A stretch of 48,986 nucleotides of DNA from Aquitalea magnusonii (GTDB lineage: Bacteria; Pseudomonadota; Gammaproteobacteria; Burkholderiales; Chromobacteriaceae). The stretch lies in NCBI RefSeq assembly GCF_003202035.1, contig NZ_QJKC01000017.1, positions 1 through 48,986 of the forward strand. The letters are read 5' to 3'. The notes beneath the pieces are model-generated. The model worked only from the letters and a program-made list of their open reading frames with translations, searched no databases and was not told the DNA's origin. This document shows, one piece after another, positions 1 through 48,986 of the stretch (position 1 is the stretch's first letter; each line of letters begins with the position of its first letter). The position numbers were made by a program, and so were the translations under genes.

Positions 1-189
1 AGCTACGCCACCACCAGCGTCTATGGCTTTGGTCACCCGCTGTACTACGACAATGTGATCAACGTCATGCAGGGCAAGGCCGAGCCGGAAACCGATGGCC
101 GCGAAGGACTGAAGTCGCTGGAACTGCTGATTGCCATGTATCTGTCGGCCCGCGATGGCCGCCGTGTCAGCCTGCCACTGGATTACTGA
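1..189 (+). CDS. C-terminal end of a Gfo/Idh/MocA-family sugar oxidoreductase (WlbA/WbpB-like), partial
   Basis: Frame 1 is open from the first base to a TGA at 187-189 and gives 62 residues. The tail reads as HPLYYDNVIN, then TDGREGLKSLELLIAMYLSA and a closing VSLPLDY. This is the usual C-terminal signature of NAD-dependent UDP-N-acetylglucosaminuronate 3-dehydrogenases (WlbA/WbpB type), which oxidise UDP-GlcNAcA on the way to 2,3-diamino-2,3-dideoxy uronic acids of O-antigens and glycoproteins. The Rossmann N-terminus lies outside the window. The gene is GC-rich, unlike the AT-rich DNA that starts about 20 bases after its stop, so it probably belongs to the stable part of the polysaccharide locus. 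The family call is fairly sure; the exact substrate is inferred. Confidence 0.72.
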   Translation, partial: SYATTSVYGFGHPLYYDNVINVMQGKAEPETDGREGLKSLELLIAMYLSARDGRRVSLPLDY

Positions 190-291
190 TCGTTTGTCAG
201 GGCCGTAATGGTGATGGACTTTGTTGAGCTTTGGGCATAGTCGATGATTTATTACGGTCTTGTAAAATTCACAGCATATGTGGGCTGTTAT

Positions 292-306
292 ATACAGTAT
301 CTGTAT
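292..306. repeat. Short inverted repeat in the AT-rich gap before wzx
   Basis: ATACAG and CTGTAT flank a 3-base centre, within an AT-rich 227-base gap (190-416) that otherwise shows no gene. An overlapping CTGT...ACAG pair is spaced by only 5 bases, which does not fit a LexA box (8 bases). It may mark a promoter or operator for the wzx end of the cluster, but no clear -35/-10 pair was found. Confidence 0.25.
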
Positions 307-416
307 GTATCTTTGAGTGGTCTTTGTGCTGTATTGCACTGATATTCTGATTGATGTAACGGCTCTATCTTTGATGAGTAAGTTGGAGATTGTTGATATT
401 TTCTTGAGTACAATAT

Positions 417-1691
417 ATGAGTCTTGTTAGTAGGTTGCTAGATAATTTAAAACGGAAAATATCCGACAGCGGGTTTCTCAAAAACTCATTGGTGAGTGGG
501 CTTGGCATAGCTGGTGGGCAGATGGTTTCACTCCTTTCGACTCCGTTATTGACGCGAATTTATAGTCCAGCAGAGTTCGGTGTATTTGCCACATTTACCA
601 GTTTGAGTGGAGTCTTAGCAACGATAACTGCATTTCGGCTCGATGTGGCAATACCGGCTTCAGCTGAGAGTGAGACCAAGTCGTTGACTGTTCTTGGTTT
701 GTTAATGCCTGTTTTCTCATTTCCTATATTTTGTCTACTGATTTATTCTGGTCTATACCGCTATTTGCATTGGCCAGAATTACTATTGGAACATTCTGTT
801 GCCGTCATGGTTGCAGCGGCTGCCTGTTTGCAGGGCTTGTTGTCAGTTATTTTTGCGCAATCGGTAAGGGAGGGTGATTTTAATATCAATGCATTGCTGA
901 GCATTGTTCAGCCATTTTTTTTCTTCTTTTGGGCTTTTTTTTATGTAAGAGCCGGTCTGGAAGTGGCGTTCTGCCTTGGTCTTGCCAGTGTTGTTTTTTT
1001 GGGTTTGCTAAGGCTTAAAATGCGGAGTCGCAGAAAAGCTGATTTGGGGCTTTGGGAGGTGCTGCGGAGTTATTGGGAGTATCCCGTTATATCCATGCCT
1101 GCTTCGTTGTTTGATTCTCTTGCGCTTGCATTGCCTGTGCTTGTTATATCTTCTTATTACGGCGCGGAAGATACCGGTAATTATTCACAAATAATTCGTT
1201 TGTCTAGTGCTCCTATTTCATTGATTGTGGCATCAATTTCACAGGCATTCTATAAGTATAGTGCTGATGTATATAGGGGTAATGGTAAACTGTCGCCAGT
1301 TCTGATGAGCACTGTCAGGCGCTTGTGCATACTCGCCATTGCCATTTTCTGTGGGGCAGCGCTGCTGGGAAGCATGGCGTTCAAATTGGTTCTTGGCCAT
1401 GGCTGGCGTACTGATACTTTGTTCATCCTTTTATCATTGACTCCGGTATTGATCAGGATGTGTGTTTCTCCTGTAACATCAATTCTACTTGTATGTAGAG
1501 AAGTAAGAATTAGTGCTATGTGGCAAATCATTTATTTTATAATTAGTGCAGTTGTCTTACTGAATGCGGCATCGTACCTTACACTTGAGTACTTTTTTGC
1601 CGTTCTGATTGCTAATGAAATTATCAAGTATGGTTTTTATTTTTTAATTGTCAAAATGGTTGTTGATCGGCACGATAAAGCCTTGGGGTAA
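417..1691 (+). CDS. wzx: Wzx-type oligosaccharide flippase (polysaccharide biosynthesis family)
   Basis: This is a 424-residue, strongly hydrophobic protein with about a dozen predicted membrane segments. The N-terminal region (SGLGIAGGQMVSLLSTPLL, then LTRIYSPAEFGVFATF) is characteristic of the MOP-superfamily flippases that move undecaprenyl-linked sugar repeat units to the periplasmic face of the inner membrane. Length is normal for Wzx. No strong ribosome-binding site precedes the ATG, so the start is the weakest part of the call. The gene is AT-rich compared with the flanking chromosome and contains two T8 runs (915-922 and 935-942). The next gene lies 197 bases downstream, and the neighbouring glycosyltransferases and polymerase support a Wzx/Wzy-dependent pathway. 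Confidence 0.85.
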   Translation: MSLVSRLLDNLKRKISDSGFLKNSLVSGLGIAGGQMVSLLSTPLLTRIYSPAEFGVFATFTSLSGVLATITAFRLDVAIPASAESETKSLTVLGLLMPVFSFPIFCLLIYSGLYRYLHWPELLLEHSVAVMVAAAACLQGLLSVIFAQSVREGDFNINALLSIVQPFFFFFWAFFYVRAGLEVAFCLGLASVVFLGLLRLKMRSRRKADLGLWEVLRSYWEYPVISMPASLFDSLALALPVLVISSYYGAEDTGNYSQIIRLSSAPISLIVASISQAFYKYSADVYRGNGKLSPVLMSTVRRLCILAIAIFCGAALLGSMAFKLVLGHGWRTDTLFILLSLTPVLIRMCVSPVTSILLVCREVRISAMWQIIYFIISAVVLLNAASYLTLEYFFAVLIANEIIKYGFYFLIVKMVVDRHDKALG

Positions 1692-1888
1692 GAGGGTGGG
1701 GTTGTCATGTAATATAATTTTGGCCCCTGTATCGACAGGCAATCTTTCCGTGGTGGGTAAGTGAATTTACATATGGCTGAAAAATCATGCTCATTAATAT
1801 GTGGTAATATTTTTTGACTTTTATATAACAGTCTGCATGGTTTGTCTCGGATGGAAATCTGTATGTTAACGGCTATCAGGATATAAAT

Positions 1889-3910
1889 ATGTGTGGTATT
1901 GCCGGATTAGTTGCAAATAAGCCATTTTCTCATGATATTGTCGGTGCGATGACGAATCTTATTCGGCACCGAGGGCCTGATGATGAAGGTTTTGTACTTT
2001 TCGACAATGAAAAGAAATCTCCGATTATTTGCGGAGGAGCCGATACGCCCGATCCGGTTTGGCAGACCGATCTGCCCTATTCGCCTAAAACAACGCTTAC
2101 AGCACAGTCGCATAGCTCTGTACGCATTGCACTGGGCCATCGGCGCTTGTCCATTGTTGATCTGTCGCCATTGGGGCATCAGCCCATGAGCTATGCAAAT
2201 GGTCGTTACTGGATTGTTTACAATGGTGAAGTGTACAACCATGTAGAATTGCGCAGTGAGCTCGAGGCTATTGGCCACAGCTTCCGCTCTCACTCTGATA
2301 CGGAAGTGATACTGGCGGCATATGCTGAGTGGGGTGATGCCTGCCTGCAACGCTTTAATGGCATGTTTGCGCTGGCCATCTATGATACACAGCGCCGGAA
2401 TCTTTTTCTGGCTCGAGACCGCTTTGGTGTCAAACCGCTATATTACTGGATGTCACCGGCTGGTTTTCTTGCATTTGCTTCCGAAATCAAACAGTTTACC
2501 GCCTTGCCAGGTTGGCAGCCCCAGGTAAATGGTCAAAAAGCTTATGATTTTCTGACTGCTGGTTTGTCTGATCATACAGATGAAACAATGTTTTCCGCTG
2601 TATATCAATTGCAGCCGGGCCATTTGGTGAATATTGATTGCTCAGAGCAGGCGCAGTTGCCTGGGGCTGGCAAACGTTTAGCCACCAAACAGTGGTACAC
2701 CCTTGCAGCACAGGTATTTGAAGGCGATTACGCTGCAGCATGCCACGAATTTACCGAACGCTTTCAAGCAGCAGTCAGCTTGCGTTTGCGTGCTGATGTA
2801 CCTGTCGGTTCGTGCTTGTCCGGTGGTCTGGATTCCTCTTCCATTGTCTGTGTCATGAACCAGTTGTTGAAGGGGCATGGTGGTAACGTACGGCAGAAGA
2901 CATTTTCCGCCTGTGCAAATGTCGCGAAGTATGATGAACGCAAATGGATAGATATGGTGACCGAGCACACAGGTGTCGAGGCCCATTATGTTTATCCAGA
3001 ACTGGAAGGCCTGTTTGCCAGTGCTGCCGAAATAACCTGGCATCAGGATGAGCCATTCGGCTCAACCAGCATCTATGCTCAATGGAATGTATTTCGCCTG
3101 GCTGCCGACAATGGGGTGAAGGTGATGCTGGATGGACAAGGGGCCGACGAACAGCTGGCTGGTTATCATGATTTCTTTGGACCTCATTTGGCCTCATTGT
3201 TTCGTCAGGGGCGCTGGCTGGCATTGCTGCATGAAATGTCGGCAATGAAGCGGGTGCACGGCTATGGTTTTGACCGTGCTGGTAAATACCTGCTCAACTA
3301 CATCGTGCCAGAAGCCATCAAGGACCCGCTTCGCCGTCGTACCGGCCGCCAGCATAATGCCCCCGACTGGTTGAATCTGGGGCGCCTGGGTGCTTTGCCA
3401 GTCAACCCCATGGTCAGTAATGGTGCCCATACTGCGCAAAACATCAAGGATCTCTCGGTCTCCCAGTTAGTTTCAAGCAATTTGCAAATGCTGCTGCACT
3501 GGGAAGACCGTGACTCCATGGCGCACTCAATCGAGTCGCGTGTCCCCTTCCTTGATTACCGGCTGGTGGAGTTTGTACTGGGGCTGCCCGATGAGTTCAA
3601 GTTGCATGGCGGAGTAACCAAGCGTGTCCTGCGTGATTCAATGCGCTCAGTATTGCCGGATGGTGTGCGTACGCGTATGGACAAACTGGGATTTGTCACA
3701 CCTGAAGAAGTCTGGCTGAAAGAACGCGCCACAGGGCAGTTCCGGGCCGCACTGGATGAGTCGATTGATATCAGTCATGGCATCTTGAATGCGGATGCGA
3801 CACGGCGTTTACTGGAAAATACCTTGCAAGGAACTGTTCCTTTTAGTTTCTTGCCATGGCGTCTGATCAATTTCGGGCATTGGCTAAAAGCCTTTCAGTT
3901 GCAAGTGTGA
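1889..3910 (+). CDS. Asparagine-synthase-like glutamine amidotransferase of the polysaccharide cluster (copy 1)
   Basis: This is a 673-residue protein that begins MCGIAGLV, so the catalytic Cys2 of the class II (Ntn) glutaminase domain is present; AGGAT about 9 bases upstream supports this start. RHRGPDDEGF, HRRLSIVDLSP and YNGEVYNH are the usual glutaminase motifs. The ATP-pyrophosphatase motif SGGLDSSS lies near residues 310-317 and DGQGADEQ near 414. An extra stretch of about 40 residues sits between the RGPDDEG and HRRLSIVDL motifs, compared with the second copy in this locus. In O-antigen loci such proteins (WbpS-like) are thought to amidate uronic acids rather than aspartate. That role is inferred here from the context, including the WlbA-like enzyme at 1-189. 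A true asparagine synthetase cannot be excluded. Confidence 0.82.
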   Translation: MCGIAGLVANKPFSHDIVGAMTNLIRHRGPDDEGFVLFDNEKKSPIICGGADTPDPVWQTDLPYSPKTTLTAQSHSSVRIALGHRRLSIVDLSPLGHQPMSYANGRYWIVYNGEVYNHVELRSELEAIGHSFRSHSDTEVILAAYAEWGDACLQRFNGMFALAIYDTQRRNLFLARDRFGVKPLYYWMSPAGFLAFASEIKQFTALPGWQPQVNGQKAYDFLTAGLSDHTDETMFSAVYQLQPGHLVNIDCSEQAQLPGAGKRLATKQWYTLAAQVFEGDYAAACHEFTERFQAAVSLRLRADVPVGSCLSGGLDSSSIVCVMNQLLKGHGGNVRQKTFSACANVAKYDERKWIDMVTEHTGVEAHYVYPELEGLFASAAEITWHQDEPFGSTSIYAQWNVFRLAADNGVKVMLDGQGADEQLAGYHDFFGPHLASLFRQGRWLALLHEMSAMKRVHGYGFDRAGKYLLNYIVPEAIKDPLRRRTGRQHNAPDWLNLGRLGALPVNPMVSNGAHTAQNIKDLSVSQLVSSNLQMLLHWEDRDSMAHSIESRVPFLDYRLVEFVLGLPDEFKLHGGVTKRVLRDSMRSVLPDGVRTRMDKLGFVTPEEVWLKERATGQFRAALDESIDISHGILNADATRRLLENTLQGTVPFSFLPWRLINFGHWLKAFQLQV

Positions 3911-4024
3911 ATTTGTCTGTGGGCGATGGACTAATTACTGAGTGGTCGATATAAAAGTGTGTCAGCAGCATGTGTGCTGCGTTTGCCCGCCTGTTGTTAA
4001 CCTGTCATAGAGTCAGGACAATCA

Positions 4025-5302
4025 TTGAAAATTCTTATCATCTCGGCATTTTTTCCGCCGCAAAATTCGATTGCTGCCTTGCGTCCTTATTCCTGGGCAA
4101 AATACTGGTCGCGTGCCGGTCATGAGGTCACTGTGCTGACCACGACCAAAAAACCTGCTGCCGCAGACTCGCCCATGCCTAGTGAGGGTTTTCGGGTGAT
4201 CGAGTTGCCTATCCCTGGCATGGCTTTCCTGCGACGCCTGGTGGGTTCTGCTGCGATGGCAGATGCCGGGGTGCAGGCAAAGCCCGCAGCGGCTACCCGG
4301 ATGTCGCTCAAGCAAAGGTTGCGTGCTCGTATCGCAAAATGGCAAATGCAATACGGCTTTGCTTATGGCTGCCGCATGCCCGATCCCATGGATTTGTGGG
4401 CTCGGGTGGCGTTCAAGGCGGCAAGCGCTGAGCAATGGGATCTGGTGGTCAGCTCTGCGGGACCTTACAGCGTGCATGCGCCAGCCTACCGCTTGCGCAA
4501 GAATGGCCATGCAAAAAAGTGGATTGCAGATTGGCGTGACTTATGGACGGATAACCATACCTTTTCCGGATTACCGCTGCTGCGTCCTCTGGAGCGCTGG
4601 CTGGAAAGACGCTGGTGCCAGGCTGCCGATGCCTTGACGACGGTTTCGGAACCATTGGCAGAAACCTTGCGTGCCAAGTATGGCGACAAGGTGGAGGTCA
4701 TCTATAACGGTTTCGACCCGGAAGATTACCAACAACTACCGCCTGAACCGGCATTCCCAGACGACGGAGTATTCCGCATCGTATATACGGGGTCGATTTA
4801 TGCTGGTAAACAAGATCCTGCGCCATTGTTTCAGGCCGTGTGCAATTTAAGAAAAGCTGGTGTTATATCTTCGGCTCGATTGCAAATCATCTTTTGCGGA
4901 AATAATACAAATGTAACTGATATTGCTGAGCGAGAGGGGGTGGCTGATATGGTCAGATGCATGGGGTTGGTCCCTAGAAGGCAGGCTTTGCACATGCAGC
5001 GAGATGCCAGTGCTCTTTTATTTCTTGAGTTTGTAGCGCCTGGTGTTCGAGGTGTTGTTACTGGAAAACTGTTTGAGTATATTTTCGCAGGCCCACCAAT
5101 TATTGCCGTTGGATCTGCAGATGATTCATCATCAGGCTGTATTGTGATTGATAGCGGAGCTGGCTGGGTATTGGGTAGAGATGTACGTTTAATTGAAAGT
5201 GCAATTCTTGATGTGCTGGGTGGTAAAAAAACATTTAGATCATATCAGCTATTGAAGTCATTTGAACGACAATTTCAGGCTGGTGAAATGTTGAAAGTTT
5301 AA
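4025..5302 (+). CDS. Glycosyltransferase, GT4-like (GT-B fold)
   Basis: This is a 425-residue protein starting at a TTG preceded by AGGA about 8 bases upstream. The start gives MKILIISAFFPPQNSIAALRP, the typical N-terminus of a GT-B glycosyltransferase (short strand, then PP and the RPxxW helix). The C-terminal half contains VIYNGFDPEDY and IVYTGSIYAGKQD, the usual sugar-nucleotide domain landmarks. It ends one base before the next ATG, so it is translationally close to the polymerase gene. Base composition changes sharply inside the gene: the first roughly 830 bases are GC-rich and the last roughly 440 are AT-rich. This suggests a recombination joint near 4.85 kb. Donor and acceptor sugars cannot be read from the sequence. 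Confidence 0.8.
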   Translation: MKILIISAFFPPQNSIAALRPYSWAKYWSRAGHEVTVLTTTKKPAAADSPMPSEGFRVIELPIPGMAFLRRLVGSAAMADAGVQAKPAAATRMSLKQRLRARIAKWQMQYGFAYGCRMPDPMDLWARVAFKAASAEQWDLVVSSAGPYSVHAPAYRLRKNGHAKKWIADWRDLWTDNHTFSGLPLLRPLERWLERRWCQAADALTTVSEPLAETLRAKYGDKVEVIYNGFDPEDYQQLPPEPAFPDDGVFRIVYTGSIYAGKQDPAPLFQAVCNLRKAGVISSARLQIIFCGNNTNVTDIAEREGVADMVRCMGLVPRRQALHMQRDASALLFLEFVAPGVRGVVTGKLFEYIFAGPPIIAVGSADDSSSGCIVIDSGAGWVLGRDVRLIESAILDVLGGKKTFRSYQLLKSFERQFQAGEMLKV

Positions 5303-5303
5303 A

Positions 5304-6368
5304 ATGGAAAGATTATTTTTGTCACCTGGTTTAGTTTTATTTTTTGTTGGCATTGTTTCTGTGGTTGTGAATAGGATATTTTTTTATTCTGAATTTCAGT
5401 CGGTGCATTATATTTATTTATTTGGTTGTGTCGCATTTTCTTTGTTATATGGATATGTTCGGTGTTTGCATTTTTTCTCTGGATTCAAATTAAGCACATC
5501 TATTGAACCTCCTCTGGTTAATAAGAATTTAATAAAATTGTATAAGATTATTTCAATTGTTGGTGCGGTGATTGGAGTGGCCGTTATTGTGAAGTTTGGT
5601 GTTTTGGGTGGGGGGGGTATTGTTTATAATTTGCGATATCGTCATACTTATGAAGGATCTGGAAATTATGGCGCATCTTATTGTGCTGTTTTCGCACTTG
5701 TTGTTAGTTTGTTATCCATTTTGCAAAAAAAAATAAAGGATTCTTTTTTTTATTTTATTGCATTTCTTATCCCTTCAATTTCTATTGGTGAGAGAACTTC
5801 GATACTTTTTGGAGTCTGCGCTATTCTTTATGTTTCGATATCATGCGGCTATGCTAGGTTCAAACATTTGCTTTTTGCAGGACTGTTTTTTATTGCCTTG
5901 GCTGTTTTGATGGCATTTTCGGCAGGCAAGGACCAATCTAATGGTATGTTTTTTCTGCTTCCATATTTTTCATATGGAATTAGTGCTTTTGATGCCAATA
6001 TTCTTGCGAATCCATCAATTAGCTGTTTGGGTATCGTTTTCGGATCCTTCGCTAAAGTATTGCCGCTTCATGAATGCGTATCTCCGATATCGATTGACGA
6101 TGGTGAGTTTAATGTATTTACCTATCTTGCGGAGCCATATTTGTGGTTTGGAATGTGGGGTGTTTTTTTTGCAATGTCATTCATGGGGCTGTTCTATGGT
6201 TTTCTAAAAGGATTGGAAAGCCGGTCTTCCTATTTTGTTATTGTAAACGCCACATTGATTTTCTCTGTTTTTATGATTTTCTACGCGTGGTTATTTAATT
6301 TGGTTACGCCGCTTTACGTTGCGCTAACTTGTATTCCGCTTTATTGGGTTAATGAAAATGATGGTTGA
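5304..6368 (+). CDS. wzy: Wzy-type O-antigen polymerase (predicted)
   Basis: This is a 354-residue protein made almost entirely of hydrophobic segments (about ten) with a long extracytoplasmic loop. It has no recognisable motif apart from this topology, as is normal for Wzy polymerases, which join lipid-linked repeat units in the periplasm. It is somewhat short for the family. The ATG follows the previous stop by one base with no obvious ribosome-binding site, which suggests translational coupling. The gene overlaps the next by 17 bases. It is very AT-rich, yet carries a G8 run (5610-5617) and an A9 run (5725-5733), both in frame here. The assignment rests on topology plus context, since the locus has a flippase and several transferases but no other polymerase candidate. 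Confidence 0.7.
   Translation: MERLFLSPGLVLFFVGIVSVVVNRIFFYSEFQSVHYIYLFGCVAFSLLYGYVRCLHFFSGFKLSTSIEPPLVNKNLIKLYKIISIVGAVIGVAVIVKFGVLGGGGIVYNLRYRHTYEGSGNYGASYCAVFALVVSLLSILQKKIKDSFFYFIAFLIPSISIGERTSILFGVCAILYVSISCGYARFKHLLFAGLFFIALAVLMAFSAGKDQSNGMFFLLPYFSYGISAFDANILANPSISCLGIVFGSFAKVLPLHECVSPISIDDGEFNVFTYLAEPYLWFGMWGVFFAMSFMGLFYGFLKGLESRSSYFVIVNATLIFSVFMIFYAWLFNLVTPLYVALTCIPLYWVNENDG
5610..5617 (+). repeat. G8 homopolymer within wzy
   Basis: Eight consecutive G, preceded by GGGT, encode a Gly-rich turn in an otherwise AT-rich gene. Gain or loss of one base would truncate the polymerase. Poly-G tracts of this kind mediate phase variation of surface glycans in related Neisseria; whether eight is long enough to be unstable here is not known. 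Confidence 0.6.
5725..5733 (+). repeat. A9 homopolymer within wzy
   Basis: Nine consecutive A encode Lys residues in a cytoplasmic-looking loop of the polymerase, about 110 bases after the G8 tract. It is a possible slippage site for replication or transcription. Confidence 0.55.
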
Positions 6369-7302
6369 TATCGTTATAGTAAATTGGAACTCAGGTAGCA
6401 TGCTTCGCGAGTGTGTTGAGTCAATTTCACGTGTTGCTTTCAATTTTGTTGCAAATGTTGTGGTTGTGGATAATGGGTCTGTCGATGGGTCTGATGCTAA
6501 TTTAATTTTCCAAAATAACAACCTTTTTGTGCGCTGTATTCGTGCGGAAGAGAATTTGGGTTTTTCTAAAGCATGTAATCTCGGTGCTTCTTATTGTAAT
6601 TCTGAATTTATTTTATTTTTGAATCCTGATGCGTGTTTGCATCAGGATAGTATTGATAAAGTTATAAGTTTTATGCTTTCGGATGAGGCAAGTCGAGTAG
6701 CTGTTTGTGGTGTTAAGTTGTTAGATGACTCTGGCAATGTTGCACGTAGTTGCGCGCGATTTCCATCGCTTTGTACATATGTCGGCCACTGTACAGGATT
6801 GAGTAAGTTTTTTCCTGTAATTTTTCCTTCCCATTTTATGATTGAGTTTGACCATTTAAGTAATAAATTCGTTGATGAGGTCATCGGTGCATTTTTCTTT
6901 GTTCGACGTTCTGTCTTTGATGAATTGCATGGATTTGATACAAGATATTTTGTTTATTTCGAAGAATTGGATTTCGCACTTCGCGCTAAAATGCTTGGGT
7001 GGAATAGCTATTACCTTGCTGATGCATCTGCTTACCATAAAGGTGGGGGGACGTCCGATCAGGTCAAGGCGCATCGCTTGTTTTATTCCTTGCGTAGCCG
7101 GATGATTTACGGCTTCAGGCATTTCAGTCGCCCTGCCGCCTGGGGGGTTGTCATGCTGACTATGCTGGTGGAGCCCTGGCCACGCCTGGCCAGGGCCTTA
7201 TTGCGGCGCTCATGGCAAGAGGCGCGTGATACATGCTGGGGGTATGGCATGCTATGGAAGGATTTGCCCGCAACCTTAGGAAAGGGTTGTATTGATGGCT
7301 AA
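6352..7302 (+). CDS. Glycosyltransferase family 2 (rhamnosyltransferase-like)
   Basis: This is a 316-residue GT-A protein. The N-terminus DIVIVNWNSGSMLRECVESI, followed by VVVDNGSVDGS and LGFSKACNLG, is the standard nucleotide-binding part of GT2. NPDAC is the metal-binding DxD-type site, and GFDTRYFVYFEELDFALRA is the acceptor/catalytic-base region seen in WbbL-like rhamnosyltransferases. It overlaps the end of wzy by 17 bases. ATG codons at 6352, 6358 and 6361 are all possible starts, none with a good ribosome-binding site. The gene is AT-rich until about 7.05 kb and GC-rich afterwards, mirroring the composition break at the far end of the first transferase. Specificity is unknown. Confidence 0.82.
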   Translation: MKMMVDIVIVNWNSGSMLRECVESISRVAFNFVANVVVVDNGSVDGSDANLIFQNNNLFVRCIRAEENLGFSKACNLGASYCNSEFILFLNPDACLHQDSIDKVISFMLSDEASRVAVCGVKLLDDSGNVARSCARFPSLCTYVGHCTGLSKFFPVIFPSHFMIEFDHLSNKFVDEVIGAFFFVRRSVFDELHGFDTRYFVYFEELDFALRAKMLGWNSYYLADASAYHKGGGTSDQVKAHRLFYSLRSRMIYGFRHFSRPAAWGVVMLTMLVEPWPRLARALLRRSWQEARDTCWGYGMLWKDLPATLGKGCIDG

Positions 7303-8368
7303 GCGCAAACTCCTGGTTCTTTCCCGCTACGGGGAGAAAGGAGCCAGCAGTCGTTTACGATTTTTCCAGTATATTACTGCACTTCAAGCCGCTGGCTTTG
7401 AAGTGACGGTGTCGCCTTTTTTTGATGATGACTATCTGGAAGCACTCTATGTTACCGGGCGACGTTCCGGGGCTGATATTGTGCTTGCTTATTTCAAGCG
7501 CATGTTGATGCTACTGAAAGCGCGTGATTACTCTGCGGTCTGGGTTGAAAAAGAGACGCTTCCCTTTTTGCCCGGTATTTTTGAGGCATGGCTTTCTTTC
7601 ATGAAAGTTCCATATATCATTGATTATGATGATGCTATTTTTCATAATTATGATCAGCACCGCTCGTTGTGGGTACGTACGTTGCTTGGCACCAAGCTGG
7701 ATGTTTTATTAGGTGCGGCAAGATGCGTTACCGTGGGAAATTCTTATCTGGAACAGTATGCCATACAGCATGGAGCCAAAATTGTTGAATGTTTTCCAAC
7801 TGTTGTAGATATTAAGCGCTACCCGGTCTTGCCTCCCGTTGCCAGCAGTGAATTGCGAATAGGCTGGATTGGTACACCATCGACTTCGAAATATCTTGAA
7901 ATCATTCGCCCTGTTTTGGAGTCCTTGTCCAAAAAAATAAATATAAAACTGGTTACTATTGGCGCGCCTGACTTGGGGCATTATCAATGTCCCTTGGAAC
8001 AGCACCCTTGGTCAGCTGATACAGAGGGTCTGTTATTATCTAGTGTGCATGTTGGAGTCATGCCGTTATTTGATGATATGTGGGAGCGAGGAAAGTGTGG
8101 GTACAAATTGATTCAATATATGGCCTGTGGTCGACCGGTCATTGCCTCGCCCATCGGCGTGAATGTTGATATTGTCAATCCAGACGTCGGATTTTTGGCA
8201 AAAACAGAAGATGATTGGCATGCTGCTTTTGAAGTCCTGATGGCAGATGCTGCATTGCGAGATCAAATGGGTATTAACGCAAGAAAGCTGGTTGAGACGC
8301 AGTATTCGCTACAAGTGATTGCATCGAGGCTAGTCACACTTTTGGAGTCCAAGATATGTGTGGCCTGA
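7295..8368 (+). CDS. Glycosyltransferase, GT4-like
   Basis: This is a 357-residue GT-B protein starting MAKRKLLVLSRYGEKGASSR. A TTG one codon upstream is open too, but the ATG at 7295 is closer to an ideal distance from AAAGGG (7281-7286). The second domain shows RIGWIGTPSTSKYLEII and a late GKCGYKLIQYMACGRPVIAS segment, the donor-binding E-x7-E-like region of GT4 enzymes (KLIQYMACGRPV is very typical). It overlaps the preceding transferase by 8 bases and the following amidotransferase by 13, so these genes form one transcription unit. The sugar specificity cannot be predicted. Confidence 0.8.
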   Translation: MAKRKLLVLSRYGEKGASSRLRFFQYITALQAAGFEVTVSPFFDDDYLEALYVTGRRSGADIVLAYFKRMLMLLKARDYSAVWVEKETLPFLPGIFEAWLSFMKVPYIIDYDDAIFHNYDQHRSLWVRTLLGTKLDVLLGAARCVTVGNSYLEQYAIQHGAKIVECFPTVVDIKRYPVLPPVASSELRIGWIGTPSTSKYLEIIRPVLESLSKKINIKLVTIGAPDLGHYQCPLEQHPWSADTEGLLLSSVHVGVMPLFDDMWERGKCGYKLIQYMACGRPVIASPIGVNVDIVNPDVGFLAKTEDDWHAAFEVLMADAALRDQMGINARKLVETQYSLQVIASRLVTLLESKICVA

Positions 8369-10338
8369 CAGGATTCGCCAGTACTAGCGGGTTTGAGTCC
8401 GGGTGGGCCGAGCGAGTAGCAACAGGCATGGCCAGTGCCATCATGACCCGAGGACCTGATGACGCCGGCGTATGGGTTGATGGGAGTGCAGGTATCGCAT
8501 TGGCTCACCGTCGCTTGTCGATTGTGGATCTTTCTCCGGCGGGTCATCAGCCGATGGTCTCTGGCAGCCAACGGTTTGTATTGGCTTTCAATGGAGAAAT
8601 TTATAACCACCTGGAATTACGGGCTGCGCTGGAGCGCTCCTCTGCTGCCATCGCTTGGCGTGGCCATTCTGATACGGAAACCTTGTTGGCTTGTATCGAG
8701 GCTTGGGGTCTGCAGCATACGCTTGAGCGCTGCGTGGGCATGTTTGCCCTGGCTCTGTGGGATAGGCAGGCCGCCCAGCTTTCTTTGGCACGCGATCGTT
8801 TTGGTGAAAAACCATTGTATTACGGCTGGCAGGGCTCGACCTTTTTGTTTGGTTCCGAGCTGAAAGCACTGAAAGCCTATCCGGGGTTTTGTGCCAGCGT
8901 GGATCGTCAGGCGCTGACTGCGATGATGCGCTTTGGTTATGTTCCCGCACCGTACTCCATTTATCAGGGTATTTTCAAACTGCCGGCTGCGTCATGGCTC
9001 ACCCTGCGGCCTGCGGCTGGTGCGGCAGCCATGGAGACACCCAAAACTTATTGGTCTTTGCAGCAGGCTATCCAGCAAGGGAAGCAGAACCCTTTCCAGG
9101 GATCTGCTGCTGATGCAGTCAATGAGCTGGAACAGGTTTTGCGTCAGTCTGTACGGCTGCAGATGATGGCTGATGTTCCTCTGGGTGCCTTTTTGTCAGG
9201 CGGTGTTGATTCGTCATTGATTACTGCCTTGATGCAGGCGGAGTCCAGTCGTCCGGTGCAGACCTATACCATCGGCTTTGCTGAAGAAGGCTACAACGAG
9301 GCTGCCCATGCCCGGGAGGTCGCCCGTCACCTTGGTACCGCCCATACCGAGCTCTATGTCAGTGCGCAGGATGCGGTGGATCAGGTTGCTTTGTTGCCTG
9401 CCGTGTACGATGAGCCTTTTGCCGATTCGTCCCAGATTCCCACCATGCTGGTTAGTCGCATGGCAAGACAGCATGTGACCGTGGCCTTGTCCGGCGATGG
9501 TGGCGACGAGATATTTGGCGGCTACAACCGCTATTTGCTGGCGGATAGGCTGTGGGGCAGATTGCGCCATTTGCCACCGACGGTGGCCTCCGCAATGTCG
9601 CGTTGTCTGACGGCAATGCCAGAGGAGCGCTGGGATGCATTTTATCAAGTAATGAGCTTTTTATTGCCACAGCGATTTCAAGTTGCCCAGTTTGGCAACA
9701 AGTTGCATAAGCTGGCAGAAATCATGCAGTGTGGCAGCCCGGAGGCGCTGTATCAGGGATTGGTTTCCCAATGGCAGCATCCTGAGCAGCTGGTACTGAA
9801 TGGAAGTGAAACGCCGGGCCTGTTTGCTCGGATGGGGGCCGGTACTTCAACCGATGGTTTTGTACCGTGGATGATGGCGATGGATACCATGACCTATATG
9901 GCTGATGATATTCTGGTCAAGGTCGATAGGGCGGCCATGGCTGCGAGTCTCGAGTCGCGGGTGCCTATGCTGGATCATCGTGTAGTGGAGTTTGCCTGGC
10001 GTTTGCCGCATTCGATGAAAGTTTCTGATGGACAGGGTAAGTGGATTTTGCGGCAGTTACTTTACAAACATGTGCCGAAAAATCTGATCGAGCGGCCCAA
10101 ACAGGGTTTTGCCATTCCAGTTGCTGCTTGGTTACGTGGCCACTTGCGGCCTTGGGCGGAGGATTTATTATCCGAACAGCGTTTGCGTCGGGATGGCTAT
10201 TTCAATGTGGATCTGGTAAGGAAAAAATGGGAAGAGCATGTCAGTGGCAGGAGGAATTGGCAGGCTCAATTGTGGTGTGTTCTGGCTTTTAATAGCTGGT
10301 TGCAATCGGATGGTTATCTTCAGTTGGCGATTGCGTGA
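8356..10338 (+). CDS. Asparagine-synthase-like glutamine amidotransferase (copy 2)
   Basis: This is a 660-residue protein starting MCGLTGFA, with catalytic Cys2 exposed, GGAG 8 bases upstream and a 13-base overlap with the preceding transferase. RGPDDAGVWVD, HRRLSIVDLSPAGHQPM and FNGEIYNH define the glutaminase domain. SGGVDSSLI (about residues 281-289) and SGDGGDEIFGGYNRY define the ATP-pyrophosphatase/synthetase domain. Unlike copy 1 it lacks the insertion after RGPDD. Divergence between the two shows they are not a recent duplication. As part of a polysaccharide operon it more likely amidates a sugar acid, or another cluster-specific carboxylate, than makes asparagine for general metabolism. 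This is inference from position. Confidence 0.82.
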   Translation: MCGLTGFASTSGFESGWAERVATGMASAIMTRGPDDAGVWVDGSAGIALAHRRLSIVDLSPAGHQPMVSGSQRFVLAFNGEIYNHLELRAALERSSAAIAWRGHSDTETLLACIEAWGLQHTLERCVGMFALALWDRQAAQLSLARDRFGEKPLYYGWQGSTFLFGSELKALKAYPGFCASVDRQALTAMMRFGYVPAPYSIYQGIFKLPAASWLTLRPAAGAAAMETPKTYWSLQQAIQQGKQNPFQGSAADAVNELEQVLRQSVRLQMMADVPLGAFLSGGVDSSLITALMQAESSRPVQTYTIGFAEEGYNEAAHAREVARHLGTAHTELYVSAQDAVDQVALLPAVYDEPFADSSQIPTMLVSRMARQHVTVALSGDGGDEIFGGYNRYLLADRLWGRLRHLPPTVASAMSRCLTAMPEERWDAFYQVMSFLLPQRFQVAQFGNKLHKLAEIMQCGSPEALYQGLVSQWQHPEQLVLNGSETPGLFARMGAGTSTDGFVPWMMAMDTMTYMADDILVKVDRAAMAASLESRVPMLDHRVVEFAWRLPHSMKVSDGQGKWILRQLLYKHVPKNLIERPKQGFAIPVAAWLRGHLRPWAEDLLSEQRLRRDGYFNVDLVRKKWEEHVSGRRNWQAQLWCVLAFNSWLQSDGYLQLAIA

Positions 10339-10579
10339 TGACTTGTATTTCAGTTTGATTGTTCTGGATTATTTAGTCAAACATCCATGTGGTATCATGT
10401 TTTCGATGCGTAAGTCAGTAAGCTGGCTTTACGATAGTGTGGTTTTGGTATGGCCTTCGGTATGTTGTGTATTGATAGAATTCAATCATGATTTTCAGTT
10501 TTGATTTGTTTTTTCAGCTTTTACATTTGTGGACCATATGTCCGGCAGGTGAAATGTAAATCTATGGGCCTTGATTAGT

Positions 10580-11719
10580 ATGAAAATAGTCTTGTTTGCT
10601 AATACGGACTGGTATTTATATAATTTCCGCCTCTCCCTGGCTAAAAAGCTGAGGGGCAAGGGGCATGAGGTTATTTTTCTTTCTCCGCATGGAGAGTATG
10701 GGGAAAGAATAATACAAGAAGGATTCCGCTGGGATGTTGCACCAATGAGTCGGCGCGGCATGAATCCTGTAAAAGAACTACGCTTCTTGCTATGGCTTAA
10801 TCGCTGGATGGATAAGGTGTCACCTGATGTCGTGCATAGTTTTACCATTAAAAGTGCAATTTATGGTTCCTTGATTGCCAGGACAACAAAGGTTTCTGCT
10901 CGTGTCAATGCGGTAGCGGGCCTCGGTTATATATTTACCAGCCAGCATATCCGAGCACGACTGTTGCGGCCTGTCGTGCGTAATTTGATGCGTGTTGCAC
11001 TGACGGGGCGAAATTCGCGGCTGATTTTACAAAATCCTGATGATGTGAATGTTTTTAAAAAAGCATCAATTGTCAAACCGGATCATATTCGTCTTATCAT
11101 GAGTTCCGGGGTTGATTGCGAGCGATTTAAATGTGTGGATCGAAGCCAGCGCCATGGCCAGCCCGTAAGGGTGTTGATGACAGCCAGACTCCTGTGGGAC
11201 AAGGGGGTTGCTGAATTTGTTGGGGCGGCAAGAATGCTCAAGGCTCAATTGGGCGAGCAGATCGAGTTCGTTCTGGCCGGCTCGCCCGATCCAGGAAACC
11301 CGGCTTCGGTGACCGAGGAAGAGGTTAAATCTTGGGTTGCAGAAGGGATAGTCACCTGGCTTGGCCATGTTGATAATTTCCATATGCCTGAGTTGATGTC
11401 TTCTGCTGATATATTTGTATTGCCTAGTTATTACGGAGAGGGCTTGCCCCGTACTTTGATTGAGGCCGGCGCTTGTGGACTGCCTCTTGTTACCACCGAT
11501 ATTCCCGGGTGCCGGGAGGCAGTAAATAGACCAGGTGAGAATGGTATTATTGTTTCCATCAGGGATGAAAAGTCATTGGCCGATGCCATTTTGCTGCTGC
11601 ATCAGGATAGGGACTTGCGTGAACGTCTGGGTAAGGCTGCACTCGAGCATGTCCAGCGTAATTTTGATGAAAAAATTGTTCTTAGCCGCACGATCGAAGT
11701 CTATCGAGAATTGATCTAG
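10580..11719 (+). CDS. Glycosyltransferase family 4 (PglA/WbpY-like)
   Basis: This is a 379-residue protein starting MKIVLFANTDWYLYNFRLSL. A TTG three codons upstream is open, but the ATG at 10580 gives the family-typical N-terminus. HSFTIKSAIYGSLIAR and VNAVAGLGYIFTS are hallmarks of the PglA-like subgroup that adds HexNAc residues. YYGEGLPRTLIEAGACGLPLV is the E-x7-E donor-binding motif, followed by TTDIPGCREAV. It is the last gene of the polysaccharide locus in the window, separated from copy 2 of the amidotransferase by a 241-base AT-rich gap that may hold its own promoter. No initiating phosphosugar transferase (PglC/WbpL type) is visible here. Confidence 0.83.
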   Translation: MKIVLFANTDWYLYNFRLSLAKKLRGKGHEVIFLSPHGEYGERIIQEGFRWDVAPMSRRGMNPVKELRFLLWLNRWMDKVSPDVVHSFTIKSAIYGSLIARTTKVSARVNAVAGLGYIFTSQHIRARLLRPVVRNLMRVALTGRNSRLILQNPDDVNVFKKASIVKPDHIRLIMSSGVDCERFKCVDRSQRHGQPVRVLMTARLLWDKGVAEFVGAARMLKAQLGEQIEFVLAGSPDPGNPASVTEEEVKSWVAEGIVTWLGHVDNFHMPELMSSADIFVLPSYYGEGLPRTLIEAGACGLPLVTTDIPGCREAVNRPGENGIIVSIRDEKSLADAILLLHQDRDLRERLGKAALEHVQRNFDEKIVLSRTIEVYRELI

Positions 11720-11845
11720 CTATTGCAGCTACAGATGGGTATTTGAAAAAATATCTCTGGAAACCTGCAATGTCCCCTGTGGCGGTGGTTTGGTTCAATT
11801 GTTTATAACCACCGGCCCTCTCTCTAGTTATTGCAGCTGTGGATG
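11716..11845 (+). repeat. Pair of imperfect 22-base direct repeats after the polysaccharide locus
   Basis: CTAGCTATTGCAGCTACAGA (start 11716) and CTAGTTATTGCAGCTGTGGA (start 11824) agree at 18 of 22 positions and lie 108 bases apart. The first overlaps the stop codon of the last glycosyltransferase and the second overlaps the stop of the gene fragment on the other strand. Between them is an 8-base inverted repeat (11783-11790 with 11807-11814) without a T-tract. The arrangement looks like a recombination scar at the edge of the variable locus. Confidence 0.4.
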
Positions 11846-12091
11846 CTGCTGTAGGCATATGAATTGGCTGGCTGGCCTGTGTCGCAGCGGCCTGGCCATA
11901 CTTGGCTAGCCATCGTCGTGCGACCACATGCATCATTTACGGTCGCACGCCACCTTTCCGATGATCGATACACAGGCCAGGTCTTGCCTTCGCTATTGAC
12001 CCACCCAAACGCATGGGCTCCTTGCCACAATGCTGAGCCTGGGTTCTGCACAGCAATGCTGCCGGTCATTGCTACGGAAGCCAGCTCCAGG
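11720..12091. other. Intergenic boundary between polysaccharide locus and housekeeping genes
   Basis: This 372-base stretch contains the direct repeats, the small hairpin and the putative gene fragment listed separately. It separates the + strand polysaccharide locus from the - strand operon (converging ends). No strong intrinsic terminator with a T-tract was found for either side. Confidence 0.5.
11824..12070 (-). pseudogene. Possible C-terminal gene remnant (unrecognised protein)
   Basis: On the - strand an open frame ending at 11824 encodes a coherent, Trp/Tyr/Cys-containing segment of about 80 residues (for example AFGWVNSEGKTWPVYRSSE, then TVNDACGRTTM and a terminal IHSCNN). The only available starts lie inside the 3' end of the neighbouring YdcF gene, so no plausible N-terminus or ribosome-binding site exists. 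This suggests the tail of a lost gene rather than an intact one. The sequence has the flavour of an extracellular protein, possibly the C-terminus of a pilin-like or phage protein, but I do not recognise the family. It could also be chance. Confidence 0.3.
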
Positions 12092-12751
12092 CTAGGCGGG
12101 CAGATCATCCAGCGCACTGCCACGTAGCAAGTGCCGGTTGTAGCCCAGGGCTATCAGTTGTTGCCATGCTTCCAGCACCACCGGCGGTATCGGCAGCGCT
12201 TGCTGAAAGCCCAGGCGCGGATAGCGCAGCAGGCGGTGGATATCGCCGACCATTTCTTCGATCAGCCCGAATACGCCCACCATATTGGATACGCCCCAGG
12301 GAAAGGCAAAGTCGGGGGCATCCACGCTGTATGTGATGCCTGGCCATTGCACGGGCTGGGTCTGCATGACGCGGCGGATGGAGTTGGGCTTGGTGACAAA
12401 GGTGACGCAGCGGGCGGCCGGGCACAGTTGGCGCGACAAGCTCAGGTTTTCGGCAAAATTGCGCGCCTGCGGCTCCAGCAGTAGTTGCGACGCTGGCACA
12501 CCCAGCGCGAGGGCGCGTTCGGCAAAGACCTCGGCTTCCGGTCTGTTCCATAGTTCAGCGGTCCAGTTGCCGGTATTGCCGCTGATCAGCATGCGCGGGG
12601 CGATACCCTGTTGCAGCAGGCTCACCGCATATTCCACCACCCGGATATCGTAAGAGCCGCACACCACCAGGATGTCGCTGGGCTGGTGGCTGCGGCCGGC
12701 ACTCAGGAAATCCCACAGCAGGCGGGCATTGTGCAGGGTAGGTGTGGACAT
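12092..12751 (-). CDS. YdcF/DUF218 family protein
   Basis: This is a 219-residue protein of the DUF218 (YdcF/SanA/ElyC) family. The start of the core is ILVVCGSYDIRVVEYAVSLL, and later come LISGNTGNW, the acidic EAEVFAERALALGVP segment, LLEPQARNFAENLSLS and FVTKPNSIRRVMQT. This order (GG/GS loop, SG loop, E-x-x-x-M/A helix, E...T/R-N-T/F loop) matches the family fold. The family is a nucleotide-binding-like domain of mostly unknown function, sometimes linked to envelope biogenesis; there is no membrane segment here, as in YdcF. Its ATG lies 6 bases after the creA stop, so it is the last gene of the four-gene - strand operon. No biochemical role is assigned. Confidence 0.72.
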   Translation of the reverse strand: MSTPTLHNARLLWDFLSAGRSHQPSDILVVCGSYDIRVVEYAVSLLQQGIAPRMLISGNTGNWTAELWNRPEAEVFAERALALGVPASQLLLEPQARNFAENLSLSRQLCPAARCVTFVTKPNSIRRVMQTQPVQWPGITYSVDAPDFAFPWGVSNMVGVFGLIEEMVGDIHRLLRYPRLGFQQALPIPPVVLEAWQQLIALGYNRHLLRGSALDDLPA

Positions 12752-12757
12752 GAATGG

Positions 12758-13228
12758 CTATTTCAGCGGAATGCCCTGGCCGCTGACCGGCACGGCGGTG
12801 ACGGCATTGTCCGGGCTGCCGTCGATCAGCTTGTCAGAGTAGGTGAGGTAAACCAGGGTATTGCGCTTGGCATCGACAATGCGCACCACGCGCACATGCT
12901 TGAACACGAAGGACGCGCTTTCCTTGAATACTTCTTCCTGTTTCGGTAAGGGTCGGGCAAAGCTGATGCTGCCGATCTGGCGGCAGGCGACCGAAAAGCG
13001 CGACGGGTCTTTGGCCAGGCCGACAGCACCGCCATAGCCGCCAGTCTGGGCGCGCGATACATAGCAGGCCACGCCGCTGACGGCCGGGTCGTCAAAGGCG
13101 TCCACCACCACCTTGTCGTTGGGGCTGAGCAGGCGGAAGGTGGTGGAGACCTTGCCGACTTCTTCGGCATGGGCGGTGGGCAGGCAGCACAGGCTGGTCA
13201 GCAGCAGGGTGGCACAGAGGTTTTTCAC
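12758..13228 (-). CDS. creA: CreA family periplasmic protein
   Basis: This is a 156-residue protein when started at the GTG at 13228. This start is chosen because it opens a clean signal peptide (KNLCATLLLTSLCC to AHA, cleavage before EEVGKV) and has AAGG about 10 bases upstream. The mature part has FDDPAVSGVACYVSRAQTGG, LAKDPSRFSVACRQIG and the closing region LVYLTYSDKLIDGSPDNAV, which are diagnostic of CreA, a conserved exported protein of unknown function in proteobacteria. Two Cys residues in the core may form a disulfide in the periplasm. It sits between the chorismate mutase and the YdcF gene, with gaps of 34 and 6 bases. The function remains unknown. Confidence 0.85.
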   Translation of the reverse strand: MKNLCATLLLTSLCCLPTAHAEEVGKVSTTFRLLSPNDKVVVDAFDDPAVSGVACYVSRAQTGGYGGAVGLAKDPSRFSVACRQIGSISFARPLPKQEEVFKESASFVFKHVRVVRIVDAKRNTLVYLTYSDKLIDGSPDNAVTAVPVSGQGIPLK

Positions 13229-13262
13229 GGCAATGCCTTGTCGGGGGGAGAAAAGCTGCAGT

Positions 13263-13589
13263 CTAAGCCGGCGGCGCGGTTTTGCCCATGGTCGCCTGCC
13301 GCCGGTCGAATTCGCGCATTTCACTGGCAATGAAGTGGCTGATCATGGTGCGGTAGACCTCGGCAGTCAGTTGCGGATCGGCGCCCAGTTCGCCGGCCAG
13401 CTTTTCCACCCGGCGCATGACCTGATCCACCCGTTTGCCGCCTTCCACCTCGTCACTGCTCTGCTTGAAGGCTGCTGCCTGTTGCACATACAGGCCGCGT
13501 TCGGCCAGCAGGGCCACCAGTGCGCGGTCGATACGGTCTATCTGGCTGCGTACTTCGGGCAGGTTCTGGCACTGGTAAACAAATTCCAT
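13263..13589 (-). CDS. AroQ-class chorismate mutase (PchB-like)
   Basis: This is a 108-residue all-helical protein. Arg14, Arg31, Lys42 and Arg53 fall at the active-site positions of the AroQ/PchB family (R14, R31, K42 in PchB), and EVRSQIDRIDRALVALLAER is the typical first helix. The last active-site position (Gln90 in PchB, Gln88 in E. coli) is Glu90 here, as in yeast chorismate mutase. It should convert chorismate to prephenate for Phe/Tyr synthesis; a side activity as isochorismate-pyruvate lyase cannot be excluded. AGGAC stands 6 bases before the ATG. It begins 10 bases after the upstream amidotransferase-like gene ends, so they are probably co-transcribed. Confidence 0.8.
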   Translation of the reverse strand: MEFVYQCQNLPEVRSQIDRIDRALVALLAERGLYVQQAAAFKQSSDEVEGGKRVDQVMRRVEKLAGELGADPQLTAEVYRTMISHFIASEMREFDRRQATMGKTAPPA

Positions 13590-13599
13590 GGTGGTGTCC

Positions 13600-14289
13600 T
13601 CAGTGGTGGCGGGCGGCTTGCAGCAGGGCGCGGGCCAGCGGCGGGCATTGTCCTTGCAGGGCGGCGCGCTCGGATTGAAACAGGGTGGCGATGAAGAAGG
13701 GATGGCCGCTCAGCTCGACTGCGCGCACTTCGCCATCTTCATCAAAGGCGGTGGCTTGCAGGGGGCCATTGGTCAGTTCGCTGGCAAAGGCCGGGTTCAG
13801 TCCGTAGCGACAGCGATAGCCTTCCATGGCGGATGCCTGTCCATAAATGGCGGCCAGTTGCGAGCCGGCGGCAAAGCGGACTTCGGCCCGGGTTTCCACC
13901 AGGGCGCAGCTGAGCGGGGCGATGACGGCGCGCGCGGCAGCGGGGGCGGTTTCGCCATGCTCGGCATCCTGCCAGCCCAGTACATGGCGGGCGTATTCGA
14001 GAATGGCGTGCTGGAAACCGCCGCAGCTGCCCAGAAAGGGGATGCCCTGTTCGCGGGCATGGCGAATGGCCGTCAGTGCGCCGTCCATATTGCGATAGGG
14101 GCTGGCCGGTACGCACCAGATGGCGGCATGGCCTGCCAGATCTGCCGCACTGTGGATGCGGTCGGTAGCGAGCCACACCGGCTGCACCTCCACATCCAGC
14201 TGGCCGGCGGCCAGCTCCAGCGCCAGCGGGATGGCCTGATGGGCAGCCACGCCGGGATCAAAGTCGCCTACCAGTGCGATGCGGGTCAT
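13600..14289 (-). CDS. CTP-synthase C-terminal-domain-related class I glutamine-amidotransferase-like protein
   Basis: This is a 229-residue stand-alone relative of the PyrG glutaminase domain. It starts at the ATG at 14289 (AAGGA 7 bases upstream), giving MTRIALVGDFDPGVAAHQAI. The nucleophile elbow is FLGSCGGFQHAILEYA with Cys89. The segment that carries the catalytic His-x-Glu in PyrG (QFHPEF) reads LFQSER, so Glu207 is kept but the catalytic His is replaced by Gln205. The family is annotated in databases as CTP synthase C-terminal-region-related (seleno)protein, and loss of the His appears typical for it. True glutaminase activity is therefore doubtful, and a redox or binding role is possible. 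It leads the operon with chorismate mutase, creA and ydcF. Confidence 0.78.
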   Translation of the reverse strand: MTRIALVGDFDPGVAAHQAIPLALELAAGQLDVEVQPVWLATDRIHSAADLAGHAAIWCVPASPYRNMDGALTAIRHAREQGIPFLGSCGGFQHAILEYARHVLGWQDAEHGETAPAAARAVIAPLSCALVETRAEVRFAAGSQLAAIYGQASAMEGYRCRYGLNPAFASELTNGPLQATAFDEDGEVRAVELSGHPFFIATLFQSERAALQGQCPPLARALLQAARHH

Positions 14290-14344
14290 GGTCAGTCCTT
14301 TTGCGGGTTTGATTGATATCGACCAGATGTTTGTTAAGTAGTGA

Positions 14345-14373
14345 TTTGTAAAAAAATTACAGATTGCGATCAA
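14345..14373 (-). promoter_or_regulatory. Predicted sigma-70 promoter of the amidotransferase-aroQ-creA-ydcF operon
   Basis: Read on the - strand, TTGATC (14368-14373) and TACAAA (14345-14350) are separated by 17 bases, about 55 bases upstream of the ATG at 14289. Both hexamers match at four of six positions. Confidence 0.5.
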
Positions 14374-14378
14374 TATAA

Positions 14379-14418
14379 CTGCGTGCATCACAAGCCGGAT
14401 CGACCGGGATGCACGCAG
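14379..14418. terminator. 11-base-pair perfect hairpin between trpS and the downstream operon
   Basis: CTGCGTGCATC (14379-14389) and GATGCACGCAG (14408-14418) are perfectly complementary around an 18-base loop that itself contains CCGG/CCGG. On the - strand it follows trpS by about 125 bases and is followed by the AT-rich TTATATTG, so it could be a terminator for trpS. It also lies just upstream of the predicted operon promoter and might be an operator. Confidence 0.5.
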
Positions 14419-14543
14419 CAGCGCTGGCGGCTGAGAGTGGCTAACAAGGGCGTAGCCTTTCCGGGGCAAGCTGCGCCGACGCCGGCAGTAGCCGAGGTAG
14501 GGCAGGAGGGCGCATGGCTGCCGCAGGGTTTTGCTGGTGGCGC

Positions 14544-15566
<1,023 letters not shown>

Positions 15567-15623
15567 GTCGGGTTCCTGTTGGTAATCAAGCAAGGGAAAC
15601 CATCGACAAGGAGGAACGTAGAC

Positions 15624-15709
15624 AAAACAAAACCCGGATCCGCCTTGTCGGCAGCCTCCGGGTTGTATGCGTGCGCAGTCGCCGGTGCCACCTCAGAAGA
15701 GGCGCCACC
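15624..15709 (-). promoter_or_regulatory. Predicted tryptophan attenuator of trpS (pause hairpin and terminator)
   Basis: Reading the - strand from 15709 downwards, the first hairpin pairs GGTGGCGCCTC with GAGGTGGCACC around TTCT (15684-15709). Its 5' arm overlaps two of the three Trp codons of the leader peptide. The second structure pairs AACCCGGA with TCCGGGTT (15631-15664), with an inner GC stem, and is followed by TTTTGTTTTG, a classic intrinsic terminator. The 3' arm of the first hairpin contains GGCACCGG, which can instead pair with CCGG and TGCC of the terminator's 5' arm (with a bulge), a candidate antiterminator. The layout matches ribosome-mediated attenuation as known for trp biosynthetic operons, here in front of trpS. 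Confidence 0.75.
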
Positions 15710-15746
15710 ACCAGTTGAAGGATGCGAATGCGTTGCGTGAGTTCAT
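15693..15746 (-). CDS. Tryptophan leader peptide of trpS (17 codons, three consecutive Trp)
   Basis: The short frame encodes MNSRNAFASFNWWWRLF followed by TGA. Three adjacent TGG codons (15705-15713) in 17 codons are far more than expected by chance and are the hallmark of a Trp attenuator leader. The stop codon lies in the loop region of the first attenuator hairpin, so a ribosome finishing the peptide would disrupt it while one stalled at Trp would change the pairing. No Shine-Dalgarno sequence precedes the ATG. The predicted promoter places the transcript start within about a base of the ATG, so translation may be leaderless, as described for trpL of Sinorhizobium. Confidence 0.8.
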   Translation of the reverse strand: MNSRNAFASFNWWWRLF

Positions 15747-15753
15747 GTTTTCT

Positions 15754-15783
15754 ATCACAACACGGCCGGCTTGCCGCCGTCAA
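15754..15783 (-). promoter_or_regulatory. Predicted promoter of the trpS leader transcript
   Basis: On the - strand TTGACG (15778-15783) is separated by 18 bases from TGTGAT (15754-15759), matches of five and four of six to the sigma-70 hexamers. The expected start site falls at about 15747, next to the leader-peptide ATG at 15746. Confidence 0.5.
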
Positions 15784-15848
15784 GCAGCGGCTGTTGCAAA
15801 AATACCCAAAGAAAATGACAGGAACAGTGCGGGATTATTCTGAACAGC

Positions 15849-16112
15849 TCAGACGCTGACATCGATCACACTGCCCAGCGCCGGGGCGGCTTGCTGGTGG
15901 TCCTGGGCCGCTCTGCCGGGGAAGGCGTGGTCCGGCTGTTGCTGCCCGGCGGCAGATTGCTGCTGATCGTGGCGGGCTTCCGCCATTTCCTTGCGCAGTT
16001 CGCCGGAGAGCACGGGGGTGTCCGGTTTGCCGCTGACGCCGGCCAGCTGCGTTCCCTGGCGCCAACTGCCTGGTGCATAGCTGTGCCAGCTGGTGATGGG
16101 GAGGATGAACAT
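15849..16112 (-). CDS. Hypothetical small protein (87 residues), Gln/Ala-rich C-terminal half
   Basis: The ATG at 16112 is preceded by GGAG 7 bases upstream. The protein starts MFILPITSWHSYAPGSW and continues with a hydrophilic stretch rich in Gln, Ala, Asp and His (for example EMAEARHDQQQSAAGQQQPD) and ends GSVIDVSV. It has no signal peptide or membrane segment and I recognise no family. It lies between the ppsR terminator and the trpS leader, on the same strand as both, so it has its own transcription unit. An 8-base perfect inverted repeat lies 64-85 bases upstream. It is probably real given the ribosome-binding site, but could be spurious. Confidence 0.45.
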   Translation of the reverse strand: MFILPITSWHSYAPGSWRQGTQLAGVSGKPDTPVLSGELRKEMAEARHDQQQSAAGQQQPDHAFPGRAAQDHQQAAPALGSVIDVSV

Positions 16113-16175
16113 GGGCCGCTCCGCTGTGGTGGTCTTGTTTGGAGCCGCCGTGGCCGGTGACAGTTCCTGCGCTGT

Positions 16176-16197
16176 GTTTTAAAAGTCCATTTAAAAC
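16176..16197. repeat. Perfect inverted repeat (possible operator) upstream of the 87-residue gene
   Basis: GTTTTAAA and TTTAAAAC flank a 6-base centre (AGTCCA). It is AT-rich in a GC-rich setting, sits between the ppsR terminator and the start of the small gene, and is a candidate regulator-binding site. Confidence 0.4.
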
Positions 16198-16241
16198 AAT
16201 GGGATATTGTGCTTGTGGCCCGGCTGTGGTGGCGATGGGCG

Positions 16242-16277
16242 CAAAAAAAGGAAGGCATGACAGCCTTCCTTTTTTGC
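16242..16277 (-). terminator. Intrinsic terminator downstream of ppsR
   Basis: GGAAGGC and GCCTTCC pair around ATGACA, extended by A and T runs on both sides, so the structure can work in both directions. It lies about 100 bases after the ppsR stop on the - strand. Confidence 0.85.
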
Positions 16278-16376
16278 TTGCCAGCCGCTGGCGCGGCTTA
16301 GCGCGGCTCACAAAATAGCGTAGCGGCCCTGGAGCAAGGAGGCGCCACGCAGCAGCAGGGTTTTTGTCAGCGGTGC

Positions 16377-17198
16377 TTAGAAACGACGTGACAAGGTGGC
16401 CTTGTGCATGATGGTGGTGGCGATTTCTTCGATGGACTTGTGGGTGGTGCTGATGAAGGGCACGCCGTGGAAGCGGAACATCGATTCGGCCTCGTTCACT
16501 TCGAAGTGACAGTTGTCCAGGCTGGCGTATTTGGAATCCGGTCGGCGTTCCTGGCGGATATGGTGCAGGCGCGCCGGGTCGATGGTCAGGCCGAACATCT
16601 TGTTGCGGTAGGGCAGCAGCATCTTGGGCAGGGTGGGGCTGTCCAGGTCTTCCGGGGTGAGCGGGTAGTTGGCGGCCTTGATGCCGTATTGCAGTGCCAG
16701 ATACAGGCAGGTTGGCGTTTTGCCGGAGCGCGACACGCCCACCAGGATGACATCGGCCTCGGCCAGGTCTTTCAGCTTTACGCCGTCGTCGTGATTGAGC
16801 GAGAAGTTCACCGCTTCGATGCGGTGGTCGTATTTCTCCTCGCTGCCCACACCATGCGCCTTGCCCAGGGTCAGCGAAGCCTTTTGCCCCAGCTCGGCTT
16901 CCAGCTCGCCGATGAAGGTATCGAAGAAATCCACCACCAAGGCATTGTCGATATGCAGTACCTGGCGTACTTCCGGGTTGACGATGCTGGTGAACACCAG
17001 TGGCTTGAGGTGATCGGCTTCGGCCACGGCACGGATGTGGTGGACCACTACCTGGGCCTTTTCCACCGTGTCGATGAAGGGGATGGCCTCGCGCTTGAAT
17101 TCCAGGGTGTCGAACTGGGTCAGCAGGGTATTGCCCAGCGATTCGGCGGTGATGCCGGTGCGGTCGGAGATGAAAAAGGCGGAGCGGCGGTGTGGCAT
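16377..17198 (-). CDS. ppsR: PEP synthase regulatory protein (bifunctional kinase/pyrophosphorylase, DUF299)
   Basis: This is a 273-residue cytoplasmic protein that starts [20 protein letters not shown]. The nucleotide-binding P-loop is [15 protein letters not shown] (about residues 154-168), and [15 protein letters not shown] and [18 protein letters not shown] are the other conserved blocks of the family. It inactivates PEP synthase by ADP-dependent phosphorylation of a Thr next to the catalytic His and reactivates it by Pi-dependent dephosphorylation. It is divergent from ppsA, its target, with 322 bases between, which strongly supports the assignment. AGGTG precedes the ATG, and a perfect TATAAT lies 44 bases upstream. 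Confidence 0.93.
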
Positions 17199-17520
17199 GG
17201 ATGCACCTGTTTCGGAATCGGTAAGAAAATAGTTGTCAGGGATTATACCCCTGCCCGCCGACTGTACGGCAGCGCAGAGGGTGCTGGCATGAATTGGCCA
17301 TGATCCGCCCTGGCTATGGCTTTTGTTGTAGTTGCCACACTACATTGCGGTCACAAATCGGCAAAGAAACGCCCTTACACTCACCATTCTCGGGCGTGGT
17401 TTGCATTGATATGGGGCAAACCCTGATGTTGTGCGCTGCAAAATGGGCTACGCAAGTCCTGTGGTATTCGGCTAGAATGCGGGTTTTCTATCCGTCCAAT
17501 CCAACACAGGAAGTGAAGTG
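17199..17520. other. Divergent ppsR-ppsA intergenic region
   Basis: On the - strand, TATAAT at 17242-17247 is a strong -10 for ppsR, though the -35 region is weak. On the + strand, TAGAAT at 17473-17478 is a candidate -10 for ppsA, also without a good -35 box, which would fit activator-dependent control. No other gene or repeat is visible. Confidence 0.5.
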
Positions 17521-19908
17521 ATGGCAGAGAACTACGTCATCTGGTTCGAGAAGCTGCGCATGACTGACGTTGAACAGGTAGGCGGCAAGAACGCCTCCCT
17601 GGGTGAAATGATCAGTCAGCTGGCAGGCTCGGGCGTCCGAGTCCCCGGTGGTTTTGCCACTACCGCGGATGCCTACCGAGATTTCCTCCAGCACAATGGC
17701 TTGGCTGACAAGATCAGCGCCGCGCTGTCCAATCTGGACATCGACGACGTGACCGAGTTGGCACGAGTCGGCAAGGAAATTCGCCAGTGGATCATCGATA
17801 CCCCTTTCCCGGCCAAGCTTGATGAAGATATCAAGACTGCCTGGGACAAGATGGTTGCCGATTCCGGTGGTGCAGATATTTCCGTAGCAGTCCGTTCTTC
17901 CGCAACTGCAGAAGACCTCCCCGATGCCTCGTTCGCAGGCCAGCAAGAAACCTTCCTGAACATTCGTGGCCTTGAAAACGTCAAGGATGCGATGAAGCAT
18001 GTTTTTGCTTCCCTGTACAACGACCGCGCCATTTCCTATCGCGTACACAAAGGCTTTGCCCACGATGTGGTGGCTCTGTCCGCCGGTGTACAGCGTATGG
18101 TGCGTTCCGACACGGGTGCTGCTGGTGTGATGTTCACCATCGACACCGAATCCGGCTTTGAAGACGTGGTGTTCATCACCGCTTCCTATGGCTTGGGCGA
18201 AACCGTGGTACAAGGCGCCGTCAACCCCGACGAATTCTACGTACACAAGCCGACCCTGAAAGCAGGTCGTCCGGCCGTGCTGCGCAAGAACATGGGTTCC
18301 AAGCTGATCAAGATGGAATTCACCGATGCTTCCCAGGCTGGCCGCTCGGTCAAGACCGTGGATGTACCGGCAGAACTGCGCAAGCAATTCTCCATCACCG
18401 ACGCCGAAGTGGCCGAGCTGGCTGAATACGCGCTGATCATCGAAAAACATTATGGCCGCCCGATGGACATCGAGTGGGGCCGTGATGGTGGCGATGGCAA
18501 GCTGTACATCCTGCAAGCCCGTCCGGAAACCGTGAAGTCGCAGGAAGACCGCAAGGACACCCTGCGTCGCTACCGCCTGAACAGCAAGTCCACCGTGCTG
18601 TGCGAAGGCCGCGCCATTGGTCAGAAGATTGGCCAGGGCACCGTGCGCACCATCAAGGACGCTTCCGAGATGGATCGCGTCAAGGCTGGCGATGTACTGG
18701 TGACTGACATGACCGACCCGGACTGGGAACCGGTGATGAAGCGTGCCGCCGCCATCGTGACCAACCGTGGTGGTCGTACCTGTCACGCGGCGATTATCGC
18801 CCGCGAACTGGGTATCCCGGCCGTGGTGGGTTGTGGTGACGCCACCGACATCCTGCGTGAAGGCATGCAGGTGACCGTTTCCTGCGCCGAAGGCGATACC
18901 GGCAACATCTACGATGGCCTGCTGGACGTGGAAGTGATCGACCTCGAGCTGGACAAGATGCCGGCCGCCCCGGTCAAGATCATGATGAACGTGGGTAACC
19001 CGGAACTGGCCTTCGACTTCGCGCAGCTGCCGAACGAAGGTGTGGGTCTGGCTCGCATGGAATTCGTGATTAACCGCCAGATCGGTATTCACCCCAAGGC
19101 CCTGCTGGAATTCGACACCCTGCCGGCCGACCTGAAGGCGACCATCAGCGATCGCATTGCCGGTTACGCAAGCCCGGTTGACTTCTATGTGGACAAGATT
19201 GCCGAGGGTGTTGCCACCCTGGCCGCAGCCTTCACCCCGAAAAAGGTCATCGTGCGCATGTCCGACTTCAAGTCGAACGAGTACGCCAACCTGATCGGCG
19301 GTCAGCTGTACGAACCGCATGAAGAAAACCCGATGATCGGTTTCCGTGGTGCTGCGCGCTACGTGGCTGAATCCTTCCGTGACTGTTTCGACCTGGAATG
19401 CCGCGCCATCAAGAAGGTGCGCGACGAGATGGGCCTGGTCAACGTGGAAGTGATGATCCCGTTTGTCCGCACCCTGGCTGAAGCCGAGAAGGTTGTGGAA
19501 ATCCTGGCTGCCAATGGTCTGAAGCGTGGCGAAAACGGCCTGCGTCTGATCATGATGTGCGAACTGCCGACCAACGCTGTGCTGGCCGACAAGTTCCTGC
19601 AGTTCTTCGACGGCTTCTCTATCGGCTCCAACGACATGACCCAGCTTACCCTGGGTGTGGACCGCGACTCCGGTGGCCCGATTGCCGCCACCTTCGACGA
19701 GCGCAACGAAGCCGTGAAAGCCATGCTGCATATGGCGATCCAGGCTTGCCGCAAGGCTGGCAAGTATGTCGGCATCTGTGGTCAGGGCCCGTCGGATCAT
19801 CCGGACTTTGCCAAGTGGCTGGTGGAAGAGGGCATCGAAACCGTGTCCCTCAACCCGGACACCGTGGTGGAAACCTGGCTGTACCTGGCCCGCGAACTGA
19901 ACGCCTAA
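17521..19908 (+). CDS. ppsA: Phosphoenolpyruvate synthase (pyruvate, water dikinase)
   Basis: This is a 795-residue enzyme that makes PEP, AMP and Pi from pyruvate, ATP and water, the entry to gluconeogenesis from three-carbon acids. The N-terminal ATP-grasp part contains [12 protein letters not shown] and [20 protein letters not shown]. The phosphohistidine domain has [20 protein letters not shown] with the catalytic His near residue 422. The C-terminal TIM-barrel domain shows [19 protein letters not shown] and [18 protein letters not shown]. The ATG at 17521 is chosen over an in-frame GTG one codon earlier because it sits 7 bases after AGGAAG. ppsR is divergent upstream and encodes its regulator. 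Codon use suggests high expression. A strong terminator follows 24 bases after the stop. Confidence 0.96.
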
Positions 19909-19932
19909 GCCTGCAACTGCCGGTTAGACAGA

Positions 19933-19959
19933 AACCGCCCTCTCGAGGGCGGTTTTTTT
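19933..19959 (+). terminator. Intrinsic terminator of ppsA
   Basis: AACCGCCCT and the complementary AGGGCGGTT form a GC-rich stem with a four-base loop, followed by a run of seven T. Confidence 0.92.
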
Positions 19960-20014
19960 ATGGGCGAGCGGCATTGCTGTGACTGACCTAAAGCATGAGT
20001 TTGCTGATGGCTGT

Positions 20015-20046
20015 TTTAAGCATGGCTTAAGCTCACCGGACTTAAA
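20015..20046 (+). promoter_or_regulatory. PmrA/QseB-like box in the ygiW promoter
   Basis: TTTAAG and CTTAAG are separated by exactly 5 bases (20015-20031), matching the PmrA-type half-site pattern YTTAAK-N5-CTTAAK. A third half-site, CTTAAA, lies at 20041-20046 and overlaps a possible -10 (TTAAAT, 20042-20047). That would place the pair over the -35 region, the usual position for activation by this OmpR-family group. No two-component gene is nearby. Confidence 0.5.
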
Positions 20047-20081
20047 TGGTGGGGCACTTTCCCTTCATATAAGGACAGATC

Positions 20082-20426
20082 ATGAAAAAAATTCTTGCCA
20101 TGCTGAGTATCGCCGCCATCCTGCCGCTGGGCGCCCATGCCGAATTTGTCGGCGAAGGCAGCACACCCGCGCTCACCACCGTGGCCAAGGCGTTGCAGGC
20201 CGCCGACGACAGCCGCGTCATGCTGGAGGGCAATATCGTCCGCCAGATCGATCACAAGCATTATGAGTTCAAGGATGCCAGCGGTACGGCAAAAGTGGAA
20301 ATCGACAGCAAGTATCTGCCGGCTGAAAAATTTACCGCGCAAAGCAAAGTCCGTTTGCAGGGCAAGGTAGACAAGGAGTTTTCTGGCAGCAAGATTGATG
20401 TCAAACAAGTGGAAATTCTCAAATAG
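20082..20426 (+). CDS. YgiW/YdeI-family exported OB-fold stress protein (BOF domain)
   Basis: This is a 114-residue protein with a signal peptide (MKKILAMLSIAAILPLGAHA, cleavage before EFVG). The mature part has TVAKALQAADDSRVMLEGNI, then QIDHKHYEFKDASGTAKVEI and VRLQGKVDKEF, which is the bacterial OB-fold (BOF) pattern of YgiW/YdeI/VisP proteins. These periplasmic proteins help cells tolerate peroxide, acid and cationic peptides. AAGGA stands 7 bases before the ATG. In enterics ygiW is controlled by QseB and PmrA, and here the promoter also carries a PmrA-type box. It is a single-gene unit bounded by terminators. Confidence 0.88.
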   Translation: MKKILAMLSIAAILPLGAHAEFVGEGSTPALTTVAKALQAADDSRVMLEGNIVRQIDHKHYEFKDASGTAKVEIDSKYLPAEKFTAQSKVRLQGKVDKEFSGSKIDVKQVEILK

Positions 20427-20452
20427 CCTGGCTGAGGCGGTGAGAGCATGAA

Positions 20453-20476
20453 AAAACCGGACTTTTGTCCGGTTTT
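20453..20476. terminator. Bidirectional terminator between ygiW and the ubiH-family gene
   Basis: AAACCGGAC and GTCCGGTTT pair around TTTT, with A and T runs on either side, so it can serve the two convergent genes. Confidence 0.9.
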
Positions 20477-20499
20477 TGTTTTGCTGGCAGCGGGGCTGG

Positions 20500-21687
20500 T
20501 CAGGCTCCGCGCGGCAGCCCCAGCGCGTAGCGGATGACTTCGCGCTTGAGCGGGCCAGCCTTGTCGGCCAGCTGCAGGCCCAGCTTGCGCGCGGCCTTGA
20601 GTGGGCCGATTTCATTGGCAAAACCGTAGCAGAAGGCGTCCATGCCGGTCTGCATCGCCAGGTTGGCCGGCTTGCGGCGGCGTTCGTAGCGTTTGAGTAC
20701 GCGGCCGTCGGCAAAGTCGTGGCCTGCGCTGACGGCATCGCCGATGACCTCGGCCAGTACAGCCACATCCTGAAAGCCCAGATTCACGCCCTGCCCGGCC
20801 AGCGGGTGGATGGTATGCGCGGCATCGCCGGCCAGTACCACGCCGTCCTTGGCATAGCTGGCAGCATGGCGACGGGTGAGGGCAAAAGAGCCGCGTGCCA
20901 GCAATTGGCGGATGCCACCCAGTTTCTGCGGAAAGCTGGCGCAGAAAGCCGACACCAGTGCTTCATCACTCAGTGCCAGCAGGCGTTTGACCTCGGTCGG
21001 GGTGTGATACCACACCAGTGAGGCGTGGCTGCCGGTGAGCGGCAGAAAGGCTTGCGGACCGCTGGCGGTGAAACGCTGCCAGGTGATGTCCTGCTGATCA
21101 TGGTTCATTTCGCAGCTGGCCACCAGCGCATGCATGGGGTAGTCCCAGCTGGTGATGCCGATACCGGCGGCATCGCGCACTTGCGAGCGGGCACCGTCGG
21201 CGGCCACCAGCAGGCGGGCCACCAGCACGCTGCCATCTTCCAGCGTGACGCGCGAGGCCTTGGGCTCGTAAACAATGCTGGCAATGCGCGCCGGGCAGAT
21301 ATAACGGATGTCGTCTTTCTCTTGCAGGCAGGCGGTGGTGGCCAGTTGCACGATGCGGTTTTCCACGATGTGTCCCAGTGTGTCCACCCCCGCTTCGGCG
21401 GCATCGAACAGCGTGCCCTTGCTTTCCTGGTCTTCCCACACCTGCATGCGGCGGTAGGGTGCGGCGCGCATGGCGAGGATGCCTTGCCAGGCGCCCAGCC
21501 CGTCCAGCAGGCTGGCCGAAGCCGGGCTGATGGCCGACACCCGCAGGTCGGGTGGCTGGGCGCTATCAAAGGGTTGCGGCGCAGCCTGTTCCAGTACGGT
21601 AATGCGCAAGCCCTTGCCACTGAGTGCGCAGGCCAGGGCGCTGCCCACCATGCCACCGCCCACGATCAAAATATCCACGTATTCCAT
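20500..21687 (-). CDS. UbiH/UbiF/VisC/COQ6-family FAD monooxygenase
   Basis: This is a 395-residue flavoprotein, normal length for the family. The start at 21687 gives MEYVDILIVGGGMVGSALAC with GAGG 7 bases upstream; an ATG four codons earlier is also open. The three FAD signatures are present: GGGMVGSAL at the N-terminus, VAADGARSQVRDAAGI (DG motif) and GVVLAGDAAHTIHPLAGQGV followed by NLGFQDV (GD motif). It is expected to hydroxylate a ring position of the ubiquinone precursor at the inner membrane. Which position (UbiH-, UbiF-, UbiI- or UbiM-like) cannot be decided from this sequence alone. It is a single gene convergent with ygiW. Confidence 0.87.
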   Translation of the reverse strand: MEYVDILIVGGGMVGSALACALSGKGLRITVLEQAAPQPFDSAQPPDLRVSAISPASASLLDGLGAWQGILAMRAAPYRRMQVWEDQESKGTLFDAAEAGVDTLGHIVENRIVQLATTACLQEKDDIRYICPARIASIVYEPKASRVTLEDGSVLVARLLVAADGARSQVRDAAGIGITSWDYPMHALVASCEMNHDQQDITWQRFTASGPQAFLPLTGSHASLVWYHTPTEVKRLLALSDEALVSAFCASFPQKLGGIRQLLARGSFALTRRHAASYAKDGVVLAGDAAHTIHPLAGQGVNLGFQDVAVLAEVIGDAVSAGHDFADGRVLKRYERRRKPANLAMQTGMDAFCYGFANEIGPLKAARKLGLQLADKAGPLKREVIRYALGLPRGA

Positions 21688-21794
21688 TGCCAGCCTCATT
21701 GGGCGCACTGCGCCTGATTCTCGTTGCACTGATGACGCGCGATTGTGGCAAAGCCGTTCGCCGGCCGCTTTGGTCTGGATCAAGGCTGTGCCAG

Positions 21795-22733
21795 TCAGGG
21801 TTTTTCGCCGGAATACAGTGGCCGTTCTTCCAGTACGGCGCGCAGGCGCGGGGTGACGTGCTGGATGAAGGCTTCGTATTTTTTCGGCAAGGGCTGGCGA
21901 TAGGGAAACACCAGGTACACCGGCCAGCTGCCGCCTTGCCAGCCGGGCAGCACGCGGACCAGATGGCCGCTTTCCAGATAATGGCTGGCCACATAGTGCG
22001 GCAGCAGGGCCACGCCGTGGCCGGCAATCAGGCCGGAGATGAGCGAGGCGTACTGGTCGCAGACCAGCATGGGACGGGTGGTGATGGATTTGAGTTCGCC
22101 ATCTTTTTCCAGCCGCCATTCGCGGCCGTAAACATGGTGGCTGTTGAGCAGGATGCGGTGGCGGCACAGGTCGTCCGGGCTGTTTAGCGGCGGGGCCTTG
22201 GCCAGATAGTCGGGCGAAGCATAGGGCGCCTCCCAGACAAAGCCCAGTGGCTTGGCCACCAGCCGGTCGTCGTGCACATTGCGCGAGCGGATGCAGAAGT
22301 CGACGCCGTCGTTGATCGGGTCTTGCAGGCGGTTTTCCGCGCGCAGTTCCAGTTCCAGGTCCGGATGGCAGGCCGCCAGCTCGGACAGCATGGGAGCCAG
22401 CAGATACTGGGCAAAGGAGGCGGTGGCGCTGATACGCAGCGGCCCTTCGATCAAGCCCTGGGCCTGTTCGATGTCCGGTCCCACCTGCTCCAGCATTTCG
22501 CGCAGCTGGCGGGCATGCTCGGCCAGGCGGCGGCCGGTTTCGGTCAGCGCCACCCGCCGGGTATTGCGTAGCACCAGCACCGTACCCAAGCCTTGTTCCA
22601 GCTCTTTCACCAGCTGGCTGATACGGCTTTTGGCGCAGCCGATGTCATCGGCGGCGGCGGTAAAACTGCCTTTGCGCGCCAGGGCGTCAAAGGCCAGCAG
22701 GGCATCGGGCGAGGGAGTCTGGCTTGTTTTCAT
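21795..22733 (-). CDS. LysR-family transcriptional regulator
   Basis: This is a 312-residue regulator. The start at 22733 gives MKTSQTPSPDALLAFDALAR, followed by the winged helix-turn-helix GSFTAAADDIGCAKSRISQL and VLVLRNTRRVALTETGRRL. The C-terminal part (LRISATASFAQYLLAPML, CIRSRNVHDDRLVAKPLG, SGLIAGHGVALLPHYVA) is the two-lobed effector-binding domain. It belongs to the large CrgA/DmlR-like branch. No good ribosome-binding site is visible. The gene is divergent from the short-chain dehydrogenase gene starting at 22992, which is the usual arrangement of a LysR regulator and its target. The inducer is unknown. Confidence 0.9.
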   Translation of the reverse strand: MKTSQTPSPDALLAFDALARKGSFTAAADDIGCAKSRISQLVKELEQGLGTVLVLRNTRRVALTETGRRLAEHARQLREMLEQVGPDIEQAQGLIEGPLRISATASFAQYLLAPMLSELAACHPDLELELRAENRLQDPINDGVDFCIRSRNVHDDRLVAKPLGFVWEAPYASPDYLAKAPPLNSPDDLCRHRILLNSHHVYGREWRLEKDGELKSITTRPMLVCDQYASLISGLIAGHGVALLPHYVASHYLESGHLVRVLPGWQGGSWPVYLVFPYRQPLPKKYEAFIQHVTPRLRAVLEERPLYSGEKP

Positions 22734-22875
22734 GGCAGAACAGTGTGTGGCAAGGGCGGCAGGTTTGACGGCGTTTTTCACGATATTAGCATAGGACTGG
22801 CCCTGTTTTTTGAACAGTACCAAGAATTTTCCCAAGGCCATGCCAGCAAGCGCCCAGGGCTGTCATTGGCATTAT

Positions 22876-22893
22876 TGTTCTTTTTATTGAACA
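22876..22893. promoter_or_regulatory. Possible LysR operator between the regulator and the SDR gene
   Basis: TGTTC and GAACA flank 8 AT-rich bases, consistent with the dyad spacing bound by LysR proteins. It lies roughly midway in the 258-base divergent region. Confidence 0.35.
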
Positions 22894-22991
22894 TTGAAGA
22901 TTTTCTATTGGGCTTATCCGCGATATTTGTCCTGCGTATGATTGATTGGCATGTTTTTTTGAACGATAGGCAAATCATGAAAGGCAGGACA

Positions 22992-23603
22992 ATGAAAGTA
23001 CTGGTGATTGGTGGGCGCGGTGTCATCGGCAGCGCGGTGGTGGAGCTGCTGTCCGCGCAGCATCAGGTGCTGGTGGGCGGGCGCAGCAGTGGTGATGTAC
23101 AGGTGGACATGACCGACCCGGTCAGCATCGAGGCGATGTATCAGGCGCATCCTGATCTGGATGCGGTGGTGGTGACGGCCGGCCATGTGCCGTTCAAGCC
23201 GCTGTCGCAATTGACTGAGACCGACTGGCAGGATGGGCTGAATCACAAACTGCTGGGACAGGTGCGGCTGGTGCAGAGCGGTGCCCGTCATCTTAAAGCC
23301 GGTGCGGTGTTCGTGCTGACTTCCGGCCTGCTGGAGCGTGAACATATCAGCGGCGGTAGTTGTGCCAGCCTGGTCAACGCCGGCCTGGCGGCCTTTGTGC
23401 GCTCGGCGGCGCAGGAGCTGTGGGGCCAGGCGCGGGTGAATCTGGTCAGCCCCGGCCCGGTGGCGGGGGATGAGCGCGGTGCCGCGGCCTTTGCCGGTTT
23501 CATGTCGATCAGCAGCGAACAGATTGCCCGGAGTTATCTACGTGCCCTGAGCCAGCCCTTGAGCGGCAAGGTGCTGGAAGTCTTTGCCGAAGTCACGCGC
23601 TAG
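22992..23603 (+). CDS. Short-chain dehydrogenase-like protein without the YxxxK motif
   Basis: This is a 203-residue Rossmann protein starting MKVLVIGGRGVIGSAVVELL, so the GxxGxxG-type dinucleotide loop is clear. The ATG at 22992 is preferred over one at 22977 because AAGG lies 7 bases upstream. VVTAGHVPFKPLSQLTETDW corresponds to the NAG region and VFVLTSGLL carries the catalytic Ser position. The segment that normally has Tyr-x-x-x-Lys reads SCASLVNAGL, so Tyr and Lys are both missing. The same replacement is seen in a subgroup of short (about 200-residue) SDR proteins, so it may bind NAD(P) without classic catalysis. It is divergent from the LysR regulator that probably controls it. Confidence 0.8.
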   Translation: MKVLVIGGRGVIGSAVVELLSAQHQVLVGGRSSGDVQVDMTDPVSIEAMYQAHPDLDAVVVTAGHVPFKPLSQLTETDWQDGLNHKLLGQVRLVQSGARHLKAGAVFVLTSGLLEREHISGGSCASLVNAGLAAFVRSAAQELWGQARVNLVSPGPVAGDERGAAAFAGFMSISSEQIARSYLRALSQPLSGKVLEVFAEVTR

Positions 23604-23625
23604 GACGGGATATGGGAGAATGACC

Positions 23626-23660
23626 GCCGCTGGCGATGGTCGCCGGCGGCTTTTTCTTTT
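23626..23660 (+). terminator. Intrinsic terminator after the SDR gene
   Basis: GCCGCTGGCGA pairs with TCGCCGGCGGC (one T-G wobble) around TGG and is followed by TTTTTCTTTT. It ends only 14 bases before the ATG of the next gene. Confidence 0.88.
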
Positions 23661-23674
23661 GCGATGGATTACCC

Positions 23675-24547
23675 ATGTTGCCTGCCTTTGCGCTGAGTAC
23701 TGCCATGTTGTTGTGGGCCAGCGCCTTTATCGCGCTCAAGATCGTGTTTGCCGTATTCGACCCGCTGGCGGTGTTGTTTGCCCGCATGGTCATTGCCAGC
23801 TGCTGCCTGCTGCCCATGTTGTGGCAACGTGGCGAGCGCTGGCGTTACCAGCGCGGCGACTGGCGCTGGATGCTGGCCATGGGCCTGGCCGAGCCCTGTC
23901 TGTATTTTCTGTTCGAGGCGCAGGCACTGGTGAATACCTCGGCCTCGCAGGCCTCGGTGATTACCGCCACTCTGCCGCTGCTGACCGGGGTGGGGGCGAT
24001 GTTGTTCCTGCGTGAAAAGATGACGCCACGTAACTGGCTGGGGCTGGCGGTATCGTTTGTCGGCGTGTTGTGGCTGACGCTGGATGGCCAGGCTTCGGCA
24101 CAGGCGCCGCATCCGGCGCTGGGCAATCTGCTGGAGTTCTGCGCCATGCTGTGTGCCACCTGCTATGTGCTGATTGCCAAGCGCTTGTCGCGCCGCTATT
24201 CGGCCCTGGCCATTACCGGCATGCAGACCGTGCTGGGCAGCATCTGGTTTGGCGTGGCCTTGCTGACGCCTTGGGCGCAGTGGCCGGCGCACTTTCCGCT
24301 CTTGCCCAGCCTGTTGGTGCTGTACCTGGGAGCTTGCGTCACCCTGGGGGCTTACGGCCTGTATACCTGGGCGGTCAGCAAGATGCCGGTGGCGCATGCC
24401 TCGGCCTTTATCAACCTGATTCCCTTGTTTACCGTGCTGCTGGCCTGGCTGTTGCTGGGAGAAACGCTGCTGGGCAGCCAGTGGCTGGCCTGCCTGCTGG
24501 TGTTGGGCGGGGTGGTGCTGGGGCAGCAGCGTGCTGGCAGCCATTGA
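23675..24547 (+). CDS. EamA/DMT-family transporter
   Basis: This is a 290-residue membrane protein with ten predicted helices in two EamA repeats. The first repeat starts MLPAFALSTAMLLWASAFIA and includes EPCLYFLFEAQALVNTSASQ; the second ends with HASAFINLIPLFTVLLAW and LLLGETLLGSQWLA. It belongs to the drug/metabolite transporter superfamily, mostly exporters of amino acids or related metabolites in the inner membrane. The start at 23675 is chosen from the family N-terminus; 13 codons upstream are also open but would overlap the preceding terminator. Since a terminator lies directly upstream, its promoter is not obvious. The substrate is unknown. Confidence 0.85.
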   Translation: MLPAFALSTAMLLWASAFIALKIVFAVFDPLAVLFARMVIASCCLLPMLWQRGERWRYQRGDWRWMLAMGLAEPCLYFLFEAQALVNTSASQASVITATLPLLTGVGAMLFLREKMTPRNWLGLAVSFVGVLWLTLDGQASAQAPHPALGNLLEFCAMLCATCYVLIAKRLSRRYSALAITGMQTVLGSIWFGVALLTPWAQWPAHFPLLPSLLVLYLGACVTLGAYGLYTWAVSKMPVAHASAFINLIPLFTVLLAWLLLGETLLGSQWLACLLVLGGVVLGQQRAGSH

Positions 24548-24751
24548 TACGGCAGCGGCACTGGCGCTGCCGGGCCGCCGCTTTGCGGGTGATCCGGCAT
24601 GTTTTTGCAGCAAGGGCCAGCCGGATGCCATGTCGTGGCTTCAGTTTTGGCCAGGCTGGCCGATAGTGAAGGCAGCGTCCGCGTAGTGCCACTAGGCATG
24701 AGCAGGCGTCACTGAGGTGGCAGACCTTAGCCAGGGATAACAACAGAATGG

Positions 24752-25828
24752 ATGGCGGTGATGAATAGACAAGGGCGAAATGCCGGCAGCAGGATGGTGC
24801 TTCTCTGGCTTGGGCTGGGGATGCTGGGGCAGCTGGCTGTGGCGGAAGACAAGGTGGGGGCTCCCATCGTATTGCCGGGCAAGCAGAGCCCGACAGCGAG
24901 CGCGGCCAAGCCGGCGGCTGCCGAGGCGGCATCGGCACCCTTAGTCAGCCGCAAGACCATTATCCTGCCCACCAAACTGGCTGCTTCCATGGCCGCGGCA
25001 CGCGCCAAGCCCAAGGAGCCGGAGGCCATGGCGCCCGAGGTGAAACAGGCACCGGCACCCGAGATCAAGGCGCTGCACGAACCCAGCCCGGAAGTCCATG
25101 CCCCGGGCAGCAAGCCGCATGCCAAGGCGGTGGCGCATAAAAAGCCGGCCCGACACCGCAGCAGCCGGCCGCCACGCAGCAGTTCGCCCTATGCCTCGCA
25201 GTTGCAGCAGATCCGCGAGCAAGTGGCGCGCATCATGGCGGCCAGCAGCCGCCATTTCAATGGACAGGATCGTGCTTATTTCCGCGCGCTCAGCGACCAG
25301 CAAGCTGCCCGTGCCACGGTGGTCAGCTGCTCCGATTCCAGCGTGCCGACCGATATTCCGGCCAAGGGCGTGGTGGATGGCTTGTATCTGGTGCGCGCTG
25401 TCGGCAACCAGTTGCAGCCCATGGTGGGCACCATCGAATACGGTATCCGCCAGTTGCATACACCGGTGCTGATTTTTGCCAGCCATGCCGCCTGCGCATC
25501 GATCAAGGCGGTGGCGGGCGAGGAGGAGCCATCCAGCGCGGATATGGCGACCGTGGTCCATCACATGGGCTTGCCGCAGGGCATAGACAGTACCAATGGT
25601 GCGCTGCTCAACATCAATAATCAGGTGGAAGGTGCCATTCTGACCTTCTCCGGAGAAGTGGAAGCCGGCCGGCTGGCGATTCTGGGCGGCTATTTCGACT
25701 GGCGCAATGATCTGAAACGGGGCAGTGGCAAGCTGATCATCACCAATCTGAATGGCGAGACCGACCCTGCCAGAATCCGCCAGCTGATGAAGCAGGGCCA
25801 GTATTTCAGCTACAGCTTCATGCACTGA
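24752..25828 (+). CDS. Exported beta-carbonic-anhydrase-like protein with altered active site
   Basis: This is a 358-residue protein with a signal peptide (MVLLWLGLGMLGQLAVA, cleavage before EDK), an Ala/Pro/Lys-rich low-complexity linker of about 110 residues, and a C-terminal beta-class carbonic anhydrase domain. The zinc ligands are kept: Cys193 in SCSDSS, and His245 and Cys248 in SHAACAS. However, the catalytic CxDSR motif is CSDSS, so the Arg that pairs with the Asp is a Ser. The usual RNAGN is RAVGN, and the Gly after the last Cys ligand is Ala. GTIEYGIRQL matches the SIEYAV helix. Exported beta-CAs are less common than cytoplasmic ones. The start could instead be the ATG at 24761. Activity is uncertain. 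Confidence 0.8.
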   Translation: MAVMNRQGRNAGSRMVLLWLGLGMLGQLAVAEDKVGAPIVLPGKQSPTASAAKPAAAEAASAPLVSRKTIILPTKLAASMAAARAKPKEPEAMAPEVKQAPAPEIKALHEPSPEVHAPGSKPHAKAVAHKKPARHRSSRPPRSSSPYASQLQQIREQVARIMAASSRHFNGQDRAYFRALSDQQAARATVVSCSDSSVPTDIPAKGVVDGLYLVRAVGNQLQPMVGTIEYGIRQLHTPVLIFASHAACASIKAVAGEEEPSSADMATVVHHMGLPQGIDSTNGALLNINNQVEGAILTFSGEVEAGRLAILGGYFDWRNDLKRGSGKLIITNLNGETDPARIRQLMKQGQYFSYSFMH

Positions 25829-25856
25829 CGCCCAGCCATCCCTCCGTCACGACCGA

Positions 25857-25890
25857 CCGCCACCGCGCCATTGCGCCGTGGCGGTTTTTC
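25857..25890 (+). terminator. Intrinsic terminator after the carbonic-anhydrase-like gene
   Basis: CCGCCAC and GTGGCGG, with an inner GCGC/GCGC and a C-C mismatch, form a long stem with loop CATT, followed by TTTTTC. Confidence 0.88.
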
Positions 25891-26243
25891 TTGTCTGGCG
25901 GTTTTGTAAGCGGCCTGCTACAGCACGGTCGCGGGTTTGTTTGTGCGGAGCGAGGAGCTTATTCAAAAAAAGCTGAAATTGCCGGAGTAGTTTGGTTTGG
26001 CGCAAAACTCCGGAGCGATAAGGGGAGTAATCTGGCTGCAATTAAGACGGTCCATTGAAAACAAAGGCTGTCAGGCGATTTATTGCTACAGATTAATGAG
26101 TCTTTTTGTAGTGGGTTAATTACAAAAATGGCTTGGTGATTCCGGCAGTCCAGCAGCAGCGTGATCGATTGATGTTGAATGGATAATCACGCGGGATTAA
26201 ACCGGAGCAGAAAGATTTCTTTCTTTATTATTGGAGTAGCATC
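25891..26243 (+). promoter_or_regulatory. Long palindrome-rich leader/regulatory region of adhE
   Basis: There is no gene in this 353-base stretch. It contains three inverted repeats. CCGGAGT...ACTCCGG (25982-26013) has an inner TTTG/CAAA. A perfect TTTTTGTA-N10-TACAAAAA lies at 26103-26128. GCGTGAT-N20-ATCACGC lies at 26159-26192. The ribosome-binding site GGAG lies 9 bases before the adhE ATG. The palindromes are candidate sites for redox- or alcohol-responsive regulators. None matches the FNR (TTGAT-N4-ATCAA) or Rex consensus well. Confidence 0.5.
26103..26128. repeat. Perfect 8-base inverted repeat upstream of adhE
   Basis: TTTTTGTA and TACAAAAA flank GTGGGTTAAT. This is the most regular of the three palindromes in the adhE leader and lies 116 bases before the ATG. 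Confidence 0.55.
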
Positions 26244-28919
26244 ATGTCTGTTTCCACTCTCGAACAACTGGATGCGCTGGTAGCGCGTGTCAAACAGGCC
26301 CAGGCGGTTTTTGCCGAATTCTCCCAGCAGCAGGTCGATGCCATCTTCCGCAGTGCCGCACTGGCGGCCGCCGATGCCCGTATTCCGCTGGCGCGCATGG
26401 CGGTGGAAGAAACCGGCATGGGGGTGATGGAAGACAAGGTGATCAAGAATCACTTTGCCTCCGAGTACATCTACAACAAGTACAAGGATGAAAAAACCTG
26501 CGGCGTGCTGTCGGAAGACGACAGCTTTGGCACCATCACCATTGCCGAACCCATTGGCATCCTGTGCGGCATCGTGCCCACCACCAACCCCACCTCCACC
26601 GCCATATTCAAGGCGCTGATCGCGCTGAAAACCCGCAATGCCATCATCTTCTCGCCGCATCCGCGGGCGCGTCGCTCCACCTGCGAAGCGGCACGGCTGG
26701 TGCTGGAAGCCGCGGTGGCTGCCGGCGCCCCGCAGGACATCATCGGCTGGATCGACGAGCCCAGCGTCGAGCTGTCCAATGCGCTGATGCAGCATCCGGA
26801 CATCAACCTGATCCTGGCCACCGGCGGTCCCGGCATGGTGCGTGCGGCGTATTCCTCCGGCAAACCGGCCATTGGCGTGGGTGCGGGCAATACCCCGGCG
26901 GTGATCGATGAAACCGCCGACATCAAGCGCGCCGTGGCCTCCATCCTGATGTCCAAGACCTTTGACAACGGCGTGGTGTGCGCCTCGGAGCAGTCGGTCA
27001 TCGTGGTGGACAGCATTTATGAAGCCGTGCGCGAACGCTTTGCCCGCCATGGCGGTTACATTCTCAGCGCGCAGGAAACCGCCGCCGTGGCCGGGGTCAT
27101 CCTCAACCGTGGCAATCTGAATGCTGCCATCGTCGGCCAGAGCGCGGTCAAGATTGCCGCCATGGCCGGCATCAGCGTACCGGCCGACACCAAGGTGCTG
27201 ATTGGCGAAGTAAGCGATCTGAGCAATGACGAAGCCTTCGCCCACGAAAAACTGTCACCCACGCTGGCCATGTACCGCGCCCGTGATTTTGCCGATGCCT
27301 GCGACAAGGCCGCAGCACTGGTGGCTCTGGGCGGCATCGGCCACACCTCGGCGCTGTATACCGATCAGGACTTGCAGGGCGAGCGCATCCGCACTTTTGG
27401 CGACAAGATGAAAACCGCGCGCATCCTCATCAACACCCCGTCCTCGCATGGTGGCATTGGCGACTTGTACAACTTCAGCCTGGCGCCGTCGCTGACGCTG
27501 GGTTGTGGCTCCTGGGGCGGTAATTCCATCTCGGAAAACGTCGGCCCCAAACACCTGATCAACAAGAAAACCGTGGCCAAGAGGGCGGAAAACATGCTGT
27601 GGCACAAACTGCCCAAGTCCATTTACTTCCGCCGTGGCTGCCTGCCGGTGGCACTGGAAGACCTGGCCGGCAAGAAGCGCTGTCTGATCGTCACCGGGCA
27701 ATACCTGTTTGAACACGGCTTTGTCGACGAGCCCATCCGCCTGTTGAAAAAGATGGGGCTGGAAGTGGAAGTGTTTTTCGAGGTGCCGGCCGACCCGACA
27801 CTGGCCATCGTGCGCAAGGGGGCTGATCTGGCCCATGCCTTCCAGCCGGACGTGATCATGGCGCTGGGTGGTGGCTCGCCGATGGATGCCGCCAAGATCA
27901 TCTGGGTGATGTACGAACACCCGGAAGTGCATTTTGCCGACCTGGCGCTGCGCTTCATGGACATCCGCAAACGCATCTACCAGTTCCCCAAGCTGGGCGG
28001 CAAGGCCATGCTGGTGGCGGTGCCCACCACCTCCGGCACCGGCTCGGAAGTCACCCCGTTTGCCGTGGTGACGGATGAAGTGACCGGGGTGAAATACCCG
28101 ATTGCCGATTACGAACTCACCCCGCACATGGCCATTGTCGATGCCAATCTGGTGATGGACATGCCCAAATCGCTCACCGCCTTTGGCGGCATCGACGCGG
28201 TGACGCATGCGCTGGAAGCCTATGTGTCGGTGATGGCCAATGAATACTCCGACCCGCAAGCCCTGCAGGCGCTGAAGCTGCTGAAGGACTACCTGCCATC
28301 GGCCTACCTCCACGGCGCACGCGACCCGAAAGCGCGCGAGCAAGTCCATAACGCTGCCACCATTGCCGGCATCGCCTTTGCCAATGCCTTCCTCGGCGTG
28401 TGCCACTCCATGGCGCACAAGCTGGGTGCGGAATTCGGCCTGGCGCACGGCCTGGCCAATGCCTTGCTGATCAGCAATGTCATCCGCTATAACGCCGCAG
28501 ACATCCCGACCAAGCAAACCGCCTTCAGCCAGTACGACCGGCCCAAGAGCGTGGCGCGCTATGCCGAAATCGCCCGTCACCTGGGGCTGGAGGCCGAACG
28601 CGATCACCAGCGGGTGGAAAAACTGGTGCAGTGGGTGGACGAGCTCAAGCAGACACTCAATATCCCCATGTCGATCCAGGCCGCGGGGGTGAGCGAGGCG
28701 GATTTCCTGGCCAAGGTGGACAAGCTGGCCGAGGCGGCTTTCGATGACCAGTGCACCGGCGCCAACCCGCGCTATCCGCTGATCAGCGAACTGAAGCAAC
28801 TGCTGCTGGACAGCTACTACGGCCACGCCTGGTGCGAAGCCCATCTGCGCGAGGCCGCCACCGCGGATGCAGCAGCTGTGGTGAGCAGCAAGTCCAAGGG
28901 CAAGCTCAAGGCGGTATAA
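26244..28919 (+). CDS. adhE: Bifunctional aldehyde-alcohol dehydrogenase
   Basis: This is an 891-residue cytoplasmic enzyme of normal AdhE length. The N-terminal CoA-acylating acetaldehyde dehydrogenase domain has IGILCGIVPTTNPTSTAIFK and the nucleophile Cys246 in NGVVCASEQSV. A linker leads to the iron-dependent alcohol dehydrogenase domain with GGGSPMDAAK, TTSGTGSEVTPFAV, HALEAYVSVM and HSMAHKLGAEFGLAHG, which holds the metal-binding His residues. It converts acetyl-CoA to ethanol in two NADH-dependent steps and probably forms spirosomes like other AdhE proteins. It is a single-gene unit with a long regulatory region. A repeat element starts 23 bases after its stop. Confidence 0.96.
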   Translation: MSVSTLEQLDALVARVKQAQAVFAEFSQQQVDAIFRSAALAAADARIPLARMAVEETGMGVMEDKVIKNHFASEYIYNKYKDEKTCGVLSEDDSFGTITIAEPIGILCGIVPTTNPTSTAIFKALIALKTRNAIIFSPHPRARRSTCEAARLVLEAAVAAGAPQDIIGWIDEPSVELSNALMQHPDINLILATGGPGMVRAAYSSGKPAIGVGAGNTPAVIDETADIKRAVASILMSKTFDNGVVCASEQSVIVVDSIYEAVRERFARHGGYILSAQETAAVAGVILNRGNLNAAIVGQSAVKIAAMAGISVPADTKVLIGEVSDLSNDEAFAHEKLSPTLAMYRARDFADACDKAAALVALGGIGHTSALYTDQDLQGERIRTFGDKMKTARILINTPSSHGGIGDLYNFSLAPSLTLGCGSWGGNSISENVGPKHLINKKTVAKRAENMLWHKLPKSIYFRRGCLPVALEDLAGKKRCLIVTGQYLFEHGFVDEPIRLLKKMGLEVEVFFEVPADPTLAIVRKGADLAHAFQPDVIMALGGGSPMDAAKIIWVMYEHPEVHFADLALRFMDIRKRIYQFPKLGGKAMLVAVPTTSGTGSEVTPFAVVTDEVTGVKYPIADYELTPHMAIVDANLVMDMPKSLTAFGGIDAVTHALEAYVSVMANEYSDPQALQALKLLKDYLPSAYLHGARDPKAREQVHNAATIAGIAFANAFLGVCHSMAHKLGAEFGLAHGLANALLISNVIRYNAADIPTKQTAFSQYDRPKSVARYAEIARHLGLEAERDHQRVEKLVQWVDELKQTLNIPMSIQAAGVSEADFLAKVDKLAEAAFDDQCTGANPRYPLISELKQLLLDSYYGHAWCEAHLREAATADAAAVVSSKSKGKLKAV

Positions 28920-28942
28920 GGCTTTAGTGCATCGCCCGACAG

Positions 28943-29163
28943 GCCCGGAGCACGCTCCGGGCTGCAGGCTGCTGACCAAGTGATTTGCTGCGATGGCACC
29001 GGGCCCGGCAAAGCCGGGCCTTTCGACTCACTGATGGCTTCCGCAGCCTTGCCATCTATTCCGCATCCCCCCGCCCTTACCCTGTAAGGCAGCCTCGTTT
29101 TCTTTTCAGAAAGCGAGAGAGATTGCCAATCAGCTGAGTCCCGGAGCACGCTCCGGGCTTTTT
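28943..29163 (+). repeat. Intergenic repeat element, copy A (terminator-flanked)
   Basis: A core of about 176 bases (28964-29139) is clearly homologous to copy B at 40512-40733. It begins GCAGGCTGCTGAC and contains three hairpins: GGCCCGGC-AAA-GCCGGGCC; CCTTAC-CCT-GTAAGG; and CTCGTTTTCT paired with AGAAAGCGAG. On both sides lies the same hairpin, CCCGGAGCACGCTCCGGGCT (28944-28963 and 29140-29159). Only the right one has a T-tract and looks like the adhE terminator. There is no coding potential that I trust. The structure fits a small mobile or structured non-coding element sitting in a terminator. Confidence 0.75.
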
Positions 29164-29401
29164 GGCGTCTGGCACCGCGGCGGGGGCTGGTCGCCGTGGC
29201 GGCTGGCGCAGTAGCATGCAGGCTGCCGAGCCGCATCAGGAGGAGGGCGGAGGATGGCCGAGCGTATCGATGCAGCTCTGGCCGGCGCGGCGTTGTTCCG
29301 TAGCCGCAGGACAGTCCGGGTGAGCTGCGTGCCGCGCAGGCTTGCCTGAAGGTCAAATCTTCTGTCATAAATGATCACCACTTCTGGCAATGGAGCAGAT
29401 C
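29164..29401. other. Gap between repeat copy A and the cupin gene
   Basis: There is no supported gene. A 31-codon frame starting at 29254 (ATGGCCGAGCGTATCG) has a strong GGAGG just upstream but no recognisable product and is not called. Confidence 0.4.
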
Positions 29402-29731
29402 ATGCAGCTAAGCGACTTTCCCTTTGGCGTCACCGACTGGTCGACCATCACCGCGACCGAGCATCCCGGCGAAAGCGGGATGGCACAATGGCGGACCTGC
29501 CAGTTCGGCAACATCCGCGTGCGTATGGTGGAGTACAGCCCCGGTTATCTGGCCGATCACTGGTGTCGCAAGGGCCATATCCTGCTGTGTCTGGAGGGCG
29601 AACTGCTGACCGAGCTGGCCGATGGCCGCCGCTTCATGCTGACGCCCGGCCTGAGTTATCAGGTCAGTGACGAGGCCGAGCCACACCGCTCCTCGACCAA
29701 GACCGGGGCGCGGCTGTTTATTGTTGATTGA
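29402..29731 (+). CDS. DHCW-motif cupin-fold protein
   Basis: This is a 109-residue single-domain cupin. The ATG at 29402 is chosen because GGAG lies 6 bases upstream; an ATG four codons earlier is open. The segment YLADHWCRKGHILLCLEGEL contains the DHxC and GH elements that give this small family its name, and LADGRRFMLTPGLSYQVSDE completes the beta-barrel. The His residues could bind a metal. Function is unknown; proteins of this family are about this length. The gene stands alone, with a terminator 45 bases after its stop. Confidence 0.8.
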   Translation: MQLSDFPFGVTDWSTITATEHPGESGMAQWRTCQFGNIRVRMVEYSPGYLADHWCRKGHILLCLEGELLTELADGRRFMLTPGLSYQVSDEAEPHRSSTKTGARLFIVD

Positions 29732-29775
29732 ACCCCGTCCCAGCGGGCCTCATGGCCTGGCTGCGGTCCGGGCTG

Positions 29776-29806
29776 ACCGGCCTTGGTGGCTCCGGGCCGG
29801 TTTTCT
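29776..29806 (+). terminator. Probable intrinsic terminator after the cupin gene
   Basis: ACCGGCC and GGCCGGT pair across a 12-base loop and are followed by TTTTCTCC. Confidence 0.65.
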
Positions 29807-30229
29807 CCTCTCTGCCATCCCGCTTGTTTTTTGTCTGCAGCTATCCCGTCCCTGTTTGCTCACTGGCTTTTACCATCTTGCCGGCTGCATTTTATTGTCA
29901 TTGTCATTAAAATGGCGGTGATTATTTGCTGTGGCCTTTGTTTCATATCGAATGAATAAACCGGATTTTCCATGGCACTGATATTGCTGTGCTGGCCGTG
30001 CCGGTCAGAGAAGGCCGATAAGCGGAACGGGACGGCTAGGGCTGTCACCAACAGTTTTTAATACAAGTTTGATTTGACGGCAGGTCGAATCAACACAAGC
30101 CTGTAGTATTACTCTTGCATAATGCTTGGTGATCGCGCTGGGGCCGCAGACAGGGGGCGCGATAAACACAATAACATCAATTATTTAGCCAGTTTGTGGT
30201 GACCTAATAAATACGAGAGAGCGCAAGCA
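29807..30229. other. AT-rich upstream region of the chemoreceptor gene
   Basis: There is no gene in these 423 bases. The most notable element is the inverted repeat at 30069-30093. A GCCGATAA at 30014-30021 resembles a flagellar sigma-28 -10 box but has no matching -35 at the right distance. The chemoreceptor ATG is preceded only by a weak purine stretch (GAGAG). Confidence 0.45.
30069..30093. repeat. 10-base inverted repeat upstream of the chemoreceptor gene
   Basis: TTGATTTGAC and GTCGAATCAA flank GGCAG, with a single mismatch. The compact 25-base dyad looks like a transcription-factor operator. Confidence 0.5.
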
Positions 30230-31858
30230 ATGTTTATCAGCAATATGAGTATCCGCAGCAAGTTCTTTGCCGGATTTGGTTTGATTCTGGTTCTGATGTT
30301 GATAATCGGTATCAATGCGGGGCTTGGCGTATCTGCCTTGGCCGATCAGGCCAGCCAGATTGAAAATGATATCTATCCCAAGGCGCAGCTGGCAGATAAT
30401 CTGGTCAAACGGGCCATTCTTGCCGAAGATCTTTGTTATCAGGCGGCACTGGAAACCAATCCTGGCCAACTTGATAAGCTGGTTGACACTATCAGGCTCA
30501 ATGCCAAGGCAAACAGTGACGATATGGAAAAATTATCGCTGCTGGTTAAATCGGCTGAAGGCAAACGTTTGTTTGATAATATCCAGAACGCCCGCGCTGC
30601 CATTCGCAGCAAATACGACACCCTATTCGCCCTGTTGAAACAGAAGGACAGCAGCAAATCACTGGATTTTGTCAGAACGGAATTCAGTCCTTCCCTGAAA
30701 GGCTTTCAGGACGCAGTCAATCAACTGTCGCAGCATCAGGACCAGAAAATGAATGCGGCAGTCGGCAATATCCGTGCGCAAGCCCACGACACCGGCACCA
30801 TCGTGCTGATCGTGGCCAGTGTGGCCATGCTGCTGGGCATCGGGCTGGCCATCATCATGTCGGGTAATTTTGCCCGGCGCATCGGCATGGCCCAGCAGCT
30901 GGCCGAACATGTGGCTGCCGGGAATCTGCAGCCGGACGATACGACAGCCGGCCCGCAGGATGAACTGGGCAAGCTGATGCACTCGCTGTTGCAAATGCGT
31001 CAGGAGCTGGCCGGCATCATCCGCCAGGTGGTGCAGGGGGCGCAGGAGGTGGCGCAGACCGCGCAGCAGGTGTCCACCGCCAGCAGCCAGGTTTCCTCCA
31101 GCGTGCACACCCAGTCGGCATCCACTTCATCGGCCGCCGCAGCCGTGGAGCAGCTGACGGTGAGCATCGAGCATGTTTCCAGCAATGCGCGCAGCGCCGC
31201 AGGCAAGGCCAGTGATGCCGGTGCCGCTTCCGATACCGGCGGCACCCATGTCGCAGCCGCCACCGAAGACATCCAGACCGCTGCCGGCGATATCCGCGAG
31301 GCGGCCAGTGACATCATCAATCTGTCCGAGCAGGTGAAGGGCATCGGCAATATCGCCACTGTGATCAAGGATGTGGCGGATCAGACCAATCTGCTGGCAC
31401 TGAATGCGGCCATCGAGGCCGCGCGTGCCGGCGAGCAGGGACGTGGTTTTGCCGTGGTGGCCGACGAGGTGCGCAAGCTGGCGGAGCGGACTTCGCGCTC
31501 GGTGCAGGAGATTGCCAGCATTACCAGCAGCATAGACCACGAGACGGCCATGGCGGCCGAACGCATGCAGCAAGCCAGCCAGGATGTGGCCAAGGTGGCG
31601 GATACCGCCAGCCTGGCGCGGCAGTCCATGCATGCCATCTGCGACCGTTCGGCCGAGGTGACCGTGGCGATGAATGAAATATCCGATGCCCTGGGCGAGC
31701 AGCGCACGGCGGCCAGCAGCCTGTCGCGCAGCGTGGAGGCCATCGCCCAGATGTCGGAAGAGAATGCCGCCGCCATCGGCTCGGTGGCCAGCGCGGCCAG
31801 CCGCATGGCGACGACCTCGCAGACCCTGCAACAAAGCGTGGCCAAGTTCCGGCTGTAA
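30230..31858 (+). CDS. Methyl-accepting chemotaxis protein
   Basis: This is a 542-residue receptor. The first membrane helix is about residues 11-32 ([17 protein letters not shown]). A four-helix-bundle (4HB_MCP-type) periplasmic domain runs to about 188, the second membrane helix is about 190-211, and a HAMP linker leads to the signalling domain. The hairpin tip that contacts CheA/CheW reads [20 protein letters not shown], preceded by [18 protein letters not shown], so the cytoplasmic domain is complete. It should sense a periplasmic small molecule and steer flagellar or pilus motility. No CheR/CheB-binding pentapeptide is seen at the C-terminus. The ligand is unknown. An operator-like dyad lies 137 bases upstream. 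Confidence 0.93.
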
Positions 31859-31886
31859 GCCGGCATGGGCTGGGCCACCGGTTTGC

Positions 31887-32600
31887 TCAGGCCGGTTTGT
31901 TCTTGCGGCTGGCGCGCACCGGCTTGCTGGTGGCGGCGCTGTCATCCGCGCTGAGCGCCACCGGCTTGACCTTGGCGCTAGCGGTTTTGGGTTTGACCGC
32001 CGGTTCACCCTTTTGCAGATGCAGCAGGCGGCGGCGGATGTCGTCGGTATCCAGCCAGATATCCTCGCCCTTGCTGATGCGTTCCAGTTCCTGATCACTC
32101 AGGAAGGGGCGGCAGACATTGCGCATCACCTTGTCGAACCATTTGCGGCTGGCCATCACCTGCGCCGCCTGCTCATTGCCCTTGCCCACGGATGCGGACG
32201 AGTAGTTGTGGAACATCAGCTGGCAGGTGTCGTGCACGATCAGCTCGTCGCCAGCCAGAAAGATCAGTGCGCCCATGGAAAAGGCGCGGGCTTCCAGAAT
32301 GGTGATGACGTGCGCCTCGCTGGCGGCGATGTTGTTGATGATCTGCAAGCCGGTATCGAAATTGCCGCCGGGGGTGTTGAGGTGCAGGAAGATCAGGTCG
32401 GTGGCACTGGCAGTGCGCAGGGTGTACAGCAGGTCGGTGTACTGGATGGGGTCGACAATTTCGCCGGACAGATAGTAGGAAATCTGGCGGATCACACCTT
32501 GTGATTCATAGCGGCGGAAGGCGGGCAGTTTCACATCGTCGTCTTCGTCGTCGTCAGTGCTGCGGTCTTGCAGCGGGGCGTGGTAGCGGGAGTGGGTCAT
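31887..32600 (-). CDS. ClpP-like serine protease (atypical ClpP family)
   Basis: This is a 237-residue protein related to the proteolytic subunit of Clp protease. The nucleophile motif ARAFSMGALIFLAGD places Ser at 108. TCQLMFHNYSS gives the catalytic His at 131, and an Asp in KGEDIWLDTDD (near 180) can complete the triad. HLNTPGGN matches the N-terminal ClpP signature. It differs from housekeeping ClpP in a very acidic N-terminus (STDDDEDDD) and a Lys/Ala/Ser-rich C-terminal tail of about 40 residues. AGGAAA lies about 5 bases before the ATG. No ClpX or ClpA partner is adjacent. It may be an active peptidase with a special substrate; this is inference. Confidence 0.78.
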   Translation of the reverse strand: MTHSRYHAPLQDRSTDDDEDDDVKLPAFRRYESQGVIRQISYYLSGEIVDPIQYTDLLYTLRTASATDLIFLHLNTPGGNFDTGLQIINNIAASEAHVITILEARAFSMGALIFLAGDELIVHDTCQLMFHNYSSASVGKGNEQAAQVMASRKWFDKVMRNVCRPFLSDQELERISKGEDIWLDTDDIRRRLLHLQKGEPAVKPKTASAKVKPVALSADDSAATSKPVRASRKNKPA

Positions 32601-32721
32601 CGCATTTTCCTGTTGTTGTAAGGATGAGGAAGACTGCGTGTTGCACTGTCAGTGTAGCCCTGCCACCACAAGAGCGCCCAGCCTGTTTCCTCCCTGTTTT
32701 GCGATATGGCAATGCAGGAAA

Positions 32722-32757
32722 CAGAAAAAACGCCTGCAGCACCGGGCGGCAGGCGTT
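32722..32757 (-). terminator. Intrinsic terminator of mfd
   Basis: On the - strand AACGCCTGC pairs with GCAGGCGTT over an 11-base loop and is followed by TTTTTTCTG. It lies 22 bases after the mfd stop. Confidence 0.88.
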
Positions 32758-32779
32758 GTGGAGCGGGATCTGGCCTAAC

Positions 32780-35700
32780 CTAGCCCAGTTCTTTCAGCAG
32801 CTCCTTCACCCGTACCACGCGCAGGCCCACTTCTTCTATCTTCGACTCCACCCGCAGCTTGTCCTGACCGGCCAGCTTGTAGTTCTTCTTGCTCTGGATC
32901 AGCTGGATGATCTTCATCGGGTCGATCGGCGGGTTCTTGATGAACTGCAACTGGATGGCCACTTCGCTGGCGTCCAGCTTGGCCACACCCAGCGGCTTGG
33001 CCAGCAGACGCAGGCGGTGGCTTTCGATCAGCGTCTTTACCGTTTGCGGCGGCAGGCCGAAGCGGTCGATCAGTTCCTCGTGGATGGCATCGATGTCCTG
33101 CTCGGTATCGCAAGTGGCCAGGCGCTTGTACAGCACCAGCCGTTCATGCACGTCCGGGCAGTAGGCATCCGGCAGCAGCGCCGGGCTGTGCAGATTGATT
33201 TCGGTGGTGACGCCCAGCGGTGCGTCCAGGTCCGGCTCGCGGCCTTTTTTCAGGTCGCGCACCGCTTGTTTGAGCATCTCGGTAAACAGGGAGAAACCCA
33301 CTTCCTGCATTTCGCCCGACTGGCCTTCGCCCAGCACTTCGCCCGCGCCACGGATTTCCATATCGTGCATCGCCAGATAGAAACCGGCCCCCAGCTCGCC
33401 GGATAGCTGGATGGCTTCCAGCCGTTTGCCGGCGTCCTTGCTCATGCCGTCCGGCGTCAGCAGATAGGCATAAGCCTGGTGATGGCTGCGGCCCACCCGG
33501 CCACGCAGCTGGTGCAGCTGGGCCAGGCCGAACTTGTCGGCGCGGTTGATCAGGATGGTGTTGGCATTGGGAATGTCGATGCCGGTTTCGATGATGGTGG
33601 AGCACAGCAGCACATTGAAGCGCTGTTGCAGGAAATCGCGCATCACCTGTTCCAGCTCGCGCTCGCGCAACTGGCCGTGGGCCACGCCGATGCGCGCTTC
33701 CGGCACCAGTTCGGCCAGTTTTTCCCGCATGTTTTCGATAGTGTCCACTTCGTTGTGCAGGAAGAACACCTGGCCGCCGCGCTTGAGTTCGCGCAGTACG
33801 GCCTCGCGGATCACCCCATTGCTGGCCGGGCTGATAAAGGTTTTCACCGCCAGCCGGCGGTTGGGTGCGGTGGCGATGACCGAGAAGTCGCGCAGTCCTT
33901 CCAGCGCCATCGACAGCGTGCGCGGAATCGGTGTGGCGGTGAGGGTGAGCACGTCGACATTGGCGCGCAGGCGTTTGAGCTGTTCTTTCTGGCGCACGCC
34001 AAAGCGGTGTTCTTCGTCGATGATCACCAGCCCCAGGTTCTTGAACTGTACGTCCGGCTGCACCAGCTTGTGGGTGCCGATGACGATGTCCACCGTGCCC
34101 TCGGCCAGCCCGGCCAGCGCCGCCTTGCTTTCCTTGGCGCTGCGAAAGCGCGACAGCTCGGCAATCTTCACCGGCCAGTCGTTGAAACGGTCGGAGAAAT
34201 TCTGGAAATGCTGCTCGGCCAGCAGGGTGGTGGGCACCAGCAGCGCCACCTGCTTGCCGCCCATTACCGCAACAAAGGCGGCGCGCAGCGCCACTTCGGT
34301 TTTGCCAAAGCCCACATCGCCACACACCAGGCGGTCCATCGGCTTGCCGCTGCACATATCGTGAATCACCGCTTCGATGGCATTGGCCTGATCGATGGTT
34401 TCCTCGAAGCCGAAGCCGGCGGCAAAGGCATCGTAATCGTGGTGGGACAGGGTAAAACTGTGGCCTTCGCGCGCGGCGCGCTGGGCATAGAGGTTAAGCA
34501 GCTCGGCGGCGGTGTCGCGGGCTTTTTCCGCGGCGCGTTTCTTGGCTTTTTCCCAGGCCGGGTTGCCCAGCTTGTGCAGCGGGGCCTGCTCGGACGGGCC
34601 ACCGGCATAGCGCGAAATCAGGTGCAGCTGGCTCACCGGCACATAGAGCGTGGCATTGTCGGCGTATTCCAGCTGCATCAGCTCGGTTTCGCCTTCGCCC
34701 AGGTCCATCGACACCAGGCCGATATAGCGGCCGATGCCGTGCTGCTCGTGCACCACCGGGTCGCCGGATTTCACCTCGGCCAGGTCGCGCAGCATGGAGT
34801 CCGAGCTCATCTTCACATGGCGGCGGCGGGTGTGGCTGCGTGCGATGTGCTGGTATAGCTCGCTCTCGGTAATGATGGACAGTGGCGGCTGTTGCTGGGC
34901 AAAGCCGGAATACAGCGGGGCCACCACCAGCGCCAGCGGCATGTTGCCGCTGGCAAACTCTTGCCAGTGGTCGATCAGTTGCGGCTTGATGCCATGCTCG
35001 TGCAGGAACTGCACCATGGTTTCGCGCCGGCCCAGGCTTTCTGCCGTCAGCAGCACGCGCTGGCCGCTGTGTTGCAGATAATGCGCCAGCTTGTGCAGCG
35101 GGTTGTCGGCACGGCGCTCGACGGCCAGGTCGGGCAGCATCAGGCTGGCAGAGTCTGCGTCGCCGCTGGCGGGGATTTCAATGCGCGAATAGGGCTTGAT
35201 GCGGCCGAGGAATTCGTCCTGGCGCAAAAACACATCGGCCGGCGGCAGTACCGGACGTTCCGGGTCGCCCTGCGCCATGTGGTAGCGGTTCTGCACGTCT
35301 TTCCAGAAGGTATCGGCAGCCCCGGCCACGTCGCGGTGCAGCACCACCAATGCCGATTCGCCCACGTAGTCGAACAGGGTGGCGGTTTGGTCGAAGAACA
35401 GCGGCAGGTAGTACTCGATGCCGGCCGGGAACAGATTGGCCGATACCTCTTTATAAATGCGGCTCTTGGACGGGTCGCCCTCCATGCGCTCGCGGTAGTG
35501 CTGGCGGAAGGCGGTGACGCCGCTTTCATCGGCCGGGTATTCCCGTGCCGGCAGCATGCGGATTTCCGGCACCGGGTACAGCGTGCGCTGGCTGTCCGGG
35601 TCGAAGGTGCGCAGGCTGTCGATTTCCTTGTCGAACAGGTCGATGCGGTAGGGCAGGGGGCTGCCCATGGGGAACAGGTCCACCAGGCCGCCACGAATGG

Positions 35701-36181
35701 AAAACTCGCCCGGCGCCATCACCTGGGTGACGTGGTTGTAGCCTGCCGTCACCATGTCGGCGCGCAGTTGCTCCACATCCAGTGCCTGCTTGCTCTGCAG
35801 CAGAAAGGTGCGACCCAGCAGGTAGCTGACCGGCGCCAGCCGCGTCATGGCGGTGCTGACCGGAGCAATCACCACCTGGCATTCGCCGCGGTGGATCTGC
35901 CACAGCGTGGCCAGCCGCTCGCTTACCAGTTCGCCGTGTGGCGAAAAATGGTCGTAGGGCAGGGTTTCCCAATCGGGCAGCAGCGCGGCCTTGATGTCGG
36001 GCGCAAACCACGGCAGTTCGGCCTTCAGCCGCTGGGCGGCCTGGGCATCGGCAGTGAGAATGAGCAGGGTGTGGCCAGCCTGGGCCAGACCAGCCAGTAC
36101 GGCCGCGTCCAGACCATCCGGCAGGGCGGGACAGCGGGTCTTTTGACCGGCCGGGGCAATGCGGGGCAGAGTGTCCAACAT
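32780..36181 (-). CDS. mfd: Transcription-repair coupling factor
   Basis: This is a 1133-residue SF2 translocase of usual length. The N-terminal UvrB-homology part ([40 protein letters not shown]) binds UvrA. The RNA-polymerase-interacting domain follows ([17 protein letters not shown]). The motor has Walker [17 protein letters not shown] near residue 619, the DEEHRFG box, and [13 protein letters not shown]. The C-terminal TRG part includes [15 protein letters not shown]. It pushes stalled RNA polymerase off damaged DNA and recruits nucleotide-excision repair. A consensus extended -10 sits just upstream. The gene is divergent from the GGDEF/EAL gene and ends at a strong terminator. Confidence 0.97.
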
Positions 36182-36209
36182 TCTTCTTCACATTCGTGGA
36201 TCTGCGGGT

Positions 36210-36218
36210 ATTATACCA
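36210..36218 (-). promoter_or_regulatory. Extended -10 promoter element of mfd
   Basis: On the - strand the sequence is TGGTATAAT, a perfect extended -10, 28 bases before the mfd ATG. The -35 region is poor, as is usual with this promoter type. Confidence 0.6.
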
Positions 36219-36370
36219 GCGGGCATTTCATACCAAAGGTGTGTTTGCCATCCATTTACAAGAGGCCACAAGGCCCGCGACCCGCCAGGCATCTGAACCA
36301 CACTTCGAATAATGACTGCCCCCGAACAAGAGCGGGCAGGGTCAATGCATGGCTGCAAAGGACTGGGAGA

Positions 36371-39300
36371 GTGAATACAAAGGGGATGTTTGCAAGCTGG
36401 GCGGCCTTTGCGCTGTTCGCTGCCAGCTTGTTGTTATGGCCCAGGCACGAGCTGGGTGAAATACCTCTATATGGTTTCCTGCCGCACGGCCTGTTTGCCG
36501 GCTGGCTGCTATGGCGTGGCGCTGGCGTGGCCTGGCGCTGGCCGGTGGCGGCATGGCTGATCAGCATGCAGTGGCTGGCCTGGCCATGGGCGCTGGCCCT
36601 GTCGGCGTCGCTGCTGCTGATGCTGCCGGGCGCACGCCTGCTGCAAGGCACTGCCGGTGAAGAGGATGGCTCGGCCATTGCCCAGTTGCTGTGGCGGCTG
36701 CTGGAAGTGTCCGCCTATCTGCTGGCACCGCCGATTGCCTTGCTCGGCGTCTTTTCGCTGTGGCATGGCGCCTTGCCGCAGGTATTGCAATGGACGGCGC
36801 TGGCTGCCGGCTGTGCCATGCTGGCCATGACCTGCTGGCTACCGCTGTTGCGCATGTCCGGCTGGCCCGAGCAGCGCCGCCTGCTGGAATTGCTGGTGAT
36901 TCTGCTGGTGATGCTGGTGGTGTGGGCCTCCATGGTCAGCAATGCGCAAAGCCTGCCTTTTCCCCGTCCGGTCCTGTTCTTCCCACTGCTGATCTGGGCT
37001 GCCTTCCGTGGCCGTCTGCTGGGGGCCTGCCTGTCCGGTTCGCTGCTCTGCCTGCTGCTGTCGCTGCCGTGTTATCTGCCCGGCCTGTATCTGCATGCCG
37101 GCGTGACCGAGCTGATGAACGACACCGTGCTCTGCCTCACCTTCATTGTGGCGGCCTTGCTGGTGGCCACGCTCAGTGATGTGCAGCGGCGCAAGGAGGA
37201 CGAGCTCAACGAATTCCGTTCGCGGGTGGAGTCGCTGGTTAACAACAGCCCCAACATGATGTCGCTCAAGGGGCTGGATGGCCGCTTCCTGCTGGCCAAT
37301 CGTGCTTACAGCCGCATGCTGGGCGTCAGCGAGCACGCCATGGTGGGGCACTCGCTGGACGACTATTTCACTGCAGACGACGCCAGCCGCATCAGGCAGC
37401 AGGATGCGGTGGTGCTCAGCTGTCTGGAGCCGCGTCAGTTCGAGGAAAGCTTTAGCGTGGGCGGCAACAGCTTCACCATGCTGGTCAGCAAGTTTCCGTT
37501 GTTTGACAGCCAGGGCCGGCCGGCCGGGGTGGGCAGTGTGGACACCGACATCACCCGCAGCCGCGAAGAGCTGCAGGCCAAGAAAGAGGCGGAAGACAAG
37601 TACTGGGCACTGGTGGAACAGACCCTGGTGGGCATTTACATCCTGCAGGACGAGAAGCTGGTGTATGTGAACCCCAAGCTGGCCGACATTGTCGGCTACC
37701 CGCCGCAGGAAATGCAGAACATGGCGCTGGAGAAGCTGTTGCCACCCAGCGAGGCCAGCCGCATCCGGCTGCAGATCAAGCGCCGCCTGCGCGAGAATAT
37801 CCAGATCATGCATTACACCACCCGCGCCATCAGCCGCGACGGCCATCTGGTTGATCTGGAAGTGCACAGCCGGCTGGTGGAATACGAGGGCAAGCCGGCG
37901 CTGATCGGCGTGGTGGTGGACATTTCCGACCGCATCGCGGCGGATACCAATCTCAAGCTGGCGGCCAAGGTATTCGAGAATTCGGCCGAAGGCATCCTGA
38001 TTCTGGATGCCGATGCCCGCATCATCGCCGTCAACCATGCCTTTACCCGCATTACCGGCTACGAGGAAGGCGAGGCGCTGGGCAAGCTGTCGCGCATTTT
38101 TGCCGATAGCGACGATGCGGCCAGCCAGCACATGCAGCAGGCGCTGGCCCTGCACGGCCAGTGGCAGGGTGAAATGCGCGACCGGCGCAAGAATGGCGAC
38201 TGGTATCCGGCCGAGCTGTCGATTTCGCTGGTGCGCGATGATGCTGGCTTTCACAGCAATTATGTGGCGGTGTTTTCCGACATCACCGTGCGCAAGCAGG
38301 CCGAGGAGCGGCTGCAGTTTCTGGCCAATCACGACCCGCTCACCCGGCTACCCAACCGCAGCAGCCTGATCAGCCGGCTGGAGCAGGCCATTGTCGAGAT
38401 GAGCGGCGAACCCGGCCCGCTGGCGGTGATGTTTATCGACCTGGACCGTTTCAAGCTGATCAATGACTCCTTCGGTCACCAGTCCGGTGATGAATTGCTG
38501 CGCGAAATCGCCATCCGCCTGTCCAATTCGGTGGGCGAGCGCGGCCTGCTGGCCCGGCAAGGTGGCGACGAATTCACCCTGCTGCTGACCGAGTTTGCCG
38601 ATCAGGCCGAGCTGGCGGCGCTGGCCGAGGACATCCTGGCGGTACTGGGCCGTGGCCTGCGGCTGGAAGAGCACGAAGTGTTTGTCACCGGCAGCATCGG
38701 CATCAGCGTCTTCCCCAATGACGGCACCGATGCGCGCAGCCTGCTGAAAAATGCCGATGTCGCCATGTACCGCGCCAAGGATGCCGGCAAGAACACCTAT
38801 CAGTTTTTCGATGCCGAGATGAACACCCAGACCTTCGAGCGCCTGCTGCTGGAAAACGGCATGCGCCAGGCGCTGGAGCGCGGCGAATTCGAGCTGCATT
38901 ACCAGCCACAGCTCAATGCCGCCAGCCGCGACATGTCCGGGGTGGAGGTGCTGATTCGCTGGCGTCACCCGCAGCTGGGCCTGATTCCGCCGCTGCGTTT
39001 CATTCCGCTGGCCGAGGAAACCGGCCTGATCAAGCCGATTGGCGACTGGGTATTGCAGGAAGCCTGCCGCCAGCTGAAAGCCTGGGATCAGGCCGGCCTG
39101 TATGTACCACGGGTGGCGGTCAATCTGTCGGCGCGCCAGTTCGAGCAGAGCACGCTGGTGGACAATGTGGCGCGTGCCCTGCACAGCACCGGCCTGGAAG
39201 CTGGCCGGCTGGAACTGGAAATCACCGAAAGCATGATCATGCAAAACCCGGTGGAAACCGTGCAGCAGCTGGGCGAACTCAAGGCACTGGGCGTCTGGCT

Positions 39301-39652
39301 GTCCATCGATGACTTCGGCACCGGCTATTCCTCGCTGTCGCACCTCAAGCGCTTCCCGCTGGATACGCTGAAAATCGACCGCTCCTTTGTCGATGGCCTG
39401 CCCGGCGATGAAGACAGTGTGGCCATTGCCGAGGCCATTCTGGCCATGGCCAAGAAGCTCAAGTTCAGCGTGGTGGCCGAAGGGGTGGAAAATGCCGCCC
39501 AGGCCGACTTCCTGGAAATGAAAGGCTGCACGCTGTTGCAGGGCTATCACTTTGGCAAGCCGGTGCCGGCGGCGGAATTTCCGCAATTGGCCGAGCAGCT
39601 GGCCAAGTCGGCGCGTCTGGCCATACTGGCCGACTGGCAGGGTGGTCTGTAG
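36371..39652 (+). CDS. Membrane-bound PAS-PAS-PAS-GGDEF-EAL cyclic-di-GMP protein
   Basis: This is a 1093-residue signalling protein. The GTG at 36371 has AAAGGA 8 bases upstream and is preferred to an ATG five codons later. Residues 1-280 hold about eight membrane helices, a MASE-like sensor. Three PAS domains follow (about 283-397, 410-520, 530-643). The GGDEF domain carries an intact GGDEF at 731-735, but the inhibitory RxxD site five residues before it is absent. The EAL domain has EVL at about 859-861 instead of EAL, with [26 protein letters not shown] and VVAEGVEN all kept. Both synthase and phosphodiesterase activity are possible, tuned by the PAS ligands. It is likely to affect biofilm and motility. 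Confidence 0.9.
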
Positions 39653-39656
39653 CGGG

Positions 39657-39688
39657 GCCGCGCGCAGTTTGGCAGCAGCCGGCGCGGC
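39657..39688 (+). terminator. Possible terminator hairpin after the GGDEF/EAL gene
   Basis: GCCGCGC and GCGCGGC pair over an 18-base loop and are followed by only TTTG, so termination would be weak. TACAAT at 39697-39702 just downstream is a candidate -10 for rlmB. Confidence 0.45.
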
Positions 39689-39736
39689 TTTGCGGCTACA
39701 ATAGCGCCCATTCCCCGTTTACAAGGCTTCAAGCGC

Positions 39737-40492
39737 ATGAGCAACAAGCGACTCATTCACGGCTTTCATGCCATCAACGCCCGCTTGTGGCAGAACCCGA
39801 AGAGCCTGCTGGAAATCTGGCTGGCCGGCGGCCGCCACGATGAACGGGCCAAGGCCGTGCTGGACAAGGCCGCTGAAGAAAGCATCAAGCTGCACATTGT
39901 CGACAAGGCGCGGCTGGACAGCATGAGTGGCAACGCCCGCCATCAAGGCGTGGTGGCGATGATCGATGCCAGCCGTAATCACGTAGACCTGGACGACGTG
40001 CTGGAAAACCTGGCCGAACCGCCGCTGCTGCTGATTCTGGACGGTGTCACCGACCCGCATAATCTGGGCGCCTGCCTGCGCGTGGCCGACGCCATGGGCG
40101 CGCATGCGGTGATTGCCCCCAAGGACCGCTCGGCCGGGCTGAATGCCACCGTATCCAAAGTGGCCTGCGGTGCCGCCGAAGTCATTCCCTACATCACCGT
40201 CACCAATCTGGCGCGCACCCTGCGTGATCTGAAAGACGCCGGGGTGTGGATTGCCGGCACCACCATGGAAGCCGATACCGATCTGTTCCATGTCGATGCT
40301 GCCGGCCCGCTGGCCTGGGTGATGGGCTCGGAAGGCGAGGGCATGCGCCGCCTGACGCGCGAACACTGCGACGTGCTGGTGTCCATTCCCATGTTCGGCA
40401 CGGTGGAAAGCCTCAATGTGTCGGTGTCCTCCGGCATGGTGCTGGCGGAAAGCCGCCGCCAGCGCGTGCTGGCCGCCGAAAAGGCCGGCTGA
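39737..40492 (+). CDS. rlmB: 23S rRNA (guanosine-2'-O-)-methyltransferase
   Basis: This is a 251-residue SpoU-family (SPOUT knot) methyltransferase that methylates the ribose of G2251 in 23S rRNA, near the P-loop of the peptidyl-transferase centre. The N-terminal substrate-binding part begins [18 protein letters not shown]. The three SpoU motifs are [38 protein letters not shown] and [20 protein letters not shown]. Length is normal. TACAAT about 35 bases upstream is a plausible -10. The second copy of the intergenic repeat starts about 20 bases after its stop. Confidence 0.94.
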
Positions 40493-40511
40493 ACCCACTA
40501 CACGCTCTCCG

Positions 40512-40733
40512 AAAACCCCATGCCTCGGCATGGGGCAGGCTGCTGACAAAATGATTCGCTACGGTTGCAGCGGACCCGGCAAAGCCGGGCCTTTCAATTA
40601 ACTGATTGATTCGGCAGCCTTCCCTTCCATTCCCGATCCGCCCGCCCTTACCCGGTAAGGGAGCCTCGCCTTCCTTGCAGGAAGCGAGAGGGCGTTTGTC
40701 AATAAAACCCCATGCCACGGCATGGGGTTTTTT
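40512..40733 (+). repeat. Intergenic repeat element, copy B (terminator-flanked)
   Basis: This is homologous to copy A (28943-29163) over the core of about 172 bases (40536-40707), with the same order of hairpins: CCCGGC-AAA-GCCGGG; CCCTTACC paired with GGTAAGGG; and CTCGCCTTCCT paired with AGGAAGCGAG. Paired positions differ from copy A in a compensatory way. Here the flanking hairpin on both sides is CCCCATGCC..GGCATGGGG (40516-40535 and 40708-40727), preceded by AAAA in both places. It is unrelated in sequence to the flanking hairpin of copy A. Only the right-hand one has a T6 tract and would terminate rlmB transcription. Confidence 0.75.
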
Positions 40734-40808
40734 GATGCAGGGCAGTTTTTTGCCATTGCGCAGCTCCGTGGCGGAACCTTGCTGGCTATACTCTGTTCTA
40801 GTGGTTTT

Positions 40809-40825
40809 ATACCCTTGGGGGGTAT
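40809..40825 (+). promoter_or_regulatory. CsoR-type operator upstream of the multicopper oxidase gene
   Basis: ATACCC-TTGGG-GGGTAT is a GC-tract dyad of the kind bound by CsoR/RcnR-family repressors (TAC/GTA ends with C and G tracts). It lies 65 bases before the multicopper oxidase ATG. A CsoR-like gene follows that gene, so autoregulation by copper is likely. Confidence 0.65.
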
Positions 40826-40889
40826 GAGTGATTTGCGATGATCCTGCCGGGGCAGGCATCACATCCGCCCCCACCGACGGAGTCGACGC

Positions 40890-42386
40890 ATGGACCGAAG
40901 ACATTTTCTGCAATGGAGTGGCGCGCTGGCGCTACTGCCGGTGCTGGCAGGCAATAGCCGGGCTGATGGCATGGCCGGCATGCCGGCCATGGATCACGCG
41001 GCCATGGACCACGGCGCAAGCGCCAGCATGCCTGCCGCCGATAGCCTGGGCCTGCCACGCGGCTTGCCATTGCCCGCGCTGTCCCGGCTGCAAAATCACG
41101 GCAGGGCCGGCCAGTTTGTCGGCCGCTTGCAAGCCGCTCCGGTCAGCCTGCCGCTGCTGCCGGGCAAGCCGGCCACCACGTTCTGGGCGTATAACGGCCA
41201 GATTCCCGGCCCGGCCATCGTGGCCTGGGAGGGGGACGAAGTGAACATTGCTTTTGCCAATACGCTGCAGCAGCCCAGCACCATCCACTGGCATGGCATG
41301 CCGGTGCCGGCCGAGCAGGACGGCAATCCGCATGCTCCGGTCCTGCCCGGCCAGCAGCGTACTTATCGTTTCGAGCTAGCTGCGGGCAGCGCCGCCAGCT
41401 ACTGGTATCACCCGCATCCGCATGGCCATACCGCACAGCAGGCCTATATGGGGCTGGCCGGGGTGTTCGTGGTGAAAAGTCATGATGACCCGCTGGCCCA
41501 TCTGCCGGAGCAGTGGCTGGTGTTGTCCGACCTCAAGCTGGATGCCCATGGCCAGATTGCCGATAACAGTGCAGCCGACCGGCATGATGGCCGCGAAGGC
41601 CAGTTCCTGCTGGTGAATGGCGGCTGGCAACCGGTGATCGCCCTGGCGGAAGGCGAGCGGCAACGCTGGCGCATCTGGAATGCCAGCAGCGCGCGCATCC
41701 TCAAGCTGGCCTTGCCAGCGCACGAGGTCGATCTGGTGGGGACGGATGGCGGGCTGATCGCGACGCCACGGCGCATCGACAGCCTGCTGCTGTCACCGGG
41801 TGAGCGGGCAGAAATCGTCATCACCGGGCGCTTCACCCCCGGTCAGCCATCCGCCTTGCTGGCCTTGCCATACCACCGTGGCAAGGCCATGAGTCCGGAG
41901 CAGGACGACAGCCTCACGCTGGCCACCATCCGACAGGCGGGCAACAAGGCCACCGCCACGCTGCCGGACAAACTGCGCGATATCACCCCGCTGGGCGCAC
42001 CTGCGCTCAAGCGGGTGGTCAACTTCAGCGAAAACATGGCCGATCCGGCCGCCATGTTCCTGATCAATGGCAAGAAATTCGACATGAACCGGGTGGATTT
42101 CAGCGGCAAGGTCGGCCAGATCGAGGAATGGGACATCGTCAGCCAGGCGCATATGGACCATCCCTTCCACCTCCACGGCACCCAGTTCCAGGTGCAGGCC
42201 CGCACCGAGGACGGGGTGTGGCAAACCGAGCCCTTCCTCGCCTGGCGCGATGTGGTGAACATCCCGGCCGGCGAAACCGTGCGCCTGCGCTTTGTGCAGG
42301 GCATGCCCGGCCTGCGCATGTTTCACTGCCACATTCTGGAACATGAAGATGCCGGCATGATGGCCATGCTGGACGTGGGCAGTTGA
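40890..42386 (+). CDS. Tat-exported multicopper oxidase (CueO/CopA-like)
   Basis: This is a 498-residue oxidase. A twin-arginine signal (MDRRHFLQWSGALALLPVLA) exports it folded. A Met/His-rich stretch (MAGMPAMDHAAMDHGASASM) follows. The four copper-binding blocks are complete: HWHG (about 132-135), HPHPHGH (about 172), HPFHLHG (about 423) and HCHILEHEDAGMM (479-491), so type 1, 2 and 3 copper sites are all present. It should oxidise Cu(I) in the periplasm to protect the cell. GGAG precedes the ATG. The upstream CsoR-type operator and the csoR gene 74 bases downstream make a copper-responsive module. Confidence 0.92.
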   Translation: MDRRHFLQWSGALALLPVLAGNSRADGMAGMPAMDHAAMDHGASASMPAADSLGLPRGLPLPALSRLQNHGRAGQFVGRLQAAPVSLPLLPGKPATTFWAYNGQIPGPAIVAWEGDEVNIAFANTLQQPSTIHWHGMPVPAEQDGNPHAPVLPGQQRTYRFELAAGSAASYWYHPHPHGHTAQQAYMGLAGVFVVKSHDDPLAHLPEQWLVLSDLKLDAHGQIADNSAADRHDGREGQFLLVNGGWQPVIALAEGERQRWRIWNASSARILKLALPAHEVDLVGTDGGLIATPRRIDSLLLSPGERAEIVITGRFTPGQPSALLALPYHRGKAMSPEQDDSLTLATIRQAGNKATATLPDKLRDITPLGAPALKRVVNFSENMADPAAMFLINGKKFDMNRVDFSGKVGQIEEWDIVSQAHMDHPFHLHGTQFQVQARTEDGVWQTEPFLAWRDVVNIPAGETVRLRFVQGMPGLRMFHCHILEHEDAGMMAMLDVGS

Positions 42387-42460
42387 ACCGGGCGGGCGGC
42401 GGCGGGGGGCGGGCGATGCTACACTGACACTCCTGTTGTCCAACCGCTGCCGGAGTTCGC

Positions 42461-42787
42461 ATGAGCCTTGCCCCCAAAACCGATGCCTGCTGTCACACGC
42501 CGCCCGACATGGCCGGCAAGAGCGTGGTGCAGCCGAACAAGGCGGCCCTGCTCAAGCGGCTGGCACGCATCGAAGGCCAGGTACGCGGCATCAGCGGCAT
42601 GGTGGAAGCCGACCGCTACTGCGTGGACGTGCTGACCCAGGTGGCGGCGGTCAAGTCGGCGCTGGATGCGGTCTCCATGCAGTTGCTGGAAAACCACATG
42701 AAAGGCTGTGTCAGCAAGGCCTTGCAGGAGGGCGACGCCACCGGCATGGTGACCGAGCTGATCGAGGTGGTGAAGAAAGTCCGTTAG
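42461..42787 (+). CDS. csoR: CsoR-family copper-sensing repressor
   Basis: This is a 108-residue all-helical DNA-binding protein of the CsoR/RcnR/FrmR family. The core KAALLKRLARIEGQVRGISG is diagnostic. The metal-site fingerprint is Tyr53-Cys54, His79 and Cys83 (ENHMKGC), the C-H-C triad of Cu(I)-type CsoR rather than the ligands of RcnR or FrmR. The N-terminus has an extra CCH motif at 10-12. Copper binding releases the repressor from C/G-tract dyads like that at 40809-40825. CGGAG lies 6 bases before the ATG. A 7-base inverted repeat follows its stop. Confidence 0.85.
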   Translation: MSLAPKTDACCHTPPDMAGKSVVQPNKAALLKRLARIEGQVRGISGMVEADRYCVDVLTQVAAVKSALDAVSMQLLENHMKGCVSKALQEGDATGMVTELIEVVKKVR

Positions 42788-42790
42788 CCA

Positions 42791-42814
42791 TTGACCGTGC
42801 TTTGGTGCGGTCAA
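42791..42814 (+). terminator. Hairpin after csoR
   Basis: TTGACCG and CGGTCAA are perfectly complementary over a 10-base loop, 3 bases after the csoR stop. There is no T-tract, so it may be a weak terminator or a regulator site. Confidence 0.4.
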
Positions 42815-42963
42815 GCAGGCCGCACCCGTGCCGGGCTTGACCCGTGGCGGCAGCACAAACCGCAGGGCGTTGGCTGCGGCTGAGCATGTCCGGCGCGCGC
42901 AGGCGCAAGACTTGCTTTAATCTTTGCAGCATTCTGTTGCCCCCTTTTCAGGAAACCACCGAG

Positions 42964-43239
42964 ATGAAAACCGCATTGCCCGTGCTGGCCGGCCTGCTGC
43001 TGTCGTCATGGTCGCTGGCCGACCCCCTGCCTTTTGAACAGTTCATGCATCTGCACCGCGACATGAGCGAAGCCGAGCTGCTGCAAGTGGCCGGCAAGCC
43101 GGATTATGTGCGCGCCGACCCTGCCGGCAATGGCGACCGCCAGCTGTTCTGGCTGGGCGATACCGATCTGCCCTATACCACGCTGGTGATTCTGCACAAC
43201 GGTCTGGTCAGCGATATCCGGCGCGACAAACGGCTGTAA
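42964..43239 (+). CDS. Small exported protein of unknown function (91 residues)
   Basis: It starts MKTALPVLAGLLLSSWSLAD, a standard signal peptide with cleavage after Ala19. The mature part (HLHRDMSEAELLQVAGKPDY, then GDRQLFWLGDTDLPYTTLV and ILHNGLVSDIRRDKRL) has the layout of small SmpA/BamE-like or DUF2845-like periplasmic domains: a helix with Met-Ser-x-x-Glu-Leu, then G-x-P-D and a beta sheet ending in an Arg/Lys-rich strand. I cannot assign a function. It is preceded by a short GAG motif and followed by a small terminator. Confidence 0.7.
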   Translation: MKTALPVLAGLLLSSWSLADPLPFEQFMHLHRDMSEAELLQVAGKPDYVRADPAGNGDRQLFWLGDTDLPYTTLVILHNGLVSDIRRDKRL

Positions 43240-43245
43240 GCCGCC

Positions 43246-43264
43246 AGCCGCTTTGCGGCTTTTG
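43246..43264 (+). terminator. Short intrinsic terminator
   Basis: AGCCGC and GCGGCT pair around TTT and are followed by TTT and G. It lies 6 bases after the stop of the small exported protein. Confidence 0.6.
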
Positions 43265-43307
43265 CCACGCCGGCTTCATCCTGCGCGGCGGCGGCGGCCG
43301 ATTTTGT

Positions 43308-43336
43308 TTGCCGCAGCCGGATTAAGTGCGTAGAAT
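43308..43336 (+). promoter_or_regulatory. Promoter of the rpsF operon
   Basis: TTGCCG and TAGAAT are separated by 17 bases, good sigma-70 matches (four and five of six), 69 bases before the rpsF ATG. The transcript would start at about 43343, so it includes the leader hairpin. Confidence 0.65.
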
Positions 43337-43355
43337 GCTGCGGTTTCACTACCTT

Positions 43356-43382
43356 GCTTTTTGCAACCGCATGGCAAAAAGC
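43356..43382 (+). promoter_or_regulatory. S6:S18-binding-type leader hairpin of rpsF
   Basis: GCTTTTTGC and GCAAAAAGC form a perfect 9-base stem around AACCGCATG. The loop holds the CCG trinucleotide that defines the known autoregulatory rpsF leader motif, bound by the S6-S18 heterodimer. It ends 11 bases before the AAGGAG ribosome-binding site, so protein binding could block translation. Confidence 0.65.
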
Positions 43383-43404
43383 TAAATAGCCATAAGGAGT
43401 TAAC

Positions 43405-43782
43405 ATGCGTCATTACGAAATCGTGTTCATCGTCCATCCGGACCAGAGCGAACAGGTTCCGGCCATGATCGAGCGCTACAAGGGCATGGTTCTGGCCGCT
43501 GAAGGCAAGATTCACCGTCTGGAAGACTGGGGCCGTCGTCAACTGGCTTACCCGATCCAGAAGCTGCACAAAGCCCACTACGTTCTGATGAACGTTGAGT
43601 GCCAGTCCGAAACCCTGGCCGAGATCGAGCACGCCTTCAAGTTCAACGACGCTGTTCTGCGTCACCTCACCATCAAGCTGGATCGCGCCGTTACCGAAGC
43701 GTCCCCGATGATGAAGGACGAAAAGGCCAAGAACCTGCTGGATTCCCAGCAGCCGGCAGCCGAGGCCGAAGCTGCTGCCTAA
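43405..43782 (+). CDS. rpsF: Ribosomal protein bS6
   Basis: This is a 125-residue 30S protein starting [40 protein letters not shown] and [20 protein letters not shown] are family hallmarks. The C-terminal tail is Ala/Glu-rich, as is common in beta- and gammaproteobacteria. It pairs with S18 (rpsR, same operon) on the 30S platform. AAGGAG lies 5 bases before the ATG, and the leader hairpin suggests autoregulation. Confidence 0.97.
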
Positions 43783-43800
43783 TTGGCAGGAGACAAGGAC

Positions 43801-44100
43801 TTGCAGAACCGTCTGGTATTGACCGCGACGGTCGAACGCGAAGAAGCCCTGCGTTACACCCCTGCCGGTATTCCGGTAGTGGAAATGTGGATCAGGCACC
43901 AGTCTAGACAGACTGCCGGCGGGTTCGAACGCGATGTGGCCTGTGAAATCCAGGCCGTGCTGATTGGAGAAGACGCCCGGAAACATGCCGGGAAACTGGC
44001 CGGAAACGCGGTGACATTCACCGGATTCCTGTCCCAGCGCAGTCTGAAAAATCCGCGGTTGGTACTCAATATCGAATATGTTGAATTTGTAAAAGGTTAG
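43801..44100 (+). CDS. priB: Primosomal replication protein N (PriB)
   Basis: This is a 99-residue OB-fold protein when started at the TTG at 43801, which places AGGAG 9 bases upstream and gives [20 protein letters not shown], aligned with the family N-terminus. A TTG six codons earlier is possible. [20 protein letters not shown] and [20 protein letters not shown] are typical. It stabilises PriA on DNA during replication restart. Its position between rpsF and rpsR is the classic gene order. Confidence 0.92.
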
Positions 44101-44105
44101 TCAAA

Positions 44106-44333
44106 ATGGCTCGTCAACTCTTCAAGCGCAAGAAGTTCTGCCGCTTCACGGCAGAAGGCATCAAGGATATCGACTACAAATCCGTTGATCTGCTGAAAGA
44201 CTTCATCGCCGAAAACGGCAAAATCATCCCGGCTCGCATTACCGGTACCAAGGCTCGCTACCAGCGTCAGCTGACCACTGCTATCAAGCGTGCTCGCTTC
44301 CTGGCATTCCTGCCTTACACCGACCAACACTAA
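44106..44333 (+). CDS. rpsR: Ribosomal protein bS18
   Basis: This is a 75-residue basic protein starting [40 protein letters not shown] and [20 protein letters not shown] are conserved. It binds S6 and 16S rRNA. It starts 5 bases after the priB stop, so the genes are co-transcribed and probably coupled. Confidence 0.97.
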
Positions 44334-44351
44334 GCCGGGAAAGGACTTAAG

Positions 44352-44801
44352 ATGCAAATCATTCTGCTCGAAAAAGTTGCCAACCTGGGTCAACTGGGTG
44401 ACGTGGTAAAGGTCAAGAACGGTTACGCCCGTAACTTCCTGATCCCGCAAGGCAAAGCCAAGCGCGCCACCGAAAACAACCTGAAAGAGTTCGAAGCACG
44501 TCGCGCCGAACTGGAAGCCAAGCAAGCCGAGATCCTGGCTGATGCCAAGGCCCGTGCTGAAAAGCTGGTTGACGCCGTGATCACCATCGCGCAAAAAGCC
44601 GGTGTGGATGGCCGTCTGTTCGGTTCCGTGACCAATGTGGACGTGGCTGAAGCCGTGACCGCATTCGGCGTGGAAATCAAGCGTTTCGAAGTTCGCCTGC
44701 CGAACGGCCCGTTCAAGGCCATCGGTGAGTACGACATCGAAATCGCCCTGCACCACGACGTGGTTGCTCCGATCAAGATCGTTGTGGTCGGTCAAGCCTG
44801 A
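44352..44801 (+). CDS. rplI: Ribosomal protein bL9
   Basis: This is a 149-residue two-domain 50S protein. The N-terminal rRNA-binding domain is [20 protein letters not shown] with [13 protein letters not shown] long connecting helix rich in Ala, Glu and Lys leads to the C-terminal domain ([18 protein letters not shown]). Length is normal. It is the last gene of the operon and is followed by a strong terminator. Confidence 0.97.
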
Positions 44802-44827
44802 TTCCCTTACCCGGAATTGTGCTGCAA

Positions 44828-44855
44828 GAAAAAGCCCGCCTTGGCGGGCTTTTTT
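44828..44855 (+). terminator. Intrinsic terminator of the rpsF-priB-rpsR-rplI operon
   Basis: AAAAAGCCCGCC and GGCGGGCTTTTT pair around TT, a textbook terminator with a T6 tract. Confidence 0.93.
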
Positions 44856-45107
44856 CATGTCTGGCGCCCGTCTGGCGGCGCCATGGCTTGCGCTGTCCAC
44901 CTGCCCGACAGCTGCCGCGGATTTTACCGGCCAGGCTCAACTCCTTTCATGCTGCTGTTTCAGTCCTTTCCCATCAATCTGTCCGCTCAATTCAAATAAG
45001 CTCCCTGCTGATCTTTCCAACAGCGCTGCCCTGCACGGAAGGCTGGCCCCGCGCTTGATGGCCGCCGGCAAGGCAGTCCCCTGTCCCGATACCAGGAGTA
45101 TGAGCGC
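44856..45107. other. Gap between the ribosomal operon and the FAD oxidoreductase gene
   Basis: There is no supported gene or repeat. A promoter for the downstream group is expected here, but no clear -35/-10 pair was found. AGGAG at 45094-45098 is the ribosome-binding site of the next gene. Confidence 0.45.
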
Positions 45108-46544
45108 ATGTCCTCTGCCGCATCCCGCTGTAGTGCTTTCAGTAGCTGGCTTGCCGAAGCGCTGGCAGCGGAAGGGCCGGCCAGCCCCGAACCATTGCGG
45201 CAGGATATCCGCGCCGATGTCTGTATTGTGGGCGGTGGTTTTACCGGCTTGTGGACGGCCATCGAAATCAAGCAGGCCCGCCCGGACACCGAAGTGGTCA
45301 TCGTCGAAGCCAGGCTGTGCGGCAGCGGGGCCAGTGGCCGCAATGGCGGTTTCGTGCTCAGCCTGTGGGCCAAGTTCCTGTCGCTGGCCAAGATGTGCGG
45401 CGAGGCCGAAGCGCTGCGCCTGTGCCAGCAGTCGGCGCAGGCCATTGTCGATCTGCAGGCCTTCTGCCAGCAGCATGGCATTGATGCCCAGCTGCGGCTG
45501 GATGGCTGGTTGTGGGCTGCCACCACCACCGCCCAGCTAGGCAGTTGGGACAGTACGGCCAGCCAGCTGGAACGGCTGGGCCAGTCCCCCTTCCAGCGCT
45601 TGGCCGCAGGGCAGGCGGCGCAGCTGAGCGGATCCCGCCTGCATCTGGACGGAGTGTACGAGCCGCTGGCAGCGTCCATCCAGCCCGCCATGCTGGCGCG
45701 CGGCCTGTTGCGTGTTGCCCGTCAGCTTGGGGTCAGGGTATACGAGTCTTCCCCGATGCAGCGGCTGGACGCCGGCATGCCGGCGCGGGTGCAATGCCGC
45801 GAGGGCAGTGTGCGAGCCGACAAGGTGGTTCTGGCGATGAATGCCTGGGCGGTGCAGTTTGCCGACATCCGCAAGGCCTTTGTCGTGGTCTCCAGCGATG
45901 TCGTCATAACCCGCCCGCTGCCTGCGTTATTGCAGTCCATCGGCTGGACAAACGGCATGACCATTTCCGACAGCCGCATGCTGGTGCATTACTACCGCAC
46001 CACGCCGGATGGCCGCATCGTGTTCGGCAAGGGCGGCGGCAGCGAGCAATTGCTATACGGCGCCAAACTGGCCGACAAGCTGGATGGTGCATCCGGCATT
46101 GCCGCCACGGTGGCCGCCCATTTGCGCCGCACCTATCCGGGCGTGCAGGCAGACGACATCGTCGGCAACTGGACCGGCCCCATCGACCGCACCCGTAACG
46201 GGCTGCCACATTTTGGCGCCTTGCCGCAGCAGCCGAATGTGTTTTATGCCATCGGTTATTCCGGCAACGGTGTCGGTCCCTCCATGCTGGGAGGCAAGAT
46301 TCTGGCGGCACTGGCCCTGTCACTGGACAACGAATGGGCGCGTTGCGGCCTGGTACACGGCCTGCAGCGCGATTTCCCACCCGAACCCTTCCGTTATCTG
46401 GGAGGCCGGCTGATACGCCATGCGGTAGGTCAGGTTGACCTGGCCGCCGATGAAAACCGCCAGCCGTCCTGGCTGATGCAACAGCTGTGCAAGCTGGCCC
46501 CTTCCGGGCTGTCGCCCACCAAGGCGGCCACCCCTTCCCGCTAG
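45108..46544 (+). CDS. FAD-dependent oxidoreductase, DAO family (PuuB-like)
   Basis: This is a 478-residue flavoprotein of the D-amino-acid-oxidase superfamily. DVCIVGGGFTGLWTAIEIKQ is the Rossmann FAD loop, VVIVEARLCGSGASGRNGGF the region that often carries covalent or tight FAD contacts, and FYAIGYSGNGVGPSMLGGKI the closing C-terminal FAD motif. The nearest well-known relatives oxidise amines or N-substituted amino acids (gamma-glutamylputrescine oxidase, glycine or sarcosine oxidase-like). AGGAG lies 9 bases before the ATG. It is followed after 19 bases by an NTF2-like gene and then by an aromatic-amino-acid-type permease, so a role in uptake and oxidation of an amine or amino acid is likely. 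The substrate is not known. Confidence 0.85.
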   Translation: MSSAASRCSAFSSWLAEALAAEGPASPEPLRQDIRADVCIVGGGFTGLWTAIEIKQARPDTEVVIVEARLCGSGASGRNGGFVLSLWAKFLSLAKMCGEAEALRLCQQSAQAIVDLQAFCQQHGIDAQLRLDGWLWAATTTAQLGSWDSTASQLERLGQSPFQRLAAGQAAQLSGSRLHLDGVYEPLAASIQPAMLARGLLRVARQLGVRVYESSPMQRLDAGMPARVQCREGSVRADKVVLAMNAWAVQFADIRKAFVVVSSDVVITRPLPALLQSIGWTNGMTISDSRMLVHYYRTTPDGRIVFGKGGGSEQLLYGAKLADKLDGASGIAATVAAHLRRTYPGVQADDIVGNWTGPIDRTRNGLPHFGALPQQPNVFYAIGYSGNGVGPSMLGGKILAALALSLDNEWARCGLVHGLQRDFPPEPFRYLGGRLIRHAVGQVDLAADENRQPSWLMQQLCKLAPSGLSPTKAATPSR

Positions 46545-46563
46545 ATCCCACCTGGAGAAACAC

Positions 46564-46935
46564 ATGTCCTGCTCATCTGATCTGGAACAGATCCGCCAGG
46601 CGCTCACCGCCTATTACGAGGCCCTGTATTACGGCCGCCCGGAGAAACTGGCAGAGGCATTCCGGCCGGATGCCGTGCTGCTGGGGGATGTCGAGGGGGC
46701 CGAGTCGCGGCTGGATCAGGCGCAATACCGCAGCCTGCTGCAAAGCCGCCCTGCGCCGCATGCGCAAGGGGCTGCCTATGCGCTGCAGATTGGCGACATC
46801 CGCCTCTGCGGCAATGCCGCCATGGCCGAATTGCAAACGCCTCTGGCTGGGCGGGTATTTACCGATTATGTCTCGCTGTTCAAGCACCAGGGGCAGTGGC
46901 GCATCGCTTTCAAGCTGTATTCGCACCCGCAGTAA
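46564..46935 (+). CDS. NTF2-like (SnoaL/lumazine-binding type) small protein
   Basis: This is a 123-residue single-domain protein. The first helices (SSDLEQIRQALTAYYEALYY and GRPEKLAEAFRPDAVLLGDV) and the final strands (VFTDYVSLFKHQGQWRIAFK) follow the cone-shaped NTF2 fold that binds small ligands or catalyses isomerisations. GGAG lies 7 bases before the ATG. It is 19 bases after the FAD oxidoreductase and 70 bases before the permease gene, so it is probably in the same operon and might act on or bind the same substrate. No catalytic residue can be named. Confidence 0.75.
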   Translation: MSCSSDLEQIRQALTAYYEALYYGRPEKLAEAFRPDAVLLGDVEGAESRLDQAQYRSLLQSRPAPHAQGAAYALQIGDIRLCGNAAMAELQTPLAGRVFTDYVSLFKHQGQWRIAFKLYSHPQ

Positions 46936-47005
46936 ACCCTGCCGCCATGTCTGCTCCTGGCCGGCGGCGTGCTGCCGTCAGTTGACCCATTACCGGGATA
47001 CTCCC

Positions 47006-48253
47006 ATGCATTCCAGCGAACTTGCGCCAGCGGCGCCGTCTCATGAAGACTCCGGCCTGCTGGTCCAGCCGATCAGCAGGCTGGAAACCATAGGCATCAT
47101 TTTCGGGACCAATATCGGCGCCGGTGTGCTGGGCATGGCCTTTGCCGCGCGCAAGACCGGCTATCTCCCGCTGCTGCTGTGTCTGGCACTCACCTGTGTG
47201 CTGTGCACCATCACCATGCTCTATCTGACCGAGGTGGCGCTGCGCACCCGCGGCAACCACCAGCTCAGCGGCCTGGCGCGCCGTTATCTGGGTGGGGTAG
47301 GCGGCTGGCTGCTGTTCCTGGCGGTGGCCGCCAACAGCTTTGGCGCGCTGACCGCCTATATGGCGGGGAGTGGCAGCATCCTGCTGGATTTGCTGGGTGG
47401 CTATGGCATGAGCCGGGAGCTGGGCAGCATCCTGTTCATCGTGCCATCGGTGGCGGTGCTGTATCTGGGCCTGAAGGTGCTGGGGGCGGGCAACAAGCTG
47501 ATCAGCATCAGCATGATCGTCATCATTCTGGCGCTGATCCTGGCCTCCATCGTCAGTCAGGATGCGCGGCTGAGCAATCTGTGGGTGAGCCGTTGGCAGT
47601 ATGTGGTGCCGGTGTTCAATCTGGCGGTATTCGTGTTCGGTGCCCAGTTTCTGGTGCCGGAACTGGTGCGTGGCAATCTGTCTGCGCCACGCAAGCTGCC
47701 CGGGCTGATCATCAGCGGCATGGCGCTGACCTTTGTCTTTGTGGCGCTGATTCCCGCCTCGGTGATTGCGCTGGTGGGCAATGACAACCTGACTCAGGTT
47801 GCCACGCTGAGCTGGGGCCGGGCGCTGGGGCAGTGGGCCTATTACAGTGCCAATATCTTTGCCCTGCTGGCCATGCTGACTTCCTACTGGGGGCTGGGGG
47901 GCTGCCTGTTCACCAATATCTTCGACCACTTCCATCTGGGCAGCGAAACCCGGAAAGCAAAGCGGCTGCTGGTACTGCTGGTGGTGGCATTGCCTCCCTT
48001 TCTGCTGGCTTACTCGGGCATTGCCAGCTTCGTCAACGCGCTGTACTTCGCTGGCACGTTCGGCGGGGTGCTGATGGGCATCATCCCGGTCTTGCTGCTG
48101 AATGCAGCTCGCCGCCACGGCGATGAGCCCAGCGAATTTGTCTGCGGCTGGTATGCCCACCGTGGCGTGCAGTGGCTGATCATGGCCACCTTTTTCCTCA
48201 GCGGCGTGTATGCGGTGGTGTCGCTGTTTGGGGTGCTGCCGGAGAGCTGGTAA
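47006..48253 (+). CDS. Aromatic/hydroxy amino acid permease family transporter
   Basis: This is a 415-residue inner-membrane protein with eleven predicted helices. The first helix begins ETIGIIFGTNIGAGVLGMAF, the unwound substrate-binding motif (G-x-N-I/M-G-x-G-x-L) of the HAAAP/APC superfamily (TyrP, Mtr, TdcC and relatives). The following LYLTEVALRTRG segment is also typical. The start at 47006 is the first ATG that leaves a short cytoplasmic tail (MHSSELAPAAPSHEDSG); the ribosome-binding site is weak (GGGA). It is third in the apparent operon with the FAD oxidoreductase. The substrate (an aromatic amino acid, Ser/Thr or a related amine) is not decided by sequence. Confidence 0.82.
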   Translation: MHSSELAPAAPSHEDSGLLVQPISRLETIGIIFGTNIGAGVLGMAFAARKTGYLPLLLCLALTCVLCTITMLYLTEVALRTRGNHQLSGLARRYLGGVGGWLLFLAVAANSFGALTAYMAGSGSILLDLLGGYGMSRELGSILFIVPSVAVLYLGLKVLGAGNKLISISMIVIILALILASIVSQDARLSNLWVSRWQYVVPVFNLAVFVFGAQFLVPELVRGNLSAPRKLPGLIISGMALTFVFVALIPASVIALVGNDNLTQVATLSWGRALGQWAYYSANIFALLAMLTSYWGLGGCLFTNIFDHFHLGSETRKAKRLLVLLVVALPPFLLAYSGIASFVNALYFAGTFGGVLMGIIPVLLLNAARRHGDEPSEFVCGWYAHRGVQWLIMATFFLSGVYAVVSLFGVLPESW

Positions 48254-48340
48254 CAAGGTAAAACGCCTGCTCCAGCCTGCGCAGGGAAGCGTGGAGCGAG
48301 CTGGTGCAGGCCGGGTCGCTCAGGCAAGCCGGCTGGTGGC

Positions 48341-48673
48341 TCAGCCGTTTTCCAGCACAATGCGGGCGCGCAGGCCGGGAGCGCCCTCTTCGGCAATCGC
48401 CAGCAGGCGGTCGATATTGGGGTGTTTACCCGGATGCAGGCGGGCATCGGCGGTGTGCTCGGCATACAGGGCCAGGCCCTGCTGGGCCGCGTTGCGGTCG
48501 AGATGGCCGTGCTGCTTGAGCAGGGCATGATAAACCCGCACCGAGCCGGCGGTGCCAGGCTGGTTTTCCAGGCGGGCGACGGGTTCTCCCGCGGCATCCA
48601 GCAGCACGATGGCGCTAATGCCGCTGGTGGCGGGGAGGGTGTCCAGAATGTCCTTGAAGCTGGGCGTGGTCAT
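48341..48673 (-). CDS. DUF2322-family small protein
   Basis: This is a 110-residue cytoplasmic protein. AGEPVARLENQPGTAGSVRV, YHALLKQHG, GLALYAEHTADARLHPGKHP and NIDRLLAIAEEG match my memory of the DUF2322 family, a small conserved protein of beta- and gammaproteobacteria without a known role. AGGAAC lies 7 bases before the ATG. TATCAT about 38 bases upstream on the - strand is a possible -10. It converges with the permease gene, with 87 bases between and no obvious terminator. Confidence 0.68.
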   Translation of the reverse strand: MTTPSFKDILDTLPATSGISAIVLLDAAGEPVARLENQPGTAGSVRVYHALLKQHGHLDRNAAQQGLALYAEHTADARLHPGKHPNIDRLLAIAEEGAPGLRARIVLENG

Positions 48674-48986
48674 GGTTGTCTGTTCCTGCGTGGTGCTGGC
48701 AAAAGTGGATGATAGCCGCAGATGCTAGCACAGGCAGGCCGCCACGGCCTGCTGTCGGCATGATCCGTTGCCGGGCTGCTGCTGGTGCAGCATGGCACCA
48801 GTTTGGTGCGTATTTGCTGCGACAGGCCATGGCTGGCGGATGGTGCATACGCTGGCTATGGGTTAATTCCTGCCATATCAGTGGTTTGGCTATCCTGGCA
48901 CGCTGTTTGCTAAGAATGGGGCAGTAGCTGGCGACGGGAGATGGCGGTTGCAAGCGGCCATCACCGTCCTGCGCCAGTCTGCAAAG
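48674..48986. other. Right-hand end of the window without a supported gene
   Basis: These 313 bases show no ribosome-binding site plus coding frame that I trust on either strand. The part nearest 48700 presumably holds the promoter of the DUF2322 gene. A neighbouring gene may start beyond the window. Confidence 0.4.

Follow-up and report, generated by a model that had tools for sequence, protein, structure and literature searches.

Escherichia coli trpL is the attenuator of the trp operon, and in Firmicutes trpS is controlled by the T-box, where tRNA binds the RNA directly and no leader peptide takes part. In Streptomyces, an auxiliary antibiotic-resistant trpS is reported, in the title of Vecchione and Sello (2010, J Bacteriol, cited in PMC4787780), to be regulated by ribosome-mediated transcriptional attenuation, an attenuator was predicted for trpS2 of S. 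avermitilis (PMC1262725), and a leaderless trpL2-trpS was detected by RNA-seq in S. lividans (PMC8079986). Ribosome profiling of Caulobacter crescentus revealed a short leader frame ahead of trpS (PMC4117421), and trpL of the Sinorhizobium trpLE(G) attenuator starts at its ATG (PMC7298713). For Deinococcus TrpRS II, the accessible part of PMC9437257 describes induction by radiation damage and nothing further on regulation; it also records that the Streptomyces counterpart resists indolmycin.

Here, a locus of Aquitalea magnusonii was analyzed within the window, i.e., the whole 48,986-nt stretch of contig NZ_QJKC01000017.1. The region upstream of its trpS gene very probably acts as a ribosome-mediated transcription attenuator, which would turn on a spare TrpRS II when Trp-tRNA falls.

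Architecture of the element

The features of the locus are listed in Table 1. The promoter, the WWW frame, the hairpin over the Trp and stop codons and the GC-rich terminator of the original prediction were all recovered on the minus strand, coordinates included. The element (15783-15624) ends 57 nt ahead of trpS and combines a tandem-Trp frame, an intrinsic terminator and an exclusive antiterminator that uses the terminator 5' arm. The leader RNA folded with -54.5 kcal/mol (z -3.3), a value reached by none of 200 shuffles. A simple promoter/terminator scan reported neither the promoter nor the terminator of the attenuator; by our reading of its rules, the -10 element lacks the A demanded at position 2 and the terminator stem holds an internal loop. 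The case for the attenuator therefore rests on conservation. Downstream of trpS on the same strand, a frame at window positions 13600-14469 matched the CTP synthase C-terminal region-related (seleno)protein family PRK06186.

Table 1. Features of the trpS locus in window coordinates
Feature	Position	Strand	Basis
-35 element, TTGACG	15778..15783	-	Read from sequence; TTGAC position kept in family
Extended -10 element, TG-T-TGTGAT, 18 nt behind -35	15754..15762	-	Sequence; also in relatives
Leader peptide frame, MNSRNAFASFNWWWRLF-stop, 17 codons, without Shine-Dalgarno	15693..15746	-	Sequence and family conservation
Leader ATG; leader TGA	15746; 15695-15693	-	Sequence
Three Trp codons, WWW (region 1)	15705..15713	-	Sequence
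Hairpin 1:2, covering Trp codons and stop codon	15683..15710	-	Folding; family alignment
Antiterminator 2:3 (10 pairs), incompatible with hairpin 1:2 and with the terminator	15650..15692	-	Alignment; stall-state folds
Intrinsic terminator 3:4 with T-run	15624..15664	-	Folding, T-run rule, alignment
Terminator stem, then TTGTTTTG	15664-15631	-	Sequence and folding
trpS, auxiliary TrpRS II, 340 aa	14544..15566	-	Start ATG 15566
trpS Shine-Dalgarno, AGGAA	15573..15577	-	Sequence

The trpS gene of the locus encodes an auxiliary TrpRS

The genome carries two trpS genes, the housekeeping copy lying elsewhere. Among solved structures, the window TrpRS came closest to 1yi8 and to 2a4m, which bears the name TrpRS II; both are Deinococcus TrpRS II enzymes. 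Identity to the other TrpRS of the genome was 48% and 35% in two pieces. Judged by sequence, the window gene is an auxiliary TrpRS II distinct from the housekeeping enzyme; the call as trpS stood, and that this is not the cell's housekeeping trpS had been missed. The housekeeping trpS begins ~14 nt after the apparent end of the upstream frame, which leaves no room for a leader in this genome, the one checked.

The ADxxALT motif has Gln in 80 of 80 loci of the TrpRS II type; the housekeeping copy has His at this residue. This His is presumably equivalent to H43 of Bacillus stearothermophilus TrpRS. In that enzyme, H43 is tied to indolmycin sensitivity and H43N confers resistance, according to the accessible text of PMC4899734. 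We infer that TrpRS II may be insensitive to natural TrpRS inhibitors such as indolmycin.

Among 61 Chromobacteriaceae genomes, trpS of the TrpRS II type was found in 58 and both TrpRS types in 54. Three genomes had the other type only (G029, G031, and G032), and in four (G039, G041, G042, and G043) TrpRS II was the only TrpRS found. These four keep the leader (4/4) and mostly the terminator (3/4), so the switch can also precede a sole TrpRS, which suggests that an essential gene can be run on an attenuator switch. They also favor a plainer account, in which the same switch would be a self-adjusting supply of Trp-tRNA without any link to inhibitors, whereas the coexistence of both types in 54/61 genomes and the invariant Gln in place of His speak against it. 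We regard this account as possible though doubtful; the mechanism is shared, and its probability overlaps that of the spare-enzyme attenuator preferred here.

Conservation of the tandem-Trp frame

A frame of the form ATG..WW..stop was present ahead of the TrpRS II trpS in 57 of the 58 family genomes having the gene. In 56 of these (all but locus L134), its start lay 189 to 228 nt upstream of a conserved TrpRS motif. WWW occurred in 37 of the 57, and the others had at least two adjacent TGG codons. The 58th genome (G030) carries MPSRSSLPSLNWRR-stop with one Trp, behind TTGACA.

Eighty loci were named, L001-L009 being near relatives (Aquitalea, Chromobacterium, Vogesella, Pseudogulbenkiania, and others). 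Applied to L010-L080 (71 loci), the strict frame rule accepted 44, which include Burkholderia, Paraburkholderia, Cupriavidus, Herbaspirillum, Massilia, and Silvimonas. Because the single-Trp leader of L016 (Crenobacter) is identical to that of G030, the count outside the family becomes 44/70. L016 is one of the 27 loci failing the rule. Nine others, six of them Janthinobacterium, do contain a WW frame, but its tail is longer or its start codon is not ATG, and in 17 no WW frame was found; named loci without one include Collimonas, Undibacterium, Duganella, Herminiimonas, and Methylobacillus. The upstream alignment across relatives proposed with the original prediction thus showed the Trp-rich frame to be conserved within the family (57/58) and in part beyond it (44/70).

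TrpRS II itself was matched in 8 of 274 genomes in a class-wide survey (E <= 1e-80), the own genome included and the others 45 to 58% identical, and in 42 of 300 genomes in an order-wide survey (E <= 1e-100), nine of them within the family. Under rules looser than the strict count, the order-wide survey showed the WW frame at 18 of 34 loci outside the family.

That the frame and hairpins arose by chance is a negligible prospect. It can appeal to the silence of the simple scan, but the WW frame was found in 101 of 128 loci on the forward strand vs 0 of 128 on the reverse strand and 11 of 2,560 dinucleotide shuffles, and the genome holds a single strong covariance-model match; the strand and shuffle controls refute chance origin. 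The 128 loci omit L001-L009, which duplicate family genomes, and L141, which has no WW. The Trp-codon word TGGTGGTGGCGCC occurred 7 times in the genome vs 2 for the reversed control, so the word alone is not diagnostic.

Arg directly follows the last Trp in 107 of 110 frames. Across 39 distinct 17-codon family leaders, variation was about equal at all three codon positions; since the rest of the peptide drifts, what matters appears to be the frame and its Trp codons and not the peptide product. Selection on the peptide beyond the Trp codons and the following Arg was found to be unsupported, the codon-position test being flat. This bears on the alternative that the main role of the element is to provide a terminated small RNA, or a leader peptide, that acts in trans, with trpS control secondary. 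S. meliloti offers the parallel, its trpL likewise starting at the ATG and its products rnTrpL and peTrpL acting in trans (PMC7298713, as excerpted), but the peptide at the present loci appears unselected in this sense and the element remains adjacent to TrpRS II across families. We consider a predominantly trans-acting role improbable.

Promoter spacing and predicted leaderless start

In 53 distinct family sequences, TTGAC started 37 nt (31 sequences) or 36 nt (21 sequences) before the leader ATG, i.e., in 52 of 53; the exception, L138, conforms if an ATG nine bases upstream is taken as the start. Among 43 distinct sequences from L010-L080, TATACT was located 12 to 14 nt before the ATG in 26 and TTGAC 35 to 37 nt before it in 15. 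These spacings are what a transcription start at or next to the leader ATG would predict.

An anti-Shine-Dalgarno duplex of -4 kcal/mol or below was predicted for 1 of 53 family leaders vs 48 of 52 family trpS starts, and for 3 of 43 leaders vs 28 of 38 trpS starts outside the family; shuffled leader upstream sequences attain this value in 35% (family) and 6% (others). The fixed promoter-ATG distance and leaders without a Shine-Dalgarno sequence lend comparative support to the predicted leaderless state, with a start site placed by inference.

Alternative pairings of the leader RNA

Helix counts were taken from an alignment of 50 distinct family sequences. Hairpin 1:2 had 94.9% of cells paired, antiterminator 2:3 92.5% and terminator 3:4 86.6%; with the partners slid by one to three columns, the values dropped to 26 to 68%, 20 to 65%, and 18 to 53%, respectively. 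For the terminator, 15 cells were changed on both sides and the covariation score was 0.067, each attained by 1 of 500 shuffles, but only 4 pairs were changed on both sides, a number attained by 70 of 500 shuffles and by the slid versions. Almost no covariation was seen in hairpin 1:2 and antiterminator 2:3 in these 50 sequences; both are nearly invariant and therefore rest on conservation. Covariation had been suggested as a check on both hairpins, and it was obtained for the terminator and hardly at all for hairpin 1:2.

When a ribosome was assumed to occupy the Trp codons, folding of the RNA left free, as far as the terminator 5' arm, paired region 2 with that arm in all 19 sequences inspected (7, 6, and 6 from the family, Burkholderia-type, and Massilia-type groups, respectively). 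The pairings were compared with shuffles in family, Burkholderia-type, and Massilia-type sequences, omitting duplicates and loci without a placed terminator. Pairing of region 2 with the terminator arm beat 95% of shuffles in 28/38, 21/22, and 4/11 sequences, respectively, and pairing of region 1 with region 2 did so in 21/38, 6/22, and 7/11. In the window's own sequence, the 1:2 pairing was matched by 1 of 200 shuffles and the 2:3 pairing by 12 of 200, just under the 95% line. The Burkholderia terminator has a different sequence, GATGCCGCC..GGCGGCATTT, and region 2 there (GGCGGC) matches that terminator.

The strict rule placed a terminator with a T-run in 46 of the 57 loci of the family and in 35 of 44 elsewhere. 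In the 11 family loci where this rule placed none, the terminator looked degenerate in a five-genome group (L106-L110) and in L137, the T-run was weak in L115, L118, and L121 and absent in L135, and L139 failed by position alone, its stem starting early. The alternative hairpins could also serve control of trpS translation through a hidden Shine-Dalgarno sequence in place of transcription; that sequence, however, lies ~46 nt past the T-run (15577-15573) and outside the three helices counted, which makes translational control very unlikely.

Proposed mechanism

The comparative data support the predicted anatomy, a complete ribosome-mediated Trp attenuator with a leaderless WWW peptide. Sequence analysis showed the elements and how well they are conserved, pairings that exclude one another, the geometry of the promoter and a second trpS; the transcription start, stalling and read-through belong to the model that follows. 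RNA polymerase would start at the A of the leader ATG, and since transcription is proposed to start there, a ribosome would load directly on the leaderless mRNA and trail the polymerase. With plentiful Trp-tRNA, the ribosome would get to the TGA and cover region 2 (GGTGGCACCGG), whereupon the terminator 3:4 would form and transcription would end ahead of trpS. With scarce Trp-tRNA, it would stall on TGGTGGTGG and cover region 1; region 2 could then pair with region 3 (CCGGAGGCTGCC), so that the terminator would be blocked and trpS transcribed. If translation does not take place, hairpin 1:2 would form and the terminator would win. Such a switch would supply spare TrpRS during a block of the housekeeping enzyme or a shortage of Trp.

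Distribution across hosts and plasmids

A covariance model was built from 50 family sequences; its E-values are rough. It scored the window at 100 bits (E 5.6e-19), the sole strong match in the 4.4-Mb genome, the next having E 0.4. The model was then applied to 93 loci outside the training set (L010-L080 and L225-L246), a match being in place when it lay on the right strand within 260 nt before trpS. At E <= 0.05 there were 25 matches in place and 1 elsewhere, and at E <= 1 there were 37 in place and 10 elsewhere, the remaining loci having no in-place match. The family-built model thereby detected the element upstream of trpS in further families and classes, including alpha- and gammaproteobacteria.

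Searched at the gathering score, Rfam gave no match of the window to any leader family, the Trp leader among them, or to the T-box. At E <= 10, the region 15500-15900 had three matches, the best with E 0.052 and none a leader, and 15 loci, five of them from Firmicutes or Bacteroidota, had no match to a leader family or T-box.

In a plasmid collection, in which some records are chromosome-sized, 91 records had a TrpRS II relative and 22 were examined. The ATG..WW..stop frame was present in 14 of the 22, including records of Methylocystis, Bosea, Roseibium, Agrobacterium, Variovorax, Vibrio, Photobacterium, Aeromonas, E. coli, and Klebsiella as well as a Deinococcus plasmid; a Proteus record, additional to the 14, had a WW frame with a GTG start. 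Among the 22, no WW frame was found in Rhizobium leguminosarum, Acinetobacter, or five Firmicutes or Bacteroidota records. The collection (e.g., records L228, L243, L246, and L241) thus holds TrpRS II genes with a WW leader from E. coli and Klebsiella, and also a Staphylococcus plasmid copy, which has no WW leader and adjoins a predicted efflux-pump gene.

Whether the leaderless WW frame, the attenuator and TrpRS II make up one inherited unit that moved between phyla, partly on plasmids, is close to an even call, and we lean slightly against it. If true, the unit would be a self-contained spare-TrpRS cassette that would work in any host at once, because its sensor would be the host ribosome and host tRNA-Trp.

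A Trp leader upstream of trpE

A further Trp leader frame, MTILPAPASWRWQR-stop, precedes trpE at a locus that lies outside the window (L142, 1328-1372; G000:C7). A WRW frame was present at 21 of 30 family trpE loci, two of these frames running on to 38 codons, and several codons showed synonymous changes. A clear T-run terminator was not seen in the trpE leader sequences inspected, and this leader is perhaps another type of control.

Discussion

Searches of the open-licence literature turned up no account of attenuation at trpS for beta- or gammaproteobacteria, which is no proof of absence; the word trpS is absent from the main text of PMC2965389 and PMC4833913. The original view that leader-peptide control of trpS is poorly described may hold for these two classes, but for Streptomyces such control is in print. 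Two aspects are apparently new, at least to us, on comparative grounds: the conservation of a predicted leaderless form across Betaproteobacteria, and the occurrence of corresponding leaders, partly on plasmids, ahead of TrpRS II genes of alpha- and gammaproteobacteria and of Deinococcus.

With this element, a synthetase gene of proteobacteria would be switched by tRNA charging as sensed by the ribosome, a task for which Firmicutes use T-boxes. It is widespread, has no Rfam match and is easy to test. The switch is linked to a type of TrpRS whose Streptomyces counterpart resists indolmycin (PMC9437257), and its strict, predicted leaderless geometry would offer a clean natural system for studying how a ribosome that loads at a bare 5' AUG stays in step with the polymerase.

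Among known systems, the trp operon attenuators (E. coli trpL and Sinorhizobium trpLE(G)) share the logic of exclusive hairpins with the window element, but they control biosynthesis genes, and the window element would control a synthetase gene. The T-box of Firmicutes responds to the same signal, uncharged tRNA-Trp; it binds the tRNA directly, whereas the window element would act through a leader peptide, and the window has no T-box match. Deinococcus TrpRS II is the closest solved relative of the window product, and the copy on the Deinococcus plasmid likewise has a WW frame upstream. The C. crescentus locus resembles the window, by its description, in a short frame on the trpS mRNA, and no attenuator is described for it in the accessible part of PMC4117421. 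S. lividans trpL2-trpS has a leaderless short Trp frame before trpS, as is predicted for the window element, and two hairpins, but its leader MMTRTCTQLWRAA-stop contains one Trp and no uridine-enriched sequence was found in it, according to the accessible part of PMC8079986, in contrast to WWW and a T-run in the window. The auxiliary trpS of Vecchione and Sello (2010), likened here by title alone, is the nearest in kind, an auxiliary TrpRS under ribosome-mediated attenuation, in a phylum different from that of the window's host. The kind of control is thus already known from Streptomyces, and the Betaproteobacteria form is a new, large group of its members.
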